Assembly (NCBI RefSeq): GCF_023028105.1 | Contig: NZ_CP095491.1 | Coordinates: 3,224,001 to 3,288,000 of the forward strand | DNA length: 64,000 nt | Direction: 5' to 3' | Source: Halosolutus gelatinilyticus | GTDB taxonomy: Archaea > Halobacteriota > Halobacteria > Halobacteriales > Natrialbaceae | Part shown: piece after piece, positions 1 to 64,000 of the stretch | How the letters are laid out: each line of letters starts with the position of its first letter | How positions within the stretch are numbered: position 1 is the first letter of the stretch | Notes under the pieces: generated by a model | Told to the model about the DNA's origin: nothing | Seen by the model: the letters and a program-made list of their open reading frames with translations, nothing else | The model's database searches: none | Translations under genes and position numbers: made by a program

Positions 1-1
1 G

Positions 2-136
2 GTCGAGATCTCGGGCTCGCCGATCAAGATGACGGCGACGAACCCGAGACCGCGCGGTCGGGCGCCGCTACTGAACGAACACCGCGAGGAGATACTGGGC
101 GAGACGGCGGACGCGGAGCCGACGGCCGACGACTGA
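2..136 (+). CDS. CaiB/BaiF-type CoA-transferase, C-terminal fragment
   Basis: This is the last 44 residues of a gene that begins before the window. The reading frame ends at TGA 134-136. The segment GSPIKMTATNPRPRGRAP followed by LLNEHREEIL matches the usual end of class III CoA-transferases, in which a short beta segment is followed by a conserved APxLGEH-like motif and an acidic helix. These enzymes move CoA between carboxylic acids in the cytoplasm. Because only the tail is visible, neither the substrate nor the catalytic Asp can be checked. The family call rests on this motif alone. Confidence 0.55.
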   Translation, partial: VEISGSPIKMTATNPRPRGRAPLLNEHREEILGETADAEPTADD

Positions 137-218
137 CGGACGGCTCTCGCCGGAAGCGAGGTCGGTCGGTCCGCGGGCAAGAGTAACCCTTTTGCGCCCC
201 CCACACACACGTCCGGGT

Positions 219-545
219 ATGAGCGCGGACTGGCCACACGATCCCGACGGGGAGGAGGGAAGCGAAGGGATGCGCAAGTACGACATGGCGATCATCGCCA
301 AGAAGATCGACGAGGAGGAGGACTTCACCCTCTCCCGCGACGAGTTCGTCGAGGAGTACGGCGACGATCCGATCCGGATCAACTACCGGACGGTCGTTCC
401 GCTCCGGGAGATCTTCGAGTACGTCGAACCCGAGGAGTTCGAGACGATGGTCGACATGCACAAGGCCGTCGGGAACGCGATGCGCGCCGGCGGCTTCTGG
501 GAGTACCACCCGGAAGGGTCGGATCCGGAGAAGAAACCCGCGTAA
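219..545 (+). CDS. DUF5785 family small acidic protein
   Basis: The protein has 108 residues and is acidic. I chose the ATG at 219 (MSADWPHDPDGEEG) because the in-frame ATG 27 bases upstream adds a Pro/Arg-rich tail unlike the rest. The core runs from a conserved region beginning KYDMAIIAKKIDEEEDF through an Asp/Glu-rich middle to a C-terminal GGFWEYHPEG. It resembles the haloarchaeal family DUF5785, for which no function is known. It lies alone between the CoA-transferase end and the GTP cyclohydrolase, all on the plus strand. No signal peptide or membrane segment is visible, so it is probably cytoplasmic. Confidence 0.75.
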   Translation: MSADWPHDPDGEEGSEGMRKYDMAIIAKKIDEEEDFTLSRDEFVEEYGDDPIRINYRTVVPLREIFEYVEPEEFETMVDMHKAVGNAMRAGGFWEYHPEGSDPEKKPA

Positions 546-649
546 CCCGGGCGATTCCGTATTCAGTTGTGCGATCGCCCGCCCAGCGCACGATCGCGTC
601 GATCTGTGGCCTCGTCGCGGCCGCATCACGAATCTGGATTACGTATCAC

Positions 650-655
650 TTATAC
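650..655 (+). promoter_or_regulatory. TATA box for GTP cyclohydrolase III
   Basis: TTATAC lies 27-32 bases before the GTG at 682. Transcription would therefore begin at or next to the start codon, giving a leaderless mRNA as is usual in haloarchaea. This spacing supports the GTG as the real start. Confidence 0.6.
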
Positions 656-681
656 GAGGCCGTTCGAAATTTTCGGGCACC

Positions 682-1443
682 GTGACCAACACGCAGGTAA
701 CGCTCGTTCAGATCGACAACTACGGGCCGTGGACGGTGACGCCGGAGCCGCGCCGTGAAGCCGACCTCCAGACCCTCCAGTCTCGGCTCTACGCCGACAT
801 CTCCCAGTTCGTCGGGAATCGCTACGGGTACGTGTTCTTCACCCGCTTCGACAATATGATCGCCGTCACGAACGGCCTCTCGCTTTCGGACCACGAACTC
901 CTCCAGGAGTCCGTGGGGAACCGGTATCCCGTGACGCTCAGCCTCGGCGTCGCGACCGGAACGACGCCGGTGCAGGCGCTCGCCGACGCCACCTCGTTGA
1001 TTCAGAACGCCGGCAGCGCGCAGGACAAGAACCGCCGGGAGTGTCTCGAAGGTCGCGTCGTCGAAGACGAGTACCGGACCGACGGGGACGTCCAGATCGC
1101 CCACTTCGACGTGATCAACGCCACGGGCCAGTACACGGACGAACTCAACGCCTTCGACACGTTCATCGAGATCGAACAGGGGTACGCGGAACTGATGCGA
1201 CACATGCGCTACGCCCACGACAGCCTCTCGTTTTTCGTCGGCGGAGACAACGTCATCGTCGTCTGTCCCGACCTCGAGGCCGCCGACTACGAGGACGCGA
1301 TCTACCACGTCCAAGCGACAGTCGACGTCGAACTCCAGGTCGGCGTCGGCCGCGGGGCCACCGCACACGAGGCCGGAATGGGTGCGAAACACGCCCTCGA
1401 AACCTGTCGAGCCGACGGAACGAGGGTCGAACTCGACTGGTAA
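682..1443 (+). CDS. gch3: GTP cyclohydrolase III (archaeal type IIa)
   Basis: The protein has 253 residues and opens TQVTLVQIDNYGPWTVTPEP, the hallmark N-terminus of archaeal GTP cyclohydrolase III. The family converts GTP to a 2-amino-5-formylamino-pyrimidinone phosphate, the first step of archaeal riboflavin/F420 biosynthesis. It is built from two related ferredoxin-like, GGDEF-cyclase-like halves. Both are visible: FTRFDNMIAVTNG (about residues 53-65) with SLGVATG in the first, and FFVGGDNVIVV with VGVGRG in the second. Length is normal. The start is GTG, supported by a TATA box at 650. It is a single gene, and the next gene starts 98 bases later. Confidence 0.93.
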   Translation: MTNTQVTLVQIDNYGPWTVTPEPRREADLQTLQSRLYADISQFVGNRYGYVFFTRFDNMIAVTNGLSLSDHELLQESVGNRYPVTLSLGVATGTTPVQALADATSLIQNAGSAQDKNRRECLEGRVVEDEYRTDGDVQIAHFDVINATGQYTDELNAFDTFIEIEQGYAELMRHMRYAHDSLSFFVGGDNVIVVCPDLEAADYEDAIYHVQATVDVELQVGVGRGATAHEAGMGAKHALETCRADGTRVELDW

Positions 1444-1541
1444 TCTGTCGGCTCTCTCGGGCGCAAAAACCGCCGGACGACGCCGGAATGTCGAACTTCA
1501 CTGCGTATTCTCTTAAACGTGCCGGAGGTAGCTTTTAGCCG

Positions 1542-2165
1542 ATGTGTGCGTATTGTTCGCACATGGGATCGGAACTGTCGGTCAGAGAAGTCCTGACGAC
1601 CGAATTCGTCGGGGCCAGCGAGTCGGATAGCGTCCTCGGCGCCGTCCGGCTGATGCGGGAAGAGCAAACCAGTAGCGTCGTCGTGCTCCGCGGATCGGAA
1701 CCGATCGGCGTCATGACCGAGTGGGACGTCCTCGGACTCGTCGCCGACGAAGGCGATCCGGCCGAAACGCCGGTCGCGGAGGTCATGACCTCGCCGGTCG
1801 TCTCGGTCTCCCCCGATCGCTCCCTCGCCGACGTCGCCACCACGATGGCCCGCGAAAACGTGCGAAACATCGTCGTCGAGGACGAGGACGAACTGCTCGG
1901 CGTCGTCACCCAGCGGGACGTCATCACCGCGGCGGGCTCGCTCCAGGCGACACCGTCGCCTGCGCAGGGGATCGATCGCTCGATCGAAGACGAACGGCCC
2001 GTCGAGGGGACGAACGCCCGCCCCGCCGTCGAGGAACCGCAACTGCTCCCCAACGGCGGCGACGAGTACTCGACGCAGGGCGTCTGCGAGGCGTGCGGCT
2101 CGCTCGCCGACTCGCTGTGGGACGCCAACGGGCAGCTGGTCTGTTCCGACTGTCGATCGGTGTGA
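1542..2165 (+). CDS. CBS-domain pair protein with C-terminal zinc ribbon
   Basis: The protein has 207 residues. Two CBS motifs cover about residues 10-130: EFVGASESDSVLGAVRLM with IGVMTEWDVL, then MTSPVVSVSPDRSL with LLGVVTQRDVI. CBS pairs bind adenosyl ligands and act as energy sensors. After a Pro-rich linker, two CxxC pairs (CEACGS and CSDC) form a short zinc ribbon. A start at 1542 adds MCAYCSH. The ATG at 1563 is an alternative, but a TTAAAC element near 1513 fits a leaderless start at 1542. No neighbour shows what it regulates. Confidence 0.85.
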   Translation: MCAYCSHMGSELSVREVLTTEFVGASESDSVLGAVRLMREEQTSSVVVLRGSEPIGVMTEWDVLGLVADEGDPAETPVAEVMTSPVVSVSPDRSLADVATTMARENVRNIVVEDEDELLGVVTQRDVITAAGSLQATPSPAQGIDRSIEDERPVEGTNARPAVEEPQLLPNGGDEYSTQGVCEACGSLADSLWDANGQLVCSDCRSV

Positions 2166-2259
2166 GCGTCGCCGCCGTTCTCCGATCCTTGCTTCCCATT
2201 CGAAACCCGCCCAGTGCCGAGCAGAAGCCATTTCGGGTTCGCGGTCGAGAAGATGCGTA

Positions 2260-2766
2260 ATGACCGTTCAGCCGACGATCGAGCCGGCGACGCGGGCCGA
2301 TCTCGACGCGATCGCGGAGCTGTGGGTTCGGCTGGCTCGCAGCCAGCGCGATCACGGCTCGTACGTCCGCGCCGGGGCGAACCGGACGGCGATGCGGGAC
2401 ACACTCGCCGCCCACCTGCATACGGGCGGCCTACTCGTCGCCCGCGCGGACGACGACCTCGTCGGATTCGCCACGTTCTCGATCGAGCGCGGGTCGCTGG
2501 AACTCGACGCCACGCGAGGGCTGCTCTCGAACCTCTACGTCGAACCCGACTATCGGGATCGGGGAATCGGCGCCGCGTTGCTCGAGGTCGCCGAGGAGAA
2601 ACTCGCCGACCGGGGCGCGGAGGTGGTGATCCTCGAAGCGATGGCCGACAACGAGGCCGCGAGACGGTTCTACCGGGATCGCGGGTACGACACCTACCGG
2701 ATCGGGATGGCCCGATCGATCGACGATTCGTCGGAAAACGACACACACTCAAAGGAGGACGGATAA
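2260..2766 (+). CDS. GNAT family N-acetyltransferase
   Basis: The protein has 168 residues with a GNAT fold. The N-terminal strand and helix are IEPATRADLDAIAELWVRL. The acetyl-CoA loop is LYVEPDYRDRGIGAALLEVA at about residues 90-109, matching V-x-P-x-x-R-x-x-G-x-G/A. The C-terminal ARRFYRDRGYDTYRIGM is the usual NxxAxxFYxxxGF element. These enzymes transfer an acetyl group from acetyl-CoA to an amine, here of unknown identity. The gene follows the CBS gene by about 95 bases and is followed 12 bases later by tRNA-Thr. The final 15 residues are acidic and probably disordered. Confidence 0.9.
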   Translation: MTVQPTIEPATRADLDAIAELWVRLARSQRDHGSYVRAGANRTAMRDTLAAHLHTGGLLVARADDDLVGFATFSIERGSLELDATRGLLSNLYVEPDYRDRGIGAALLEVAEEKLADRGAEVVILEAMADNEAARRFYRDRGYDTYRIGMARSIDDSSENDTHSKEDG

Positions 2767-2778
2767 GGAATCGGTAGC

Positions 2779-2852
2779 GCCAGGGGAGCATGGGCGGTTC
2801 ATGCACTCGACTTGTAATCGAGACTTCCGGGGTTCAAATCCCCGCCCTGGCT
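2779..2852 (+). tRNA. tRNA-Thr (anticodon UGU)
   Basis: The cloverleaf folds completely. The acceptor stem GCCAGGG pairs with CCCTGGC (2779-2785/2845-2851). The D stem is GCAT/ATGC, the anticodon stem CTCGA/TCGAG with loop CTTGTAA gives anticodon TGT, and the T stem CGGGG/CCCCG encloses TTCAAAT. The discriminator is T at 2852. No CCA is encoded, as is usual in archaea. Position 8 is G rather than the near-universal U. No intron is present. Confidence 0.95.
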
Positions 2853-3148
2853 TCCCTCGATCCGGTATCCGACGCGACCGGGAAAATGACGTACTTCTAG
2901 TAGTCCTCTCGATTGATCCGAAATCGATCGAACAGATCGACAGCAGGATATCGAAACTCGTATCAATTCCCCCACCGCGGAATAGTGTCACGCGACGGAT
3001 GAGTCGGTCACCTGTCCGTACAACCCCTGCTTGCCCGACGAATATTATCCCTTGAAACGTTCAGTAAGTATCGAATATCGATAGATCATTGCGAACTCGA
3101 CGTCCAAAATATACTGGAGTGTCGGATAGCGGTCATTGAAGGACATAT

Positions 3149-3502
3149 ATGTGCTACAAGCACGCGTTGGGGCCAGAGGATTTATATCTGATCGAAGAAA
3201 GACTCTGGTCGATGCTACTCTCGCTCGATCGTTCGGATGCCGACGAAGGCATGTCACTTAGTTACAAGGTTATCGCTGCAATCGCCGAGCGCGAAGGTAT
3301 CGATCCGATCGATCTCGAACCGCCGGAGTACGATGCACTCTACGACGCGGTCAACCCCGAAGCGCTCGATTCACTGTTTGCCCCCCGAGAGAACGGGGCG
3401 AGTCGATCGACCGGACGGGTCGAATTCCCCTTTTGCGGGTATCACGTCGCCGTAACGGATTCCGGTGAGGTGGAACTCGCCGAACTCGAACGGAGTTCCT
3501 GA
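3149..3502 (+). CDS. HalOD1-domain protein
   Basis: The protein has 117 residues. The region from about residue 35 (SLSYKVIAAIAEREGIDP) through DLEPPEYDALYDAVNPEALD to VEFPFCGYHVAVTDSGEVEL matches HalOD1, a haloarchaeal domain predicted to act as an output module of signalling proteins. Here it stands alone, as is common. The 34-residue N-terminal extension is acidic and helical. An AAATATACT element near 3108 is a plausible TATA box. The approximately 300 bases between tRNA-Thr and this gene show no other coding sequence. Confidence 0.8.
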   Translation: MCYKHALGPEDLYLIEERLWSMLLSLDRSDADEGMSLSYKVIAAIAEREGIDPIDLEPPEYDALYDAVNPEALDSLFAPRENGASRSTGRVEFPFCGYHVAVTDSGEVELAELERSS

Positions 3503-3558
3503 GCAGACGTCTTCTGTCGCGTTTCGCGGATACCTCGCCAACCCCAGTGGCGATGCGG

Positions 3559-3957
3559 TCAGTCCCGATGCGCCTCGATTCGAGACCGCCACGCCGCCGG
3601 GATCGGCGCCGATCGGCCCGTTTCCCGGTCGACGATCACCTGAACGGTCCGCGCCGTCGCCGCCCGCTGTCCGTCGGCGCGGATCTCGTACGCCATCGGG
3701 ACGCTCGAATCGCCGAGTTCGGGAACTCGGAGGGCGACGGAGACGTCCTGGCCGGCCTCGATCGGCCGAGCGTAGTCGATCTCAAGGTTCGCCAGGACCG
3801 TCGCCGCGTCGGCGAGTGAGACGCCGACGACGTCGATGAAAAAGCGTTCCCTGGCCTGTTCGAGATAGGTCGCGTAGACGGCGTTGTTGACGTGGCCCAT
3901 GAAATCGATGTCCCGAAGCCGGACGTCGATATCGGTTTCGTACGTGTATCCGGTCAT
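3559..3957 (-). CDS. Acyl-CoA thioesterase (4HBT hot-dog fold)
   Basis: The protein has 132 residues. RLRDIDFMGHVNNAVYATYL at about residues 13-32 is the 4-hydroxybenzoyl-CoA thioesterase signature, with the catalytic-type Asp (DxxGHVNN) and the central helix. YARPIEAGQDVSVALRV is the following hot-dog strand pair. These enzymes hydrolyse acyl-CoA esters in the cytoplasm. Length is typical. The gene is convergent with the HalOD1 gene and stands alone. The substrate cannot be predicted. Confidence 0.9.
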   Translation of the reverse strand: MTGYTYETDIDVRLRDIDFMGHVNNAVYATYLEQARERFFIDVVGVSLADAATVLANLEIDYARPIEAGQDVSVALRVPELGDSSVPMAYEIRADGQRAATARTVQVIVDRETGRSAPIPAAWRSRIEAHRD

Positions 3958-4074
3958 GTTTCCGGGGCTACGAAGTGAACGACCGTATAAGTACGTGCGA
4001 GATCGTGCGGGGCGCCGCCGGCCGGTACAGCCGGCGGAAATTTGCGAGTCGCGCTCATCGGATCGGTGCGTCGG

Positions 4075-4827
4075 TTACCCGTCAGAACGGGCCGCTTCGA
4101 AGACGGTCTCGTGGAGCCGATCGGTGACGAGTTCCATCAGCGGCTCCATGTTCGCCGTGTCGGCCCGGTTGTACTCGATTAGCGTCTCGAGGGCCGCTTC
4201 GTCGCCACCCTCGTATTCGTACCAGAGGCGGACGGCGTCGCGACCGCTGATCTCCGGCACATCGCGATCGATCCCCAGCTCGCATTCGATCGCTTTCAAC
4301 CCGCCGTCGAGACCGAGTTTCTTGCAGGGGTACATGAGATCGACGTGGGGGATGGAGACGTCGATATCGAAACACGTTTCGAGGAAGGGGACGTCGAAGC
4401 GCTGCCCGTTGAACGTGGCCAGCAACGCGGCGTCCGCGAGTTCGGATTCGAGTCGACGAGCCGTGAGATCGCGCCCCTTGACGAACGTCGCCGTCTCCCC
4501 GTCCCGGTGGAGGCTGACCGTCGTGACGTCGTTGCAACTCGGGTTCAGGCCCGTGGTTTCGATGTCGAGAAAGCACGTCTCCGCCCTGACGTTCTCGTAG
4601 AGCCGCCACCGACTCGTGGCGGGGAGCGCGTCGGCGAAGACGGAGACGTCGCCCCGTTCCAGGTGGGTTCGCCCGTCGTCGATGAACGTTTCGATCCGAT
4701 CGGCGAGGGTGTCGCCGACCACGCTGCCGTCGAACTCGTCCCAGTGAGTGATTCCGTTCTCCCATAGCCGGCGTTCGGTGATCTCGCCGACGCCGCGAAC
4801 GGGAATGAAACTGTTCTCGATTCGCAC
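4075..4827 (-). CDS. RNase H-like (DEDD) exonuclease, YprB type
   Basis: The protein has 250 residues. I chose the GTG at 4827 (MRIENSFIPVRGVGEITERR), because family members begin with this helix-hairpin-helix-like segment and the longer frame adds an unrelated N-terminus. The DEDD catalytic set is visible: LDIETTGLNP (exo I, DxE), ATFNGQRFDVPFL (exo II, with Asp) and LIEYNRADTANMEPL (exo III Asp). It should degrade nucleic acid 3' to 5' in a metal-dependent way. It is predicted cytoplasmic and monocistronic. Confidence 0.82.
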   Translation of the reverse strand: MRIENSFIPVRGVGEITERRLWENGITHWDEFDGSVVGDTLADRIETFIDDGRTHLERGDVSVFADALPATSRWRLYENVRAETCFLDIETTGLNPSCNDVTTVSLHRDGETATFVKGRDLTARRLESELADAALLATFNGQRFDVPFLETCFDIDVSIPHVDLMYPCKKLGLDGGLKAIECELGIDRDVPEISGRDAVRLWYEYEGGDEAALETLIEYNRADTANMEPLMELVTDRLHETVFEAARSDG

Positions 4828-4890
4828 ACCAGTGCAGGGGCGCCGGGATGTGAAAAACGCTTGGATCGGCCAGTGCGCGGTTCGGAGCAA

Positions 4891-4990
4891 GCGCGGTTCT
4901 CGCTCACTTCGTTCGCTTTGAACCGCGAATCGCGAACGGGGAGCGTAGCGACCCGTGAGCGCGAGTGAGCGAACAATGCGCTTACTCGTC
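4891..4990. repeat. Self-complementary intergenic segment
   Basis: CGCGGTTC at 4892-4899 pairs with GAACCGCG at 4920-4927. The loop sequence CGCTCACT recurs inverted as AGTGAGCG near 4965, and ACGGG pairs with CCCGT around GAGCGTAGCGA. Such GAGCGxAGCGAGTGAGCG-like strings are common between haloarchaeal genes. I see no gene here. It may be a decayed dispersed repeat or a transcription-end structure for the genes that meet in this area. Confidence 0.4.
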
Positions 4991-5034
4991 GTCGCCGTTG
5001 CCCGAGTGAGAGCGTCCGATCGATGGGATGCAGC

Positions 5035-5700
5035 TCACCGGCGGGAGAGCGGGAGCCAATCGGTGGTCAGCCCCCGATCGCGGAGGTCCCATTGCTGTTC
5101 GTACGAATCGCCGCGCGATCGAACCTCGACGATCGCGTCGAATAGCGGTTCGAAGAGGACGACGGCCTCGTGGGCTCGATCGAGCGGCAGGTGGTAGTGG
5201 CCCATCCCCCGAGCGCGATCGACCCGCGAGGTCGTCATCTGAAGCAGTCGAAACACCGTTTCGGCCGCGTGCTCCTCGAGCAACGGGACCAGCGAATCGA
5301 CGCAGACCCGGAGTTCGGCCGGGTCGAGGCCGTGGGCCACGGCTTCGAGGTCGTCGATCGCTTCGATGATTTCGATCCCGAGCCTCCCGATCGGCGTCCG
5401 ATCCGAGGCCGTCGGGACGTCGAGCGCGGCGCGTTCGAGCGCGGCGTAGTCGATCATCCGCATCGTCTCCGTCGTCGAGTCCCGTTCGTGAGCTACCCGC
5501 CGATCGTCGCCGTTCGTGACGAAGAGCCGGTAGCGCGAACCGTGACTCGTTTCCCCCAGCAACCGGTGACAGATGGCGTGATGAACGTCGGCCGTGTCCG
5601 CCCCCACGAGTAGCAGGTTGCTCCCCTCCCGCTTGAGCGTCGTAAGCGCCTGCGCAAACGTCGCCAGATCGGAAGAGCCGCGCCCGGACTCGCGTTCCAT
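5035..5700 (-). CDS. RecA/KaiC-fold-like haloarchaeal protein (DUF7504-like)
   Basis: The protein has 221 residues. The order of elements recalls a RecA-type core: a first strand GSNLLLVGADTADVHHAICH where Walker A would sit but with no GxxxxGK, then YRLFVTNGDD, a Walker B-like LRVCVDSLVPLLEEH, and a C-terminal REMTTSRV-like helix-strand region ending YEQQWDLRDRG. I think it belongs to the haloarchaeal family DUF7504, by memory only. With no intact P-loop it probably does not hydrolyse ATP. An ATTTATT element about 35 bases upstream is a possible TATA box. Confidence 0.6.
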   Translation of the reverse strand: MERESGRGSSDLATFAQALTTLKREGSNLLLVGADTADVHHAICHRLLGETSHGSRYRLFVTNGDDRRVAHERDSTTETMRMIDYAALERAALDVPTASDRTPIGRLGIEIIEAIDDLEAVAHGLDPAELRVCVDSLVPLLEEHAAETVFRLLQMTTSRVDRARGMGHYHLPLDRAHEAVVLFEPLFDAIVEVRSRGDSYEQQWDLRDRGLTTDWLPLSRR

Positions 5701-5842
5701 TCTTTTATAACTAACAGATAGGTCGCCAATAAATATTGCGACCTGGACCCTCTTTCAACGGGATTTCGAGCGAAACGCCGGCTCGAGATCGCGGCCGCGA
5801 AACGATCGGCCGGCTTTTTGCATCGGAGGACGTACGTGACGC

Positions 5843-6667
5843 ATGACCGAACGCGACGACGAACTTACGGAGGCGGTTCGCGAACTCACGCGAACGGTCG
5901 ACGAGCTTCGTCGGGAGCTCCGGGCGACGAATCGACGACCGAGCGTTCGCGGCCGACCGCCGCTTCCCCGCCCGCCGTCTCCGACCGAACTGCTTCGGAT
6001 GACGGACGAGGTCGCCATCCCCGCGCTCCTCGCCGGACTCGAGGCCAGCGTCCGCGCCCTCGAAGCGTTTCAGCGCGGTCTCCGGCTCGTGCGAACCGAG
6101 CGTGAGGTCCGCGAACGGACGACGGACGCGGCCGACGACGTGACCGAACGGGCGAGCACGCTCCGGCGGACGACGCTGTCACAGCTCGATACGGTCCTGG
6201 AGGAACTCCAGCGGGCTGCCACCGACGGCGCGCTGTCAGCCGACGACGGCGCCCGCGATCTCCTCGCCGAGGCGCGCGAGTTACGCGACGACGTCGATCG
6301 ACGCCTCGCGCGGGTGACGGACGAACTCGACGCGGGCGAGCGATCGAGCGGCGGGACTCGGGTCGACATCGACATCGACCGCCCGGGCGAGAGCGACGGA
6401 GATGACGCGGACGGTGATGACACGGCTACCGAGGAGGATCAGCCCTCGAACGCGGCCGTCGACGTCGACGCCGAACTCGAGACGTTGAAGGATCAATACG
6501 CGCCGGAAGACGACGCGGGGGACGGGGACGAGAACGAGCGTGAAGACGATACCGGCGAGAGCCGCGGGGACGACGGGACGAACGGTGAAGACGGATCGAA
6601 CCGCGACGACGGCGACAGTGACGCCGCCGACGGCACTGACGGGAACGACGACGAAAACGAAAACTAA
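5843..6667 (+). CDS. Coiled-coil protein with long acidic disordered tail
   Basis: The protein has 274 residues. Residues 1-35 form a heptad-like helix (LTEAVRELTRTVDELRRELR). A Pro-rich linker follows, then a mixed helical region at about 50-165 (AIPALLAGLEASVRALEAFQ and later helices ending ELRDDVDRRLARVTDELD). From about residue 175 the protein is Asp/Glu/Gly-rich and low-complexity, with one island (AAVDVDAELETLKDQYAP) that looks like a conserved short linear motif. It resembles an unnamed haloarchaeal family (possibly DUF7547). No signal peptide or membrane segment is visible. It is unpaired, and its function is unknown. Confidence 0.7.
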   Translation: MTERDDELTEAVRELTRTVDELRRELRATNRRPSVRGRPPLPRPPSPTELLRMTDEVAIPALLAGLEASVRALEAFQRGLRLVRTEREVRERTTDAADDVTERASTLRRTTLSQLDTVLEELQRAATDGALSADDGARDLLAEARELRDDVDRRLARVTDELDAGERSSGGTRVDIDIDRPGESDGDDADGDDTATEEDQPSNAAVDVDAELETLKDQYAPEDDAGDGDENEREDDTGESRGDDGTNGEDGSNRDDGDSDAADGTDGNDDENEN

Positions 6668-6676
6668 CGGCGCGAC

Positions 6677-7036
6677 TTACACCGGTTCGAACCGGTAGCC
6701 GTCCCAGGCCTGGCTCTCGGGTTCTCGGATGCCGGCCCCGGGTTCGCGGAGCTCCTCGACGTGGACCGGGCGGACCTCGTCGCCCGTCTCGATCTCGTCG
6801 GTCGTCACCTGCCCGATCGCCCGGACCGGTTCGCCGTCGACGTCGAACTCGACGATCGCGAGCGTGTTGGGTTCGCGGACGCCCGGCGGCGTCGCGGTGC
6901 TCGTCGTCCAGGTGACGACCTCGGCGGTGTACTCGCTGAGGTCGATCGTTTCCGCCGGTTCCGCGCCGCCGGGGCCGCGCGGGTGACCGGGGTAGCTGAT
7001 CGAGCCGTCCTCGTACCGGGTTGCGTCCATCGTCAT
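6677..7036 (-). CDS. DUF35 OB-fold protein, thiolase partner
   Basis: The protein has 119 residues. The OB-fold portion includes AEVVTWTTSTATPPGVREP, LAIVEFDVDGEPVRAIGQV and DEIETGDEVRPVHVEEL. The N-terminus lacks the usual rubredoxin-like zinc Cys pairs of full DUF35 proteins, as is the case in some partners. It overlaps the thiolase gene by 4 bases (7033-7036), so the two are translationally coupled. In archaea DUF35 proteins bind acetyl-CoA thiolase and channel acetoacetyl-CoA to HMG-CoA synthase for the mevalonate pathway. Whether this pair does that is an inference. Confidence 0.82.
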   Translation of the reverse strand: MTMDATRYEDGSISYPGHPRGPGGAEPAETIDLSEYTAEVVTWTTSTATPPGVREPNTLAIVEFDVDGEPVRAIGQVTTDEIETGDEVRPVHVEELREPGAGIREPESQAWDGYRFEPV

Positions 7037-8193
7037 CGTGCTGCCTCCATGATGGTCGTGATCACGCAGTTGCCGAAGCCACCGACGTTACAGCAGAGGC
7101 CGACGTCGGCCTCGACCTGTCGCGGGCCGGCCTCGCCCATCAGCTGTTCGTAGATCTCGACGCCCTGAGCGACGCCGCTGGCGCCCAGCGGGTGCCCCTT
7201 CGATTTGAGTCCGCCGGAGGTGTTGATCGGCAACTCGCCGGTGTCGCGCTCCGTGTAGCCCTCTTCGACGAGTTTCCAGGCCTCGCCCTGCTCGGCGAAG
7301 CCGAGCCCCTCCATCTGGAGGAACTCGAGAATCGTGAACATGTCGTGAAGTTCCGCGACGTCGATATCCTCGGGTCCGCGCCCGCTCATCTCGTAAGCGC
7401 CCGTCCCGCTCTCGACGACGCCGTCCATCACGGTCGGATCCTCGCGCTCGTGGACGACGTGCGTGTCCGTCGCGCCGTCGATACCCGAGATCACGACGTA
7501 GTCGTCGGTGTACTCCTTCGCGACGGCTTCGGGACAGAGCATCAGCGCCGCCGATCCGTCGGTGATCGGACAGAAGTCGTACAGCCGCAGCGGGTCGGCG
7601 ATGATCGGCGACTCGAGCACCGTCTCGAGGTCGACTTCCTTCCGGAACTGCGCCTTCGGGTTGTCGACGCCGTTCTCGTGATTCTTGACGGCGACCTTCG
7701 CGAGACTCTCCCGGGGCGCGTCGAACCGCTCCAGATAGTGGCGGGCGGTCAGCCCCGCGAACGAGGGCAGGGTGACGCCGGTCTTGTACTCTACCGGATG
7801 GGTCAGCGACGCGATCACGTCCGTCGCCTCCCCGGTCGTCTTGTGGGTCATCTTCTCGCCGCCGACCAGCAGCGTCATGTCGCTGGCCCCGCTGGCGACC
7901 GACTGCCAGGCGGCGTAGATGCCCGCACCGCCGCTCGAACTCGTTTGGTCGATCCGCTGGGTGTACGCCGGCATCGCGTCGATGTCGTGCGCCAGCGCGT
8001 TCATCACCCCGGTCTGTCCCTCGAACTCCCCGCTGGCCATGTTCGAGACGTACAGGTGCTCGACGTCCGCCGCGTCGACACCCGCGTCGGCGAGGCAGTC
8101 GATCCCGGCCTCCGCGAGGAGGTCCAGGATCCACTCGCCCTCGCGCTGCCCGAACTGGGTCATGGAGGCACCGATGATTGCAACACGTTCCAT
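7033..8193 (-). CDS. Thiolase-family protein (acetyl-CoA acetyltransferase-like)
   Basis: The protein has 386 residues, the usual length. Thiolase features are ERVAIIGASMTQFGQ at the N-terminus, the His motif KSKGHPLGASG, and a C-terminal CCNVGGFGNCVITTI loop containing the second active-site Cys region. Where family members usually read ACASGG, this protein reads TSSSGG, so the acyl-carrying Cys appears to be Ser85. The C-terminal Cys and His are kept. The start follows a GATATAAATC box (8218-8227) at leaderless spacing. It heads an operon with the DUF35 gene. The classical thiolase reaction is doubtful without the nucleophile. Confidence 0.85.
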   Translation of the reverse strand: MERVAIIGASMTQFGQREGEWILDLLAEAGIDCLADAGVDAADVEHLYVSNMASGEFEGQTGVMNALAHDIDAMPAYTQRIDQTSSSGGAGIYAAWQSVASGASDMTLLVGGEKMTHKTTGEATDVIASLTHPVEYKTGVTLPSFAGLTARHYLERFDAPRESLAKVAVKNHENGVDNPKAQFRKEVDLETVLESPIIADPLRLYDFCPITDGSAALMLCPEAVAKEYTDDYVVISGIDGATDTHVVHEREDPTVMDGVVESGTGAYEMSGRGPEDIDVAELHDMFTILEFLQMEGLGFAEQGEAWKLVEEGYTERDTGELPINTSGGLKSKGHPLGASGVAQGVEIYEQLMGEAGPRQVEADVGLCCNVGGFGNCVITTIMEAAR

Positions 8194-8434
8194 ATCCTAC
8201 TGGACTGGGGTCAGCGATTTATATCGTTGGGGTTGGGGCCAGCGATCGGCTTGGGGGGCGACGCGTGGTCCCCGTCTCGCGCGTCGCCCCGTCGACGGAA
8301 CCCGGGAACGACGCGACGCTCGTCGGATCGCATCCAGATGCCGTTCGTTCGAGGCCGGTGACGGGCTCTCGGTGGGGGAGCCTGGTTGCGTGTTACGCCT
8401 GAACGTTTACCGGATTCCCAGCCGAACCTGTGCT

Positions 8435-10825
8435 ATGGTCGAACACACGAGGACCCTCGGTTTCTGGGTGGCCTTCGCGCTGGGGCTGGGGACGATGATC
8501 GCTGCCGGCATCTTCTCGCTCTCGGGGACCGCGGTGGCCGCGATCGGAAGTAGCGCGGTTATCGCGTTCGTCATCGCGGCGCTCATCGCGGGGGTGACGG
8601 CGGCCTCGTACTCCGAATTCGCCTCGATTTACGCGGAGAACGGCGGCGGCTACCTGTTCAGCTCGCGAACGTTCGATCGCGATCTCTTGGAATACGCGGT
8701 CGGCGTGTCACTATTCTTGGGGTATACGGGGACGACCGCGTTCTATCTCGCGACGATGGACGAGTGGTTCTTCGAGTTCATCTTGCCACACGGGTGGCCG
8801 GTCCCTCACGGAACGATCGGCGTGCTGGCAGCTATCCTTCTGGGCTCGCTAAACGCCCGGGGGACCGAGGAGAGCGGGACCTTTCAGGTCCTCGTCAGCG
8901 GGGCGAAAGTCGCCGTTCTCATCGCGTTCATCGCCGGTGCCTTCGCGTACAAAGCACCGGCAGAGACGGTCGGAACGTTCACTGCGGCCGTCTCGACCGA
9001 CGTCACGGGAATCGTCTCGATCGCCGCACTCGCGTTCATCACGTTCTTCGGCTTCTCGGCCATCGCTGCCAGCGCGGGCGAAATCATCGAACCCCGAAAG
9101 ACGGTTCCCCGCGCCATCGCGGCGAGCATCGTCGCCGTCACGATCCTCTACGCGTTCGTCATCGTCGCGATGGTCAACGCCCCGATCCCGGCCGAAGTCA
9201 TCGCGGAAGAGGGCGAAACGGCGATGGGAAGCGTCGCGAACGCCTTCCTCGGGAGTATCGGCATGGCGCTGATCGTTGCGGGTGCGATCTTCAGCATGGT
9301 GAGTGCGTCAAACGCGAGCGTGCTCGCCGCCAGTAGCATCGGGTCGCTGATGGGGCGACAGGGGCAGGCACCGCGGCGCTTCTCCCGCATTCATCCGGTC
9401 TACGGCACGCCGTTCTGGAGCGTTACGACCGTCACTGCGACCATCGTCACCCTCATCGTCGGGTTCATCATGCTGTTTCCCGCCGAGGGTGGACTTGGCG
9501 GCATGTCTCTCGGGCTCGAAGCTCTGACCGGGTTCGCGACGTTCAATCTGCTCGCTCCCCTGTCGGTCGTCAACATCGCGCTCATCGTCTCGCGGCGGCG
9601 TTTTCCCGACATCGAGCGGCCGATCCGCGTCCCGCTCGTGCCGCTGGTACCGATCATCGGCATTCTGGCGAACCTGGCACTCATTACGAATCTACCGACC
9701 ATTGGCGTCGTTGTCGGGACGGTACTCGTCGGTGCGTTGCTCGCCGCCTATCTGATCTGGGGCGGGGCTCCGGAGACCGAAGAGCTGTTCGAGCGGGTCG
9801 TCTCTCCGTACTCGCCGGACGAGATGGCGGCGCAGTCGGCCGCCAGTGGCGGCGGATCCGCGGCCGAAGCAACGCCGATCGAATCGACCAGCAACGGGAC
9901 GGCAGCGACGGACGCGGACCGCTTCCGGCTCCTCGTTCCCGTCCGTCGGCCCGACCGCGCGCCGGCACACGTTCGACTGGCGGCAACGATCGGGAGTCTC
10001 CACGCGAGTAATCCGCTAATCCGGGTCGTCAACGTGACCCAGATTCCGGACCAGACACCGAGCGAGATGGTCACCGAAACCGCCGAGGAACGCGCGTCGC
10101 GAATCGGCGACGTACTCGCCGCTGCCGACATCGACGTCGACTACACCGTCGAGGGGCACATTTCGCGCGACGTCGGGTTCAGCATCGTCCAGGCGGCCAG
10201 AAACGAGCAGGCCGACCTGATTCTCATGGGGTATCCGGAGGAAAGCGCCGACGTAACCCAGCGCGTCGAGTTCGACGCCCCCTGCGACGTGCTGTTTTCC
10301 AGCGGGTTCATCGAACGAGGGTTGGGGGTGCCGGCCACCGTCAACGTCGGGGCGGGCGGCGGACCGCACCACGAGGCGCTGTTACCCTTCGTCAACGACC
10401 TCGCCGAAGACGGATCGAAGATTCACGTCATCAACGTCCGCCCCACCGGCGAGGTCGGCACTGCCGAAAATCCCGGACGTACGCTGAACGCCCTCCCGGC
10501 GGCGGGATCGGTCGAGGTTCACAACGTCACCGCCGACTCGGTCGCCGAGGGACTCGTGACGACGGCGGTAGAGAACGGCGGGATACTCGTTATCGGTGCG
10601 TCGCGGACGCGTCGCCTCCGGCAGTGGATTCTCGGGAGCACCCCGGATCGCGTCATTGACCTCGCGGATGACGCCGACGTTCCCGTTATCGTCTACGCGA
10701 GCGAGCCGAGCGTTCGCGGCGTGGCAGAGGACCTCCTCTTCCCGATCTACAGGTACCTCGCGAAGCTTGGAACACCGGATCGTCCGGTCTTAGAACGGGA
10801 GCGATCCGGAGACGTGGAGAGATAA
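8435..10825 (+). CDS. APC-family amino-acid permease fused to two UspA domains
   Basis: The protein has 796 residues, starting at ATG 8435 (MVEHTRTLGFWVAFALGLGT). Residues 1 to about 455 form a 12-helix APC transporter: GLGTMIAAGIFSLSGTAVAA is the TM1 unwound segment and AFITFFGFSAIAASAGEII a TM6-like helix. A Ser/Gly/Ala linker of about 40 residues follows. Two universal-stress-protein domains come next, one at about 495-635 (RLLVPVRRP) and a weaker one to about 775 (ILVIGASRTRRLRQWILGST). It probably imports amino acids or similar solutes, with the UspA part sensing nucleotide in the cytoplasm. It diverges from the thiolase operon. Confidence 0.9.
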   Translation: MVEHTRTLGFWVAFALGLGTMIAAGIFSLSGTAVAAIGSSAVIAFVIAALIAGVTAASYSEFASIYAENGGGYLFSSRTFDRDLLEYAVGVSLFLGYTGTTAFYLATMDEWFFEFILPHGWPVPHGTIGVLAAILLGSLNARGTEESGTFQVLVSGAKVAVLIAFIAGAFAYKAPAETVGTFTAAVSTDVTGIVSIAALAFITFFGFSAIAASAGEIIEPRKTVPRAIAASIVAVTILYAFVIVAMVNAPIPAEVIAEEGETAMGSVANAFLGSIGMALIVAGAIFSMVSASNASVLAASSIGSLMGRQGQAPRRFSRIHPVYGTPFWSVTTVTATIVTLIVGFIMLFPAEGGLGGMSLGLEALTGFATFNLLAPLSVVNIALIVSRRRFPDIERPIRVPLVPLVPIIGILANLALITNLPTIGVVVGTVLVGALLAAYLIWGGAPETEELFERVVSPYSPDEMAAQSAASGGGSAAEATPIESTSNGTAATDADRFRLLVPVRRPDRAPAHVRLAATIGSLHASNPLIRVVNVTQIPDQTPSEMVTETAEERASRIGDVLAAADIDVDYTVEGHISRDVGFSIVQAARNEQADLILMGYPEESADVTQRVEFDAPCDVLFSSGFIERGLGVPATVNVGAGGGPHHEALLPFVNDLAEDGSKIHVINVRPTGEVGTAENPGRTLNALPAAGSVEVHNVTADSVAEGLVTTAVENGGILVIGASRTRRLRQWILGSTPDRVIDLADDADVPVIVYASEPSVRGVAEDLLFPIYRYLAKLGTPDRPVLERERSGDVER

Positions 10826-10858
10826 CGGAATCGGCCTTCTCGCGGCGACGGCAGTGCG

Positions 10859-12163
10859 CTACGCCGATTCCGTGGCCGCGGTCGTCCGCAACTCGCTCGC
10901 TCGCGATCGAGCCTGCGAGATCACTGCCGGGCGGGCTTCGAAGGAGACGAGGACGTCCTCGTCGCCGTAGGTGACGTCCTCGACGTTCGCGTTGTCGTGG
11001 ATCCAGGAGACGAGGCTCATCGTGTCGTCGGTCATCGGCAACACGAGCCGTTCGCGCTCCCAGTCGGGGAGTTCCCGATCGACCCGATCGAGAAGTTCGT
11101 CGACGTTCGTCCCCTCCCGGGCGCTCACCGCGACCGGGTTCGGAGCGAGCGCCGAGAGCGCGTCCCGCTTCTCCGCAAGTTCGTCCTCGTCGACCGCGTC
11201 GATCTTGTTTAGCACCGTCACGATCGGCGCCTCGTTGCGTTCGTAGAGGGTGTCGTGACAGGTGACGAGTTTCTCGTGGATCTCGTCGACGTCCTCGCTG
11301 ACGTCGACGACGAGCAGGACGAGATCAGCCCGGTAGACCGAATCCAGCGTCGACTTGAACGACTCGACGAGCCAGTGGGGTAGGTCGCTGATGAACCCGA
11401 CCGTGTCGGTCACGAGCACGTCCCGGGGGTCGATGTCGGCCCGACGAGTCGTCGTGCCGAGCGTCGTGAACAGCTGGTCCTCGGACTCGGCCGTCGGGTC
11501 GAGGTCCGGGTGGAGGTCCTCGTTCGCCTCGACGTCGAGGTCGTCGGCGAGCCGTCGCAGCAGCGTCGACTTCCCGGCGTTGGTGTACCCCGCCAGCGCG
11601 ACGAGGTCGAAGCCGGAGTCGCGGCGGCGTTCCCGCCGCTGCTCTTCGGTCCGCTCGATCCGCTCGAGTTCGTCCCGAATGCGGCTGATCTGGTCTTTGA
11701 TGTCCTGCTCGCGGCTCTCGTCGTACTCGCCCAGCCCCATGAACCCGGGGTGTTCGTCGCGCTTCGCGAGACTGGTCTTTGCCTCGACGCGCGGCAGTTC
11801 GTAGCGGAGTTCGGCGAGTTCCACCTGGAGCTGTGCCTTTCGGGTCTGGGCGCGCTGGCCGAAGATCTCGAGGATCAGCGTGAACCGATCGATCACTTCG
11901 ACGCCGTCGGGCAGGAGCCGGCCGAGGTTGTACGTCTGGTACGGGCCGAGTCGATTGTCGAAGACGACCGTCGTCGCGCCGGTCTCCGCGACCCGATCGG
12001 CGAGTTCCTCGGCTTTCCCTTCGCCGAGCTGGAGCGCGGCATCGGCCGTCCGCGACTGAGTCACTTCGTCGACCACCTCGTATCCGGCGGCCCGAGCGAG
12101 GTCGCGAATCTCGCTCGTGTCGGGGGCTCCCGAATCGACCCGCTTCGCGATCACCGCCTTCAC
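10859..12163 (-). CDS. hflX: GTPase HflX
   Basis: The protein has 434 residues with a GTG start at 12163. The N-terminal HflX domain contains VVFDNRLGPYQTYNLGRLL, followed by the coiled-coil region with TRKAQLQVELAELRYELPRV. The G domain follows: G1 GYTNAGKSTLLRRL at about 191, G3 DTVGFISDLPHWLVESF and G4 NKID near 318. HflX binds the large ribosomal subunit and rescues or splits stalled ribosomes. Length is normal. It is convergent with the permease gene and overlaps a possible small upstream frame by four bases. Confidence 0.95.
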   Translation of the reverse strand: MKAVIAKRVDSGAPDTSEIRDLARAAGYEVVDEVTQSRTADAALQLGEGKAEELADRVAETGATTVVFDNRLGPYQTYNLGRLLPDGVEVIDRFTLILEIFGQRAQTRKAQLQVELAELRYELPRVEAKTSLAKRDEHPGFMGLGEYDESREQDIKDQISRIRDELERIERTEEQRRERRRDSGFDLVALAGYTNAGKSTLLRRLADDLDVEANEDLHPDLDPTAESEDQLFTTLGTTTRRADIDPRDVLVTDTVGFISDLPHWLVESFKSTLDSVYRADLVLLVVDVSEDVDEIHEKLVTCHDTLYERNEAPIVTVLNKIDAVDEDELAEKRDALSALAPNPVAVSAREGTNVDELLDRVDRELPDWERERLVLPMTDDTMSLVSWIHDNANVEDVTYGDEDVLVSFEARPAVISQARSRASELRTTAATESA

Positions 12164-12270
12164 GGGCGATCACCCGCGGACAACTCGAACCCCGTCCGGC
12201 GGACGCGTCGCTGGTCGACGACGTCTGGTTCGCTGTCGATACGCCTGATCGTCTTCGTGGCACCAGTCAC
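12160..12270 (-). CDS. Possible 36-residue leader protein upstream of hflX
   Basis: A GTG-started frame (MTGATKTIRRIDSEPDVVDQ, then RRVRRTGFELSAGDRP) ends in TGA within a GTGA overlap with the hflX start codon. Four-base overlaps of this type usually mean coupled translation. Codon third positions are GC-rich, as in neighbouring genes. No family is recognised and the protein is short and basic, so this could also be chance. I list it because the exact start-stop overlap is suggestive. Confidence 0.3.
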   Translation of the reverse strand: MTGATKTIRRIDSEPDVVDQRRVRRTGFELSAGDRP

Positions 12271-12540
12271 ACACCGGCGGCTTCGAGGATCGCGGGGACC
12301 TCCAGCGGACTGCGACACGACGTTACGGTCGGTGGAGATGCCGGTCAGTCACCTCCGTTGAACGGCCGACGCTCATACGTCGCCGTACGCGCCCGACCGT
12401 CTTGAATCCCGTGCACGGCGCGCTCCGGCGATTCGATCGGAATCCGCCGCCGTCTCGCGTTCGACTGCCGACAGAACTATCACGAGGCGCGATTGTCCGC
12501 TAATCACAACAGTCAAGATCCTAGTCGCTAACCTCCGAGC
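12271..12540. other. Intergenic region without recognised genes
   Basis: This region lies between the hflX transcription unit and the FUN14 gene, which diverge. It should hold two promoters, but I cannot assign clear TATA boxes. The last 60 bases are the most AT-rich, with CTAATCACAACAGTCAAGATC just before the FUN14 start. No frame on either strand has a recognisable protein. Confidence 0.5.
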
Positions 12541-12858
12541 GTGATGATCGACGTCGATCCGACGACGCTCAGCAGCGGGCTACTCGCGGCGGCAGCGCTC
12601 GGGGGCTGTCTCGGGTTCGGGACGAAACGACTCGCGAAACCCCTCGCGATCATCCTCGCGATCGAGTTGATGATCGTCCGGTACCTCGAGTCGGTTGGGA
12701 TCGTCGCCGTCGACTGGCGTCGACTCGCCGCCGCGTTCGTCGGCTCCGGCGGAGACGCGGCGGTCGCGGCCGGATCTTGGGCCGGACCCGTCCTCTCGGT
12801 CCTGTCGATCGGCGTCGGCTTCGTCGGCGGCTTCCTGATCGGCTACCACCGCGGCTGA
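12541..12858 (+). CDS. FUN14-family small membrane protein
   Basis: The protein has 105 residues (or 104 from ATG 12544). The pattern is of the FUN14 family: LGGCLGFGTKRLAKPLAIIL (GFGxxxxxK helix), MIVRYLESVGIVAVDWRRL (LExxGxxxVdW element) and a C-terminal Gly-rich helix VLSIGVGFVGGFLIGYHRG. About three membrane helices are predicted. Eukaryotic FUN14/FUNDC1 is a mitochondrial outer-membrane protein, but archaeal members have no known function. It is monocistronic, with no partner visible. Confidence 0.85.
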   Translation: MMIDVDPTTLSSGLLAAAALGGCLGFGTKRLAKPLAIILAIELMIVRYLESVGIVAVDWRRLAAAFVGSGGDAAVAAGSWAGPVLSVLSIGVGFVGGFLIGYHRG

Positions 12859-12956
12859 GCGGACCGTCTGCGGTCAAAACGGGCGCGCGATCGCACCGAT
12901 CCGCGATCGGTGTAGTCCCCGACAGACGAGGCCCCCGATCGACGACCCGACGGTCG

Positions 12957-13682
12957 CTACCGCGTCTTCAGATCGTCTTTGTCCTTGACGATCTCCGTCT
13001 CGGCCTCGCCGCTGGTATGCTCGTTGACCACGTCGTAGAAGTCGTTTTGCATCCCCGCAGGGAACGTGAGCACGCCGATCCAGGAGCCGTCCGGTTGCCA
13101 CTCCTCGCGCTCGAGCTCGCCGAACTGGCGGATCTGCGCCTGCGCGCTGCCGGCGTACTCGGGCGGAATCTGGACCGCGATCGTCACCTCCTCGAACCGG
13201 ATCGGAATCACCGGTCGCAGGGCGTCAAGGGCGTCGTCGACCTGCGTCTCCACCGGTTCCATCGGATCGACCGTGAATCCGGCCTCCTCGAGCGCGTTCT
13301 CGATCCGTTCGGGCGGGTGCGGCGCGTTGTCCATCTGCGGGTTGATCGCGTTGCGAGCGATCGTGTCGATCAGCTGTTTGCGCTTCTGTTCTTGCATCTC
13401 GCGGCGCTGCTCGGCCGTGATCTGGATCTCGCCGCGCTCGATCACCTCGGGGATGATCTCCAGCGGATCGGTGGTGTCGAAGACCGTCTCGAGGTCGTTC
13501 TCGGCGGGCCGATCGCCGCGCGCGGCATCCTCGAAGACATCTTCCGCGGCGATCGCGTCTTCGAGGTCGCCCTCGAACTCGCCGCGTTTGATAGCCAGCG
13601 CCGCGTCCGGATCGACCAGTACTTCGAAGCGCGCCCCGTGCGATTCGAGTCGCGCCGTCACCGCCTCGTCGAGGGATATCAT
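12957..13682 (-). CDS. Ribosome maturation protein SBDS (SDO1)
   Basis: The protein has 241 residues. I chose ATG 13682 ([19 protein letters not shown]), the canonical start; the longer frame adds MGAERPG. Three SBDS domains are visible. The N-terminal FYSH domain reads [17 protein letters not shown] with [15 protein letters not shown] and a [18 protein letters not shown] tail. A helical middle follows ([20 protein letters not shown], then [15 protein letters not shown]). A ferredoxin-like C-terminal domain reads [16 protein letters not shown]. With EF-2-like GTPases it releases anti-association factors from new large subunits. It is last in the Rpp30-PsmA cluster, 273 bases after psmA. Confidence 0.95.
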
Positions 13683-13955
13683 ACCCGGACGTTCCGCCCC
13701 CAATTTAAAGAGTGTTTCCCGACGGGGAACCGTTCACGCCGCGATCCGGTCCGGCCTCCGATCCGACCCGGCCTCGGGAACCGATCGACGGGCGACCGTG
13801 CGAGCGCCGGTTCGATTCCGATCGAACGCCGAACGACCGCACCCCGGAGGTGTCCCTCGGGCGGAACAGAGCGGTCCCGATGAAAAGACGCCACGACCGC
13901 TGGATGGCCGCGCGCGAGTCGCGCGAACCACCCCGGGCCGTCTCGATTACGGTGG

Positions 13956-14708
13956 TTACTCGTCGGGTTCGTCGTCCGTCGCGAGCAGGTCGTGCTCGTC
14001 GAGGTGGCTCTCGATCCGGTCGTAGTCGAAGTGGTCGAACGACTCCGTCTCAACGTCGACGGTCGCCAGCCCGACCTCGTTGGGGAGCAAGGAGCCGTCG
14101 TTGACCGACGCCAGCGCGTCGAGCGCGAGCGTGATGCCGCCGTCGAGGTCGGCTTCAGGGTCGTAGTTCTCCTCGAGGTAGTCCTGGAGTTCGCCGCGGT
14201 CGGCGCCGACGGCCAGCGCCTTCCACTCGTAGGGGGTCCCCGAAGGATCGGTCTCGAACAGTCGCGGTTCGCCGTTGTCGATGCCGCCGACGATCAGGGC
14301 GACGCCGAACGGGCGCGCGCCGCCGACCTGGGTGTACTGCTGGATGTGGTCGGTGACTTCCTTCGTCAGCGTCTCGACGCCGATCGGCTCGCCGTAGCGC
14401 AGGTGGTTGACCTGGGCCTGGCGGCGTGCAAAGTCGATCAGCTGGCGCGCGTCGGCGACGTGGCCGGCGCTCGCGATGCCGATGTGGTCGTCCGCCTTGT
14501 GGATCTTCTCGACGCTCGAGTCCTCGAGCAGCGGGGAGGGGACTCGTTTGTCGACGGCGAGGACGACGCCGTCGCTCGTTCGGACGCCGATGCTCGCCGT
14601 ACCTCGCTTGACCGCCTCGCGAGCGTACTCGACCTGGTAGAGTCGGCCGTCTGGCGAGAAGATCGTGATGCCACGGTCGTACGCCTGCTGTTGGGCTTGT
14701 CCCTGCAT
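13956..14708 (-). CDS. psmA: Proteasome subunit alpha
   Basis: The protein has 250 residues. The alpha-type N-terminus QQAYDRGITIFSPDGRLYQV with EYAREAVKRGTASIGV is diagnostic. It forms the gate and outer ring of the 20S core and lacks the N-terminal Thr nucleophile of beta subunits. The body contains AGHVADARQLIDFARRQAQV and PFGVALIVGGID. The acidic tail LDEHDLLATDDEPDE is typical of haloarchaeal alpha subunits. It follows the Pop5 gene by 4 bases, in the conserved archaeal arrangement with RNase P proteins upstream and SBDS downstream. No beta subunit is in the window. Confidence 0.96.
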   Translation of the reverse strand: MQGQAQQQAYDRGITIFSPDGRLYQVEYAREAVKRGTASIGVRTSDGVVLAVDKRVPSPLLEDSSVEKIHKADDHIGIASAGHVADARQLIDFARRQAQVNHLRYGEPIGVETLTKEVTDHIQQYTQVGGARPFGVALIVGGIDNGEPRLFETDPSGTPYEWKALAVGADRGELQDYLEENYDPEADLDGGITLALDALASVNDGSLLPNEVGLATVDVETESFDHFDYDRIESHLDEHDLLATDDEPDE

Positions 14709-14712
14709 AGTA

Positions 14713-15198
14713 TCACGCTAAATCGTAATCGAGGTCTGTCGCGCCCGCGAACGCCTCATCGAGTCGCACGTCTGCAGATCCAGTTCGCACGACGGCGACT
14801 CGCTCCTCGTTCCCGAACACGACGTTTCTCTTGTCCGAATCTTGCCGGCGCCGCCCTAAATACTTTTCATTAGCGGCACGGATCGTGCCACTGATACCGC
14901 GGACCCGTATCCCGATCGGTTGGCCGTCGATCTCGTCGATGCAGGCGATCGCCGCCCGGGCCGGCTCCGTCTCACCGCGTCTGACCTTGACGATCGCCTC
15001 ACCGACGCCGTCTACGAACGCAAACCGGACGACGGTCAGATCGGCGGCCGCGCTCCCCGGATCGCCGAGCAGGTTCTGGCCAGCGTACCAGACCTCGCGC
15101 TGGAACGCCCGCCGATCGATCGATGCATCCGGCCAACTCTCGAGTTCGACGGCGAGGTAGCGCCAGCGCGGACGCAGGTGTTTCGGGAGGTGTTTCAT
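14713..15198 (-). CDS. rnp2: RNase P protein component 2 (Pop5/Rpp14)
   Basis: The protein has 161 residues, beginning KHLPKHLRPRWRYLAVELES. The RRM-like Pop5 fold is visible as FQREVWYAGQNLLGDPGSAA, TVVRFAFVDGVGEAIVKVRR and ARAAIACIDEIDGQPIGIRV. With Rpp30 it forms the heterotetramer that activates the RNase P RNA catalytic domain for tRNA 5' maturation. Its ATG overlaps the TGA of the methyltransferase gene by 4 bases (ATGA), and psmA follows 4 bases after its stop. The C-terminal about 40 residues extend past the usual core and are less conserved. Confidence 0.92.
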   Translation of the reverse strand: MKHLPKHLRPRWRYLAVELESWPDASIDRRAFQREVWYAGQNLLGDPGSAAADLTVVRFAFVDGVGEAIVKVRRGETEPARAAIACIDEIDGQPIGIRVRGISGTIRAANEKYLGRRRQDSDKRNVVFGNEERVAVVRTGSADVRLDEAFAGATDLDYDLA

Positions 15199-15839
15199 TC
15201 GTCGGCGCCTTCGTCGGTCACCTCGTCCGCGTCGGTCGGCGTCCGCTCGACGACCAGCACGCCGACCTGGTCGTGGACGCGCTCGACCGCGGTCAGCGAG
15301 AAGCCGGCGTCCGTGAAGGCGTCCGCGAGCACGCCGACGGTCGCGGGATCGTCCACCTCGGGATCGTAGAACGGTGCCGAGGGGTCGGGCTCGCCGAAGA
15401 ACATCACGTCCCCGAGGACGAATTTGCGGGGTTCGAGGTCGGCGATGACCGCGATCGCCTCGCGTTTCTCGTCGTCCGAGAGGTGGTGCATGGCGAAGTT
15501 CGAGGTGACGACGTCCACCTGCCCGTCGTACTCCGGTTCCCTGAAGGTTCCCCGATCGAATTCGGCGTTGTCGACTCCCCGTTCGCCGGCTTTCGTTCGC
15601 GCTTCGTCCATCATCCCCTCGCTGATGTCGCGGCCGACGACCCGGTCGGCGTCGGGCGCGAGTGCGATCGCGATCGCTCCCGTGCCGGTTCCGAGGTCGA
15701 GGACGATATCGTCGCTTGCGGGCGCGGCGTGTTCGATCACGAGGTTCGCGCAGGCGCGGTACTCGTCGGATTTCGACTCGTCGTACTCGCCCGCTTTCTC
15801 GTCGAACCGGGCGGCGTGGTCCTCAAGGCTCTTCTTCAT
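15195..15839 (-). CDS. Class I SAM-dependent methyltransferase in the RNase P operon
   Basis: The protein has 214 residues from ATG 15839 (MKKSLEDHAARFDEKAGEYD). The Rossmann methyltransferase motifs are I (VLDLGTGTGAIAIAL), II/post I (VVGRDISEGMMDEARTKAGE), the NFAMHHLSDDEKREAIAVIA segment (motif IV) and FVLGDVMFFGE. It has the architecture of small-molecule or tRNA methyltransferases of the Methyltransf_11/25 type. It overlaps Rpp30 by 17 bases and Pop5 by 4, so it is translated with both RNase P subunits. A substrate such as tRNA, RNase P or the ribosome is only inference. Confidence 0.88.
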   Translation of the reverse strand: MKKSLEDHAARFDEKAGEYDESKSDEYRACANLVIEHAAPASDDIVLDLGTGTGAIAIALAPDADRVVGRDISEGMMDEARTKAGERGVDNAEFDRGTFREPEYDGQVDVVTSNFAMHHLSDDEKREAIAVIADLEPRKFVLGDVMFFGEPDPSAPFYDPEVDDPATVGVLADAFTDAGFSLTAVERVHDQVGVLVVERTPTDADEVTDEGADE

Positions 15840-16527
15840 ACCTGCCTCGTTCGACCCCCGGATCAATGAACGACTCGGACTGGATGCGTCGATTGCGCTC
15901 GGCCAGCCGACCCCACTCGGCCAGCCCACGCTCGATGAATTCGGCCGAGAGGCCGATCTGCTCGCCCACCGCTTGCAACTCCCGCGGTGCGCGCAGTTCG
16001 AGGTGCGATCGGGGCCCGGCGCTGACGACGTACGGCGCGTCGTAGTGGTCGACGAGCTCCGAGAGCTTGCGCAGCGACTGGATCGATCGCACTCGCCGCC
16101 CGCCGGCCGATCGGAGCACGTCGGAGAGGTCGAACTCCAGTCGGACGCCGTTCTCCGTGGCGGCCTTCACGATGACGTGATTGACGTCTCCCTGCCCGGC
16201 CATCGGCCGGGCGAGCACGTCCACCTTCTCGTTCTCGACGGCGAACCGGTTCAACGCGTTCGACCCCCCCTCGACCGCGACGATCGTCTCGGAACTGCGG
16301 TGGTTTCCGACCGCGCCGCTCGCCTGCCGGGGGTCGTCGGCCCGGATCTCGACGCCCTCGACGACGTCGATCCCGTACTCGTTGGCGATCCGATCGGAAT
16401 CGTACGCCGCGGGCGAACCCCCGCGATTTCGCGCGATCACGCCCTCGAACCCGTACTCGGCCGCCGCCTTTGCGACTCTGGCGACCGTACTGTCCCCGTC
16501 GGGATAGGCGCGGATCGCTTCGTACAT
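15823..16527 (-). CDS. rnp3: RNase P protein component 3 (Rpp30)
   Basis: The protein has 234 residues from ATG 16527 (MYEAIRAYPDGDSTVARVAK). It has the TIM-barrel-like PHP fold of Rpp30: EYGFEGVIARNRGG, YGIDVVEGVEIRADDP, IVAVEGGSNALNRFAVENEK with VDVLARP, NHVIVKAATENGVRLEFDLS, and the C-terminal VVSAGPRSHLELRAPRELQA. It pairs with Pop5 in the RNase P holoenzyme. It is the first gene of the leftward cluster. The longer open frame upstream overlaps the neighbouring plus-strand gene and is Arg-rich, so I rejected it. Confidence 0.92.
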   Translation of the reverse strand: MYEAIRAYPDGDSTVARVAKAAAEYGFEGVIARNRGGSPAAYDSDRIANEYGIDVVEGVEIRADDPRQASGAVGNHRSSETIVAVEGGSNALNRFAVENEKVDVLARPMAGQGDVNHVIVKAATENGVRLEFDLSDVLRSAGGRRVRSIQSLRKLSELVDHYDAPYVVSAGPRSHLELRAPRELQAVGEQIGLSAEFIERGLAEWGRLAERNRRIQSESFIDPGVERGRYEEEP

Positions 16528-16604
16528 ACTCGCGTCGAGGCGCGCGCCGGACTTGGACGTTGTGTCTTTTCGACCGGGAATCGGGGCGCGCGATCGACCT
16601 CGAG

Positions 16605-17218
16605 ATGACCGGCGGCGGCGTCTACTCCTTCGGGACGCCGGGCGGGCTCGAGGGAACCCTGGCGGAGGCGTTCGACGACTTCGACGGCGCGATCTACCGA
16701 TACGACGCCGACGCGGGGACGTGGGCTCTCGCCGACGGCGCCGACCGACTTGAAGCACTCGAGGCGGTCGTCGTCATACCCGAAACCGACGCGCGGGCGG
16801 TGGTCGACTTCCGCGACGAGACGCCGGCGCGGCCGACCCAGCGGACGCTCGAACCCGGCTGGCAGTTCGTGGCGCCCCGCAGTTACAATTCCGCGGAGGC
16901 CGCCTTCGACGCGCGGCGGACCCTTTCGGCGATCGATCTGCTCAACCTCTACGAACTCCCGAGGGGCAGCCCGCACTTCCCAACCATCCGAACGAGTTTC
17001 GGTTTAGCAGCTACGAATTCCAGGAGACCGAAGACGATCGGTTCGTCGGCGACGACTACGTCACCGAACAGCCCGTCAGCCCCTACGGCGGGTACTTCGT
17101 CTACGTGACCGAAGAGAGTACGGTCCCCGCTCGGGTCCCGAACGGCGTCACGTACGACGAACTCGCCGAAATGCTGGACCTGGATCAGCACGAGTGGTTC
17201 GGCGGTTTCGCCAGCTAA
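16605..17218 (+). pseudogene. Frameshifted haloarchaeal hypothetical gene
   Basis: The first frame from ATG 16605 reads MTGGGVYSFGTPGGLEGTL through SAEAAFDARRTLSAIDLLNL, then loses coding character. From about 16970 a second frame (-1) continues smoothly as QPALPNHPNEFRFSSYEFQE through to DLDQHEWFGGFAS and stops at TAA 17216-17218. The switch lies near the short homopolymers CCC and GGGG at about 16958-16966, and one missing base would restore a protein of about 204 residues. It is either a real recent inactivation or a sequencing error. The joined protein has no recognised domain. The true start may lie slightly upstream. Confidence 0.7.
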
Positions 17219-17224
17219 TCGACG

Positions 17225-18391
17225 ATGACCGGATACACGACACCACGGCGACGATGGGTTCGATTCGCCCTCGCGGGCGTCGTCTTCGTCCTCGCGTTCG
17301 CGGTCGCGCCTCCCGTCGCGGGGACGCCGCCGCCACCGCCGGCGGCCTACTACGGCGAGTTGACTGCCGACGGGGAACCGATTCCGGCGGGCGTAACCGT
17401 CACCGCGACGGTCGGCGGCGAGGTCCGCGGCGAACTCACGACCGCGGACGCGGGCCGCTACGGCGGCGCCGGCGCGTTCGATCCGAAACTGCAGGTCGAC
17501 GGAACGACCGACGACGAGGGCGCGATCGTCCGGTTCTACGTCGACGGCGTCGAGGCAGATCCCACCGTCCAGTGGCACGCCGGCGACGTGCGGACGGTCG
17601 ATCTCGACGTCAACGGGTACGAGATCGACGACGGGACGGGATCTCCGGGCGGTCCGGGCGGGTTCCACGGCGGCGATTTCGGCGGGGGAACGATCGGCGA
17701 CGGTGACGACTCGAACGGATCCGCCACACCCCTGTCGGTCAGCGTCGCTCCGACGCCCGACAGCGGCGTCGACGTCGTCGTCCACGGCGCTCGAGCGGGC
17801 GTCTCCGCGTCGATTGCGGTCGACGGGGATGATGCCGACGGCCTCGCGCTCGACGGCCTGGACGTCACGCCGACCGTCGACGGGAACTTTTCGCTCTCCA
17901 TCTCGGAGAGCCGGACCGCTCCCGCCGCCGGCGAGACGTTCTCGTCGATCGCGGCGGGCGAGCCGCTCGGCTACGTGGTCGTCGATCACACGATCGCCGA
18001 CGGGGATATCGACGATGTCACCTTCCGGTTCCGCGTCGCCGACGCGCAACTCGTCGAGCGAGACCTCAGACCGGATGCGGTCTCGCTCTATCGGCTTCAC
18101 GACGGGACGTGGACCGAGCTCCCGACGCGACACGTCGGAACGTCGCGGACGTTTCACGCGTTCGAGGCGGAGTCGCCCGGCCTCTCTGTCTTCGCGATCG
18201 CGCCTCGAGCGACCGACCGGACCGGCGAGTCGCCGTCGGAATCCGAGACCGAGCCTCCGTCCGAAGCGGACGACTCGCGGGGCGATCGAGCGTCCGACGG
18301 TGCGACGTTCCGTCGGTTCGCGGCCGCCGCGGGAGTCGGCGCGGTGATCGTCGTGACCGTGGCGATATACTGGTTCAAGCGCCGCCGCTGA
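17225..18391 (+). CDS. Secreted surface protein with PGF-pre-PGF domain and C-terminal anchor
   Basis: The protein has 388 residues. A signal peptide is clear (about residues 12-32, VRFALAGVVFVLAFAVAPPV). Residues about 40-140 form a carboxypeptidase-regulatory-like beta domain (YYGELTADGEPIPAGVTVTA). A Gly-rich linker follows. Residues about 225-335 match PGF-pre-PGF, including AGEPLGYVVVDHTIADGDID, VTFRFRVADAQLVERDLRPD and SPGLSVFAIA. An acidic Ser/Glu stretch precedes a C-terminal membrane helix GVGAVIVVTVAIYWFKRRR. It should face the outside and be membrane-anchored. It begins 6 bases after the frameshifted gene, so the two may have shared an operon. Confidence 0.8.
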   Translation: MTGYTTPRRRWVRFALAGVVFVLAFAVAPPVAGTPPPPPAAYYGELTADGEPIPAGVTVTATVGGEVRGELTTADAGRYGGAGAFDPKLQVDGTTDDEGAIVRFYVDGVEADPTVQWHAGDVRTVDLDVNGYEIDDGTGSPGGPGGFHGGDFGGGTIGDGDDSNGSATPLSVSVAPTPDSGVDVVVHGARAGVSASIAVDGDDADGLALDGLDVTPTVDGNFSLSISESRTAPAAGETFSSIAAGEPLGYVVVDHTIADGDIDDVTFRFRVADAQLVERDLRPDAVSLYRLHDGTWTELPTRHVGTSRTFHAFEAESPGLSVFAIAPRATDRTGESPSESETEPPSEADDSRGDRASDGATFRRFAAAAGVGAVIVVTVAIYWFKRRR

Positions 18392-18478
18392 CGGCGTTCG
18401 CAGCCGCGATCGAACGGTTCCGAAAAACGAGCGATCGACCGAACGTACGGACCGCCCCTCGTCGAAAACTGTCGTCGA

Positions 18479-19297
18479 CTAGTTGAGGATGCTCTGGGCG
18501 ACCGTCGCGAGCTGGCCGTTGTCGGCCTCACGCAGTCGGTCGTCGCCGATTTTCAGTCGCAGGCGCGGACGGCCGACATCGATCGGGACCTTCTCGGTGT
18601 CGATCAGACCCATGTCTTCGAGCTTGGTCTTGGTGCGGGAGAACGTCGCCTTCGAGGCGATGCCGACGTCTTCGCCCCACTTGCTGATGTCGTACAGCAG
18701 GGCCTCGTTCTTCGCGGCGACCAGCAGCGAGATGGTAACTTCGTCGAGGCCATCGCCGTCGCCGCGGGCGGTCTCGAGCGAGTTGAGAATGGCGGTGAAG
18801 TCCTCTTCGGCGTCGGGGCTGATCTCCTCGGAGAGCGTATCGCGAACGCTCGAAATCGGCGGCGTTCGGAGGTTGAACGTGTCGGCGTCCTCCCAGCGGG
18901 CCGCGTACGTCTCGTAGGTATCCTCGACGAAGCTCTCGTCGTCGGTGACGAGGCCGCCGACGCGATCGCCGGCGTGCACGACGGCGATGACGCGATCTCC
19001 CGTGACCAGAAGCGAATTCTCCGGCGCCTCCTTGAGCGTGCGCAGCGCGAGCGCGTCCTCGACGATGAGATCGGCGGCGTTGGAAGCGACGATGAAGTCG
19101 TCCATAACCTCCTTCAGGGTGCGCTCGTCGGCGAGCATGTGGACTGCCGGAAGCGTGCCGTCGAACTCCGTTGCGACGGTCACGAACTCTTCGATAGCTT
19201 CTCGCGACGGGTTGACCATGTACACGTCTCCGCTCGCGTCCTCGAGCACGGACGCGAGGATATCGTCAATCTGATGATTGAGTAAATTCGAGGTCAT
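18479..19297 (-). CDS. tbsP: Transcriptional regulator TbsP
   Basis: The protein has 272 residues. It matches haloarchaeal TbsP (DUF5821): NLLNHQIDDILASVLEDASG at the N-terminus, an alpha/beta sensor region with LLVTGDRVIAVVHAGDRVGG, and a C-terminal winged helix, ISLLVAAKNEALLYDISKWG followed by GIASKATFSRTKTKLEDMGL. In Haloferax volcanii TbsP acts with TrmB on glycolysis/gluconeogenesis genes such as gapII (established knowledge, recalled). The promoter carries a TTAAGTAA box with nearly leaderless spacing. An inverted-repeat region lies just upstream and could be an autoregulatory site. Confidence 0.85.
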   Translation of the reverse strand: MTSNLLNHQIDDILASVLEDASGDVYMVNPSREAIEEFVTVATEFDGTLPAVHMLADERTLKEVMDDFIVASNAADLIVEDALALRTLKEAPENSLLVTGDRVIAVVHAGDRVGGLVTDDESFVEDTYETYAARWEDADTFNLRTPPISSVRDTLSEEISPDAEEDFTAILNSLETARGDGDGLDEVTISLLVAAKNEALLYDISKWGEDVGIASKATFSRTKTKLEDMGLIDTEKVPIDVGRPRLRLKIGDDRLREADNGQLATVAQSILN

Positions 19298-19324
19298 GCC
19301 TATGCAGAAGTAAACGAACCCATA

Positions 19325-19332
19325 TTACTTAA
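19325..19332 (-). promoter_or_regulatory. TATA box of tbsP
   Basis: Read on the minus strand, the AT-rich stretch AATTAAGTAATATGG contains TTAAGTAA about 28-35 bases before the ATG at 19297. The transcript would have a leader of only a few bases. Confidence 0.55.
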
Positions 19333-19343
19333 TTTTGGTGGCC

Positions 19344-19439
19344 GTTTGCACAGGACAACTTCTCGTCTGGCCGACAAACCGGAAATTTTTGTCTCAAAAA
19401 TCGTCAGACAACCAACGGGCCGGCGGATCTCGTGCAAAC
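19344..19439. repeat. Nested inverted repeats upstream of tbsP
   Basis: Three complementary pairs are nested around one centre. GTTTGCAC (19344-19351) pairs with GTGCAAAC (19432-19439). GTCTG (19365-19369) pairs with CAGAC (19405-19409). An inner hairpin ATTTTTG-TCT-CAAAAAT spans 19385-19401. The segment lies between the CHAT gene's 3' end and the tbsP TATA box. It could be a transcript-end structure for the CHAT gene, an extended operator or a small RNA. Bases 19440-19688, the rest of this gap, show nothing I recognise. Confidence 0.45.
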
Positions 19440-19688
19440 ACATTGGAATAGTTACACGGTCGGTCGGGGTCGATTCGACCCGTTTCTTCCACACCGAGAA
19501 GCGTCATTCAAATGATGACAATAGATATATACTATCCGTTTGTTATTACACGATTGTATGGGTGTAACACGCAATCGGCTGTGGTGGGCCGTCCGTGATG
19601 CCGCCAACTACCATCGAATCGACCAACGACGAATCCCTGCGATGCGAGCAAAACGAGTCAGCACGTACGGCGGGCCGTGAGCGGCCGC

Positions 19689-21761
19689 TCACGGGTCGAA
19701 GTGAGACGACAGTTCTTTTGACCAGTAGACGTCCCCGTTGTAGATCACCGACGACTCCGATTCCGCGAGCAGGGACGCCAGTTCCGATTCGGAGAGCGTG
19801 AAGTTGGACTCGTTGCCACAGAGGTAGGCGTACTCGTTGTCCTCGGTGTGCGGGAAGTAGTACGAACCGGTCACCCGCGTCGAGTAGCAGTCGAACGTCA
19901 CCAGGTACTCGTCGTCGCCGTCGTCGAGTTCGGCAATTCGCACGGTCGTCGGCTCTCCCTGAGTGAGCGAGTGCGTGCCGTCGCCGACCACCGCGTAGTC
20001 TTTGCCCATCATGATGCGCCGACGGGCGAGACACATCGCGCGTTCGATGCTGAATCCGTGAACGAGGAGTTTGGCGAACGTCGATCCCACCTTGACCGCG
20101 TGGTCGTTGAGCACCTTCGTAAACGTCACTGCGCCCGCGACGCTGCCCTTCTCGATCAGGGTCATCCCCTCGTAGAACGAGCCGCAGGCGTTCAGGAAGA
20201 ACGTCTGGACGCCACACCGATCGAGGCTCGTCGTCGAGAGGTAGCCGTCGGGACAGCGGAGGCCGTCGGTTTCGCAATGGCCGATGTAGTGGACGAAATC
20301 GTAGTCGCTCTCGAAGACCCGGGCGAGCTCGCTCGTCCTGAGCGACTCCGTGACGGTGACGTCCATCGTCAGCTCCGTGGACCGCTGGCGGTAGATCTCC
20401 GCGACGTGGTCGTGCTCGCCGACCATCTCCGGATCGTTCAGGACGACGCAGATCGACGTGGCGTCGCTCGTTCGCTCGAGGTAGGACAGCCGGTTGCGGT
20501 AGGCTTCGGGCGCCGACTTGAAGACGTCGATCGGGACGCCGTCCGCGAGCCAGCCGTGGACCCGGCCGTTGCGGAGTTCAGGTTTGACGATATCGACCGA
20601 CGCGACCTGGCCGGCGCTGGCGCGGCCGACCCTCGTCGGGGTGTTGCGGTAGAAATCTTCGAGCGAGCGCTCGACCAGCTCTCGACCCTGCAGCTCCGAT
20701 GTTCGGGGCAGGTAAATCATGCTCATGCGATCGAGGAGGAACGGGAGCGTATCGACGTTGTCGCGGCTCGGCGTGACGTACGTCGAGAGGTGCCACTCCG
20801 GAAGCCGGTGTTCGATCGCCGCGTACGGAACGTCGAGGTACCTGTCGAGTCGCTCCTGCGGGGACGCGTCGTAGAGCTCGGCGGCGTCGAGTTCGAGCGC
20901 CTCGAGGAGATTCACTTCCGCGAGCGTGGTTCCGTACGGCCCCGCGTTGCGTGCCAGGCAGTCGAGGAAGAACGTCTTCCGGAGCAGCCGTTCGACGTCG
21001 TGCTCGAGGTCGGGAAGCGAAGCGAGTTCCGACTCGCGGCCGACGTCGGCGAGGCGGAGTCGCGGTCGCTCGCCGTCGTCGAGCCGCACCGCCGCCTGCA
21101 GGTAGTACGCGAGCGGCGCCGTAACGAACAGCGACTCGTACTCCGGCGGCACGTGCAGTTCGATTCCGGTATCCGGCGTGTCCGATCGGATGCAATCGGC
21201 GACCGCTAGGTCGTCGTTGCGTTCGATCAGCGGCGGGTGGCCCCTGAGGGTCGGATACGTTCGATCCGGGCCGGTGGTCTTGTGCGAGGAGGCGAGGTGA
21301 GAGATCGCGGTCGCGAGTCCGTCGGGCGTGTCGGGAACCGCGATCGTCCCGGCCGGAAGTTCGTGGCGACTCCGGAATCCGAGGATCGTCCGGGTCCGCT
21401 CGGGAAACGTGACGACGGTCGACTCGAAGTCGTCGGTCTTCTCGACCGTTGCGGCGCCCGAGAAGCGCAGGTACGCCTTGATCTCGGTGTCGATATCGAG
21501 GATGTACTCGCCGGGCGGCAACGAGAGCGGTGCGCCCGCAGGATCGAGTTCGTACCGATCGGACGAGCCGAGCGAGAAGGCGTAGACGACGGCGTGGGGG
21601 AACCGAAGCTCTTCCGCCGTCACCACGACCGTGTCGTCGACGGGTCGCGGAACGTCGGGACCCGATCCGTCGACGAGGAGGTTCGTCCCGCGAACCGACA
21701 GCTCGGCGTTGTCCGCGTCGGTCACGTGGAGGGTTCCGTCGCCAACCTCCCACTCTATCAT
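19689..21761 (-). CDS. CHAT-domain (caspase-like) protein
   Basis: The protein has 690 residues. The C-terminal third (about 450-610) carries a CHAT peptidase fold with both catalytic residues: His495 in DFVHYIGHCETDG and Cys526 in TFFLNACGSFYEG, with a final strand GAVTFTKVLNDHAVKVG. Residues 1 to about 110 look like a beta-rich domain (PPGEYILDIDTEIKAYLRFS). The middle has conserved motifs but no named domain. No signal peptide or membrane helix is visible, so it is probably cytosolic. It stands alone, with tbsP downstream and glyA divergent. In bacteria, CHAT proteases are often activated by partner proteins and cleave targets in immunity or cell death. Here no partner or substrate gene is adjacent. 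Confidence 0.85.
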   Translation of the reverse strand: MIEWEVGDGTLHVTDADNAELSVRGTNLLVDGSGPDVPRPVDDTVVVTAEELRFPHAVVYAFSLGSSDRYELDPAGAPLSLPPGEYILDIDTEIKAYLRFSGAATVEKTDDFESTVVTFPERTRTILGFRSRHELPAGTIAVPDTPDGLATAISHLASSHKTTGPDRTYPTLRGHPPLIERNDDLAVADCIRSDTPDTGIELHVPPEYESLFVTAPLAYYLQAAVRLDDGERPRLRLADVGRESELASLPDLEHDVERLLRKTFFLDCLARNAGPYGTTLAEVNLLEALELDAAELYDASPQERLDRYLDVPYAAIEHRLPEWHLSTYVTPSRDNVDTLPFLLDRMSMIYLPRTSELQGRELVERSLEDFYRNTPTRVGRASAGQVASVDIVKPELRNGRVHGWLADGVPIDVFKSAPEAYRNRLSYLERTSDATSICVVLNDPEMVGEHDHVAEIYRQRSTELTMDVTVTESLRTSELARVFESDYDFVHYIGHCETDGLRCPDGYLSTTSLDRCGVQTFFLNACGSFYEGMTLIEKGSVAGAVTFTKVLNDHAVKVGSTFAKLLVHGFSIERAMCLARRRIMMGKDYAVVGDGTHSLTQGEPTTVRIAELDDGDDEYLVTFDCYSTRVTGSYYFPHTEDNEYAYLCGNESNFTLSESELASLLAESESSVIYNGDVYWSKELSSHFDP

Positions 21762-21763
21762 TC

Positions 21764-21798
21764 GATGTGCTACATCTCACTCCGACAAGTTAGATGTA
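21764..21798. promoter_or_regulatory. Overlapping dyads directly before the CHAT gene
   Basis: GATGT-GCT-ACATC (21764-21776) ends 3 bases before the ATG of the CHAT gene on the minus strand. TACATCT (21771-21777) also pairs with AGATGTA (21792-21798) across 14 bases. Three half-sites of the same GATGT motif thus sit in 35 bases at the start of the gene. This is the arrangement expected of a repressor or dimer-binding site. The bound protein is unknown. Confidence 0.45.
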
Positions 21799-21939
21799 TC
21801 GGGTGAACAGAAAAAACAAATCACAACAGAGGACCAGTTGCTGGGGCGATCGACCCGGGTGCGGCGCGCTGTGACGGAGCGTGGAATCGGACGCTTCCGC
21901 CGTCGATGTAGTGGCTCGACTTGCCGGGGAAGGCTACAC

Positions 21940-21945
21940 TTATAC
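21940..21945 (+). promoter_or_regulatory. TATA box of glyA
   Basis: TTATAC lies 24-29 bases before the ATG at 21969, so the glyA mRNA should be leaderless. This supports the ATG at 21969 over the longer upstream frame. Confidence 0.6.
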
Positions 21946-21968
21946 GGTCGGCAGACCGCATTTCGCGC

Positions 21969-23216
21969 ATGGAACACGAGCACGTCCGGAACGTCGATCC
22001 CGCCGTCGCCGACGCTCTCGAAGGTGAGGTCGATCGCCAGCGAAACGGCTTGCAGATGATCGCGAGCGAGAACCACGTCAGCGAGGCGGTCCTCGACGCG
22101 CAGGGCAGCGTCCTCACGAACAAGTACGCGGAGGGCTATCCCGGGTCGCGCTACTACGGCGGCTGCGAGTACGCCGACGAGATCGAACAACTGGCGATCG
22201 ATCGCGCCACGGAGCTGTTCGGCGCCGAACACGTCAACGTCCAGCCCCACTCGGGCACGCAGGCCAACCAGGCCGTCTACTTCGCGATGCTCGAACCGGG
22301 CGACAAGATCCTCTCGCTCGATCTGACCCACGGCGGCCACCTCAGCCACGGCCACCCGGCGAACTTCGTCGGGCAGCTCTACGACGTCGAGCAGTACGAG
22401 GTCGACCCCGGGACGGGATACCTCGACTACGAGGGCCTCGCCGATCTCGCCGAGGAGTTCGAACCCGACGTCATCGTCTCGGGCTACTCCGCCTACCCGC
22501 GCGAAATCGACTTCGAGCGCGTCCAGGAGACGGCCGACGAGGTCGGCGCGTACCACCTCGCGGACATCGCGCACATCACCGGCCTCGTCGCCGCCGGCGT
22601 CCATGAGTCGCCGGTCGGCGTCGCCGACTTCGTCACCGGGTCGACCCACAAGACCATCCGGGCCGGCCGCGGCGGCATCGTCATGACGACCGAGGAGTTC
22701 GCAGACGACATCGATTCGGCGGTCTTCCCCGGCGGTCAGGGCGGCCCGCTCATGCACAACGTCGCCGGCAAGGCCGTCGGCTTCAAGGAGGCCCTCCAAC
22801 CCGAGTTCGAGGACTACGCCGAGCAGACCGTCACGAATGCGAAGGCCCTCGGCGAGCGCCTCTCCGAGAACGGCTTCTCGCTGGTCTCCGGCGGGACCGA
22901 CAACCACCTCGTGCTCGTCGACCTGCGGGAGAGCCACCCCGAGACGTCCGGCGGCGACGCCGAAGAAGCCCTCGAAGCGGCCGGTATCGTCCTCAACGGG
23001 AACACCGTCCCCGGCGAGACCCGATCGGCGTTCGACCCAAGCGGCATCCGCGCCGGCACCCCCGCCCTGACGACCCGCGGCTTCGACGAGGACGACTGCC
23101 GCCGCGTCGCCGATCTGATTACCCGGGTCGTCGACGCCCCCGAAGACGAGTCCGTCATCGAGGAGGTCCGCGAAGAAGTGCGGGCGCTCTGCGACGAGAA
23201 CCCGCTGTACGAGTAA
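21969..23216 (+). CDS. glyA: Serine hydroxymethyltransferase
   Basis: The protein has 415 residues. The signature of this PLP enzyme is complete: LQMIASENHVSEAVLDAQGS, GYPGSRYYGGCEYAD, NVQPHSGTQANQAVYFAMLE, and the PLP-lysine motif TGSTHKTIRAGRGG with Lys228. It interconverts serine and glycine with tetrahydrofolate, supplying one-carbon units. FolD lies 1.2 kb downstream on the same strand, which fits a shared C1 role. Length is typical. I chose the ATG at 21969 because a TATA box precedes it at leaderless distance. Confidence 0.96.
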   Translation: MEHEHVRNVDPAVADALEGEVDRQRNGLQMIASENHVSEAVLDAQGSVLTNKYAEGYPGSRYYGGCEYADEIEQLAIDRATELFGAEHVNVQPHSGTQANQAVYFAMLEPGDKILSLDLTHGGHLSHGHPANFVGQLYDVEQYEVDPGTGYLDYEGLADLAEEFEPDVIVSGYSAYPREIDFERVQETADEVGAYHLADIAHITGLVAAGVHESPVGVADFVTGSTHKTIRAGRGGIVMTTEEFADDIDSAVFPGGQGGPLMHNVAGKAVGFKEALQPEFEDYAEQTVTNAKALGERLSENGFSLVSGGTDNHLVLVDLRESHPETSGGDAEEALEAAGIVLNGNTVPGETRSAFDPSGIRAGTPALTTRGFDEDDCRRVADLITRVVDAPEDESVIEEVREEVRALCDENPLYE

Positions 23217-23321
23217 GACTGGCACAACGATCGGCGGTTTCTGCGTTTTTTGTCCTCCAAGTAGCGGACGCTGTCACTCGCCGGCACGCGTCTTATCAGA
23301 CGACTCCCTGTACGATCGTCC

Positions 23322-24263
23322 ATGTCCAAGCGTCCGATAGGCACGACGACCGACGACGATCGGCTTCACGAACTCCGGGAGACGGCGGAGACGGCCGCGT
23401 CGACGTTCGCGATCGACGTCTCCGCGCTCGCGGATCGAATGCGGGCCAGGCCCGGCGATCCGATCGATTGGGCGGTCGACGACGACGCGCGCGAGAAGTT
23501 CCCGATGCTCGTGACGAGCGCGATCGATGAACGCGCGACGGGCGACGCGCCGCACGCGCGGCGACTCCGGGAAGAGGGCGAGGCCGTCGTCGCACCAGTT
23601 CCGGACCCGCTGCTCGACGCCGATCCGCCGGACGGAATCGGCCTCGACCTCGACACCTACGAGCCGGATCGGGGGCTCCTGTTCGAAGCGATCACGACCG
23701 ACGAGACGATCGGGTTCGTCCCGGTTCGGTTCCGCGACGGCGAGCCGTTCGCCGCCGAACCGCTTCCGGGGGTCGCCGAGGACAGCGATCCGGTCGCGGA
23801 GGAGACGATCAGACACGAGTCGGACCGCGATCCCGCGCCACAAGCCAAAACGCTGGACGCGCCGATCGACCCCGACCTTCTCGAGGAGACGATCGCCGAA
23901 CTCGACGCCGATCGGTCGACGGTTACGGCCGCCCTCGAAGCGATCGAGCGACAGGAGTTGGCAGGGACGGGCGATCACGTCGCCGACAGGCCGCCGTTGT
24001 CGGTGGACGATCGAGCCGTCTGCTTGCTGCCCGACGACGCGTGGACGGATCGGCTGGCGGAAGAACTCGAAGCGGCGTCCGTCGACCTCACCGACGACGC
24101 GCTCCGGGCGGCCCGCGAGATCCACGAGCGAGAGGCGATGCGGCTAGCCGAGGCGGCCGGCAAACGCGACTACTACACTCCCTCGACCGAGTACGCCGCC
24201 GTCGTCACCGCGGAACGCGAGACGGCGGAGTGGGAGGTCTCGGAGCCGGGAACCAGTCGGTGA
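23322..24263 (+). CDS. Uncharacterised haloarchaeal protein between glyA and folD
   Basis: The protein has 313 residues and is acidic with no signal peptide or membrane helix. The N-terminal helix RLHELRETAETAASTFAIDV is followed by a segment VDDDAREKFPMLVTSAIDER with VVAPVPDPLLDADPPDGIGL. The C-terminal half is helical (LLEETIAELDADRSTVTAAL; ARE IHEREAMRLAEAAGKRD-type helix) and ends DYYTPSTEYAAVVTAERETA. I recognise no domain. It starts 105 bases after glyA and lies 198 bases before folD on the same strand. The position suggests a link to folate-dependent metabolism, but this is inference. Confidence 0.65.
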   Translation: MSKRPIGTTTDDDRLHELRETAETAASTFAIDVSALADRMRARPGDPIDWAVDDDAREKFPMLVTSAIDERATGDAPHARRLREEGEAVVAPVPDPLLDADPPDGIGLDLDTYEPDRGLLFEAITTDETIGFVPVRFRDGEPFAAEPLPGVAEDSDPVAEETIRHESDRDPAPQAKTLDAPIDPDLLEETIAELDADRSTVTAALEAIERQELAGTGDHVADRPPLSVDDRAVCLLPDDAWTDRLAEELEAASVDLTDDALRAAREIHEREAMRLAEAAGKRDYYTPSTEYAAVVTAERETAEWEVSEPGTSR

Positions 24264-24461
24264 GTCGGCGATCCGCGGGACGAGGCGATCGGAACCATCA
24301 GCGCGTCTCGCGGTCGCGGACGGGACGAGGATTCTCGCAGAGTATGGTCGATCGCGTCTGTCCATTGGTTTACCCACGTACGTGGATATTCTACCGACAT
24401 CCGGAGCGGAAGTGAGCACGAATCCGAGGGTTGATTAGCCTCGCGACCACCCTCTCGAGTG

Positions 24462-25355
24462 ATGACCGAGATCATCGACGGCAACGCCGTCGCGAGCGAG
24501 ATTCGCGACGACCTGACCGACGCGATCGAGACGCTCGCCGCCGCGGGCGCGCGACCGGGCCTAGCGACGGTGTTGATGGGCGACGACCCCGCCAGCCAGA
24601 CCTACGTGAACATGAAACGGCGGGACTGCGAGGAGGTCGGCATCGAGAGCCACCACGTCGACGTCGCCGGCGACGCGCCGGCCGAGGACCTGTACGGCGC
24701 CATCGCCGACCTCAACGAGGACCCCGACGTTCACGGCTACATCGCCCAGGCGCCCGTTCCGGACCACGTCGACTACCGCGAGGTCATCCGCCGGGTCGAT
24801 CCCGCGAAGGACGTGGACGGCTTCCACCCCGAGAACGTCGGCCGCCTCGTCGCCGGTGACGCCCGCTTTCGTCCCTGCACGCCTCACGGCATCCAGAAGC
24901 TCCTCGAGTCGGCCGGTGTCGACCTCGAGGGGGCAGACGTGACGATCGTCGGCCGATCGGACATCGTCGGCAAGCCGCTCGCCAACCTCTTGATCCAGAA
25001 AGCCGACGACGGCAACGCGACCGTGACGGTCTGTCACTCGCGAACCGACGATCTCACCGCGAAGACCCGGAACGCCGACGTCGTCGTCGCCGCGGTCGGC
25101 GTCCCAGAACTCATCGACGGCTCGATGATCGCCGAGGGAACGATCGTGATCGACGTCGGCGTCAACCGCATCGAGGCCGACACAGAGAAGGGGTACGAAC
25201 TCGTCGGCGACGTCGAGTTCGAGAGCGCGGCGGAGAAGGCCGGCGCCATCACGCCCGTTCCCGGCGGCGTCGGTCCGATGACCCGGGCGATGTTGCTCTA
25301 CAACACCGTTAAGGCGGCGAGCCTACAGGAAGACGTGCCGGTCGAGCTCCCCTGA
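24462..25355 (+). CDS. folD: Methylenetetrahydrofolate dehydrogenase/cyclohydrolase FolD
   Basis: The protein has 297 residues. I chose ATG 24462 over the GTG directly before it. The FolD signature pair Tyr48 and Lys52 is in QTYVNMKRRDCEEVGI. GYIAQAPVPDHVD and the PAKDVDGFHPENVGRL loop form the folate site. The NADP site is VTIVGRSDIVGKPLANLL, and the C-terminus has TPVPGGVGPMTRAML. It oxidises 5,10-methylene-THF and hydrolyses methenyl-THF, downstream of GlyA. The family is established in haloarchaea. It reads alone, with DUF7117 convergent after it. Confidence 0.95.
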   Translation: MTEIIDGNAVASEIRDDLTDAIETLAAAGARPGLATVLMGDDPASQTYVNMKRRDCEEVGIESHHVDVAGDAPAEDLYGAIADLNEDPDVHGYIAQAPVPDHVDYREVIRRVDPAKDVDGFHPENVGRLVAGDARFRPCTPHGIQKLLESAGVDLEGADVTIVGRSDIVGKPLANLLIQKADDGNATVTVCHSRTDDLTAKTRNADVVVAAVGVPELIDGSMIAEGTIVIDVGVNRIEADTEKGYELVGDVEFESAAEKAGAITPVPGGVGPMTRAMLLYNTVKAASLQEDVPVELP

Positions 25356-25405
25356 GGACGGCGCGATCCGATCGAGTTTCCGGTCCGGACCGGCGATCGC
25401 GACGC

Positions 25406-26125
25406 TCAGCGGCCGACCTCGAGGCCGTCCAACCGTTCTTGCGCGCGGGTGAACGCGAACTCGTCACCGCGGAGGCCGTTCGTCAGATCGCGCGTCGCCT
25501 CGACGAGCCGTTCGGCCAGTCGCGGCTCGACGTCGCCGTCCAGCATGCGGATTCGGGTGACGTGCTCGCCGAGCGTCTCGAGCGCGCTCCGTTCGGCGGT
25601 CGTCAGCGATCGGTCCTCGGCCCAGGTTCGGACGTCGCGGCGGTACTCGCGGATGGCGTTCGCGTACGCGAGTCCGCGCGGCCCGCGTAGGGCGGGTGGG
25701 ACCTCGTCCGTGGCGGGGCGTCCGCCGTCGTCAGCGTCGCGCAGCAGCGAGAGGAAGTACAGTTCTTCGGTTTCGTCGAGGCGCATCTCGCGACCGACGA
25801 CGTCGGCGACGTGAAGCAGTTCGCTCGCCGCGAGGTAAGTATCGTCGAGATCGCGGAGGTTGCCGGCGTTGACGAAGCCCCGACGACGGATGTACTCGCG
25901 GCACGCCTCGCGGGCCTGCGCCGCGAGGTCCTCGGTCGACTGCTCGTCGATCGCGTTCCGGACGGGCGTGAGGTCGAACGCGACCTGCAGATCGGTGTGT
26001 TCGGTCCGGTCGTCGATCCCGACGCTGCGGAGGCTTCCGCAGGCCGGACAGCCGACGCTGCCGGTCTCGTAGTAGGACCACCTCGTCCCGCACTCGGTAC
26101 ACTCCCGCTCGCCCCTAATTTTCAT
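25406..26125 (-). CDS. Zinc-ribbon TFIIH-like haloarchaeal protein (DUF7117-like)
   Basis: The protein has 239 residues from ATG 26125 (MKIRGERECTECGTRWSYYE). An N-terminal zinc ribbon uses CTECG and CPACG (four Cys within about residues 9-32). The rest is helical: QAREACREYIRRRGFVNAGN, LDDTYLAASELLHVADVVGR and a long C-terminal helical array ending FAFTRAQERLDGLEVGR. It resembles DUF7117, often annotated TFIIH-like from the ribbon. It may bind nucleic acid or protein, but nothing in the context decides. It is predicted cytoplasmic. Confidence 0.75.
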   Translation of the reverse strand: MKIRGERECTECGTRWSYYETGSVGCPACGSLRSVGIDDRTEHTDLQVAFDLTPVRNAIDEQSTEDLAAQAREACREYIRRRGFVNAGNLRDLDDTYLAASELLHVADVVGREMRLDETEELYFLSLLRDADDGGRPATDEVPPALRGPRGLAYANAIREYRRDVRTWAEDRSLTTAERSALETLGEHVTRIRMLDGDVEPRLAERLVEATRDLTNGLRGDEFAFTRAQERLDGLEVGR

Positions 26126-26378
26126 ATGCGCGTGTAGGGGCCGATCGCCAAAAGGCCCACCGCACCGCCGCACACAACCGCGGGTAGAGATGTCGGGGAA
26201 CGCCGTCGGTGACCCGACCGTCCCGGAATCGTACGATCGAACTGAACTGTTTCGACCGTTTCAGCCGAGATGATCGGTTTGGTTACCGTCACGGACGGTG
26301 ACACGCTGTGCAATAGGTGATTAACAGGTAGCATCTGCAAGCCACAGTCAGACCAAACGGACCGTACAACGAGGATAT

Positions 26379-27077
26379 ATGTCCCATCGAAGACTGGACA
26401 GACGGACGTTCGTTGCAGCAGCGGGTAGCGCAAGTGTGCTCGTTCTCGCTGGCTGTACCGACGGTGCAACCAATGGCGATGGCTCGGGAGGATCCGGCGA
26501 CGACGGGTCGGGTGACAACGAGAGTGACGGTAACGAGACGGGAGGCGGAACGGGTGACGAGACGTACACGCTCACGGTGACCGTCGAGACCGAAAACGGC
26601 GAGCCGGTCGAAGGTGCGACCGTTCGACTCATGGAAGCCAATGCGGCCGAGACGGGTGACGGTGGAGCCGGGAACGAAACCGACGCCGGCAACGAGACGG
26701 AGGGTGGAAACGAGACCGGAGACGGAATGGGCGGGAACGAAACCGAAGACGGAATGGGTGAGGGCGGAAACGAGACCGGAAACGAGACCGGAAACGAGAC
26801 CGGGAACGAGACCGGAAATGAGACCGGAGGCGGAGGCGCCGGCGCCGGCGAACTGACCGAAGAGGAAGACGAAACCGACCAGGAAGGCCAGGTCGAGTTC
26901 GACGACCTCGAGAACGGCGAATACACTGTCACCGCGGAACACGAAGAGGGAGAAGCGGAGGACAACGCCGAGATCGATGGCGGCGACGAGGAAGTCACCC
27001 TGACGCTCGGTGCCGGAGGGGCGGGCGGAACCGGCAACGAAACGGAGAACGAGACGGAGAACGCAACCGAGGTCTGA
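26379..27077 (+). CDS. Tat-exported lipoprotein with N-X-T sequon repeats
   Basis: The protein has 232 residues. The N-terminus has the Tat motif RRLDRRTFVAAAGSASVL and lipobox LAGC, so the mature protein should start with a lipid-modified Cys24-type residue on the outer face. A carboxypeptidase-regulatory-like beta domain begins YTLTVTVETENGEPVEGATV, is interrupted by about 60 residues, and resumes at QEGQVEFDDLENGEYTVTAE. The interrupting segment is mostly Gly-Asn-Glu-Thr repeats. Fourteen N-X-S/T sequons occur in total, so it could be heavily N-glycosylated. It is a single gene with unknown function. Confidence 0.8.
   Translation: MSHRRLDRRTFVAAAGSASVLVLAGCTDGATNGDGSGGSGDDGSGDNESDGNETGGGTGDETYTLTVTVETENGEPVEGATVRLMEANAAETGDGGAGNETDAGNETEGGNETGDGMGGNETEDGMGEGGNETGNETGNETGNETGNETGGGGAGAGELTEEEDETDQEGQVEFDDLENGEYTVTAEHEEGEAEDNAEIDGGDEEVTLTLGAGGAGGTGNETENETENATEV
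26766..26825 (+). repeat. Five tandem 12-bp repeats (GGAAACGAGACC) in the lipoprotein gene
   Basis: Five in-frame copies run head to tail, each encoding GNET. Copies one to three are identical, copy four begins GGG, and copy five has AATGAG for AACGAG. Four degenerate NET units precede them in the same gene. Such a run can expand or contract by replication slippage, changing the number of glycosylation sites. Confidence 0.9.
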
Positions 27078-27426
27078 GAACCGACGCTCCCCGCCGAGCG
27101 ACTGACCGAGCGCGATCGGTTCGCGCGCCGCGTCGAAACCCGACCTCCGAATCGGGGCCGCCGGTGCGACCCGATCGCCGTCTGGTCATGGTTTTGCGAG
27201 CTGCCGTCAGATTTTTCGAGCGATCGATCGAACCGTTCCGAACGCGGACAGGTCGTCGTTCGAGCGCGATTCGTGTCAATTGGCGAATTGTTTTCGGGAA
27301 AAAGTCGCACTTACGATCGAAACGTTACGCGCCGTATCGAGCGATCGGACGCCTTCGATTCCAATGCGCGACTAGCGATTTCGACGGGGGACGTTTTTTG
27401 CCTCGGCGGGACGAATGACCGCGCAT
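27078..27426. other. Intergenic region without recognised genes
   Basis: The region of 349 bases between the lipoprotein and the small 48-residue protein shows no convincing coding frame. The open frames seen here are Arg-rich and carry no family signature. An AT-richer part near 27280-27310 (GGCGAATTGTTTTCGGGAAA) may hold the downstream gene's promoter or the lipoprotein transcript end. Confidence 0.5.
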
Positions 27427-27573
27427 ATGCGCGACGAAGAAGAAATCCGCGAGCAGTACGAGTTCCTCACGGAGCACCTCGAGAGTGACGAGATGCGCCA
27501 CGACGGTGTCAGGGAGATGTTCACGTACTACAAGCGGGCGATCGGCTGGGTACTCGAAGAGGAACACATCTGA
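27427..27573 (+). CDS. Conserved small acidic protein, 48 residues
   Basis: From ATG 27427 the protein begins RDEEEIREQYEFLTEHLESD and ends FTYYKRAIGWVLEEEHI. It is almost entirely helical and acidic. I recall closely similar short proteins in many haloarchaea, without a known role. Codon use is typical and the C-terminal Trp/Glu ending is conserved in those. It lies 74 bases before the start of the hairpin-rich region. Confidence 0.7.
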   Translation: MRDEEEIREQYEFLTEHLESDEMRHDGVREMFTYYKRAIGWVLEEEHI

Positions 27574-27617
27574 GTACGTGTAAGGGAACGGGAATTATCC
27601 CCGGCGGTGTCGACACA

Positions 27618-27623
27618 TTTAAG
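27618..27623 (+). promoter_or_regulatory. TATA-like box before the hairpin region
   Basis: TTTAAG lies 24-29 bases before the first base of the first perfect hairpin at 27647. The spacing matches an archaeal promoter whose transcript would start at the base of that hairpin. There is no coding frame downstream. Confidence 0.45.
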
Positions 27624-27646
27624 TACTGTCAGCAAAATCTAACACG

Positions 27647-27831
27647 TGACGCTTCGCTTGGAGGGCCGAAGCGTCAGCGGGGACCAATTCAGGGCGGCAA
27701 GCGATCGCGTGACACTTTTCCCGTCACGCGATCTGCTTTCCTGTTTACTCTACTCGACACGGAGCGACGGCACCGATCGTTTCACCGGATTCTCTCCGGT
27801 TACGGACGATTCTCACCGTCGCCGTTTCCGT
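27647..27831 (+). ncRNA. Candidate structured RNA with three long hairpins
   Basis: Three strong stems follow one another in a gene-free region. H1 is GACGCTTCG/CGAAGCGTC (27648-27656/27667-27675), nine pairs plus a closing T-A. H2 is AAGC plus GATCGCGTGAC pairing with GTCACGCGATC plus GCTT (27699-27738), 15 pairs with one bulged T. H3 is nested: ACGGA/TCCGT, GCGACGG/CCGTCGC, ATCGT/ACGAT and ACCGGA/TCCGGT (27759-27831), 23 pairs. A TATA-like box precedes H1 and a T-rich stretch follows H2. It matches no RNA family I know. The DNA could instead be a decayed mobile element. Strand is assumed from the promoter. Confidence 0.5.
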
Positions 27832-27965
27832 TGATAAGTATCCAAAGAGGTATTCTCTGTACTGTAAACATGAATCTGGGGTTATGTATATGCGCGCGTC
27901 GTATCCGTCACTGACGTTATCATTTGAAAGCGGTCGAAACGACTCTCCCGCGATAGTAATAGCCC

Positions 27966-27981
27966 TGTTTCGATCGAAACA
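27966..27981. promoter_or_regulatory. 16-bp palindrome upstream of the PadR gene, possible operator
   Basis: TGTTTCGATCGAAACA is a perfect 16-base palindrome ending 11 bases before the TATA-like box. A related TCGAAAC half-site lies near 27934. PadR-family dimers bind such sites and often repress their own gene. Confidence 0.5.
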
Positions 27982-27992
27982 ACCCGATAGCC

Positions 27993-28003
27993 TTATTAAA
28001 ATT
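27993..28003 (+). promoter_or_regulatory. TATA box of the PadR-family gene
   Basis: TTATTAAAATT lies 30-40 bases before the ATG at 28033. A GGTGG element at 28019-28023 just before the start could act as a Shine-Dalgarno site, as the transcript has a short leader. Confidence 0.6.
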
Positions 28004-28032
28004 CGACAGTAAGTTCAGGTGGTACTTTCCCA

Positions 28033-28308
28033 ATGTACGACCTGACAGGATTCCAGCGTGACTTGCTCTACGTCATCGCTGGCGAGGAGGAGCCCCACGG
28101 ACTGGCGATCAAAGAAGAACTCGAGCAGTACTACGAGAAGGAGATTCACCACGGTCGACTGTACCCGAACCTCGACACCCTCGTCGACAAGGGACTGGTC
28201 GAGAAGGGACGACGCGACCGCCGGACGAACTTCTACACCCTCACTCGGCGCGGTCGCCGAGAACTCGAAGCACGCAGGGAGTGGGAGTCCCAGTACGTCG
28301 ACCTGTAA
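28033..28308 (+). CDS. PadR-family transcriptional regulator
   Basis: The protein has 91 residues. The winged-helix PadR core is clear: DLTGFQRDLLYVIAGEEEPH, GLAIKEELEQYYEKEIHHGR, LYPNLDTLVDKGLVEKGRRD and RTNFYTLTRRGRRELEARRE. It has no effector domain beyond the DNA-binding domain, as is typical of short haloarchaeal members. It probably binds DNA as a dimer. A palindrome lies just upstream of the TATA box, so autoregulation is likely. The ligand and target genes are unknown. Confidence 0.88.
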   Translation: MYDLTGFQRDLLYVIAGEEEPHGLAIKEELEQYYEKEIHHGRLYPNLDTLVDKGLVEKGRRDRRTNFYTLTRRGRRELEARREWESQYVDL

Positions 28309-28711
28309 GGCGCGGTCGCGTCGCGATCGATTATCACGCCGGTGGGCCGGTAGCCGGACTCCTCGTGAGCGTCGCTACCTGGGTGTGCTTCGAGACGCTA
28401 CGGCGACTCGACGTCGCTATTGCTGTTCCGTTTCTCCCTATCGTCCCCGCCGTCGGCTGAAGCGCCGAATCGCGCGATCGTCGAGGAGACCGTCGCGGGT
28501 GCGCCGTGGGTTCTCGGACTCGGACGATCGACTCCGAGTGCGAGTTCCGTCCGCGGAAGCGGCGATCGGAGTCGGCGTCGGTGGATCGCCGATAGTCTCT
28601 CGCGCCGATGAGCCGCCGCCTCGCCGTCGCGGTGCGCACCGTCGCGATGGTCGCGACGAAGCGGAACTTGCAAGCTAGCCGGCTATCGGTTCAGCGCGAC
28701 TCCGAGCCGGT
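28309..28711. other. Intergenic region, possible decayed coding remnant
   Basis: A plus-strand frame ending at about 28460 reads AGGPVAGLLVSVATWVCFET then LRRLDVAIAVPFLPIVPAVG and stops. It looks like a two-helix membrane fragment but has no upstream start with good context. The remaining bases to 28711 show no recognisable protein. I treat this as a possible remnant rather than a gene. Confidence 0.35.
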
Positions 28712-29851
28712 ATGTCCGCCGAGAGCCACGGTGCGGTACAGTTCGCGAAGGGAGTCGTGAGCGGAATTCGAGAGAAGAACGTACCGTTCATGGCCGCCAG
28801 CATCGCCTATCAGGCGTTCATTTCGCTGATTCCGATGCTCGTTCTCGTGTTCTTCCTCGTCACGGTCGTCGGCGACGAGGGCTTGGCCACCCAGGTCACC
28901 GCCGCGACCGAGGGGTTTCTCCCCGAGAGCGGGCAACTCCTGCTCGAGAGCGCGATCGAGGACTCGCCGGCGACCGCCGGGTCGTCGATCATCGGCCTGG
29001 TCGTGGTCCTGTGGGGATCGCTGAAGATCTTCCGCGGGCTCGACACCGCGTTCTCGGAGATCTATAACTCGGCGACCGAGAACTCGTTCGTCGAACAGCT
29101 TACGGATGCGATCGTCGCGCTCGGCGCGATCGGGCTGGCGCTGCTCGCCGCGGGCGCGGCGAGCGTCGTGTTCGCCTTCTTCCCCGACAGCCTCTTTATC
29201 GGACTGCTGAATCCGATTCTGCTCGTCGTCGGCCTCACCGTCGCCTTCCTGCCGATGTACTACCTCTTTCCCGACGTCGACGTGTCGATCCGGGACGTGG
29301 TGCCGGGCGTCGTCGTCGCGGCGATCGGCTGGGCGATCCTCCAGTCGCTGTTCCAAGTGTACGTGGCGATCGCGAGCGGCTCCGAATCCGCGGGTCCGGT
29401 CGGCGCGATCCTGCTGGTGCTCACGTGGCTGTACTTCGGGGGCCTGGTCCTGCTCACCGGCGCGGTCGTCAACGCGACCTACACCGGTCACATCGATCGC
29501 GACGACGCGGTCACCGGGAGCGCGACCGGCGTGGGGGACTCGTCCGAACGGGGCGCTCTCCCGACCTCGGTCAAACGGGAGCGCGACCGACTCGCCGAGC
29601 GAGCGTCGGCGCTCGCTCGCGAACGAGACAAACTCCAGCAGGATCTGGCGGTCCAGCGGGAGCGTCGATACGAACTCGAAGACCGCGTCGATCGCCTCGA
29701 ACGGCGGACCAGGGAACTCGAACGCGAGAACGAGGCGCTCCGGGATCAGGTCGAATCCCGCCGCAAACCCCCGTGGAATCGGGCGCTTCGGAGGCTCCTG
29801 GCGCGGGTCGACCGCCTGCGGGTCGGAACGGTCCAGAGTCGGAGCGAGTAA
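28712..29851 (+). CDS. YihY/BrkB-family membrane protein with C-terminal coiled coil
   Basis: The protein has 379 residues. The YihY/UPF0761 core has about six membrane helices between residues 20 and 265: AASIAYQAFISLIPMLVLVF, GLVVVLWGSLKIFRGLDTAF, LLAAGAASVVFAFFPD, GLTVAFLPMYYLFPDVDVSI and LLVLTWLYFGGLVLLTGAVV. After about 285 it continues as a charged coiled coil (RERDRLAERASALARERDKL, ELEDRVDRLERRTRELEREN). The coiled coil is an addition to the family core and may mediate self-association. Substrate is unknown; YihY proteins are sometimes called BrkB virulence factors, which has no bearing here. Confidence 0.88.
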   Translation: MSAESHGAVQFAKGVVSGIREKNVPFMAASIAYQAFISLIPMLVLVFFLVTVVGDEGLATQVTAATEGFLPESGQLLLESAIEDSPATAGSSIIGLVVVLWGSLKIFRGLDTAFSEIYNSATENSFVEQLTDAIVALGAIGLALLAAGAASVVFAFFPDSLFIGLLNPILLVVGLTVAFLPMYYLFPDVDVSIRDVVPGVVVAAIGWAILQSLFQVYVAIASGSESAGPVGAILLVLTWLYFGGLVLLTGAVVNATYTGHIDRDDAVTGSATGVGDSSERGALPTSVKRERDRLAERASALARERDKLQQDLAVQRERRYELEDRVDRLERRTRELERENEALRDQVESRRKPPWNRALRRLLARVDRLRVGTVQSRSE

Positions 29852-29913
29852 GCCGGCGACGACCCGGCCGGAGAGGCGGGACACATTAGTACGTCGGCGT
29901 TCCAGCACAAGCC

Positions 29914-30324
29914 GTGTCGCATCCGGTACGGGACGCGCGCCGTCGGATTCAGGAGGAACACGCCGCGATCGTCGACGCGATCGATCGCTGCGCGGATCAG
30001 GTCGCGGCACCGTGGGATACCTCGCGGACGACCGACTCCGAGCGGGTGGTCCGATCGCTTCGGGCGGGCCTCGAATCGAGCGGCGCCCTCGAGCGGCTGC
30101 CGATCGTGCTCGCGGATGCGGTCGCCGCGGCGGGCGCCGAGCTCCCGGCACCCCCCGTCTCGGCGCCGCCGTACGTCGTCGTCACGAGTCGCGGGCCCGT
30201 CCTCCGGGCGACGATCGGCGCCGGGCGGCTGGTGATCAGGTTCGACGTCTTCGACGTCGTCCGCGATCCGGGACCGGCTTACCGGCGGCGCAACGGCGTC
30301 AAAATCGAGGTCTCACTCGAGTAG
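29914..30324 (+). CDS. Hypothetical haloarchaeal protein (DUF7988-like)
   Basis: The protein has 136 residues with a GTG start at 29914. A helical N-terminal part (DARRRIQEEHAAIVDAIDRC) is followed by SLRAGLESSGALERLPIVLA and a beta-rich C-terminal part, PYVVVTSRGPVLRATIGAGR then LVIRFDVFDVVRDPGPAYRR. The C-terminal half recurs in haloarchaeal proteins of unknown function. No signal peptide is visible. It starts 62 bases after YihY and may belong to the same transcription unit. Confidence 0.6.
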   Translation: MSHPVRDARRRIQEEHAAIVDAIDRCADQVAAPWDTSRTTDSERVVRSLRAGLESSGALERLPIVLADAVAAAGAELPAPPVSAPPYVVVTSRGPVLRATIGAGRLVIRFDVFDVVRDPGPAYRRRNGVKIEVSLE

Positions 30325-30401
30325 TCGGATGCGATCGACCCGTCACGTCCGGAACCGGTCATCAGTACGATTTTTCTCCGCGGAGCGAACAGTGGGTGAC
30401 G

Positions 30402-30878
30402 ATGCATCCGCGCGCAGCCACTTTCGCCGAGCGAGCACGGGAGTGCTACGGGTTCGACCCCGCCGTCGAGGAGTTTCCCGAAGGAACGAAGACCGCGGCC
30501 GACGCCGCCGCGGCGGTCGGCTGTGACGTCGCCCAGATCGCCAGTTCGCTGGCGTTCGACGTCGACGGGACCCTCGTCGTCTCGGTCACGAGCGGGGCGA
30601 ACCGCGTGAGCGAAGCCGCGCTCGCCGAGGCGTTCGACGCCCGGGCCGACGCGGTCTCGATGGCCGACGCCGATCGGATCAAGGAGACGCTGGGATGGTC
30701 GATCGGGGGCGTCCCGCCCTTCTGTCACGACGAGTCGGTTCCGATCGTGATGGACGAGACCCTCCTCGGCCACGAGACCGTCTGGGCGGCCGCCGGGACG
30801 CCGGAAGCCGTCTTCCCGATCGTCCCAGACGAACTTCGGCGGTACGCCAACGCGCGTCCGGCGCCGGTCACCGAGTGA
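30402..30878 (+). CDS. YbaK/EbsC-type aminoacyl-tRNA deacylase
   Basis: The protein has 158 residues from ATG 30402. The YbaK/prolyl-tRNA-editing fold is clear: TAADAAAAVGCDVAQIASSL with the conserved Lys at TKTAADAAAA, AFDVDGTLVVSVTSGANRVS, and GWSIGGVPPFCHDESVPIVM with the GGVPP loop. Such proteins hydrolyse mischarged Cys- or Ala-tRNAs or related misacylated species. Length is normal. It follows the DUF7988-like gene on the same strand. The exact specificity cannot be read from sequence. Confidence 0.9.
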   Translation: MHPRAATFAERARECYGFDPAVEEFPEGTKTAADAAAAVGCDVAQIASSLAFDVDGTLVVSVTSGANRVSEAALAEAFDARADAVSMADADRIKETLGWSIGGVPPFCHDESVPIVMDETLLGHETVWAAAGTPEAVFPIVPDELRRYANARPAPVTE

Positions 30879-30931
30879 CCCGCTCGCCGTTCGAGTCGCG
30901 GCGAGCGGTTCGGGGTCCGCGATCGGACGGT

Positions 30932-30972
30932 GTTAACAACGACACCCTGTCACTGCGCCAGTTGTTGTTAAC
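30932..30972. promoter_or_regulatory. Inverted repeat before the zinc-type ABC operon
   Basis: GTTAACAAC (30932-30940) and GTTGTTAAC (30964-30972) are exact reverse complements separated by 23 bases, about three helical turns from centre to centre. Each contains the palindrome GTTAAC. An AT-rich promoter (GAGTTAATAATAATATC and ATAATAACTCTTTT) follows before the ATG at 31056. The arrangement suits a metal-dependent repressor of the DtxR or Zur type. Confidence 0.5.
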
Positions 30973-31055
30973 CGAAGGCGCCTTGGCAGACACGAGTTAA
31001 TAATAATATCGAATAAGATAATAACTCTTTTAGCCAGTGGCTCGTATGGACGAGT

Positions 31056-32093
31056 ATGAAGCTGACACGACGATCGGTGCTACAGGGCAGTGCGGGGGCG
31101 CTCGCGGCGGGCAGCCTCGCGGGCTGTCTCGACGACGTTGCGAGCGGGGCGGACGGCGTCGAGACCGGGTACGCCGCCTTCTTCTCGCTGTGGGACTGGA
31201 CCCGGGAGGTGGCCGGGGACGAAGCCGACTTCGAGAACCCGGTTCCGATCGGCGAGATGGGCCACGGCTGGGAACCCGAGGGGGACCTCGTTCGAGATAT
31301 CGCCTCGAACGACGCGTTCGTCTATCTCGATACGCCCGAGTTCTCCTGGGCGCAGGACGCGGCGGAGACGCTCGAGGCCGACTACGATACCGTCGCCGTG
31401 ATCGACGTTCTCGCGGGGCTCGAGGGCGAACTGCTCGCCTGGAATCACGACGGCGCGGGCGAGCGCGACGAGCACGGGGAAGGCGGCCATGGCGATCACA
31501 ATCACGAGCACGACGAGGGGGGCGAACACGATCACGGGAACATCGATCCGCACGTCTGGGTCGATCCGGTGCTCGCACAGGACCTCGTGACCAATATCGC
31601 CGACGGTCTCGCCGACGCCGATTCGGACGCCGCCGACGCGTTTGCGGACAACGCCGCTACCTACAACGATCGACTCGCCGGGATCGACGAGGAGTTCAGC
31701 ACGCTGATCGACGACGCCGATCGCGACGTGGGCGTCCTCGCGGGCCACAACTCCTACCAGTACCTCCAGGTCCGCTACGGGTTCGAACTTCACTCGCCGA
31801 TCGGCGTCTCGCCCCAGGACGAGCCGAGCCACGACGAGATCTCCGGCACGATCGAGCTCATCGAGCAGGAGGGGATCGACACGATCCTCTACGATCGGTT
31901 CGCGGCGCCCGGCGAGGGCGATCTGCCGCCGCTCGCGGCGACGCTCGTCGAGGACAGCGCGGCGACCGACGCCGTCCCGGTCACGCCGATCGAGGGGACG
32001 CTCCGGAAGTGGGCCGACCAGGGGTGGGGATACGTCGAGCAAATGCAAGAGATAAATCTCCCCGCGTTCAGAGACGCACTTGGAGCACAGTGA
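31056..32093 (+). CDS. Zinc ABC transporter substrate-binding lipoprotein
   Basis: The protein has 345 residues. A Tat-type leader (KLTRRSVLQGSAGALAAG) ends in lipobox LAGC. The mature protein has the cluster A-1 metal-binding fold with a helix backbone. Between residues about 135 and 175 a His/Asp/Glu-rich loop appears (HGEGGHGDHNHEHDEGGEHD), followed by GNIDPHVWVDPVLAQDLVTN. Such loops are typical of zinc-specific ZnuA-type binding proteins. It should capture Zn(II), or less likely Mn(II), outside the cell and hand it to the permease. The operon continues with the ATPase and permease. Confidence 0.88.
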   Translation: MKLTRRSVLQGSAGALAAGSLAGCLDDVASGADGVETGYAAFFSLWDWTREVAGDEADFENPVPIGEMGHGWEPEGDLVRDIASNDAFVYLDTPEFSWAQDAAETLEADYDTVAVIDVLAGLEGELLAWNHDGAGERDEHGEGGHGDHNHEHDEGGEHDHGNIDPHVWVDPVLAQDLVTNIADGLADADSDAADAFADNAATYNDRLAGIDEEFSTLIDDADRDVGVLAGHNSYQYLQVRYGFELHSPIGVSPQDEPSHDEISGTIELIEQEGIDTILYDRFAAPGEGDLPPLAATLVEDSAATDAVPVTPIEGTLRKWADQGWGYVEQMQEINLPAFRDALGAQ

Positions 32094-32830
32094 CTTCCGT
32101 CGTCTCACTCGAAAACGTGACGTTCGCCTACAGCGACCAGCCGGCCGTACGAGACGTCTCGCTGACCGTCGAGGAGGGTGACTTCCTCGGGCTGATCGGC
32201 CCTAACGGCTCGGGGAAGACGACCCTCCTGCACCTCATGCTCGGCCTCCGCAGCCCCGACGAGGGCTCGATCGAACTGTTCGGCCGGCCCGTCGACGAGT
32301 TCGACGCGGGCGAGCGCATCGGCTACGTCTCCCAGCAGGCGACGAACCGGGGCGGAACGATGCCCGTCACCGTCCGCGAGGCGGTGACGATGGGCCGGTT
32401 CGCCCACGCGGGGCTGTCGCGGCTGACCGACGACGATCGCGAGGTCGTCGACGAGGCGCTCGAGACGGTGAACATCGCCGAGCTGGCCGATCGGCGGATC
32501 ACCGACCTCTCGGGCGGACAGCGCCAACGCGTGTACATTGCCCGGGCGCTCGCCTCCGAGGCCGACCTGCTCGCGCTCGACGAGCCGACGGTCGGCGTCG
32601 ACGCCGAGTCTCGGGACGCGTTCTACCGGCTGCTCGACTCGCTCAACGCGTCCGGGATCACGATCATCCTGATCGAACACGACATCGGCGTCGTCACCGA
32701 TCGCGCCGATCGGATCGCCTGCATCAACACGGAACTGTACCACCACGGCGACACCGAGTCGTTCGTCGACAGCGACGCGCTCGCCGAAGCGTACGGCTCG
32801 ACCGGACAGGTCGTCCACCACCACCACTAA
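32090..32830 (+). CDS. Zinc ABC transporter ATP-binding protein
   Basis: The protein has 246 residues with a GTG start that overlaps the binding-protein stop by four bases (GTGA). All ABC motifs are present: Walker A GPNGSGKTTLLH at about residue 37, Q-loop in GYVSQQAT, signature DLSGGQRQRV, Walker B LLALDEPT and the H-loop EHDIGVV. The C-terminus ends in a His-rich VVHHHH that could bind metal. It energises uptake of the ion captured by the upstream lipoprotein. The permease start codon overlaps its stop by one base. Confidence 0.93.
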   Translation: MTSVVSLENVTFAYSDQPAVRDVSLTVEEGDFLGLIGPNGSGKTTLLHLMLGLRSPDEGSIELFGRPVDEFDAGERIGYVSQQATNRGGTMPVTVREAVTMGRFAHAGLSRLTDDDREVVDEALETVNIAELADRRITDLSGGQRQRVYIARALASEADLLALDEPTVGVDAESRDAFYRLLDSLNASGITIILIEHDIGVVTDRADRIACINTELYHHGDTESFVDSDALAEAYGSTGQVVHHHH

Positions 32831-33861
32831 TGACTTCGACGGCCGCACTCTCCGGATCCACGAGATACCGACTCGAACTCGCCGGCGTCGCGCTCACTGG
32901 GCTGCTGGCAGTCGCGATGGCCGCGCTGCTCGTCGTCGACTGGCTGCGGGCGTACCCGCTCGTCGCGCCGGTCTACGAGCAGCTCCGGTTAGCCGGCTGG
33001 CTGCTCGACGACGTCCTCGGGACGAACGTCTTCTACCACCCGTTCATGTGGCGATCGTTCGCGACCGGCGTCTTCGTCGGCGTCGTCGCCCCGCTGGTCG
33101 GCACCTACCTCGTCCACCGCGAGATGGCGTTGATCGGCGAGACGCTCGCCCACACGGCGTTCGCCGGCGTCGCGATCGGCCTCCTGTTCAGCGCGACGAC
33201 CAGCTGGAGCGGGTCGCTATTGCTCGTTGCTCTCGTCGTCGGCGTCCTCGGCGCGCTCGGCGTCCAGTGGCTGGCCGAACGAACTGACACCTACGGCGAC
33301 GTCCCGATCGCGATCATGCTCACCGGGAGCTTCGCCGTGGGCACGCTCATCATCAGCTACGGCCGGGGCCTGACGGGGATCAGCATCGACAACTTCCTGT
33401 TCGGGAACCTCTCGATCGTCACCCCCTCCGGCGCCCGGATGATGGCCGTTCTCAGCCTCATCGTCGTCGTCGCGGTGCTGGCAACCTACAAGCAACTGCT
33501 CTTCATCACGTTCGACGAGCAGGCCGCCCGCGTCGCCCGACTCAACGTGACGTGGTACAACACCCTCCTGGTCGTGATGACGGCCATCGTCGTCGTCGGC
33601 GCGATGCAGATCCTCGGCGTCATCCTCGTCGCCGCAATGCTCGTCGTGCCCGTCGCGGCCGCGACGCAGGTCTCGAACAGCTTCCGCGAGACGCTGTACC
33701 TCTCGATCCTGTTCGGCCAGCTCTCGATCGTCGGCGGCTTCGCGTTCTCGATCTCACAGAGCCTCCCCGCCGGCGGCTCGATCGTCGTCGTCGCGATCGC
33801 GATCTACCTGCTCGCCGTCCTCGCATCCGGCCGATCGGCGACGGCGCTGTCGATGCACTGA
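32830..33861 (+). CDS. Zinc ABC transporter permease (ABC-3 family)
   Basis: The protein has 343 residues. The first 30 residues carry an extra helix, then a typical ABC-3 permease follows with about eight to nine membrane helices: MWRSFATGVFVGVVAPLVGT, ETLAHTAFAGVAIGLLFSAT, GDVPIAIMLTGSFAVGTLII, and ALSLIVVVAVLATYK-like elements with AMQILGVILVAAMLVVPVAA. GETLAHTAFAG matches the conserved cytoplasmic EAA-like loop. It is the last gene of the importer operon. The N-terminal extension is longer than the family norm. Confidence 0.9.
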   Translation: MTSTAALSGSTRYRLELAGVALTGLLAVAMAALLVVDWLRAYPLVAPVYEQLRLAGWLLDDVLGTNVFYHPFMWRSFATGVFVGVVAPLVGTYLVHREMALIGETLAHTAFAGVAIGLLFSATTSWSGSLLLVALVVGVLGALGVQWLAERTDTYGDVPIAIMLTGSFAVGTLIISYGRGLTGISIDNFLFGNLSIVTPSGARMMAVLSLIVVVAVLATYKQLLFITFDEQAARVARLNVTWYNTLLVVMTAIVVVGAMQILGVILVAAMLVVPVAAATQVSNSFRETLYLSILFGQLSIVGGFAFSISQSLPAGGSIVVVAIAIYLLAVLASGRSATALSMH

Positions 33862-33957
33862 TCGGCCGACGCCGTCCGGACGACGTTCCGTTCCGGTATC
33901 ACCGCCTTCTGGGAGTAAGCTATACGCTTAACCGGAGCCTCCGACAAGGTTCACTCG

Positions 33958-36054
33958 ATGGGACGGTTATCCGAACTATTCGACCCCGAGACCGTCGGCG
34001 TGGTCGGCGCGACCGACCGCGAGGGGGCCGTCGGTCGGGCGATCGTCGAGAACCTGCGCGATGAGTTCGCAGGGACGGTCGTCCCGATCAACCCAAACCG
34101 GGAGGTGGTCCTCGGGCTCGAGTGCTATCCGGACGTGACGAGCGCGCCGGCGATCGACCTCGCGGTGGTCGTCGTCCCGCCCGACGCCGTGATCGAGACA
34201 CTCCGCGAGATCGGCGAGGCGGGGACGCGACACGTCGTCGTGATCACCGCGGGGTTCTCCGAGACGGGCGGCGAGGGAGCGGACCGCGAGCGCCGGCTCC
34301 GCGAGGTCGCCGAGGAGTACGATCTCGCGGTCGTCGGGCCTAACAGCCTGGGCGTGATGGCGACCGACGTCGGCATGAACGCGACGTTCGGTCCCGAGAG
34401 CGCGCTCGACGGCTCGATCTCCTTTATGAGCCAGTCGGGGGCGTTCATCACCGCGGTCTTAGACTGGGCCAACGAGCAGGGGATCGGCTTTCAGGACGTC
34501 GTCTCGCTGGGCAACAAGACCGTACTCGACGAGACGGACTTCGTCCGCGAGTGGGGTGACGACCCCGACACGGACGTCATCATCGGCTACCTGGAGGGGA
34601 TCGACGACGGCGGTGAGTTCGTTCGGACGGCCCGCGAGGTCGCCAACGACACGCCGATCGTCCTCGTCAAATCCGGCCGGACGGACGCGGGCGCGCAGGC
34701 CGCGTCGTCGCACACGGGCGCGATCGCCGGCAGCGAGCGGGCCTACGAGGCCGGCCTCGAACAGGCCGGCGTCATCCGCGCTCGATCGGTCCAGGAGCTG
34801 TTCGACTACGCGCGCGCGCTGTCGGGACTTCCCGAACCCGAGACCGACGGCGTCGCGGTCGTCACGAACGCGGGCGGTCCCGGCGTGCTGACGACCGACG
34901 CGGTCGGCGACTCGACCCTGAAGATGGCCGAGTTCACCGACGAAACGATCGACGCGCTGACCGAGGCGATGCCCGAGGAGGCCAACGTCTACAACCCGAT
35001 CGACGCGATCGGCGACGCCGACGTCGATCGGTTCGGCGAGGCCCTCGATCTCGCGCTGGCCGATCCGAACGTGGGCAGCGCCGTCGTCGTCAGCGCGCCG
35101 ACCGCGGTGCTCGAGTACGACGTTCTGGCCGAGACGATCGTCGAGAAGCGCGACGACCACGACAAACCCGTCGTCACCTGCCTGATGGGCGGCACACGCG
35201 CCCGCGCCGCCGAGGAAGCGCTCCGGGAGGTCGGCGTCCCGAACTACTTTGACCCCGCGCGCGCTGTGGCCGGCCTGGACGCGCTCGCTCGCTATCGAAC
35301 CGTCCGCGAGCGAACGGCCGACGCCCCCACCGAGTTCGACGTCGATCGGGAGCGAGCCCGCGGGATCTTAGAGCGCGCGGCCGAGCGAGGTACCAATCGA
35401 CTCGGCGTCGAATCGATGGCGCTGCTCGACGCCTACGGCATCCCGACGCCCGAGGGCGAGATCGTCGACGATCCCGATCGCGCCCGCGAGGTCGCGAAAG
35501 CGATCGACGGCGAGGTGGTGATGAAGATCGTCAGCCCCGACATCACCCACAAGTCCGACATCGGGGGCGTGAAGGTCGGCGTCGAGGACGAAAACGTGTA
35601 CGACGCCTACGAGGATCTCGTCTCCCGGGCGCGCAACTACCAGCCCGACGCGACGATCCTGGGGGTACAGGTCCAGGAGATGCTGGATCTCGACGCCTCG
35701 ACTGAAACCATCGTCGGGATGAACCGCGACCCGCAGTTCGGGCCGCTGTTGCTGTTCGGCCTCGGCGGTATCTTCGTCGAGATCTTGGAGGATACGTCGG
35801 TTCGAGTGGCCCCGATCGGCGAGACCGAGGCCCGAGAGATGGTCGACGAGATCCAGGCCGCGCCGCTGCTGCGCGGCGCCCGGGGCCGGGATCCGGCGGA
35901 CGTCGACGCGGTCGTCGAGACGCTCCAGCGGCTCTCGCAACTGGTGACGGACTTCCCGGCGATCCTCGAACTCGACGTCAACCCGCTCGTCGCGGGGCCG
36001 GATGGCGTACGGGCGATCGACCTCAGACTCACCCTTGATACGGAGGAACTATGA
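33958..36054 (+). CDS. Acetate-CoA ligase (ADP-forming), fused alpha-beta
   Basis: The protein has 698 residues, the usual size for fused haloarchaeal ADP-forming acetyl-CoA synthetases. The alpha part starts with a CoA-binding Rossmann domain (TVGVVGATDREGAVGRAIVE) and has the active-site His252 in SSHTGAIAGSERAYEAG. The beta part is an ATP-grasp domain with VVMKIVSPDITHKSDIGGV and LLFGLGGIFVEILEDTSVRV. It makes acetate and ATP from acetyl-CoA, ADP and phosphate in overflow metabolism. A TATACGCTTA element lies about 30-38 bases upstream. The downstream DRTGG gene overlaps by four bases. Confidence 0.93.
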   Translation: MGRLSELFDPETVGVVGATDREGAVGRAIVENLRDEFAGTVVPINPNREVVLGLECYPDVTSAPAIDLAVVVVPPDAVIETLREIGEAGTRHVVVITAGFSETGGEGADRERRLREVAEEYDLAVVGPNSLGVMATDVGMNATFGPESALDGSISFMSQSGAFITAVLDWANEQGIGFQDVVSLGNKTVLDETDFVREWGDDPDTDVIIGYLEGIDDGGEFVRTAREVANDTPIVLVKSGRTDAGAQAASSHTGAIAGSERAYEAGLEQAGVIRARSVQELFDYARALSGLPEPETDGVAVVTNAGGPGVLTTDAVGDSTLKMAEFTDETIDALTEAMPEEANVYNPIDAIGDADVDRFGEALDLALADPNVGSAVVVSAPTAVLEYDVLAETIVEKRDDHDKPVVTCLMGGTRARAAEEALREVGVPNYFDPARAVAGLDALARYRTVRERTADAPTEFDVDRERARGILERAAERGTNRLGVESMALLDAYGIPTPEGEIVDDPDRAREVAKAIDGEVVMKIVSPDITHKSDIGGVKVGVEDENVYDAYEDLVSRARNYQPDATILGVQVQEMLDLDASTETIVGMNRDPQFGPLLLFGLGGIFVEILEDTSVRVAPIGETEAREMVDEIQAAPLLRGARGRDPADVDAVVETLQRLSQLVTDFPAILELDVNPLVAGPDGVRAIDLRLTLDTEEL

Positions 36055-37175
36055 CCGACGCAGATACGACCCACGACACCCACGACACCCACGACAGTAC
36101 GAGCGACGCGAGCGACGGCGTCGAGACCGTCCTCGTCGGTTCGCTCGAGGAGAGCACGGGCAAGACGGCCGTCACGCTGGCGCTGGCCGGACTCGCCGCG
36201 AGCGAGGGTGACAGCGTGGGCTACATGAAACCGAAGGGGACCCGGCTGCAGAGCAACGTCGGCAAGACGCTGGACGAGGATCCGATGCTCGCGCGCGAAC
36301 TGCTCGACCTCGACGCCGAACTCCACGACCTCGAACCGATCGTCTACTCGCCGACGTTCATCGAGCAGGCGATCCGCGGCCGCGAGGATCGCGACGAACT
36401 CCGCGATCGCGTCCGCGAAGCGTTCGAGTCGCTCGCCGACGGCCGCGATCGGATGTTCCTCGAGGGCGGCGGCGATTACGAGGTGGGCGGCATCGTCGAC
36501 CTCACCGACGCGGACATCGCGGAGCTGCTCGACGCGCGCGTGGCACTCGTCGCTCCCTACGAGGTTCCCGGAGATATCGACGCCGTCCTCGCCGCGGCCG
36601 ACGCCTTCGGCGATCGACTCGACGGTGTCCTCTTCAACGACGTCCCCGACGCGGCCTACGATCGACTCGAGACCGATGTCGTTCCGTTCCTCGAAGACCG
36701 GGACGTCACCGTCTTCGGCGTGCTGCCGAGCGAACGACAGCTGTCCGGCGTAACCGTGGCCGAGCTCGCGGACGAACTCGGCGCAACGCGACTCGTCGAT
36801 GACGGGGACGACGTCTACGTCGAACGGTTCACCGTCGGGGCGATGGGGGCCGACAGCGCGCTGCGTCACTTCCGACGGACGAAAGACGCCGCGGTCATCA
36901 CCGGCGGCGACCGCGCGGAGATCCACACGGCCGCCCTCGAAGCGCCCGGCGTCAAGTGTCTCATCCTGACCGGCGGCCACCGCCCGTCGGGCGCGGTCCT
37001 CGGTCAGGCGGCCGAGAAGGACGTTCCCGTCCTGGCCGTCCGGACGGATACGCTCACGACCGTCGAACGGGCCGAAGACGTCGTCCGGAGCGGGCGAACG
37101 CGGAATGCGGCGACGGTCGATCGCATGCAGACGCTGTTGACCGACCACGCCGACGTCGACGCGATCCTTCGGTAA
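36051..37175 (+). CDS. DRTGG-domain/BioD-like phosphotransacetylase-family protein
   Basis: The protein has 374 residues. The N-terminal P-loop domain of BioD/cobyrinic-amide-synthase type reads TVLVGSLEESTGKTAVTLAL, with GYMKPKGTRLQSNVGK and LEGGGDYEVGGIVDLTD. The C-terminal DRTGG domain reads DAAVITGGDRAEIHTAALEA then GVKCLILTGGHRPSGAVLGQ. This two-domain layout is that of the N-terminal regulatory part of bacterial phosphotransacetylase, without the catalytic domain. It overlaps the ACD gene by ATGA, so it may regulate acetyl-CoA/acetate flux by sensing nucleotide. That role is inferred. Confidence 0.85.
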   Translation: MTDADTTHDTHDTHDSTSDASDGVETVLVGSLEESTGKTAVTLALAGLAASEGDSVGYMKPKGTRLQSNVGKTLDEDPMLARELLDLDAELHDLEPIVYSPTFIEQAIRGREDRDELRDRVREAFESLADGRDRMFLEGGGDYEVGGIVDLTDADIAELLDARVALVAPYEVPGDIDAVLAAADAFGDRLDGVLFNDVPDAAYDRLETDVVPFLEDRDVTVFGVLPSERQLSGVTVAELADELGATRLVDDGDDVYVERFTVGAMGADSALRHFRRTKDAAVITGGDRAEIHTAALEAPGVKCLILTGGHRPSGAVLGQAAEKDVPVLAVRTDTLTTVERAEDVVRSGRTRNAATVDRMQTLLTDHADVDAILR

Positions 37176-37628
37176 CGACCGCCGTTCGGCGGCCGTCGCG
37201 CTCTCGAAGGATTCCGCGCCGAAACGCGTCCGCCGATCGGCGGACGAATCGCAGGCTGGTCGGAATATCGATATTCGTCGCACGAAATAGTTCCCAGGGA
37301 GCCAATCCGGGCAAATCGGCCGCCCCGGAACCGAGCCGGTTGTCAGAGGCACCCCGGCAGCAGGTACTTCACTCTCTATACCTATACACTCATTCGTCGG
37401 TCCACATCCCAGTTCCTGAAACTACTAATTAAACATTTCCCTTTTTTAAATACTCGGGCCGCTCTCTCGACGGGTGATCCACCCCGGCCGACGCTGTTCC
37501 GTCGTGCGCGAACGCCGCCGTCGCTTCGTGCGGTCTCCCCGTTCAAGAGCGTTTCGACAGGAAGTATTTCGGGATATCCCCGTTCGAAGGCACCGCGGCA
37601 AGAATTATTTTGTGTATCCGTCGCGTGC
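37176..37628. other. Intergenic region with palindromes
   Basis: No gene is visible in these 453 bases. Directly after the DRTGG stop, GCCGTTCGGC forms a hairpin that could end transcription. A perfect 20-base palindrome CGTCCGCCGATCGGCGGACG is at 37227-37246 and a 14-base one, GAATATCGATATTC, at 37263-37276. AT-rich stretches at 37425-37450 (ACTAATTAAACATTTCCC, then TTTTTTAAATAC) and at 37600 (AGAATTATTTTGTG) are promoter candidates for the next gene. Confidence 0.5.
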
Positions 37629-38519
37629 GTGTTACCGATGGGTGGGGAAGCGGTCGAACCGACGGTGCTCGGCGTCTTGCTTCGACGAGCGCCGGTACTG
37701 CGAGGCCTCGCAGCGAAATCCGCGACCCCCGCGACCCTCACCGAGCGGCTCGAGGCGTCTCGATCGACGGTCGACAGGGGGCTCTCGGAACTCGAAGCCG
37801 CCGGACTCATCGAGCGAATCGACGGGCAGTATCGGACGACGATCGCCGGCACGCTCGCGCTCGCGGAGTTCGATCGGCTCGCCGACCGGATCGACGATTT
37901 CGCCGCCGCGGGTGCGCTCCTCGGAGCGCTTCCGGCCGACGCGTCGATCGATCCGCGACTCCTCGCCGGTGCGGACCTCCTGTTCGCCGGTCGGGAGATC
38001 GATCGAGAGGCCGTCGATCACGCGGTTCTCGAGGCCGACACCGGCGAGCCGGTCGCGGCTCTCGAGGCGCTCCTCGAGACGCGATCCGAGGCGCACCACC
38101 GCGCGTTCGTTCCGTGTCTCGACTCGCACCTCGTGGGCGCGTACACCCGCGCGATCCGCGACGGCGTTTCCGTCGAGGTCGCGCTCCCCGGCGATGCGAT
38201 CGGCGAGTTGCTCACCGGGTTCCGGCGGCCGACCGCCGACGCGCTCGAGTCCGGACGGCTCGCGCTGTACGAGACGGCTCGATCGTTGCCCTACGCCCTC
38301 CTGATCGTCGAAAACGGCGAGGCGAGCGATCGCTCGCGATCCGATCGTTCACCCGGCGATCGGGCGTCCGAATCGCTCGTCGTCCTCGTCGTCTGCGAGG
38401 GCGGCGAGCCGCTGGGGCTGCTGGCCAACGACGGTCCCGCGGCGCTGGAGTGGGCGCGGACGAAGTTCGCGTCGGTCCGCGCGAACGCGCGGCCGCTCAC
38501 CCTCGCGGACAACCGGTGA
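37629..38519 (+). CDS. Helix-turn-helix regulator with FilR1-like domain
   Basis: The protein has 296 residues (GTG 37629; ATG 37638 is possible). An N-terminal winged helix is clear: ATLTERLEASRSTVDRGLSE followed by LEAAGLIERIDGQYRTTIAG. The region at about 95-270 has the FilR1/DUF1724-like alpha-beta fold: FVPCLDSHLVGAYTRAIRDG, VEVALPGDAIGELLTGFRRP and LVVLVVCEGGEPLGLLANDG. It probably binds a small ligand and controls transcription. An AATTATTTT element lies about 25 bases upstream. No target is obvious. Confidence 0.85.
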   Translation: MLPMGGEAVEPTVLGVLLRRAPVLRGLAAKSATPATLTERLEASRSTVDRGLSELEAAGLIERIDGQYRTTIAGTLALAEFDRLADRIDDFAAAGALLGALPADASIDPRLLAGADLLFAGREIDREAVDHAVLEADTGEPVAALEALLETRSEAHHRAFVPCLDSHLVGAYTRAIRDGVSVEVALPGDAIGELLTGFRRPTADALESGRLALYETARSLPYALLIVENGEASDRSRSDRSPGDRASESLVVLVVCEGGEPLGLLANDGPAALEWARTKFASVRANARPLTLADNR

Positions 38520-38602
38520 TCGTCGCAGGCGAATCGAATTCGGGTTCGCGCGACTGTCACGTCTGACCAAGAATTAAGAGCCAGCCACGCATGGGCCCTG
38601 AC

Positions 38603-38896
38603 ATGGACGACACTCCTCAAGAGATAACCTCCCTCGTCGGTCGCGAAGTGTACTCCAACAACGGCATTTTCGTCGGCGAAGTCGAAGACCTCCAGTTGAA
38701 CGTCGACGGTCAAGCGGTGACCGGGCTCGCGCTCGGCAACCTCAACAGCGAACTGTTCGCGGACGAGGCGCGAGGCGGACAGGGCGTCATCGTTCCCTAC
38801 CGCTGGGTCCGCGCCGTCGGCGACGTCATCCTGATCAACGACGTCGTCGAACGCGTTCGCGAACCGGACGAGGAAGAGAACGAACTCGTCGCCTAG
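38603..38896 (+). CDS. cdpB1: PRC-barrel protein, CdpB1-like cell-division factor
   Basis: The protein has 97 residues from ATG 38603 (MDDTPQEITSLVGREVYSNN). It is a single PRC-barrel: GIFVGEVEDLQLNVDGQAVT, GLALGNLNSELF and VIVPYRWVRAVGDVILINDV. In Haloferax volcanii, PRC-barrel proteins CdpB1 and CdpB2 join CdpA and SepF/FtsZ at mid-cell (established knowledge). My recollection is that cdpB1 there also lies next to a DHH phosphoesterase gene, as here, so I assign it as CdpB1-like rather than CdpB2. Its stop codon overlaps that of the DHH gene on the other strand (CTAG). Confidence 0.7.
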   Translation: MDDTPQEITSLVGREVYSNNGIFVGEVEDLQLNVDGQAVTGLALGNLNSELFADEARGGQGVIVPYRWVRAVGDVILINDVVERVREPDEEENELVA

Positions 38897-40347
38897 CTGC
38901 CGTTCGATCCTTCGCTCCCTTCGACACCCATCGCGTCGAACAGCGTTCGTTTGACCGCCTCCTCGGTCAACTCGAGGAGCGTGTCCCGCGTGTCCTCCGA
39001 GATCTCGATGCCGGTGAAGATCCCCAACGGAATCTCCGCGCTGGCCTGCGTCGAGTGGCCCGCCGTCTCGCCGATCTCGCCGTAGGCGTCGTCGAGCACC
39101 TTGCCGATGTTGATCCGGATGTCCTTCGACCGACCCGCGAGGAAGATCGTCTCGTCGGCGATGCCGAAGACGGCGGTCGTCGTCACGCCTTCGAGGTTGA
39201 GCAGGTGACTCGCGGCCTGCGTGAGCGCCTCGCGATCGCGGACGAAGCCGGCGTTGGAGACGAGGTGGCTCCCCTGGACGTCCCGGTTGGCGATCGCCTC
39301 GGCGAGGACGTCTAAGGTTTCGGGGGACATCGACGGCGACTCGACCTGTTCGAGCGTGTCGTGGTTCGCGAACGGGTAGAGGTACGCGGCCGCGGTGAGG
39401 TCGGCGGGGGTGGTGTCGCGTTTGAAATCCAGCGTCTCCGCGCGGATACCGTACAGGAGCGCGGTGGCGACCTCCTCGGAGACGTTCATGTCGAACTCCT
39501 GGATGTACTTCGTCATGATCGTCGACGTCGAGGACATGTTCGGCCGGATGTCGACGAACTCGGGTTCGTACTCGCGCTCGGGTTCGTGGTGGTCGATGAC
39601 GATGTCGACCGGGAGGTCCATCTCCGACTCCGCGGAGGTCGCGTGATCGACGAGCGCGACGGTGTCGTAGATCGATCGATCTCCGACCTCGTCCCACTGG
39701 ACCAGATCGATTCCGAGCAGGTTGACGAACGCGCGGTTCTCCTGGTGGCCGACGTCGCCGAGGTAGATGATGTCCGACTCGATGCCGAGGTGGTCGGCGA
39801 TCGCCTGCAGCGCCGCCGCGCTGGCGATCGAGTCCGGGTCCGGGCTGTCCTGGGTGACGATCGCCAGTCGCGTCCCCGTCTGTTCGAGCAACGCGGCGAG
39901 TTTCCCGGCGTTGTACTCGAGTTCGCCGGATTCCAGCGCCCGGAGCGCGGACTCGGCGATGACCGAGGACGGGTTGATGACGATGTCGGCGCCGAGCGCT
40001 TCGAGTTCATCGCCCGAAACGGGATCACTTGCGCGCACGACGACGAACTGGCCGTCGTTGAGTTCGCGGATGTTCTCGACGGCGTGTTTGTTCGCTTCCA
40101 CGTCGGACGCGAGGATCAACACGACGTCCCGATCGGCGACGAGGTCAGCGGCCTCGGCTTCCACGATGTCGGCAGTGCGCGCGTCTAAGTCCTGATCACG
40201 GAGCGATTCGACGCGGCTCTCGTCCCGATCGATGATCAGGACGTCCTTCCCCTGCTCGACGAGCTCCTCCGCGACGGCGTAGCCGACGCTCCCGCAGCCC
40301 AGAATAGCGTAATCAGAGATCGACGAGATGGTAACCCCCGTGCTCAT
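38893..40347 (-). CDS. TrkA-N/DHH phosphoesterase fusion
   Basis: The protein has 484 residues from ATG 40347 (MSTGVTISSISDYAILGCGS). The N-terminal Rossmann domain of TrkA-N type has GCGSVGYAVAEELVEQGKDV with the acid IIDRDE. From about residue 150 the DHH phosphoesterase domain follows: TQDSPDPDSIASAAAL, ALVDHATSAESEMDLPVD and IDHHEPEREYEPEF. The DHHA1 part holds AGHSTQASAEIPLGIFTG. It should hydrolyse short oligonucleotides, cyclic dinucleotides or related phosphodiesters, with NAD(H) sensing by the first domain. It converges on cdpB1. Confidence 0.88.
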   Translation of the reverse strand: MSTGVTISSISDYAILGCGSVGYAVAEELVEQGKDVLIIDRDESRVESLRDQDLDARTADIVEAEAADLVADRDVVLILASDVEANKHAVENIRELNDGQFVVVRASDPVSGDELEALGADIVINPSSVIAESALRALESGELEYNAGKLAALLEQTGTRLAIVTQDSPDPDSIASAAALQAIADHLGIESDIIYLGDVGHQENRAFVNLLGIDLVQWDEVGDRSIYDTVALVDHATSAESEMDLPVDIVIDHHEPEREYEPEFVDIRPNMSSTSTIMTKYIQEFDMNVSEEVATALLYGIRAETLDFKRDTTPADLTAAAYLYPFANHDTLEQVESPSMSPETLDVLAEAIANRDVQGSHLVSNAGFVRDREALTQAASHLLNLEGVTTTAVFGIADETIFLAGRSKDIRINIGKVLDDAYGEIGETAGHSTQASAEIPLGIFTGIEISEDTRDTLLELTEEAVKRTLFDAMGVEGSEGSNGS

Positions 40348-40467
40348 TTGACCGTTTGGTCGGACCCACAGCACTTAACGCTCCCGAAGATCAGTACGAA
40401 TTTTGATCGATCAGCGCGGTTCAAGGAACGCTTGCCCCGCTCTGACACGCCGTCTGCCAAAGGAAAC

Positions 40468-40476
40468 GTATTTTAG
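40468..40476 (+). promoter_or_regulatory. TATA box of tRNA-Lys
   Basis: GTATTTTAG lies 26-34 bases before the first base of the tRNA at 40502, the expected position for an archaeal tRNA promoter. Confidence 0.6.
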
Positions 40477-40501
40477 TCCGTGGGCGAAAGTCGGAGGTGT
40501 A

Positions 40502-40575
40502 GGGCCGGTAGCTCAGTTAGGCAGAGCGTCTGACTCTTAATCAGACGGTCGCGTGTTCAAATCGCGCCCGGCCCG
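40502..40575 (+). tRNA. tRNA-Lys (anticodon CUU)
   Basis: Acceptor stem GGGCCGG pairs with CCGGCCC (40502-40508/40568-40574), with discriminator G at 40575. T8 and A9 are present. The D stem is GCTC/GAGC, the anticodon stem TCTGA/TCAGA with loop CTCTTAA gives anticodon CTT, and the T stem GCGTG/CGCGC has one G-T pair and loop TTCAAAT. No CCA is encoded and no intron is present. Confidence 0.96.
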
Positions 40576-40671
40576 CTAACCGTTCTTCCGCGTGTAGACG
40601 ATCGATCCGCGAGCGTTGCTACCTTTTCGGAGATGAACAGGGACGAGAGCGAAAAATCGATCGGAGCGGCG

Positions 40672-41115
40672 TCACTCCGGCGGGAAGTCGACGACGCCGA
40701 GTTGGTGGAGGAGACTCAGGTTGTCCGGGAGGAACCATCGTTCGGCGATTTGCCCGTCCTCGATGCGGGTGAACGCCATCTGCTGTACCTCGATCTCTGT
40801 TCCGGTCGGTTCGATTCCCCAGAGGTCGCCTTCGTGCGTTCCTCGGCTCGTGATGAACATCGCGACTCGGTCGCCGTCCACGACGACGTCCTCGACGGTC
40901 TGGGAGACGTCCGGAAACGCCCGGAGAAAGGCTTCGTACGACTCTCGAATCGCCTCGCGGCCCTGCTGGTCCCCGAAAGCGTTGTGATCGACGGCGTCCT
41001 CCGCGTACAGTTCGTCGAGCAGGTCGAGATCGCCGTCTCCGAAGACCGTCTCCGGAATACGCCGGGCGATTCGCTCGTGTTCTTCCTCTTGCGGTGATAG
41101 TGACGTATCGGACAT
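40672..41115 (-). CDS. SnoaL-like/ester cyclase family protein
   Basis: The protein has 147 residues from ATG 41115 (MSDTSLSPQEEEHERIARRI). The NTF2-like SnoaL fold is clear: LDLLDELYAEDAVDHNAFGD, GREAIRESYEAFLRAFPDVS with TVEDVVVDGDRVAMFITSRG, and THEGDLWGIEPTGTEIEVQQ. Members include polyketide cyclases and many of unknown function. The Phe-Pro-Asp element and the Asp/Arg/His core fit the ester-cyclase subgroup. It is convergent with tRNA-Lys. No partner gene shows the substrate. Confidence 0.85.
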   Translation of the reverse strand: MSDTSLSPQEEEHERIARRIPETVFGDGDLDLLDELYAEDAVDHNAFGDQQGREAIRESYEAFLRAFPDVSQTVEDVVVDGDRVAMFITSRGTHEGDLWGIEPTGTEIEVQQMAFTRIEDGQIAERWFLPDNLSLLHQLGVVDFPPE

Positions 41116-41223
41116 GGGTGATGGCCTCGATTTCGGGTCGCGCGCCGAACTGCCGATTCGTCGCAACCCGATCGATAGAAGGAAACGAATCGGCGTGAGT
41201 TCGCGTAGAAACATGGTACTGTC

Positions 41224-41229
41224 TTTAAG
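41224..41229 (+). promoter_or_regulatory. TATA box of the first HTH_10 regulator
   Basis: TTTAAG lies 28-33 bases before the ATG at 41257, giving a leaderless or nearly leaderless transcript. Confidence 0.55.
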
Positions 41230-41256
41230 TCATCCGGGCGCTACCGTCGCGATACG

Positions 41257-41904
41257 ATGCCGAAACTGCGAGTGAAACTCGACGGGATGGCGGTCGACGG
41301 ATGGTTAGCGACGATCTCCGCTGCGTTTCCCGACGCCGAATTCCGGATCCTGGCGACCCAGTTACGCGACGAGGGCGCGCTCGTGATCCTCGAAGTGCGG
41401 ACGTCGGACGGGGATGCGCTGGTCCAGCGGTTCGAAAACGCGCCCGAAGTCAGCTCTCTCGAAGTCGTTCACACCGACGAGCAGATGGTGCTGCTGCGAT
41501 TCGTGACCCGGCGCTCGAAGTCGTATAACCCGCTGCGCAGATCGAAGAACGTCTCGCTCTATCCGACGATCCTCCGAGACGGGTGGTTTACCGTGATGCT
41601 AGTAGCCCCGCACGAACGGCTGTCGAAATACACGGACGAGTTAGCCGCGGCCGGCATTCCGTACCGAATCCTGTCATTGACCCAATCCGCCGATTCGAGA
41701 GCGCTCTTGACGGATCGCCAGTGGGAAGTCATCGACGAGGCGATCGAGCGCGGGTACTACGAGACTCCTCGGGAGTGTACGGTCGCCGAGTTGGCGACGG
41801 CGCTGAACGTCCGGAGATCGTCGGCGAGTAGGCTGCTACATCGCGCCGAGAGCCGGATCATCAACGAATTCGTCGCCAACACGTCCGGTGATTCCGATCG
41901 GTAG
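41257..41904 (+). CDS. HTH_10 (bacterio-opsin activator-like) regulator
   Basis: The protein has 215 residues. The C-terminal HTH_10 domain is clear: LLTDRQWEVIDEAIERGYYE, TPRECTVAELATALNVRRSS and ASRLLHRAESRIINEFVANT. The N-terminal about 150 residues form the usual two-repeat ligand-like region, with WLATISAAFPDAEFRILATQ and WFTVMLVAPHERLSKYTDEL. Members of this haloarchaeal family regulate transcription, and the namesake activates bacterio-opsin. It precedes an oppositely oriented beta-helix gene. A second HTH_10 gene lies 2 kb away. Confidence 0.9.
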   Translation: MPKLRVKLDGMAVDGWLATISAAFPDAEFRILATQLRDEGALVILEVRTSDGDALVQRFENAPEVSSLEVVHTDEQMVLLRFVTRRSKSYNPLRRSKNVSLYPTILRDGWFTVMLVAPHERLSKYTDELAAAGIPYRILSLTQSADSRALLTDRQWEVIDEAIERGYYETPRECTVAELATALNVRRSSASRLLHRAESRIINEFVANTSGDSDR

Positions 41905-41921
41905 TCGTACTCCGAGAGCAG

Positions 41922-43418
41922 TTACCGATCGTCCCGCACGCCCGCGGGGAAGTCGTTGTCCGCGAGCGAAACGGAGCCCGAGTCGCTGATAATTCGAAGG
42001 GAGTGCGGTCCCTCGATTGTCCGCGCGGTGCAGTTCTCGATCCGGACCCCGTCGGCGCCGTTGATGACGATCGGAACGTGGGTCGTCTCGAACTCGCTGT
42101 CGGCGACGAGGTAGTCCTCGCCGCGGAGTTCGAGTCCGCGGCGTTTGTCGTCCCCGGGTTGGTGAACGTCGAGGTCGGTGAACCGGGACTCGTTCCGCTC
42201 GCAGTAGATCGCGTGCCGGAGCCGGGTCCCCGGGGCGTCACCGGTGATCCGCACGTCGTCCAGTTCGACCGCTCCGGCGTCCTGGCCGAGGATCCGGACC
42301 GCGTTGGCGCTCCCGTTGACCTCGACGTCGACGTCTTCGATGGTGGTCGGCCCCGCTCCGGCACCGATCATGATCCCGTTGTTCGGCGCCTCGCCGACGG
42401 TGATCTCCGCGTTCGAGATCGTCGTTTCGTCGACGGCGTTCATGATCTTGATCGCGTCGCCGTTCGGCTGCGGAGCGTCGACGGTGACGCCGTCGAGCTC
42501 GAACCGATCGCCGCCGTCGAGGCGAATCGGGTGCTGGCCGACCGAGCCGTGCGGATCCGCGTTGACGACGGCAACGGCGTCGGTGATCGTTCCGCGGCGA
42601 CCGCTCAGACGGATCGAGGCGGTGCCGCTGTTTTGATACCAGCCGCGCTCGACGTCGACCCGGCCGGTCTCGCTGGAGACGTACAGCCCGTTGTCCGGGA
42701 AGCCGCCGAGGCTGCAGTTCCGGAAGACGAGCGTGCCGCGATGGTGCTGGTTGACGCTGATTCCGGTCGGGCCGCGCCACATGCCGTCGTTCGGTGCGTC
42801 ATCGACGTGGAGTGCGCCGTCGGTCGCGCGGAAGCAATAGACGAGACCGCTCCCGTCGGGATCGAGCACGTTGAACAGCCCCGGGCCCCACGTCCCGCTG
42901 TCGTGGACGCCGTGGATCGTGACGCGGCGGACGGACAATCCGTCCTCGACTTCGGCGCTGATGACGCGAATTCCCGTGTCCGAAGCCGTCTGGTCGACGT
43001 CGAAGTTCTCGAACCGGAGGTCGCGTCCCGGTCTATCGCTGGTCCCCAGCCGGAACAGGCGGTACTGCGGTCCGTCGAACTCGTGGTAGCTCGCCGGCAC
43101 GAGCGTCGCCCCGTCCCCGACGAAGCCGAGGTTCTCGAAGCCGGTTACCCGAAGCTGTTCGTCCATGTAGTACCGTCCCGACGGGAACTTGAGGAGCGTA
43201 TCGTCGCCGGCGTGCTCCTGAAGCACGGGCGTGACGGACTCTTCGCCCTCGTCGTCCGCGCCGGCATCGACCACGTCGACCACGGTTGCGTAGTGATCTT
43301 CGAGACTGTGCGCGGACGCGACGCCGGCGATCGAGACCATCGATCCGAGACCGACGAGACTGCCCTGCAGGTACGATCGTCGACTACACGTCAGATTGCG
43401 TTCGCGGTTCGATGTCAC
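41922..43418 (-). CDS. Exported right-handed beta-helix protein
   Basis: The protein has 498 residues from GTG 43418 (MTSNRERNLTCSRRSYLQGS). The Tat-like leader CSRRSYLQGSLVGLGSMVSI ends near VASA. The body is a repetitive parallel beta-helix with a period of about 22-25 residues: ENLGFVGDGATLVPASYHEF, DNGLYVSSETGRVDVERGWY, NNGIMIGAGAGPTTIEDVDV and RRGLELRGEDYLVADSEFET. These folds often act on or bind polysaccharides. The N-terminal open extension to 43616 is Arg-rich and was rejected. A 7-bp hairpin and a TATA-like GAGTATACG lie in its leader. Confidence 0.85.
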   Translation of the reverse strand: MTSNRERNLTCSRRSYLQGSLVGLGSMVSIAGVASAHSLEDHYATVVDVVDAGADDEGEESVTPVLQEHAGDDTLLKFPSGRYYMDEQLRVTGFENLGFVGDGATLVPASYHEFDGPQYRLFRLGTSDRPGRDLRFENFDVDQTASDTGIRVISAEVEDGLSVRRVTIHGVHDSGTWGPGLFNVLDPDGSGLVYCFRATDGALHVDDAPNDGMWRGPTGISVNQHHRGTLVFRNCSLGGFPDNGLYVSSETGRVDVERGWYQNSGTASIRLSGRRGTITDAVAVVNADPHGSVGQHPIRLDGGDRFELDGVTVDAPQPNGDAIKIMNAVDETTISNAEITVGEAPNNGIMIGAGAGPTTIEDVDVEVNGSANAVRILGQDAGAVELDDVRITGDAPGTRLRHAIYCERNESRFTDLDVHQPGDDKRRGLELRGEDYLVADSEFETTHVPIVINGADGVRIENCTARTIEGPHSLRIISDSGSVSLADNDFPAGVRDDR

Positions 43419-43934
43419 GACTCCCCCTCGAGAGCGAGGGGTGTTACGTATACTCGTCGTAAGTTCCGCTCGAAACTGTCGCGGTATTCGAACGAGTTGG
43501 CGCGGAACCATTTTCCGGCGCAAAACGGGTCGGCTCGACGGCGGGGCGATCGGCCACTCCGCCGCGGCGTTCGGCGATCGAGCCCGGCGACGCGGCGGCG
43601 AACGAAACAGTTGCACTGGCTCGAAGTGCGTGGGACGGTCCCACGATTACCCACCCACGGGGATTCCGACGAAACACCTCGGACGGCATCGAGATCGAGC
43701 GGACGATCGTTTCGGGGAACCGCCTCGTCGAGGCCGTGGTCCTAGCGGCAATCGTCGGGTACCGGTCGTGGCCGTCGTCGGTCGGCACGCGCCGATCAGC
43801 GCGGTAGCCGCGGCCGTCGGCGCGTCGCTGCTGGCGGTCGAAGTGGTAAGCGATCGTGAAAGTCGGGAATATCAGTGCTAATCCTTTTGGAAACGGGGTT
43901 ATTGTGCTCCCTGTTGTAGCAAGGAGTGAGACAC
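43419..43934. other. Divergent intergenic region
   Basis: These 516 bases lie between the minus-strand beta-helix gene and the plus-strand HTH_10 gene. CCCCTCG-AGAG-CGAGGGG (43424-43441) is a perfect hairpin in the beta-helix leader, close to a GTATAC TATA-like element at 43447. AAGGAG at 43921-43926 lies 8 bases before the HTH_10 ATG and could be a Shine-Dalgarno site. The rest shows Arg-rich open frames without family signature. Confidence 0.5.
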
Positions 43935-44603
43935 ATGACATCCATCGCAGACATCGAGATTCCGGCGGACGGCACCGGTCTGAGCGAGCTCTTCGAGGCG
44001 GTCCCCTCACTGAGCTGTGAGATGGAGCGCGTCATCGCCTCCAACGGGCACGGGCTGTGGCTGTCCGGCGCTGCCCAGGAGGAACTCGAGGAGGCACTGG
44101 CGGACGCATCCGCGATCGGCGAGTACTCGCTGATCAGTTCGGAGGGCGACCGCTGGCTGTACGACATCCAGTTCGACCCCGACACGCTCGACGTCTTCGA
44201 GGTCGTCCTCGAAGAGAGCGGCACCGTACTGAGCGCGTCCGCGTCGAACCGGTCGTGGCTGCTCAGCATTCGATTCGTCGATCGCGAGAGCGTCAGCACC
44301 CTCTACGATCGACTCGTGGACAACGACGTCTCGCCGACGATCGTTCGACTGTTCGACGTCACCGAGGAGACCCACTCGCAGTGCGGGCTCACGGCCCGCC
44401 AGTACGAGACCCTCGTTGCGGCGATCGACCACGGCTACTTCGAGATTCCGCGCGAGGTCTCGATGCAGGAGCTCTCCGAGGAGCTCGACATCTCGCACCA
44501 GGCGCTGTCCGAGCGGCTCCGCCGCGCGTACCGGGCGCTCGTGACCTCCGAACTCAACGTCTCCGAGGAGGAGACGACGGCACCGCCCATCCCCACGAAC
44601 TGA
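43935..44603 (+). CDS. HTH_10 (bacterio-opsin activator-like) regulator
   Basis: The protein has 222 residues from ATG 43935. The HTH_10 domain reads LTARQYETLVAAIDHGYFEI, PREVSMQELSEELDISHQAL and SERLRRAYRALVTSELNVSE. The N-terminal region (TSIADIEIPADGTGLSELFE; LFDVTEETHSQCG before the HTH) is the sensor-like part found in the family. A purine-rich AAGGAG lies 8 bases before the start, unusual among the mostly leaderless genes here. It faces away from the beta-helix gene, which it may control. Confidence 0.9.
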   Translation: MTSIADIEIPADGTGLSELFEAVPSLSCEMERVIASNGHGLWLSGAAQEELEEALADASAIGEYSLISSEGDRWLYDIQFDPDTLDVFEVVLEESGTVLSASASNRSWLLSIRFVDRESVSTLYDRLVDNDVSPTIVRLFDVTEETHSQCGLTARQYETLVAAIDHGYFEIPREVSMQELSEELDISHQALSERLRRAYRALVTSELNVSEEETTAPPIPTN

Positions 44604-44808
44604 TCCGGCCCCGGACGTCTCACGGGACCGTTTCCGCCAGAATCACGCTGTTCGGCCGATCGCACCGTTTTATTCGATCGACGTCGACCAGTCGAATCGC
44701 CGCCGATCGGATCGCCGCGAGCCGATTCGCCGCGGGTCGGACCGCGACCGACGCGCACGTTCCGTTCGAACGAGCATCATTATTACGCCGGCCCGTCACG
44801 ATCGGGGT

Positions 44809-45576
44809 ATGAACGTCGACAGCGCGGACGGCGTACTGCGGCTCACGTTCGATCGACCGGGCGTCCTCAACGCGATCACGACGGAGACTGCGGCCAGGCT
44901 GGCCGACGCGATCGAAGATGCGTCACCCGAGGAGTACCACGCGATCCTCATCACGGGCGAGGGCGACGCCTTCAGCGCCGGGGGCGACATCGAGGCGATG
45001 GCCGAAGGACCGGCCGGGCCCCAGGCGGCGTACGACGAGGTCACCGAGACGTTCGGTCGCGTCGTCGAAGCCATGCTCGAGTGTCCCGTTCCGATCGTCG
45101 CGAAGGTAAACGGCGACGCGGTCGGCGCGGGGCTGGCGATCGTCGCGCTCTCCGATATCGCCTACGCCGCCGAGGACGCGACGTTCTCCTGTGCGTTCGT
45201 ACGCGTCGGCCTCATTCCGGACACCGGCGGGACGTTCATGCTGCCACGCGTCGTCGGCCTGCGGGCGGCGAAGAAGCTCGCGTTCACCGGGGAATTCTTC
45301 GACGCCGATCGGGCGGCCGACCTCGATCTGGTTAACGAGGCGGTCCCCGCCGACGCCCTCGACGAACGGGTCGACGAGACCATAGACCAGTTGCGCGAGC
45401 GGCCGACCGAGATCGTCGGCATGATGAAACAGGCGATGCACGAGAACATGGCCCGCCACTGGTCGGAGGCCCTAGACTACGAAAACCTGCTGCAGGTTCA
45501 GGCCCGCACCTCGGAGGCCCACGCGGAGGGCGTCAGCGCCTTCCTCGAGGACCGGGGGCGCGAATTCGACCCGTGA
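44809..45576 (+). CDS. Enoyl-CoA hydratase/isomerase family protein
   Basis: The protein has 255 residues. The crotonase signature is visible: GEGDAFSAGGDIEAMAEG (first oxyanion-hole loop), GDAVGAGLAIVALSDIAYAA (second loop), and SCAFVRVGLIPDTGGTFMLP with an Asp-Gly-Gly that follows the catalytic Glu region of hydratases. The usual first catalytic Glu lies in the VRVGLIPDTGG segment, where Val/Gly replace the canonical E-x-x-x-G-L, so isomerase or related activity is possible. It is probably part of fatty-acid or aromatic degradation. It stands alone. Confidence 0.9.
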   Translation: MNVDSADGVLRLTFDRPGVLNAITTETAARLADAIEDASPEEYHAILITGEGDAFSAGGDIEAMAEGPAGPQAAYDEVTETFGRVVEAMLECPVPIVAKVNGDAVGAGLAIVALSDIAYAAEDATFSCAFVRVGLIPDTGGTFMLPRVVGLRAAKKLAFTGEFFDADRAADLDLVNEAVPADALDERVDETIDQLRERPTEIVGMMKQAMHENMARHWSEALDYENLLQVQARTSEAHAEGVSAFLEDRGREFDP

Positions 45577-45728
45577 ACCACCCCGAGCGTGGCTCCGAGG
45601 CACGCAAGCCGCTATCTCCGTAGGACTGGCCCGTCGCTGGCCGGCGAATTGTAGGCTCGCCACCACTCGAACCGCAAGCCAGCGCAAGCACCACCATCAT
45701 CCTATTCTTCGCCGTCTAGTTTACTGCA

Positions 45729-46139
45729 ATGTCACCCCAATTTACCGACGACGACGTCGGCAAAAGCGTCGTCAACGCAAACGGCGACGAGGTCGGTATC
45801 ATCGCGGACGTCGAGCACGGTACAGCGCACGTCGAACCGGACCCGGGGATCACGGACACCATCAAGGCCAAACTCGGCTGGGGCGGATCCGACGAGGACA
45901 CCTATCCGCTCCAGGAGGGATCGGTGGCTCGAGTGACGAACGACGAGGTCCACCTCGAGCACGATCTCTCCGGGGGCGGCGTGACTGGCACCGGGAGGAC
46001 GACGGACATGGACAGGGAGGCGACCGGTTCCGATACCGGAACCGGAACGACCGACACCGGAACCGACCGCCGCTCAGACGACGATCTCCTCGGCGACGAT
46101 GACGACGACCTCCTCGGCGACGACACCCGTAACAGGTAG
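45729..46139 (+). CDS. PRC-barrel-like protein with acidic Leu-Asp tail
   Basis: The protein has 136 residues. The N-terminal portion TDDDVGKSVVNANGDEVGII and ADVEHGTAHVEPDPG resembles a PRC-barrel. It continues TIKAKLGWGGSDEDTYPLQE and LEHDLSGGG. The C-terminal part is low complexity: Thr/Gly/Asp then DDDLLGDDDDDLLGDD. It is strongly acidic with no signal peptide. Proteins of this type are common in haloarchaea, sometimes stress-induced. No partner is visible. Confidence 0.7.
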   Translation: MSPQFTDDDVGKSVVNANGDEVGIIADVEHGTAHVEPDPGITDTIKAKLGWGGSDEDTYPLQEGSVARVTNDEVHLEHDLSGGGVTGTGRTTDMDREATGSDTGTGTTDTGTDRRSDDDLLGDDDDDLLGDDTRNR

Positions 46140-46677
46140 GCCTGGGTTCCGCGATCGCGTGCGAAATTCGTCATTTCTTTCCGCACTCGGCGGACGTGCC
46201 GAGATATTCGTGCAGCGTCGACTGAGGCGGTCCCATCGCGAACACTGCGCCGACGATGCCATTGGAGTCAGAGGAGCGTCTGTACGCGCGATTCAGAGTC
46301 GAGGCGATCGGGTGATGGGAACGGCCTAGCAGTCCGACGAAGACGAACTGGACGGCTGGGACATCGCGACACGAGCGGACTGCCCCGTAGCAGTGCGACG
46401 GATCCGTTACTCCGATCGCTCTCCCCCGCACGCGTTAGCTTCAGTGTTGCCGCATTCCTGCCGGCTCCGGTCGGCCGAGACCTCCGTGCCGTCCCGTGGC
46501 AGCTCCTCGGTATCATAGTTGCGTCGGGCGTCTCCGTCGTCCCGATTTAACGATTCGGACTCCTGAGCGGCGGCGTCACCGCCTCGAACCCGCTCCCGTG
46601 GGATCAGCTAGGCGGTCCCGGCCCCGACCGGACTCGCGTCGGTCGGTATCGATTCGCTCGGTGGGCCGGTCTCCCGA
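46140..46677. other. Intergenic region, possible coding remnant on the minus strand
   Basis: No clear gene occupies these 538 bases. On the minus strand from about 46607 to TAA 46407-46409, one frame reads naturally (RERVRGGDAAAQESESLNRD, DGDARRNYDTEELPRDGTEV, SADRSRQECGNTEANACGGE), with codon composition like the genes around it. It has no ATG or GTG start. It may be the remnant of a small protein. The rest shows nothing. Confidence 0.3.
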
Positions 46678-47625
46678 TTACCGTCGCTCGGACCGCGGCT
46701 GTTCGGTTCGGCCGCGCCGGGTCGTCTGCTCGAACTCGCGGCCGCGACCCCGCTGTTGGTCGCGTCGGCCCTGTTGTTCCCCTCCGTACTGCTCTCGCTG
46801 AGTTTCGCGGCCGTACCGCCGTTGGTTCGTCTCGCGTTCGAACGGTTCCTGGTGGGACTGGCGCTCGGTTCCGATCCCGTCCTCTGGTCGGGTGTCGTAT
46901 CCCGTCTGGGACTGCGTTTCGTACTCGGTCTGCGACGGCGATCGCCGTCCGGGCTGGCCGCCGGTCATCCGCTGTTCGAGACGTCGCTGCCCCATTTCCC
47001 CGGACGATTCGCCGCCGTAGGGCCCCTCCCGTGGGATCCATTCGCCGGTCTGGGAGTACTGCTGGGATCGCCCGCCCGTTCCCTGGCTCGAGCGATCCGG
47101 TTGTCCGCTCCCCATTCCACGGGTCGACTGGTCGGCCGGTTGTCGGCCCGTCTGTTCGCCGGTCAGCCGATCGCCGGTCTGCTGGCTTCCCCTGTCCGGC
47201 GTCTCCATTCCGCCGATGGTCCCCTGGTCGGTGTGGCCCATCTGCTGTCCCGTCCGCTCCGGTTGCTGGCCCGCGTCTTCCAGCTGCTGACCCATCTCCA
47301 TCCCGGGCTGGGCGGCGGCCCGCATGCCCTTCTCCATCGCTCGCTCCATCTCGGGCATCACGGCCTCGAGTCCCTGCAGGTAACTCTCCATCATCGCCTC
47401 CGTGAACTGCTGGCCCGGGAACCCCTGCATCATCGACTGTGTGATCTCGAGGCCCTGTCGCTGCGCCGTGTCTCCCCACTTCATCGCGCTCAGGGCGGTC
47501 CGCGCCATGTTTCGCTGGAGGTCGATCGTCTGCTCGATGGCTTCCTGGCCTCGGTTCATCGTCGCCTGTTGCACCTTCGCGGTCGATTCCTCTCGGGGCT
47601 GCTGGAAGTGGTGTTGCTCGGTCAT
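46678..47625 (-). CDS. Phasin-like protein with basic Q/R/G-rich disordered tail
   Basis: The protein has 315 residues from ATG 47625 (MTEQHHFQQPREESTAKVQQ). Residues 20-110 form helices of phasin-like character: NRGQEAIEQTIDLQRNMART, ALSAMKWGDTAQRQGLEITQ and MMESYLQGLEAVMPEMERAM. From about residue 115 the protein is low complexity in Gln, Gly, Arg, Ser and Thr, ending QQGRRDQQRGRGREFEQTTR. This tail is basic, which is rare in a haloarchaeal proteome. It might coat polyhydroxyalkanoate granules or form condensates; both are inference. Confidence 0.65.
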   Translation of the reverse strand: MTEQHHFQQPREESTAKVQQATMNRGQEAIEQTIDLQRNMARTALSAMKWGDTAQRQGLEITQSMMQGFPGQQFTEAMMESYLQGLEAVMPEMERAMEKGMRAAAQPGMEMGQQLEDAGQQPERTGQQMGHTDQGTIGGMETPDRGSQQTGDRLTGEQTGRQPADQSTRGMGSGQPDRSSQGTGGRSQQYSQTGEWIPREGPYGGESSGEMGQRRLEQRMTGGQPGRRSPSQTEYETQSQTGYDTRPEDGIGTERQSHQEPFERETNQRRYGRETQREQYGGEQQGRRDQQRGRGREFEQTTRRGRTEQPRSERR

Positions 47626-47852
47626 CGGACACACGAGAGTCGGTCGACCCTCGCTCGTCACGGGCGAGAGTGAGCGCAATAAAGGGCGTCGTCAGTTCCG
47701 CTCGGAAGAACCGGATCAACTGTTGAAACGACGTCGCACGCTCGAACCGCCGCGAGAAGCGATCCGCACCGGCCGTCGCCGCGCCAGTAATCGGAGCAAC
47801 TAGCGTCGCCCGGCCAGTAATACTCGATTGGAAACGGCCCGCGAGACCAGTT

Positions 47853-48692
47853 TCAGGACCCAGAACCCGGATCGCCGTGCGTCACGCCGTCGCGTTCGTC
47901 CGCCCGCATCCGACGCAGGGCTCCGCGAGCGTTGCCCGCCTCGTAGCCGAAGAAGACGCCCGTTCCGTACTCCTCGGCGACCTCGGTCGCGTGGATCAGG
48001 TTGTCGATATCGACGTTTACCGCGTACAACTCGATATTGAACGGCGTCTCGAGCGCGCTCTCGAACCCCCTGGCGATCGTCTCGAGCCAGTAGGTCGTCC
48101 CGTAAGCCGTGTCGTACAACGGCACGACGAACTCGTCGACGTGCTCTTCCAGCGCGGCGAGGTCGATGCCGGCGCGTTCGTAGAGATGGCCCGGGTAGGG
48201 ATCCGGATAGAGCGTCATGTAGACGGTCCCGGGGATTCGGTCGACGGCCTCGGCGACGAAGTCCGTGATGACGCTCGCGCGCCACTCGAACCGATCGTCG
48301 TACTCGCTCTCCTCGAACCGTCGCTCGCAGACGCCGCAGCGACAGTACTCGGCGCGGGGGAAGCCGATGTCGTCGAGGCGAACGTCCTCGTTGGCCGCGG
48401 CGCAGTCGTCGATGATCTCCAGGAGGCCCTCGCGATAGTCCTCGCGGGACGGACAGATGTAGGCCCAGTCGAAGTACGTCCGATCGCGCGTGGCCGGCCG
48501 GCCGAGGTCGTCGACCGTCGCGAGCGACGGATCGGCGTCGACGGCCGCGTTGTCGCCGAAACAGGAGACCATGTTCACGGCGTCCTCGATCGGCTCTTCG
48601 GACCGGCCGGTCACGTCTTTGACTTCGTAGAAGCCGCGATCGAACTCCGGCCACCGTACTTCTTCGGCGTTTCGCGTGACGACGCCGTACAT
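47853..48692 (-). CDS. Uncharacterised alpha/beta protein, possibly glycosidase-like
   Basis: The protein has 279 residues. It begins MYGVVTRNAEEVRWPEFDRG and contains alternating strands and helices: RTYFDWAYICPSREDYREGL, IGFPRAEYCRCGVCERRFEE, VYMTLYPDPYPGHLYERAGI, EFVVPLYDTAYGTTYWLETI and GTGVFFGYEAGNARGALRRM. The last strand and the VYMTLYPDPYPG segment recall TIM-barrel glycosidases, but I see no certain catalytic residues. A CRCGVC cluster may bind metal. I do not recognise a family, and it is not obviously linked to its neighbours. Confidence 0.55.
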   Translation of the reverse strand: MYGVVTRNAEEVRWPEFDRGFYEVKDVTGRSEEPIEDAVNMVSCFGDNAAVDADPSLATVDDLGRPATRDRTYFDWAYICPSREDYREGLLEIIDDCAAANEDVRLDDIGFPRAEYCRCGVCERRFEESEYDDRFEWRASVITDFVAEAVDRIPGTVYMTLYPDPYPGHLYERAGIDLAALEEHVDEFVVPLYDTAYGTTYWLETIARGFESALETPFNIELYAVNVDIDNLIHATEVAEEYGTGVFFGYEAGNARGALRRMRADERDGVTHGDPGSGS

Positions 48693-48741
48693 ACTGGAGG
48701 GTACGGCGCCGTGCGGGTAAGCCGTTCGGAATCGGGCGGGG

Positions 48742-48852
48742 TTACTCGGTCGGTTCGTACTCGACGTCGACCTCGGACGGGCCGCTGAGGACGACTTTGT
48801 AGAGGACGGCGATGGCGATCAGGGCGAGCAGGATCTTGACTGTCCGGGACAT
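48742..48852 (-). CDS. Small single-pass membrane protein, 36 residues
   Basis: From ATG 48852 the protein begins MSRTVKILLALIAIAVLYKV and ends LSGPSEVDVEYEPTE. A single membrane helix covers about residues 5-24, and the tail is acidic. It is too short for general gene finders. I recall similar short proteins in related genomes. It lies 49 bases before the next gene on the same strand, so it may be cotranscribed with it. Confidence 0.6.
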   Translation of the reverse strand: MSRTVKILLALIAIAVLYKVVLSGPSEVDVEYEPTE

Positions 48853-49042
48853 GTACCGACGGTACGACCGCGAACTACTTAGATATTCTGAATAACGTCA
48901 TAATCGGAATACGACGGCTCCGCGTCGTCACCTCGATGCCGGTCGATCGGTGTCCGCGCGTCGGATTCGTCTGTCGATCGACGGTCCGTCCGTTTCGATC
49001 GAAGTCGACGATCGGCGATCGGCGATTTGGGTCGCGCGGCGA

Positions 49043-49531
49043 TCAGGATTCGATCAGCGAGGGGATGTCGTCGCGAACGATCCGTCCGCAGTACCCACAG
49101 CGGACGCCGTCGTCGAGGACGTCGAACCGGGAGGTGACCGGTTCGTCGCCCGTCGTGATACAGCCGCTGTTCGGACAGGAGAGGACGCCCGTGACGACGT
49201 CCGGCCGTTCGACGCGGTGTTTCTCGATCACGTCGTAGTCGCGGACGATGTTGATCGACGCGTCCGGCGCGATCAGCGAGAGCACGTCGACTTCGTCCTG
49301 GCTCAGCTCTCGCCCCTCGACCTTGACGATGTCCTTGCGCGCGAGCCGATCGGAGGGGACGTTCATCCCGATCGAGACCTCCTCGCCCTCGCTGCCGTCG
49401 ATGCCGAGAATCGCGAGGACGTTCAGCGCCTGCCCGGCGCGAACGTGGTCGATAACGGTCCCGTCCTGGATCTTGCTGACCCGGAGTTTGTGATCGTCGA
49501 CGGTGTCGGAGTTGTCGTCTCGGTCAGTCAT
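49043..49531 (-). CDS. pyrI: Aspartate carbamoyltransferase regulatory subunit
   Basis: The protein has 162 residues from ATG 49531. The PyrI fold is visible: [40 protein letters not shown] and [20 protein letters not shown]. The zinc domain has CPNSGC and CGYCG (four Cys). It binds nucleotides (CTP/ATP) and modulates PyrB in de novo pyrimidine synthesis. It overlaps the end of pyrB by eight bases, so the two are translated together. Confidence 0.95.
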
Positions 49532-50456
49532 CGGTCTCACCTCGGGCGTTTCGCAGGAGGAGATCGAGCAGCGCCATCCGAACCGGAACGCCGTTGTGCG
49601 CCTGTTCGAAGTAGGCCGCGTGGTCGGTCTCGTCGACGTCGGGCGCGATTTCGTCCACGCGAGGGAGCGGATGCATCACGGTGAGGTCGTCCGAAGCGGC
49701 GTCGAGCGTCGCCGCGTCGATCTGGTACTCGCCGGCGACCTTCTGGTACTCGTTCTCGTCCGGGAACCGTTCGCGCTGGATCCGGGTGACGTAGAGGACG
49801 TCGAGCGACGGGAGGATCTCGTCGAGCGACTCGTGCTCGCGGATCCGCGCCCCCTCCCGCTGGTGAAGGTCGTAGACGACCTCGCGGGGCAGTTGCAGGC
49901 TCTCCGGACTGATGAAGTGCTGGCGCGCGTCGAAGTTCGTCAGCGCGTAGGCGAGCGAGTGGACGGTTCGGCCGTACTTCAGATCGCCCATGATGCCGAT
50001 CGTCAGGTCGTCGAGTCCGGCGTTCTCTCGGATCGTGTAGAGATCCAGCAGCGTCTGGGTCGGGTGGTGGCCCGCGCCGTCGCCGGCGTTCAGCAGCGGG
50101 ACGTCGACGAACTCGCAGGCCATCGTCGCCGCGCCCTGCTTCGGGTGGCGGAGGACGAGCGCGTCGGCGTACCCCTCGATGACCCGGACCGTATCCGCGA
50201 GCGTCTCGCCCTTCTTAACGCTCGACGATTCGACCGAGCCCATGTCGACGACGTCGCCCCCGAGGCGTTTCATCGCGGTCTCGAAGCTCATCTTCGTCCG
50301 CGTGCTGGGCTCGAAAAAGAGCAGTCCGAGCAGTGCGTCCGCGTGGCGATCGCCGACGATCGAGGGATCGGCGTCGATCTCGGCCGCGCGGTCGAGCACC
50401 GTCTCGATGTCCGCCCGCGACAGTTGTTTACTCGTGATGAGGTGATCGTGGCGCAT
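49524..50456 (-). CDS. pyrB: Aspartate carbamoyltransferase catalytic subunit
   Basis: The protein has 310 residues from ATG 50456 ([20 protein letters not shown]). The carbamoyl-phosphate site is [40 protein letters not shown] and [20 protein letters not shown] complete the active site. [20 protein letters not shown] is the aspartate domain. It makes N-carbamoyl-aspartate for pyrimidines and is followed by pyrI, the normal archaeal order. The frame open upstream to 50624 has no family similarity. No regulatory element is clear. Confidence 0.96.
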
Positions 50457-50633
50457 CCGTTCGTGTAGGCAGTTGCGTTCCCCTTGAATCTCTCCATTCG
50501 ACGCCGGGCCGACCGAGCATTTATCCCGGATGCCGCGGCCATCTGTCGTGGACTCGTGAATCGAAACGTGACGGACGGCGCGCACGCGTCGTCGAAAATT
50601 GATGATTCGTTGAATGTACTTCAAGGCAAAGAG

Positions 50634-50640
50634 TTATACA
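50634..50640 (+). promoter_or_regulatory. TATA box of the RecA-fold gene
   Basis: TTATACA lies 28-34 bases before the ATG at 50668 and makes that ATG the probable leaderless start. Confidence 0.6.
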
Positions 50641-50667
50641 GACACTACAGCAATTGGTCATAATCGT

Positions 50668-51294
50668 ATGGTTGGTCGGCTGGAGACGGGAATCGACGTA
50701 CTGGATCGGAAGCTCGACGGCGGGCTGCCACCGGGTTCGATCGTCGCCTACGCCGCCGACGCGGCCAGCCAGTCCGAGCTCCTCCTGTACGAGCTAACGG
50801 CCGCACGCGGAACGCTGTACCTCTCGACCGAGCGGTCCGACGAGGCCGTTCGCCACGCGATCGAAACCTCGCCGTCGGCAGTCGGGAGCCCGACGATCAG
50901 ACGCGTCACCAGCGACACCCCGCTCGAGGAATCGACGCGACTTATCAACGCGCTTCCCGACGGCGCGAACCTGATCATCGACACGATGGACGTCCTCGAG
51001 CGAACCGAGGCCGGCGACTACATGGCGTTTCTCAACGATCTGAAGCGGCAGATGCTCGAGACGAACAGCATCGCCGTCCTCCACTGCCTGAAGGGAGAGC
51101 CCATACCGCCGAACAGAACGCGAACGGAACACGCCGCCGACGCCGTCTTCGATCTGCGCACGGAGCTCTCCGGAACGGAGATCGAGAACCACCTGTCGGT
51201 ACCGAAGTTCCGCGGCGGCGATCAGCCGACCGAGACGATCAAACTGGAACTCGTCGAGGAAGTCGCGATCGACACCAGTCGGGACATCGCCTGA
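50668..51294 (+). CDS. RecA/KaiC-fold protein with degenerate Walker A
   Basis: The protein has 208 residues from ATG 50668. The RadA/KaiC-like start is clear: LETGIDVLDRKLDGGLPPGS. The P-loop position reads YAADAASQSELLLYELTAAR, with no GKT/S. A Walker B-like strand is NLIIDTMDVLE. C-terminal strands (IAVLHCLKGEPIPPNRTRTE, HAADAVFDLRTELSGTEIEN) follow the family order. Without Walker A it probably does not hydrolyse ATP. Haloarchaea have many such RAD55-like proteins of unknown role. It overlaps the tail of a truncated gene on the other strand. Confidence 0.8.
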   Translation: MVGRLETGIDVLDRKLDGGLPPGSIVAYAADAASQSELLLYELTAARGTLYLSTERSDEAVRHAIETSPSAVGSPTIRRVTSDTPLEESTRLINALPDGANLIIDTMDVLERTEAGDYMAFLNDLKRQMLETNSIAVLHCLKGEPIPPNRTRTEHAADAVFDLRTELSGTEIENHLSVPKFRGGDQPTETIKLELVEEVAIDTSRDIA

Positions 51295-51674
51295 GTCGGC
51301 GCTCGAAACGCGCTCGTCGCGTCGGCCGTCCGCGAGCCGTCCGCGCTAGACTTCCTGGTCTCCGAGATCTCAGATTCGAGTTCGCCCGGCGACTGCAACT
51401 CCCGAGAGAGCAGCAGCTGGTTGATCGACACGACGACGGTGATTAGTGTGAAGTTGCCCGCGATCATCCCGCTGAACGCGTAAAACAACGATTGCATGTC
51501 GGTCAGTGGAGCGAGGCCGGAAACCGAGAGCGCCAGGTACGTCAGCCCGAACGCGATCGCGACGAACGCGGCGATCGCGGACCGATCCCCGTCGAGCAGG
51601 AGCCACTGTTTGATCCGGTCGGTTGCGGACTCCGACGGCGGTTTCGCCGCCTCTTCGCTCGTCGTATCGAGCAC
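51222..51674 (-). pseudogene. Truncated two-helix membrane protein gene
   Basis: The frame encodes 150 residues. The first approximately 105 resemble a haloarchaeal membrane family: DRIKQWLLLDGDRSAIAAFV, AFGLTYLALSVSGLAPL and SGMIAGNFTLITVVVSINQL, then LLSRELQSPGELESEI. Family members I remember continue for another 150 or more residues, but here the frame passes into the complementary strand of the neighbouring RecA-fold gene, which is unrelated. It therefore looks like a 5' fragment left after a deletion. A shorter natural variant is possible. Confidence 0.45.
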
Positions 51675-51762
51675 CGCAGCCGATCCCGGTCTTCGACGCG
51701 GGGGCCGAAAAATCCGATCCGCGAACGTTCGTGGACCGCTACCGATCGACGGTCGCCGAGCG

Positions 51763-52728
51763 TTACTCCTCGGCGCCTTCGAGTTCGTCGACGATCTCGT
51801 CGGCGTCGACGTCAGCGTCCTCGAGCGCCGCTTCGATGTCGCCGCCGCCCATGCCGCCCATCATACCGCCGAGTCCGCCCATGCCCATGCCTTCGATGAC
51901 TTCCTGGACGACGATGCGATCGACGTCGATCTGGTCGATGATCTGCTGGCCGATCTGCTGTTTGCCCATCATCCACTGCTGGTTCATCGTCATCTGGGGC
52001 GTGGCCTCGAGGTAGAGCGACTCCTTTTCGACGACCTCCGTCTCGAACTCGGGTTCGGCATCTTCGCCCGCTTCTTCGTCCTCATCTGCATCGGGCTCGA
52101 CGGGGACCTCCTCCTCGACCTCGTCCGTCTCGATCCAGAGTTCGGGCTCGAAGCCGAGGTACATCTCGAACAGGCCGGCGGCCTGCGCTTCGCGGTCCTC
52201 GACGACGTCGACGATCTCGTACTCGTACTCGACGTCCTCGCCGGCGAGCGGGTGGTTGAAGTCGACGCGGGCGCGGCCGCCGATGATCGTGCTGATGTAG
52301 CCCTGCTGGCCGTCGATCTGCACGTTCGCGCCGGGGTAGCGATCGTCCTCGTCGATCTTCTCCGCGCTGACGGTCTGGACGTCGTCGGGGTCGTACTCGC
52401 CGAAGGCGTCCGCGGCGTCGATCGTCACGGTGCCGGAGTCGCCGGCCTCGCTCCCGGTGATGGCCTCCTCGACGTCCTCGAAGATGTGGCCCTCGCCCAG
52501 AACGATCGTTCGCGGTTTGAACTCCTGTCCCTGCGTGTCGACGCCTTCGTCCTCGGCGACTTCGGGGTCGGTCGTGTCGACCAGCTGGTCGTCCTCGACG
52601 GTGTAGGCGGTGTATTCGAGCTCGACGAAGTCGCCGTGCTGGAGCCCTTCGGCGTCCTCGGCGTCCTCGGCTTCTTCCTCGGCGTCATCGGCCTGCTCCT
52701 CGAGTTCGGCCTCCTGATCCTCGGTCAT
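51763..52728 (-). CDS. FKBP-type peptidyl-prolyl isomerase (SlyD-like) with extended C-terminus
   Basis: The protein has 321 residues from ATG 52728. An acidic start is followed by the FKBP core: GDFVELEYTAYTVEDDQLVD, IVLGEGHIFEDVEEAITGSE, and VDFNHPLAGEDVEYEYEIVD, with an insert-in-flap domain (IDEDDRYPGANVQIDGQQGY) as in SlyD-type chaperones. After residue 210 a separate domain follows, then the Gly-Met run GMGMGGLGGMMGGMGGGD and an acidic tail. It speeds proline isomerisation and assists folding. The C-terminal domain is conserved in haloarchaeal FKBPs but unassigned. Confidence 0.88.
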   Translation of the reverse strand: MTEDQEAELEEQADDAEEEAEDAEDAEGLQHGDFVELEYTAYTVEDDQLVDTTDPEVAEDEGVDTQGQEFKPRTIVLGEGHIFEDVEEAITGSEAGDSGTVTIDAADAFGEYDPDDVQTVSAEKIDEDDRYPGANVQIDGQQGYISTIIGGRARVDFNHPLAGEDVEYEYEIVDVVEDREAQAAGLFEMYLGFEPELWIETDEVEEEVPVEPDADEDEEAGEDAEPEFETEVVEKESLYLEATPQMTMNQQWMMGKQQIGQQIIDQIDVDRIVVQEVIEGMGMGGLGGMMGGMGGGDIEAALEDADVDADEIVDELEGAEE

Positions 52729-52831
52729 ACGTTGTACCTCCCGCCGTCTACATTTAAGGTCGACGTTTTCACCTGAGGTCGTCCGTCGCGAGAACGACCG
52801 ATACTTACGATCGGTCGCCCTTCCCACGAGC

Positions 52832-53374
52832 ATGTACGAGGTCGAAGTGAAGGTACCCGCCGATCTCGAGGCCGTCCGGGCGAGACTGGACGATCGCGGG
52901 GCGACCTCTCGCGGCGCGGTCGTGCAGAAGGACACCTACTACGACGCGCCCCACCGATCGTTCGCGGACACCGACGAAGCACTGCGGATTCGGAGCGAAC
53001 GACCGAAGACTGGAGACGACAAGACCCGGATCACGTACAAGGGGCCGCTGATCGACGACGAGTCGAAGACTCGCGAGGAGATCGAAACGGACGTGGGAGA
53101 CGGGGAGAAGCTGGACGCCATCCTCCGGAATCTCGGCTTCGAGCCCGCGGCGACCGTCCGCAAAGAGCGCGATCGCTACGCGCTCGAGGGGTACGCGATC
53201 ACGCTGGACTCCGTCGACGACGTCGGCGAATACGTCGAAGTCGAGACCGAGGTCGAATCCGAGAACGAACTCGAATCGGCGCGCGAGGGCGCCTACGCGA
53301 TCCTCGAGGGGGTAGGGCTCGATCCGGACGACCAGGTTCGAACCTCGTATCTCGGCCTCCTGCTCGGGCCCTGA
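52832..53374 (+). CDS. Class IV adenylate cyclase-like CYTH protein
   Basis: The protein has 180 residues. The CYTH signature is YEVEVKVPADL (ExExK). It continues GAVVQKDTYYDAPHRSFADT, DEALRIRSERPKTGDDKTRI, TYKGPLIDDESKTREEIETD and VRKERDRYALEGYAITLDSV. The fold is an acidic-tunnel triphosphate-binding barrel. The CyaB branch makes cAMP in some bacteria, but archaeal members may act on thiamine triphosphate, polyphosphate or another triphosphate. It lies divergent to the FKBP gene. Confidence 0.88.
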   Translation: MYEVEVKVPADLEAVRARLDDRGATSRGAVVQKDTYYDAPHRSFADTDEALRIRSERPKTGDDKTRITYKGPLIDDESKTREEIETDVGDGEKLDAILRNLGFEPAATVRKERDRYALEGYAITLDSVDDVGEYVEVETEVESENELESAREGAYAILEGVGLDPDDQVRTSYLGLLLGP

Positions 53375-53446
53375 TCGTTCGGTTCTCGCCGGCGCGTCGA
53401 CCCGATTACCCGAGAGAATATTCCGGCCCGTACCTGTTTCCGCAAG

Positions 53447-53452
53447 TTATAG
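53447..53452 (+). promoter_or_regulatory. TATA box of the methionine adenosyltransferase gene
   Basis: TTATAG lies 26-31 bases before the ATG at 53478, the spacing expected for a leaderless transcript. Confidence 0.6.
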
Positions 53453-53477
53453 AACCTCGCTCCGATTATGACCGCCA

Positions 53478-54683
53478 ATGAGCGAGCGGAACATTCGGGT
53501 CGAGCCGATCGACCGCCAGGCGGTCGAAGACCAAGAAGTCGAAATCGTCGAGCGAAAGGGGATCGGACACCCCGATTCCATCTGCGACGGGGTCGCCGAA
53601 AACGTCGCCGGGGCGCTCGCCCGCGAGTACCTCGATCGCGTCGGCGAGGTGTTGCACTTCAACACCGACGAGACGCAACTCGTCGCCGGCGAAGCCGCGC
53701 CCGCGTTCGGGGGCGGCGAGGTCGTCGATCCGATCTATCTGCTGATCGTCGGCCGCGCGACCAAACACTACGAGGGGCTGACGATCCCGACCGAGCGGAT
53801 CGCGCTCACGGCCGCTCGCGAGTACCTTGAGGAGAACATTCCACAACTGGAGTACGGCGAGGACATCGTCGTCGACGTCAAACTCGGCGAGGGGAGCGGT
53901 GATCTGCAGGAGGTCTTCGGCGAAGACGAGGTGAGCGTCCCCATGGCCAACGACACCAGTTTCGGCGTCGGACACGCGCCGCTGACCGAAACCGAGCGGA
54001 TCGTACTGAACGCCGAACGGCGTCTGAACGGCGACTTTGCGCGCGAAAACCCCTACCTCGGCCCCGACGTGAAGCTGATGGGCAAACGCGAGGGCGATCG
54101 GATCGACGTCACGGTCGCGGCCGCGATGATCGACGAGCACATCGCCGACCTGGACGCCTACGCCGACGCCGTCGAGTCGGTCCGCGAGTTCGTCGCGGGC
54201 GTCGCCCGCGAGCACACCGACCGCGAGGTCGAGGTCCACGTCAACACGGCCGACGACTACGAGGAGGGTTCGATCTACCTCACCGTCACCGGCACCTCCG
54301 CCGAGCAGGGCGACGACGGCTCGGTCGGACGGGGCAACCGCGCGAACGGGCTCATCACTCCGAACCGCTCGATGTCGATGGAGGCCACCAGCGGGAAGAA
54401 CCCGGTCAACCACATCGGGAAGATCTACAACCTCCTGTCGACCGAGATCGCCGAGGAGGTTGTGAACGAGGTCGACGGCATCCGCGACCTGCGCGTGCGC
54501 CTCCTTTCCCAGATCGGCCGCCCGATCGACCGGCCCCACGTCGCCGACGTCCACGTCGTCACCGAGGAGGGCGTCGAACTCGAGGACGTCCGCGGAGACG
54601 TCGAGGCGATCGTCGACGCGGAGCTCGCCGGCGTGACCGAGATCACCCGCCGCGTGATCGACGGCGAACTGACGACGTTCTGA
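53478..54683 (+). CDS. mat: Archaeal S-adenosylmethionine synthetase
   Basis: The protein has 401 residues. Archaeal-type MAT motifs are [80 protein letters not shown] and [20 protein letters not shown] then [15 protein letters not shown]. It joins ATP and methionine to SAM and is essential for methylation. The archaeal branch is distinct from bacterial MetK. It reads alone. Its product feeds methyltransferases such as the RNase P operon enzyme. Confidence 0.96.
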
Positions 54684-54839
54684 CGCGTCGAAACCGAACT
54701 ACTACCGTCTTTTCTCCGTCGACTCGACTCGCGATCGGTTCGACGATCGAACCGCCGGATTCGACAAACCCTTTATCGGGCTCACAGTGCTAGTCGAGTA
54801 GCGGGTTACGAATCGAAATACGCTCGCGAGCGATCGTCC

Positions 54840-56096
54840 GTGTCACTCCCGTCCGCCAGTTCCAACCGAATCGTCCTCGCCGTCGTCGCGAGCACCTTCT
54901 TCGTCGGTTTCGGCGGCGGCGTCATCTTCCCTATCCTGCCGAATCTCGGCGAGGTGCTCGGCATCTCGGCGTTTACGGTCGGCCTCATCCTGAGCGCGAA
55001 CCGGTTTACGCGGCTGGTCAGCAACGCTCCCGCGGGGGCGCTGGTCGATCGAATCGGCACCCGCAAGCCGTTCATCGCGGGGCTGGCGATCGAGGGCCTC
55101 GCGACGTTCATGTACGTCGTCGCGCTCCTTTCGGCGGAGCCGGTGTTGTGGTTTCTCCCGTCGACACCGGCGGCGTGGTTCGTCGTCGCCCGCGTCCTGT
55201 GGGGACTCGGGAGCGCGCTCGTCTTCGCGACGGCGTACACGATCACCGCGGACGTGAGCGAGGCCGACTCCCGCGGGACGAGCATGGGAATCGTCCGCGC
55301 GGGGATCACGTTCGGCTTCCCCGCGGGGCTCGTCCTCGGGGGCGTCGTCAGCGACCTCTGGGGGAACGTCGAGGCGTTCGTCCTCGCGGCGTCGTTCGCC
55401 GCGCTCGCGAGCGGCGTCGCGTACTTGATCGTCCCGGAGACGCACGTCGAGGGCGAACGGGGGAGCGTGAAACCCTGGGAAATCGATCGGAGCCTCCCGG
55501 CGCTGACGATCGGGTTCGTCAACTTCGGGCTCTACTTCGCGTACATCGGGATCCTGTTCTCGACGCTCGTGCTCCTGCTGGGCGATCGCGGAATCGCGCT
55601 CTTCGGGCTCGACGCGCAGGGCTCGTCGGGGATGTTGATGGCCGTCACGGTGCTCGCGGGCTCGGTGTTCACGCTCGCCGGCGGCGCCCTGAGCGACTCG
55701 GTCGGCGCCCGCGTCCCCGTGATGCTCGCCTTTCTGCTCACCGCCTGCGTTGGATTCGCGACACTGGCCTACGGCACGACCGTCGAGGGGCTCGTCCTCG
55801 CGTGCGTCCTGATCGGCGCCGGACAGGGCGGCGTCGGCGGCCCGCTGACGGCGCTGCTCGCCGACCTCACGCCCGAGGATCGCATGGGACGAGCGATGGG
55901 AACGAACAACGTCCTCGGCGACGTCGGCGGCGGCCTCGGTCCGATGGTCGCGCTTCCGTTCGCCGAGACGATCGGCTTCGAGGTGCTGTACGCGCTCAGC
56001 GCGATCGTCCCGCTCATCGCCGGTGTGATTCTGCTGGCGGGCGTCTACAGCCACACCGGCCACCTGAGCCCGACCGTCGAGGAATCGTCCCTTTGA
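54840..56096 (+). CDS. MFS transporter
   Basis: The protein has 418 residues from GTG 54840. Twelve hydrophobic helices are evident, with the MFS A-like loop VSNAPAGALVDRIGTRKPFI after TM2 and a second copy GGALSDSVGARVPVM in the second half. VLWGLGSALVFATAYTITAD and GQGGVGGPLTALLADLTPED are TM5 and TM11-like segments. It is a proton-coupled importer or exporter of unknown substrate, of the DHA/multidrug or sugar branch. No regulator is adjacent. Confidence 0.93.
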   Translation: MSLPSASSNRIVLAVVASTFFVGFGGGVIFPILPNLGEVLGISAFTVGLILSANRFTRLVSNAPAGALVDRIGTRKPFIAGLAIEGLATFMYVVALLSAEPVLWFLPSTPAAWFVVARVLWGLGSALVFATAYTITADVSEADSRGTSMGIVRAGITFGFPAGLVLGGVVSDLWGNVEAFVLAASFAALASGVAYLIVPETHVEGERGSVKPWEIDRSLPALTIGFVNFGLYFAYIGILFSTLVLLLGDRGIALFGLDAQGSSGMLMAVTVLAGSVFTLAGGALSDSVGARVPVMLAFLLTACVGFATLAYGTTVEGLVLACVLIGAGQGGVGGPLTALLADLTPEDRMGRAMGTNNVLGDVGGGLGPMVALPFAETIGFEVLYALSAIVPLIAGVILLAGVYSHTGHLSPTVEESSL

Positions 56097-56200
56097 TCGA
56101 GGCCGATCGGTATTTTCGACTGTCTCGCACAGCAGTTTTTCCGACCCAGCGCAGATCGATCGATGCGAATCGTTTTCAGGAAACGCGGACATCGTCCCGT

Positions 56201-57085
56201 ATGGACATTCGCAACGTGTTACGGGGGATCACGTCCCCGCTGGTGACGCCGTTCGACGGCGGATCGGTCGACGAGGCGGCGCTCGTCGACCTGCTGGACC
56301 ACGTGCAGGCGGGCGGCGTCGACGCCGTCTTCCCCTGCGGGACCACCGGCGAGTTTCCGAGCCTCGCCCCCGCCGAACGACTGGCGGTGATCGAGCGCAC
56401 CGTCGAGCACGCGGACGTTCCGGTCGTCGCCGGTGCTGCGGCGACCAGCGTTTCGGAAACCGTCGACGCCATCGAGACGGCCGCGGCGGTCGGTGCCGAC
56501 GCCGCCGCGATCGTCGCGCCGTACTTCACGAACGCGAACGATCCGGCCGGAAACCGGCGGTTCTTCGAGGCGGTCCTCGAATCGGTCTCGCTCCCGATCC
56601 TGCTGTACAACATTCCCCAGTGCGTCGGCCGACGGATCGAACCCGAGACGGTCGCCGCGATCGCCGAGCACGATCGGGCGCTCGGCCTCAAGGACTCGAG
56701 CGGCGACCTCGCGTACTTCCTCTCCGTCATGGAACGGACGCCCGACGATTTCCTCTGCCTGCAGGGGTACGACGCGATCCTGGTCCCGTCTCTCAGGATG
56801 GGTGCCGATGGCGGCATCAACGCACTATCGAACGTCGTTCCGGAGGTCTTCCGCGAGGTCGTCGACGATCCCCGCGCCGATCGGAGTCGAGACCTGCAGG
56901 CCGACGTCATCGCACCACTGTTCGAAACGTGTACGACGTACGACTTCGCCCCGGCGACGAAGACGGCGCTCGTCGGACGGAACGTGATCCCCTCCGACGA
57001 GGTCCGACCGCCGCTGGTGTCGGTCGACGACCCCGGGGCGATCGAGTCGGCGATCGACAACGCGCTCGCGGCCGCCGATCGCTGA
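56201..57085 (+). CDS. Dihydrodipicolinate synthase-family aldolase
   Basis: The protein has 294 residues from ATG 56201 (MDIRNVLRGITSPLVTPFDG). The class I aldolase TIM barrel has FPCGTTGEFPSLAPAERLAV (GTTGE loop near 46), Tyr136 in LLYNIPQCVGRRI, and the Schiff-base Lys164 in LGLKDSSGDLAYF. Members include DapA, N-acetylneuraminate lyase and 2-keto-3-deoxygluconate aldolase. The haloarchaeal KDG aldolase is of this family, so a sugar-acid role is possible. The absence of other lysine genes nearby argues against DapA itself. Start and size are typical. Confidence 0.9.
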   Translation: MDIRNVLRGITSPLVTPFDGGSVDEAALVDLLDHVQAGGVDAVFPCGTTGEFPSLAPAERLAVIERTVEHADVPVVAGAAATSVSETVDAIETAAAVGADAAAIVAPYFTNANDPAGNRRFFEAVLESVSLPILLYNIPQCVGRRIEPETVAAIAEHDRALGLKDSSGDLAYFLSVMERTPDDFLCLQGYDAILVPSLRMGADGGINALSNVVPEVFREVVDDPRADRSRDLQADVIAPLFETCTTYDFAPATKTALVGRNVIPSDEVRPPLVSVDDPGAIESAIDNALAAADR

Positions 57086-57188
57086 TCGCGACGCGATCGG
57101 TCCGTCCTCGTCGCGGCACCACGGATCGTCTCCGCCGTCGGCACCGCCCTCGTAATCCCCTTATAGCCGCGGCCGACTATCCCCGTCC

Positions 57189-58367
57189 ATGCACCCGCCG
57201 GGAGCCGATACCGTCCTCGTCCGCCACGGGGACGTCAACACCAAGAGTAACACCGTCAAGCGGTACATGGAGGGGATTCTCGTCGAGAATCTCGAGGCGC
57301 TCCTGGCCGATCGATCGATCCCGGGCGACGTCGAGAACCGCTGGAACCGCCCGCTGATCCACACCACCGAAGCGGCCGTCGAGGACGCGACAAACGCGGC
57401 GGCTGACGCCTTCGGCGTCGTTTCCGCGAGTCCGGCGCTGACGATCGGCACGGAGAAGGAGGCGATCCTCGACGCGCTCGTCGAGACCGCACGGGCCCGT
57501 TACGACGGCGGCGCGTTCGCCGTCGACGCCCGACGGGCGGACAAGAGCCTACCCTACGGCAGCGAGGAGCTCGCCCGCGAGGGCGGCACCGCCGTCTGGG
57601 AGGCCGTCGAGGGCGAGTTCGACCCTGAAGTCGATCTCGACGATCCCGATATCACGTTTGGCGTCGAGGTACGCGAGGACGTCGCTTTCGTCTACCTCGA
57701 GAAACGACCGGGTCCCGGCGGCCTGCCGCTGGGCGCCCAGGGGGCCGTGATCGCGATGATCAGCGGCGGGATCGACTCGCCCGTCGCCGCCTACGAGATG
57801 ATGAAACGTGGCTGTCCCGTCGTTCCGGTGTACGTCGACCTGGGCCCGTTCGGCGGGATCGACCACGAGGCGCGGGCGATGGAAACCGTCCGCACCCTCT
57901 CGCGGTACGCGCCCAATTTCGGCATGCAGGTGTACAAGATCCCCGGCGGCGAGACGCTCTCAGTCCTCGTCGAGACCATGGAAGAAGGCCGGATGCTCTC
58001 GATGCGGCGCTTTTTCTACCGCGCCGCGGAGCACCTGGCCGATCGGGTCGACGCACACGGGATCGTCACCGGCGAGGCCGTCGGCCAGAAGTCGAGCCAG
58101 ACGGTCCAGAACCTCGCCGTCACCAGCCGCGCCACGACGCTCCCGATCCACCGCCCGCTGCTCACCATGGACAAACAGGACATCGTCGCGAAGGCCCGCG
58201 AGATCGGCACCTTCATCGATTCGACGATCGACGCCGGCTGTAACCGGGTCGCGCCCGATCGGGCCGAGACCAACGCCCGCCTCGAACCGCTGCTCGAAGT
58301 CGAACCCGACGATCTGTTCGAACGCGCGGAAGAGGCGGCGGCAAACGCGGAACTGGTCGAGCCCTGA
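57189..58367 (+). CDS. thiI: tRNA 4-thiouridine synthase ThiI
   Basis: The protein has 392 residues, beginning HPPGADTVLVRHGDVNTKSN. The N-terminal ferredoxin-like and THUMP region (DITFGVEVREDVAFVYLEKR) is followed by the PP-loop ATPase with SGGIDSPVAAYEMMKRG. ITGEAVGQKSSQTVQNLAVT is a conserved ThiI loop. CNRVAPDR near the end is conserved. No rhodanese domain is present, as in many archaeal ThiI. It thiolates U8 of tRNA and may supply thiamine sulfur. The cysteine synthase gene lies 1.7 kb downstream, a possible sulfur-source link. Confidence 0.94.
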   Translation: MHPPGADTVLVRHGDVNTKSNTVKRYMEGILVENLEALLADRSIPGDVENRWNRPLIHTTEAAVEDATNAAADAFGVVSASPALTIGTEKEAILDALVETARARYDGGAFAVDARRADKSLPYGSEELAREGGTAVWEAVEGEFDPEVDLDDPDITFGVEVREDVAFVYLEKRPGPGGLPLGAQGAVIAMISGGIDSPVAAYEMMKRGCPVVPVYVDLGPFGGIDHEARAMETVRTLSRYAPNFGMQVYKIPGGETLSVLVETMEEGRMLSMRRFFYRAAEHLADRVDAHGIVTGEAVGQKSSQTVQNLAVTSRATTLPIHRPLLTMDKQDIVAKAREIGTFIDSTIDAGCNRVAPDRAETNARLEPLLEVEPDDLFERAEEAAANAELVEP

Positions 58368-58427
58368 TCGGCGACGATTATAATCGGCCCACCTCAGCGC
58401 CTATTCGTCCGTCCACCGCCGGGTGGG

Positions 58428-58542
58428 ACTGAAAGGGGCTGGCCCGTTCGAGGAAGGCGGGCGAAGTAAGCACCGATCCGAACGGAGTGAGGGAGGCGCG
58501 CAGCGAGGCCCCCGACTCGAACAGGCCAGGGGCTTTCGGAGT
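58428..58542. repeat. Strongly base-paired intergenic element downstream of thiI
   Basis: Flanking arms form a long interrupted helix: ACT/AGT, GAAAG/CTTTC (58431-58435/58533-58537), a GGG-GGG internal loop, CTGGCC/GGCCAG (58439-58444/58524-58529), one mismatch, and GTTCGAG/CTCGAAC (58446-58452/58516-58522). In all, 21 pairs enclose about 63 bases. The opening GTGGGACTGAAAGGGGC matches a string I remember from intergenic repeats in several haloarchaeal genomes, but I cannot search to confirm. It could be a dispersed repeat or a transcribed RNA. No frame here codes. Confidence 0.55.
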
Positions 58543-58635
58543 GTTCCTAACAGCGAACGATCCAGTATCTACGTTCAAGCTACGATCCATCGAGAGACGA
58601 AACCCCCAATACGGCGCCGTGCCCACGTTCTCACA

Positions 58636-59226
58636 GTGACCCGGGTCTGTCTCATCGGCAAGACCGATGTGAATCTGCAGTACGAACTGCTCTCCCGCGA
58701 GACGGCGCGCGAGGCGCTCGCGACGTACGACCTCCGGCGGCCGTTCGAGAATTCGATCGCGGTTCGGACGGTAAGCGTCGGCGCCGCCGTCTCGCTGTTG
58801 AACGATCTCAACTGGTACCTGATCCGCTTCGTCGACGAGGCGCTCGTGCAGGAGCCGAGCGTCAGCGACGAGGAGTGGCTCTCGCGATCGCTGGCCCGAC
58901 GGCTGCGAAACGGCGAGGTTGAACCGCGAGAAACCGGGGAGTTCTGCAAGATCTATGGGCTCGAACGCGTCGGTCCCGAATCGGACGCCGAGACGAATCC
59001 GGATTCGGATTCGGACGCGGACACGAACGCGAACGCGAACGCGGACCAGGACGCAGAGTCGAATCCGGCGAACGAATCGGACCGATCCCCGGCTGCCGTC
59101 ACCGGCAGACGGCTCGTCGAACCGCTGTACGTGCGTCGGACCGACGGCGATCTCCCCGAGTACGATCTCCGGGACGTCGAGGAGACGCTCGTCGTCCGAC
59201 TGACGGAAAACGAGTACGCGCCCTGA
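58636..59226 (+). CDS. DUF5804 family protein with repeat insert
   Basis: The protein has 196 residues from GTG 58636 (MTRVCLIGKTDVNLQYELLS). I chose this start because DUF5804 members begin here; the long upstream open frame runs over the paired element. The conserved part is ETAREALATYDLRRPFENSI, AVRTVSVGAAVSLLNDLNWY, LIRFVDEALVQEPSVSDEEW, then LARRLRNGEVEPRETGEFCK. Residues about 118-150 are an acidic Asp/Ser/Asn repeat (DSDSDADTNANANADQDAES). The end has RRLVEPLYVRRTDGD. Function is unknown in the family. Confidence 0.8.
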   Translation: MTRVCLIGKTDVNLQYELLSRETAREALATYDLRRPFENSIAVRTVSVGAAVSLLNDLNWYLIRFVDEALVQEPSVSDEEWLSRSLARRLRNGEVEPRETGEFCKIYGLERVGPESDAETNPDSDSDADTNANANADQDAESNPANESDRSPAAVTGRRLVEPLYVRRTDGDLPEYDLRDVEETLVVRLTENEYAP

Positions 59227-59264
59227 CCGGCTGCCCGATCGGGCGGGGAGCGCCGCCGACTTAC

Positions 59265-59948
59265 CTAGTCGTCGGTATCGGACTCGTTCGACTCGTCGCG
59301 GTCCGACCCCGCCTCATTGCTCGCGCTGTCGACGCCGACACCGAACCCGTGTTCGGTCCCGTTCCGATCGACGATCGTCGCAGAGAGTTCGTTCACCGGT
59401 CCCCCGGGCGGCGTCGCGCGGACGAGTAGCCCGACGGTCGTTTCCTGCTGTGCGCACATCTCGTCGTCGGCGGATTCGTCGCGTACCGCCGCGTCGATCG
59501 TCAACGTTTCGTCCTCGAGTGCGATCCCGTCGAGCACCAGTGCGTAACACGGCGTGGGGGCGTCGGCCTCGAGCGCGACCAGCATCGACTCGTCGAACGA
59601 GGTTTCGGTTACGAACTCGGTGAGCGACTCTTCGTCGAGGTCTCGCTCGGCGAGCCACGCCTCGGCGTCCTCGCGATCGAGGTGCATCGCGACGTCGGGC
59701 TCGGTCGGCACGTCGGGGCTGGAGAACTGTTGCGTCTCGTAGGCGTCGAATTCGGACTCGCTACCGTCCTCGCTCTCGCCGTCGCCGCCGTCGCCGGACT
59801 CCGATTGCCCGTCGCCGTCCTTCGACCCGTTGTCGGTATCGTCGGACGCCTGTGGATCGTTTTCGGCGAGACAACCCGCGGTGAGCGCCAGTACGCCGGT
59901 CGTCGCACAGAGGACGTCGCGTCTCGATCGTCTGGATGGCCGCATCAT
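59265..59948 (-). CDS. Tat-exported lipoprotein, acidic
   Basis: The protein has 227 residues from ATG 59948. The Tat motif RRSRRDVLCATTGVLALTAG ends in lipobox TAGC, so it should be a lipid-anchored exported protein. After a Ser/Asp/Gly-rich linker, a compact domain reads FDAYETQQFSSPDVPTEPDV, LDREDAEAWLAERDLDEESL, TEFVTETSFDESMLVALEAD and PCYALVLDGIALEDETLTID, with VGLLVRATPPGGPVNE later. Two Cys are present in the domain, perhaps a disulfide. Function is unknown. The tail is an acidic Ser/Asp stretch. Confidence 0.78.
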   Translation of the reverse strand: MMRPSRRSRRDVLCATTGVLALTAGCLAENDPQASDDTDNGSKDGDGQSESGDGGDGESEDGSESEFDAYETQQFSSPDVPTEPDVAMHLDREDAEAWLAERDLDEESLTEFVTETSFDESMLVALEADAPTPCYALVLDGIALEDETLTIDAAVRDESADDEMCAQQETTVGLLVRATPPGGPVNELSATIVDRNGTEHGFGVGVDSASNEAGSDRDESNESDTDD

Positions 59949-60106
59949 CGTGACGCGAACTACACCACCGCTGGTAAAAGGAGTTGGCCAAGGTAAAAGA
60001 TCCATTTCGGTGACTGAATGCGATCCCAGAACCGGCCCGGAGGCTGGCCTCGGTCGGACGAACAACCGTCTCCGATCGGACGGGGAGCGATCGCGTCCCG
60101 ACCCGC

Positions 60107-61084
60107 TCAGTCGAACAGACCGGTCGAGAGATACCGCTCGCCGCTGTCCCAGAAGACGGTCACCACGAGCGGGCAGTCGTCGACCCGTTCGCCACCGTCG
60201 GGTTCGGGCGCCGCGACCGGTTCGTCGAACGCGTCCGGCACCTCCGGACAGTCGAGTGCCGGGTCCGCGATCTCGCGGGCGATCCGCTGGGAGACGAGGC
60301 TCGTCGCGCCGCTGGACTGGCCGACGAGGATCCCCTCATCGCGGGCGAGCCGGCGACACTCCGCTTCCGCGTCCTCGAGCGTCACCGTCTCGATCCGATC
60401 GATCAGGTCCCGGTCGAGATTCTCGCTGACGAAACCGGGCCCCATCCCCTGGAAGTCGTCGTCGCCGGGCTCGCCGGTCGAGAGGACGGCGTTGCGCGCC
60501 GGCTCGACCGCGATGACGTCCATCTCCGGGAACTCCTCGCGGAGCCGCGTTCCAGTGCCGGAGATCGTGCCGCCCGTGCCGACGCCAGCGACGAAGGCGT
60601 CGATCTCCCGATCGCCGACCTGCGCCAGGATCTCCTCGCCGGTCGTCTTGTAGTGGGCTGCGGGGTTCGCGGGGTTCTCGAACTGGCCGAGCTGGACCGC
60701 GCCCTGGGCTTCGAGTTCGTCGGCGCGAGCGCGGGCGTCTTCCATGTTCCCGTCGACGAGCTCGAGTTCCGCTCCGTAGGCGGCCATGATCCGGCGGCGC
60801 TCCGCGGACTTGTCGGCCGGCATGACGATCGTCAGGTCGTACCCGCGCGCGGCGCAGACGAGCGCGAGGCCGATGCCGGTGTTCCCGCTGGTCGGTTCGA
60901 CGAGCCAGTCGCCGGGTTCGATCGCCCCCTCGCGTTCGGCCGTCCGGACCATCTCGAGGGCCGGCCGATCCTTGGCCGAGCCGCCGGGGTTGAAGGATTC
61001 GATCTTGGCGGCGACGGTCACCCCCTCCGGCGAGTCGACCTGGACGAGCGGAGAGCCGATCGTGTCCAGGATGCTGCCTCTCAT
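60107..61084 (-). CDS. cysK: Cysteine synthase
   Basis: The protein has 325 residues, beginning MRGSILDTIGSPLVQVDSPE. PLP-Lys38 is in FNPGGSAKDRPALEMV. LVEPTSGNTGIGLALVCAAR is the substrate loop. TTGEEILAQVGDREIDAFVA and VGTGGTISGTGTRLREEF follow, with SSGATSLVSQRIAREIADPA near the end. It makes cysteine from O-acetylserine (or O-phosphoserine in some archaea) and sulfide. A C-terminal domain with FWDSGERYLSTGLFD closes the protein. Length is normal. Confidence 0.94.
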   Translation of the reverse strand: MRGSILDTIGSPLVQVDSPEGVTVAAKIESFNPGGSAKDRPALEMVRTAEREGAIEPGDWLVEPTSGNTGIGLALVCAARGYDLTIVMPADKSAERRRIMAAYGAELELVDGNMEDARARADELEAQGAVQLGQFENPANPAAHYKTTGEEILAQVGDREIDAFVAGVGTGGTISGTGTRLREEFPEMDVIAVEPARNAVLSTGEPGDDDFQGMGPGFVSENLDRDLIDRIETVTLEDAEAECRRLARDEGILVGQSSGATSLVSQRIAREIADPALDCPEVPDAFDEPVAAPEPDGGERVDDCPLVVTVFWDSGERYLSTGLFD

Positions 61085-61199
61085 TGGCGGCCCGTAGGGA
61101 GCGGAGACATAAACCCGTACTGGACAGAGGCAGGTCGTGCCGGTGTATCGGAGCCGGCCGAGAATCGACCCGGCGGCGTCGGTCGAACGTGCTACCGCG

Positions 61200-62258
61200 T
61201 CACCGCCCCGGAATCGCCGGCGTCTTCCGATCGCCCTCCGCGATCCGCTCCTCGGCGTACGCTTCGGCCGCCTCGAGCACCGTCGTCCCGCGGTCGTCGG
61301 CGCGGTCGATCAGCTCCAGCAGTCGGTCGCCGATCGCGGCGGCCTCCGCGTACGCCTCGTCCCTGTCGCCGCCGAGGTACTCCTTCGCCACCGTGATCAG
61401 CCCGCCGGCGTTGAGCACGTAATCCGGCGCGTAGAGGATTCCCCGATCCCGAAGGTCGCGGGCGTGGCGGCGATCGGCGAGGACGTTGTTCGCGCCGCCG
61501 GCGACGACGTCGCACTCGAGTCGCGGGACCGTCTCGTCGTTGACGACGCCGCCGATCGCACAGGGGGCGAAGACGTCGCACGGCCGGTCGTAGACCGCGT
61601 CCGGCGGGACGACCTCGACGTCGCGTTCCCGCGCGAACGCCTCGACCGCTTCGGTATCGACGTCCGAGACGGCGACGGACGCGCCGCGGTCGAGCAGGTC
61701 GTCGGCGAGCGACCTGCCGACCTTGCCCAGCCCCTGAACGACGACCTCGAGGCCGTCAACCGAGCCGGTTCCGTAGACCGACTCGGCGCAGGCGCGGATG
61801 CCGCGGAACACGCCGTGGGCCGTGATCGGCGACGGATCGTCCAGGCCGCCGCTGGTACCGACGACGTGGTCGGTTTCCCGAGCGACGACGTCCATGTCCG
61901 CGACGCCGGAGTTGACGTCGACGGACGTGACGTACCGACCGCCGAGGCAGTCGACGGCTCGGCCGTACGCCTCGAACAGCGCCTCGGACTTGATCTCGTC
62001 CGGATCGCCCACGATGACCGCCTTCCCACCGCCCAGCGGGAGATCCGCCGCGGCCGCCTTGTAGGTCATCGCCCGCGAGAGCCGGAGCACGTCCTCCAGC
62101 GCCTCGTCCTCCGAGCCATAGTCGAGAATCCGCGTCCCGCCCAGACTGGGGCCGAGCGTCGTGTCGTGGATCGCCATGATCGCTCGCAGTCCGGTCTCCG
62201 AATCGGCGAAGTACGATACCTGTTCGTGGCCGCCGTCACTGATCGACGCGAATACCAT
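61200..62258 (-). CDS. Leu/Glu/Phe/Val dehydrogenase
   Basis: The protein has 352 residues from ATG 62258 (MVFASISDGGHEQVSYFADS). The dimerisation part carries the substrate and catalytic lysines: Lys67 in AMTYKAAAADLPLGGGKAVI and Lys79 in the same loop, as in leucine dehydrogenase. The NAD domain is LEVVVQGLGKVGRSLADDLL. VNDETVPRLECDVVAGGANN follows. The size and spacing fit the Leu/Val/Phe branch more than glutamate dehydrogenase. It deaminates a branched-chain or aromatic amino acid. The frame upstream to 62819 was rejected. Confidence 0.92.
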   Translation of the reverse strand: MVFASISDGGHEQVSYFADSETGLRAIMAIHDTTLGPSLGGTRILDYGSEDEALEDVLRLSRAMTYKAAAADLPLGGGKAVIVGDPDEIKSEALFEAYGRAVDCLGGRYVTSVDVNSGVADMDVVARETDHVVGTSGGLDDPSPITAHGVFRGIRACAESVYGTGSVDGLEVVVQGLGKVGRSLADDLLDRGASVAVSDVDTEAVEAFARERDVEVVPPDAVYDRPCDVFAPCAIGGVVNDETVPRLECDVVAGGANNVLADRRHARDLRDRGILYAPDYVLNAGGLITVAKEYLGGDRDEAYAEAAAIGDRLLELIDRADDRGTTVLEAAEAYAEERIAEGDRKTPAIPGR

Positions 62259-62429
62259 ACTAGATAATTCTTTTGTTTGACGTAAAAATTGTATCGACAC
62301 GAGCCGCAGACGGCCGCCGACCCGATCGGCTCCCTTCGATCGTCGTCGAAGACGATGTCGGTTGGCAGCCGATCCGCCGGGGTCGCGGAAAACACGGCTG
62401 TTAAGCCCGTCGCCGCGCAAGCCGCTGGC

Positions 62430-62801
62430 ATGAGTCTCGAAACCATGCGGCCGACCCCGACGTGGGACGCCGCCTCGTACGAGGATACCGTCGACACGCT
62501 CGCGGCCCACCGCGACGAACTGACCTACAAGGTCTGGGGTGGCGACTGGTGCAAGGACTGCCGCGCGCTCCTCCCGGACTTCGGCGCCGCCCTCGACGCG
62601 GCCGACGTCCCCGACGATCGAATCGAAGAGATCCCCCTCGATCGGGACAAGCAGGGTCCGGGCGTCGACGAGTACGATATCGAGTACATCCCTACGATCG
62701 TCGTCGAGGACGATGACGGGACGGAGATCGTTCGATTCGTCGAGTCGGAGGACCTGCCGCCGGCGATCTGGCTGGCCCAACAACTCGAGGAGGAACTGTA
62801 A
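62430..62801 (+). CDS. Thioredoxin-like protein
   Basis: The protein has 123 residues from ATG 62430 (MSLETMRPTPTWDAASYEDT). The active site is WGGDWCKDCRALLPDFGAAL with Cys-Lys-Asp-Cys, a non-standard redox motif compared with WCGPC. IEYIPTIVVEDDDGTEIVRF is the cis-Pro strand. It is cytoplasmic. The CxxC implies thiol-disulfide exchange, but the KD pair changes its reduction potential. It diverges from the dehydrogenase gene. The longer frame upstream was rejected as unrelated. Confidence 0.88.
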   Translation: MSLETMRPTPTWDAASYEDTVDTLAAHRDELTYKVWGGDWCKDCRALLPDFGAALDAADVPDDRIEEIPLDRDKQGPGVDEYDIEYIPTIVVEDDDGTEIVRFVESEDLPPAIWLAQQLEEEL

Positions 62802-62978
62802 TCGGATCGCACTCGGCACCGTTGCTGTTTTCTCGATCGACGACTCGAGCGTCCCGCTTTTCCGGTAGTTGGTAACCGCTCTCGTTATTCGGAATGATGT
62901 CTGAAACTAAGCCGTTCGATTCGGCGAGTGCGTGCGCTCTCATAACATATTTATCAGGAGCTGCCGTCCCGTTAGAAC

Positions 62979-63200
62979 GTGCATACTGTGAAACGTCTCT
63001 ACAACCGCAGCGATGAGTGGGTTCGGGGACTCTCTCGCGGACCGTATGCGATCTTCTTAGGAGCGTCGGCAGGTGTCGGCGTTCTCGTAGTCGGACTACT
63101 GTTGAGTGAGGAACTCCTCCTCGTTCAGGCGCTCACGATGGCTCTCGTCATGTCCGGCCTGGAGTACACGTTCGGACTCTACCAGACGACCGAAGAGTGA
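62979..63200 (+). CDS. Small two-helix membrane protein
   Basis: The protein has 73 residues from GTG 62979 (alternative GTG 62988). Two membrane helices are visible: YAIFLGASAGVGVLVVGLLL and LVQALTMALVMSGLEYTFGL. It is a conserved haloarchaeal short protein in my recollection, without function. CATATTTATC at 62945-62954 is a TATA-like box with a transcript start near 62976, which favours the first start. Confidence 0.7.
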   Translation: MHTVKRLYNRSDEWVRGLSRGPYAIFLGASAGVGVLVVGLLLSEELLLVQALTMALVMSGLEYTFGLYQTTEE

Positions 63201-63298
63201 CCGAGACGACTGCTTCTCGCGAGTTTCACGGGGTACTTCCGAACAAGGAACTCGTGCTCCTCTCCGCCGTTTCGAATCGGCGGTGCGATCGCCCGCGT

Positions 63299-64000
63299 TC
63301 AGAACGGGCTTCCGTCCGGTGACGTGTCGGTATCGCCGTCGAGACCGCCGTCGTCGATCGCCGCGTCGTCGCCCAGCCACTCGAGCGCGTCCTCGATATC
63401 GTGCGTCGGCGGCGAACACGTCCGGCCCCGGCAGACGTACAGCGTCGGCTCGCCGTCGCGGGCCTCGCGGCCGGCCCAGATCACCGGCGCGTCCTCGAGG
63501 GCGAGCTGGGCGAGCCACGCCTGGAGTCCGTCCTCGGTCGGCGGCCGGAGCGCGAACAGCCGGTCAGGGTGGTACGTCTCCGCGAAGCGGCCGCGCCACT
63601 CGTTAGGCAGCTCCTCGGCGGCGACGGTAATCTCGAGGGCGCCCGCCTCGAGTCGGTCCGCGGCGAGACAGAGCGTCGCGTGCTGGAGCGGATTCGCCTC
63701 GATCCGGTTCGCGTGGGTCTCGAGGACGGACGACGCGATATGTTCGAAGTCCTCCGCCGCGAAGCCGTCCAGCGCGAGCAGCGTCTCGACCGCGACCCCC
63801 GCGGCAGAGGGCGTCGACTGGTCATCGAGTTCCTGCGGCCGGGTGACCAGCGACTCGCCGCTCTCTGGGGTGAAGTACAGCGTGCGGCGATCGGCGTCCC
63901 AGAACTCGACTTCGATCGCGCGAGCGAGGTCGAGCGCGAACGCGAGGTGGTCGACATCGCCGGTCGCCTCGTAGCAGTGCAGGGCGCCGCGCGCGAGGAA
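63299..64000 (-). CDS. Thioredoxin-domain (YyaL/SSP411-like) protein, C-terminal part
   Basis: This minus-strand frame is open from the window edge at 64000 to its stop. It is the C-terminal 233 residues of a longer protein. The pieces FLARGALHCYEATGDVDHLA, DQSTPSAAGVAVETLLALDG and VLETHANRIEANPLQHATLC are (alpha/alpha)6-barrel segments of the DUF255/YyaL family, whose N-terminal thioredoxin-like domain lies outside. The end has TLYVCRGRTCSPPTHDIEDA, a Cys-containing motif common to the C-terminus of these proteins. Function is unknown; members resemble N-acylglucosamine epimerases. Confidence 0.82.
   Translation of the reverse strand, partial: FLARGALHCYEATGDVDHLAFALDLARAIEVEFWDADRRTLYFTPESGESLVTRPQELDDQSTPSAAGVAVETLLALDGFAAEDFEHIASSVLETHANRIEANPLQHATLCLAADRLEAGALEITVAAEELPNEWRGRFAETYHPDRLFALRPPTEDGLQAWLAQLALEDAPVIWAGREARDGEPTLYVCRGRTCSPPTHDIEDALEWLGDDAAIDDGGLDGDTDTSPDGSPF

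Follow-up and report, generated by a model that had tools for sequence, protein, structure and literature searches.

The gene at 19689-21761 of the window (the whole stretch of DNA analysed, 64,000 nucleotides) encodes a protein whose dyad and predicted fold are those of a clan CD/CHAT protease, and the family to which it belongs is part of the haloarchaeal core genome. The protease is of a known kind; what is new is a lineage-wide variant with recurring gene partners. Our explanation, to which we give about an even chance of being right, is that the protein is an active-type protease which would be gated by a signal through its N-terminal region and would make a limited, regulatory cut, with the transcriptional regulator TbsP as the likeliest pathway partner or substrate of the copy in the window. 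Its mode of action is best read as resembling that of HetF or separase rather than that of a mobile defence effector.

The gene and its upstream region

The reading frame and the sequence in front of it comprise the following features:

19689-21761, minus strand: CHAT (clan CD) cysteine protease gene, 690 aa (ORF, 70 relatives, AF2 model, Foldseek/VIA matches)
21787-21803, minus strand, about -42 to -26 from the ATG: conserved upstream element, probable core promoter (9 aligned sequences)

The frame is intact from ATG to stop (690 codons). A scan of 84,980 species genomes revealed relatives at 70 distinct loci, all of them haloarchaeal by record title, with most of the length covered and 42-75% identity in the best segment. 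Because relatives are encoded at 70 haloarchaeal loci with invariant dyad residues, a chance ORF or an antisense artefact has been rejected.

Upstream dyads had been taken to suggest controlled expression. There is indeed a single 11-bp inverted repeat at 21771-21798, but its arms vary in 8 relatives, and it was discarded as a conserved operator. The element at about -42 to -26 is common to 9/9 aligned sequences and is more likely a core promoter.

Catalytic site and predicted fold

CHAT proteases (PF12770) carry the catalytic His in an HxxGH motif and the Cys in an xNAC motif. The corresponding segments of the window protein are HYIGHC, which holds His495, and LNACGS, which holds Cys526:

19959-20474, minus strand: catalytic CHAT/caspase-like domain, residues 430-601 (VIA match to 8tl0_D)
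20277-20279, minus strand: His495 codon (70/70 relatives; 73/85 other family copies)
20184-20186, minus strand: Cys526 codon (70/70 relatives; 72/85 other family copies)

The original prediction of a complete dyad is well founded: far from being lost in most orthologs, both residues are invariant in all 70 haloarchaeal relatives, and they are also kept in three paralogues from the same genome that share 31-34% identity with the window protein.

An AlphaFold2 model built on the family alignment has a mean pLDDT of 87.2 and a pTM of 0.87. Foldseek ranks SAVED-CHAT (8tl0) first for this model (E 1.4e-8), followed by separase, gingipain, and Csx29. With VIA-align, residues 430-601 superimpose on 8tl0_D with Z 17.8 (2.4 A, 171 residues), about residues 322-601 give a two-lobed match to separase/gingipain (Z about 17, identity 10-15%), and residues 331-596 match Csx29 (7y85_D) with Z 13.4 over 218 residues. 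Separase 5fby aligns across 147-602 with an rmsd of 5.9, residues 147-322 being loosely matched. The model thus has the caspase/separase-like fold by which CHAT proteases are recognised and, since fold and dyad agree, the window protein is of the clan CD/CHAT type, with proteolysis as its putative activity.

At the sequence level, Pfam CHAT matches at E<=1 were obtained for 15 of the 49 members of the family alignment A1 (the window protein, 45 of the 70 named relatives, and the three own-genome paralogues), with a best value of 1.9e-5. The window protein is not among them; as a genome frame it scores 9.8 bits against a cut-off of 24 bits. It has no match in Pfam (E<=1), NCBIfam (E<=0.1), or PADLOC (E<=1), and neither phmmer nor a profile search of PDB sequences gave a believable hit. 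The CHAT identification is borne out by the dyad, the Pfam matches of family members, and the predicted fold taken together.

Among solved relatives, the SAVED-CHAT filament protease (8tl0) is the best match to residues 430-601 and has the same His/Cys dyad, but the structural match covers the CHAT part alone and the window gene lies in a housekeeping neighbourhood. A SAVED sensor domain was not found in the window protein at Pfam E<=1, none being recognised because the protein has no Pfam match at all. Csx29/TPR-CHAT of Craspase shares the CHAT fold (7y85_D); however, the window protein has no TPR match, and the neighbours scanned include no type III-E CRISPR effector. The clan CD proteases separase and gingipain share the two-lobed architecture but differ in their N-terminal domains, apart from the low identity, and no cohesin or secretion link was seen for the window protein.

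The N-terminal region

Two segments can be distinguished in front of the catalytic domain:

21366-21761, minus strand: N-terminal all-beta domain, residues 1-132, beta-supersandwich-like (borderline; VIA Z 8.4 to 3dec)
20742-21263, minus strand: N-terminal conserved core, residues 167-340 (12 positions, each in at least 126/134 sequences)

The caspase-like part starts near residue 322 according to the separase/gingipain match or near residue 430 according to the SAVED-CHAT match. With a start near 322, the non-CHAT N-terminus comprises about 320 aa and not the 450 aa previously assigned to it; the accompanying remark that this region is not a standard CHAT companion has stood, as no Pfam domain was found and no TPR is present in the window protein (Pfam E<=1; the N-terminal model is beta, then mixed alpha/beta). 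Modelled alone, residues 1-350 reach a pLDDT of 92.9, with the all-beta domain at 1-132 and a mixed alpha/beta structure after it. A Foldseek search with residues 1-350 returned only GH31-type matches (best E 6.9e-4, high rmsd), and residues 1-132 resemble beta-supersandwich domains of sugar enzymes at a borderline level (best VIA Z 8.4, 3dec, 122 residues), which falls short of clear homology to a non-proteolytic enzyme. Residues 143-320 gave no convincing structural match with Foldseek or VIA, from which a new fold should not be concluded.

The core positions are R167, P170, R173, H175, P176, L217, Y220, A223, D267, R271, W323, and P340, each found in at least 126 of 134 sequences. Seven of them (R167, P170, R173, P176, D267, R271, W323) persist in 129 or more of the 134 sequences, copies without the dyad included. 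Such copies are not rare: 13 of the 85 family copies outside the main arrangement lack His, Cys, or both, although in two of these the matched part stops before the site. Since the N-terminal core is retained in dyad-less copies, its function outlives the catalytic site there. It might be supposed on these grounds that the core is the working part of the protein, serving as a signalling scaffold or a ligand binder, while proteolysis is secondary and the CHAT domain perhaps acts only on itself; we regard this as quite improbable, as both catalytic residues are present in 70/70 main copies.

The dyad-deficient CHAT copies that retain the N-terminal core are located at L157, L165, L167, L168, L202, L225, and L227-L231. 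Eight of the dyad-deficient copies share one clade, and two tandem pairs (L165, L168) are found.

Distribution and inheritance

A profile search found the CHAT family in 365 of 391 haloarchaeal genomes, with paralogues. In a phylum-wide sample it is present in 50 of 294 genomes, namely 46 of 53 haloarchaea and 4 of 241 others, the latter four all from one family. Distant CHAT members outside the haloarchaea were noted in G398, G407, G416, and G425 (family f19) with E from 1e-72 to 1e-82. In a phylogenetic tree (copies shorter than 450 aa left out; 15 of the 48 other A1 members used besides the window protein), a single branch with an SH-aLRT of 91 sets the tbsP-linked main copies apart from all paralogues, and the value rises to 100 once one dyad-less row (G045) is included. 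The tbsP-linked copies span several families. The simplest history of the main copy is that of an old core gene with a fixed place and several losses. A literature search that covered few subscription journals returned nothing on a CHAT domain in haloarchaea, Haloferax, or halophilic archaea, or in connection with KaiC-like proteins.

CHAT proteins of the defence type suggest another role, in which infection or severe stress frees the CHAT domain and essential proteins are then cut, so that the protein would be an effector of programmed death or antiviral defence. The best solved relatives found by Foldseek do include defence proteins (SAVED-CHAT 8tl0 and Csx29/TPR-CHAT 7zoq), some paralogues form tandem pairs, and 25 of 72,556 plasmid records carry family members, which are mostly annotated as hypothetical proteins (one as "caspase family protein", one as "CHAT domain-containing protein"). 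Against this, the main copy is inherited vertically and occupies one fixed housekeeping site in most families; a presence in 365/391 genomes contrasts with the patchy occurrence of defence genes; there is no PADLOC match and no relative was confirmed in a scan of viral contigs; and the partner genes described below belong to signal transduction. We therefore consider a death or defence effector unlikely. A mobile defence island as the main reading has been dismissed in view of the missing PADLOC match, the fixed locus, the presence in 365/391 genomes, and the lack of a confirmed relative in the viral contigs scanned.

A conserved place beside tbsP and glyA

The window gene was originally described as stand-alone, with no adjacent partner. 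Its neighbours are tbsP, RNase P, glyA, and folD, and no CRISPR gene was detected among the neighbours scanned. Two of these genes recur:

18479-19297, minus strand: TbsP transcriptional regulator, 272 aa (NF047393, 418 bits; adjoins the CHAT gene in 66/70 relatives)
21921-23216, plus strand: glyA (serine hydroxymethyltransferase), divergent neighbour (Pfam SHMT 1.3e-153; 68/70 relatives)

Comparison of the neighbourhoods among haloarchaeal relatives contradicts the absence of a partner: in 66 of 70 relatives, tbsP shares the strand of the CHAT gene and lies within 6 kb downstream of it, glyA is found on its opposite side in 68 of 70, and the paralogues recur with DUF7504 and REC-HalX genes (see below). 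In a 72-genome subset, TbsP is encoded in 70 genomes and CHAT in 53, and strict dependence of TbsP on CHAT has accordingly been rejected. When 119 CHAT rows (short fragments, including both G048 pieces, left out) were compared with 85 TbsP rows (the weakest left out), 36 CHAT-TbsP pairs were at most 5 kb apart, and 34 of these pairs share one order and strand, at distances of 78-992 bp; of the tbsP-clade CHAT copies, 34 of 35 are directly upstream of tbsP.

The fixed site of the main copy, taken alone, is a weak sign of a TbsP partnership. Where CHAT is missing from a fetched tbsP locus, glyA often adjoins tbsP all the same (14 of 22 loci), and a frozen gene order may therefore account for the position of the main copy beside tbsP; in addition, G033 (L170) has a main copy that retained glyA and lost tbsP, and 4 of the 70 relatives have no tbsP in the fetched flank. 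The main copy would then be a protease whose own trigger and substrate have no link to these neighbours. This possibility appears rather doubtful in view of a separate CHAT clade (genera g60 and g66), well apart from the main one, in which a TbsP paralogue lies alongside in three other arrangements: TbsP followed by CHAT in G180, CHAT followed by TbsP at 48-75 bp in G381, and divergent pairs in G229 (TbsP/CHAT) and G315 (TbsP/CHAT remnant). Because order and orientation vary, the pairing in this clade is not frozen synteny, and joint action of CHAT and TbsP proteins becomes more likely. In G302 and G367 (g60), the two genes sit on different contigs and are thus uninformative for pairing. In genus g30, a CHAT copy and a TbsP-like gene are about 2.4 kb apart in G006, G148, and G133 (with another gene between them in G006) and about 15 kb apart in G065; the G006 and G148 copies have lost the dyad.

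TbsP itself is a regulator. In the accessible text of two papers, tbsP mutations suppress the lethality of a trmB deletion, and the protein co-regulates gapII and affects motility and biofilm (PMC11834397, PMC13286277).

DUF7504 proteins and response regulators beside the paralogues

The main copy in the window has no DUF7504 gene next door, and a candidate for an unlinked partner is about 14 kb from the protease gene:

5035-5700, minus strand: DUF7504 (inactivated KaiC/RecA-like) protein of the CHAT-associated clade (Pfam 4.5e-53, tree)

The 85 CHAT copies outside the main arrangement, located in 78 fetched loci, are quite different in this respect. A DUF7504 gene (PF24336) is found no more than 3 kb from 36 of them, where about 1.3 would be expected from 6.1 DUF7504 genes per genome, assuming, as for the HalX estimate below, an even gene scatter over 3.6 Mb. 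In 25 cases it is directly upstream on the same strand (9-224 bp), in 7 downstream, and in 4 on the other strand; the remaining 49 copies lack it at this distance. When 78 DUF7504 rows were placed in a tree, they split with support of 100/99, and the 46-row side holds 27 of the 36 CHAT-adjacent rows, the window DUF7504, and four homologues located 10-14 kb from main copies. The 16 rows of CHAT-less genomes (the best ones, taken from 15 of the 19 such genomes in the subset) all fall outside this side.

With a profile of the CHAT-type DUF7504 at E<1e-20, 232 of the 365 CHAT-bearing genomes are matched and none of the 26 CHAT-less genomes is. Within genus g32, it is present in 10/10 CHAT-bearing genomes, one of which (G048) has only CHAT fragments, and in 0/3 CHAT-less ones. 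The 133 CHAT-bearing genomes below this threshold indicate that DUF7504 is not needed everywhere, and strict dependence of CHAT on it has been ruled out. With the patterns LVVGSV, RVCVDSL, and FDAVVEL in alignment A2, DUF7504 looks like a KaiC/RecA fold without the Walker A motif; a weak match of one member to Elongator Iki1 (Elp5-type) is in line with this reading. At L154 of the own genome (C1:198000-214000), a HalOD1-DUF7504 fusion protein is encoded at 9173-10507 directly upstream of a CHAT paralogue.

At 12 of the 78 loci, a member of a REC-HalX-type cluster lies no more than 3.5 kb from CHAT, about 1 such locus being expected from a background of 5.3 HalX per genome in 16 hand-picked genomes, many of them CHAT-bearing. 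These genes are often convergent, about 310 bp downstream; of six cluster members scanned, five match HalX and four of these also a receiver domain. At L155 of the own genome (C1:1810000-1829000), DUF7504, CHAT, REC-HalX on the opposite strand, and a second CHAT gene are found together. At L175, L183, L186, and L187, a gene for a short protein lies about 260-380 bp downstream of four CHAT paralogues and may represent a further partner; a Pfam scan of the L175 protein gave no match.

A probable signal-controlled regulatory protease

With TbsP-type regulators and a disabled KaiC-like protein as recurring gene partners, the window protein is unlikely to be an isolated curiosity and probably serves as a regulatory protease that is controlled by a signal. 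This reading follows from the partners being signalling proteins, the main locus being a housekeeping one, and TbsP being a regulator. In the proposed mechanism, a signal would reach the N-terminal region through a protein partner, which in many copies may be the DUF7504 inactivated-KaiC protein, often beside a REC-HalX response regulator. The C-terminal CHAT domain would then cut a regulatory target by limited cleavage, the neighbouring TbsP being the most likely pathway partner or substrate for the window copy.

The nearest working analogy is provided by HetF, which acts together with PatA on HetR levels. HetF of Anabaena/Nostoc is a CHAT-type putative protease for differentiation and cell division whose function is lost upon mutation of the active site, according to the accessible part of the source (PMC8406250). 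It would be a functional analogue that acts in regulation but has other domains and other partners. On the signalling side, HalX, HalOD1, and inactivated KaiC are described as haloarchaeal signal-transduction parts in PMC5847659; CHAT genes have DUF7504, HalOD1-DUF7504, and REC-HalX as partners, whereas a protease partner is not mentioned in the accessible portion of that paper.

A candidate for the caspase-like activity of Haloferax

Strong caspase-like activity has been reported for Haloferax volcanii, and the authors, in the accessible part of their paper, stated that archaea have no gene homologues (PMC3615174). Genus g43 is probably Haloferax, judging by plasmid matches: for a 20-kb stretch of one member, the six best are all from Haloferax (52-71% covered, 80-82% identity), and for another member the best, at low coverage, comes from Haloferax larsenii. 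Each of the 15 g43 genomes carries a single CHAT match together with a CHAT-type DUF7504, and in 5/5 fetched loci DUF7504, a dyad-bearing CHAT gene, and a convergent REC-HalX gene stand together. The g43 copy is a paralogue, not an orthologue, of the window gene. Haloferax volcanii itself is matched in searches for TbsP, DUF7504, and HalX; the lack of a Pfam CHAT match there is uninformative because this model barely detects the family (9.8 against 24 bits for the window protein).

The DUF7504-linked CHAT copy of g43 is thus a candidate for the gene behind the orphan activity. With an intact-dyad caspase-fold family in 365/391 haloarchaeal genomes, the long-standing biochemical question can be put to the test by knocking out one gene, and a positive outcome would link the inactivated KaiC-like signalling family to an enzymatic output. 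In Haloferax, cell shape and motility are under the control of DdfA, a HalOD1 protein, according to the accessible text of PMC10869688 and PMC7824242, which shows that this signalling toolkit controls cell programmes. A still broader and rather improbable proposal is a lineage-wide system of regulated proteolysis, in which CHAT proteases gated by DUF7504 and two-component regulators would cut TbsP-type factors to switch cell programmes, their genes being those behind the Haloferax volcanii activity.

Elsewhere in the window, the ORF at 26379-27077 encodes a lipoprotein-like product with many GNET repeats, an ordinary low-complexity haloarchaeal secreted protein.

Follow-up and report, generated by a model that had tools for sequence, protein, structure and literature searches.

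The window, a stretch of 64,000 nt from the genome of Halosolutus gelatinilyticus, contains a predicted structured RNA of about 100 nt on the forward strand (positions 27646 to ~27750), and we are almost certain that this is a genuine structured RNA gene found class-wide in the Halobacteria. It was concluded to represent a new class-wide family of structured and probably trans-acting RNAs. The existence of the gene, its conservation, the structure of its second hairpin, its promoter, its restriction to the class and its copy number follow directly from the comparisons described below. As a complete statement, the interpretation of an independently transcribed, class-wide RNA of ~100 nt, with a conserved protein as the most likely partner of its 5′ domain, is given slightly less than an even chance.

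The gene is supported by covariance-model matches, by the lack of an Rfam counterpart and by the stability of its fold. The sequence 27646–27750 was more stable than dinucleotide shuffles (z = −3.96), with 0 of 200 shuffles equally stable; the corresponding values for the whole 251-nt stretch were z = −4.29 and 0 of 200. Rfam 15 gave no match at the gathering threshold, and a search of 27600–27860 on both strands with permissive filters gave none even at E ≤ 10, in agreement with the original prediction, for which no Rfam family of such a layout was known. A C/D or H/ACA guide RNA was rejected: the RNA matched none of the guide-RNA families in Rfam, and inspection of the conserved sequence by eye showed neither C/D boxes with a k-turn nor an ACA box with a guide pocket. 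The region had been described as lacking a coding frame, which proved incorrect, as an open GTG frame of 62 aa spans it (27646–27834). This frame had no Pfam match, and a protein-coding small ORF was rejected because 1-nt indels in the H1 loop, the linker and the H2 loop break it in relatives. A 48-aa microprotein (MRDEEEIREQYEFLTEHLESDEMRHDGVREMFTYYKRAIGWVLEEEHI) is encoded directly upstream of the RNA on the forward strand (27427–27573), with tblastn matches in 86 of the 117 distinct RNA loci and 77–96% identity in those inspected; it matched nothing in Pfam or NCBIfam. Further upstream, a lipoprotein-like ORF (26379–27077, forward strand) has long GNETE repeats and differs greatly between relatives in both length and identity.

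The promoter (27611–27623, forward strand) comprises a BRE-like CGACAC (27611–27616) and a TATA box, TTTAAG (27618–27623). The latter had been placed at archaeal promoter distance before the first hairpin (H1), and it does lie 30 nt before the GACGC of that stem. C27611, G27612, T27619, T27620, A27621 and A27622 were unchanged in 70 of 70 Natrialbaceae loci, while the 30 nt from the first T of the TATA box to GACGC were kept in 107 of the 117 distinct loci across the class. Based on the TATA position and the usual archaeal spacing, the start of the RNA would be at the foot of H1 (~27646–27648), and in the source strain the RNA is probably transcribed independently from this BRE/TATA promoter. 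The T-rich bases noted earlier after the second hairpin (H2) were present in the DNA; they form a U-rich 3′ end and putative terminator (27744–27750, forward strand), with CTGTTT in nearly all Natrialbaceae rows and a pyrimidine-rich tract elsewhere. Transcription may terminate in this tract, which would place the 3′ end at ~27744–27750 and make the RNA about 100 nt long. The motif GAGCGAC was enriched 0–40 nt downstream of the RNA, occurring in 14 of 77 loci compared to 0–4 in other intervals. In the window it lies at ~27762–27768, possibly as a sign of processing or of a longer transcript. Given this enrichment and the 161-nt length of the small RNA catalogued in Haloferax volcanii, the actual 3′ end could be farther downstream.

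BLAST with 27630–27850 found the region in 124 of 125 genomes of the family Natrialbaceae, representing 29 genera, nearly all at 81–100% identity and usually in one copy. The covariance model (R1) matched 383 of 392 genomes of the order (343 of 345 of good quality) and 387 of 391 genomes of the class Halobacteria (375 of 377 of good quality). For a sample of the phylum, all 15 class members were matched and none of the 85 genomes outside the class. The RNA is therefore restricted to the class Halobacteria and near-universal there. It was absent from three families, some with small or incomplete genomes, and was still absent when one or two genomes of each were searched more permissively. The family of Haloferax mostly carried two copies, and sometimes up to four. 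Viral contigs and phages contained no copy.

The original prediction was of three consecutive hairpins as a possible RNA. The third (H3, ~27759–27832) is nested in four blocks as predicted, and by itself was also more stable than dinucleotide shuffles (z = −3.50; 0 of 200 equally stable). Nevertheless, it was found in the source genome only: in the other two species of the genus neither its sequence nor its pairing is kept, and it was rejected as part of the RNA. Most BLAST alignments within the family ended at ~27750. Since the family keeps H1 together with its loop and the linker, H2 varies there and H3 is lost even within the genus, the RNA consists of H1 and H2 only. For these two hairpins the idea of a new structured RNA is strongly supported by the class-wide distribution, the promoter, the covariation of H2 and its strand-specific G-U pairs, and the lack of an Rfam match.

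H2 (27690–27743, forward strand) has a core of 11 perfect pairs (27703–27713/27723–27733) closed by a U-rich loop. The stem continues past a bulged U (U27734) with AAGC/GCUU to give the 15 pairs and single bulge originally described, and is followed by a CAGG/CCUG clamp (27690–27693/27740–27743). Covariation within the family was assessed in 46 sequences aligned by plain MAFFT without reference to structure. Of the 15 pairs, 11 were changed on both sides and 99.4% of cells could pair; 87 cells had double changes compared to 26 in shuffles, and none of 500 shuffles reached the observed score. Shifting the partner by one to three columns in this alignment destroyed the covariation. Across the class, using 33 sequences aligned to the covariance model and hence leaning towards that model, double changes were seen for 15 of 15 pairs (142 cells compared to 36 in shuffles; 0 of 500). 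Compensatory change beyond chance, by which a structured RNA is recognized, was thus found in H2. Many of the pairs are G-U or U-G in the forward sense, which would be A/C mismatches on the opposite strand, indicating that the RNA is encoded on the forward strand. An alternative pairing proposed by RNAalifold, GCGGGGA/UUUCCUGU, was rejected as its 3′ strand was not conserved outside the family. Covariation in at least two stems had been named as support for an RNA; of the three stems it was found in one, H2, whereas H1 was invariant and H3 unconserved.

The 5′ domain, of ~40 nt, has the consensus GACGCUUCG-YUUGGAGGGC-CGAAGCGUC-AGCGGGGACC, in which the first arm, the G-rich loop, the second arm and the linker are all nearly invariant. 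H1 (27647–27676, forward strand) is a perfect stem as predicted, although with ten pairs rather than nine (27647–27656/27667–27676; inverted repeat 100%), and carries a 10-nt loop, CUUGGAGGGC (27657–27666). The loop occurred in the variants CUUGGAGGGC, CUUUGGAGGGC and UCUGGAGGGC. H1 was unchanged in the 46 family sequences, and across the class eight of its ten pairs were invariant with zero compensatory change. Invariant pairs are uninformative about pairing by themselves; the lack of compensatory change indicates that the stem is held by sequence and not by pairing alone. The single-stranded linker GCGGGGACCAAUU (27677–27689, forward strand) was near-invariant across the 117 distinct loci, with AGCGGGGACCAATT in 94 and AGCGGGGAC in all 117. 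In the predicted fold the G-rich loop and the linker are largely unpaired, and they are among the most conserved stretches. Two plasmids, pHLAC01 of Halorubrum lacusprofundi and one of Haloarcula sp. GH36, also carry partial copies of the 5′ part of the RNA; the copy on pHLAC01 lies 2 kb from a gene for a TRAM-domain protein.

In the preferred explanation, the BRE/TATA promoter would initiate the RNA at the foot of H1, and the RNA would end in the U-rich tract after H2. H2, whose sequence drifts but whose pairing persists, would serve as a scaffold and as a 3′-end or stability hairpin. Function would reside in the near-invariant H1 stem, loop (YUUGGAGGGC) and linker (AGCGGGGACC), which may bind a conserved haloarchaeal protein and act in trans, as the core of an RNP or as a decoy or global regulator. 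Action in trans is suggested by the second copies in Haloferacaceae, which lie away from PadR beside TrkA/DUF5813. Protein binding is suggested by the invariant, non-covarying stem together with the lack of an extended linker complement and of any rRNA pairing beyond chance. When the 14-nt linker complement was searched in 21 genomes of the family with one mismatch allowed, it was found only at the RNA gene and, with one mismatch each, at two isolated sites, and a long conserved antisense target was therefore rejected. A bolder form of this explanation, by analogy with bacterial RNAs, is that the RNA forms the core of a haloarchaea-specific RNP, a class-wide global regulator functionally comparable to the 6S/CsrB type that contacts a conserved protein through its near-invariant 40-nt 5′ domain and originated when the main haloarchaeal radiation began; this is considered possible, if on balance rather unlikely.

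The main rival to protein binding is pairing with mRNA through short seeds, a reading that is less probable than not and still a serious one. The loop (UUGGAGGG) and linker (GCGGGGACC) would then be seeds for short C-rich mRNA sites, possibly with archaeal Lsm, and H2 would be only stabilizing. Seeds of 7–10 nt would likewise conserve the G-rich loop and linker, both of which are largely unpaired in the prediction and among the most conserved stretches, and mRNAs are the presumed targets of the haloarchaeal sRNAs studied so far (PMC3432209, PMC6560208). However, the H1 stem shows the same invariance as the loop, which seeds would not require; nor did the 21 genomes contain a conserved long complement of the linker.

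A ribosome-associated RNA is improbable. According to this explanation the GGAGG of the loop mimics a Shine–Dalgarno sequence, pairs with the 3′ end of 16S rRNA and modulates translation. GGAGG does complement the CCUCC of 16S rRNA (GGAUCACCUCC was found), and other sRNAs of H. volcanii are associated with ribosomes (PMC12482152, PMC6104027). This match is of 5 bp only, though, and the anti-SD would be matched better by a sequence other than the conserved GGAGGG. The best pairings of loops, linkers or cores with 16S and 23S rRNA were no better than those of shuffled sequences.

Downstream of most first copies lies a PadR gene in the same orientation, in many cases with FolD and DUF7117 genes nearby, and the original prediction had suggested that the RNA might act near PadR or on its own. 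A leader or attenuator of this gene is nonetheless very improbable: the distance from the RNA core to PadR varies from ~200 to 1380 nt, the RNA has its own promoter and a U-rich end after H2, PadR has an upstream region of its own that includes a palindrome (27966–27981), and the second copies in Haloferacaceae adjoin TrkA/DUF5813 and no PadR. With no fixed position before one gene, a cis-regulatory leader or riboswitch was rejected. The variable spacing and the second copies without PadR leave action on PadR unsupported and suggest that the PadR locus is the ancestral position of the RNA rather than a functional tie. The short PadR regulator in the window (28033–28308, forward strand; 91 aa) was unusually conserved, with identities mostly of 96–100% between many genera of Natrialbaceae and of about 75–92% in most other families. 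The palindrome before it, TGTTTCGATCGAAACA, is perfect over 16 bp, is kept within the genus and is likely to be the PadR operator.

Still less probable is an element acting as DNA, such as an operator or recombination site built on the inverted repeat GACGCTTCG. The H1 arms are indeed invariant as DNA; against this, the covariation of H2 includes G-U pairs, the spacer has neither symmetry nor a constant length, and other CGCTTCG-N-CGAAGCG repeats are few and have no spacer in common. The dispersed repeat or transposon relic raised as the original alternative, for which the hairpins and the partial copies on two plasmids might speak, is refuted by the H2 covariation together with a single copy per genome at one syntenic, ancestral locus in most families, and no copy occurred in viral contigs or phages.

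The Haloferacaceae second copy can be related to a published RNA. In Haloferax marisrubri this copy is preceded on the same strand by genes for CetZ, an epimerase, dTMP kinase, an E1 dehydrogenase, Lrp, TrkA, Lrp and DUF5813, and is followed by a chemotaxis transducer gene. In H. volcanii, CetZ1 is HVO_2204 (PMC10927574) and the E1 dehydrogenase gene is HVO_2209 (PMC8305020), so that four genes on, the RNA would fall right after HVO_2213. This fits the position of hts10 (HVO_2213s), between HVO_2213 and HVO_2214, a forward-strand sRNA of 161 nt found by sequencing and prediction, attributed to Heyer et al. 2012 and present in 18 other genomes; its deletion caused only mild changes in growth (PMC3956466). 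The two were taken to be the same, an identification that rests on gene order and not on H. volcanii sequence. The copy in the window is the other paralogue, at the PadR locus and not at the hts10 position, and H. volcanii probably has such a second copy besides hts10. Its published name may be H3.2 or HVO_2908s (PMC10927574), H225.2R (PMC3956466) or sRNA_60/61 (PMC12482152). A literature search by the sequence of the RNA returned no paper.

Individual copies have probably been sequenced as sRNAs before, so that a transcript in Haloferax is probably already on record. The family across the class, its structure, the near-invariant domain and the paralogy were not described in the published text compared, and a mention in Babski 2011, Heyer 2012 or supplements is possible. 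Haloarchaeal sRNAs have been described as poorly conserved, 22 of 27 being restricted to a single species (PMC3956466). By contrast, this one RNA gene, with its near-invariant ~40-nt domain, is present in about 98–99% of the sampled genomes of the class. A covariance model built from the alignments would allow its routine annotation.

By gene order, hts10 would be the second copy of Haloferacaceae, on the same strand. As published, it is one 161-nt sRNA with mild phenotypes, and the class-wide family, structure, covariation, PadR-locus paralogue and mechanism are not part of its description in the published text compared. sRNA132, s479, sRNA194 and SHOxi are likewise small haloarchaeal regulatory RNAs, mostly intergenic. 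According to a published list, the first three occur in H. volcanii alone (PMC3956466), whereas the present RNA is near-universal. With probably two copies, H. volcanii offers a tractable model for the question of an archaeal housekeeping regulatory RNA beyond SRP, RNase P and guide RNAs. In bacteria, 6S RNA and CsrB/RsmZ are clade-wide structured housekeeping regulatory RNAs. Their architecture is different from that of the haloarchaeal RNA, which has no sequence or structural match in Rfam; the clade-wide distribution is shared, and a protein-binding or decoy role is the proposed analogy.
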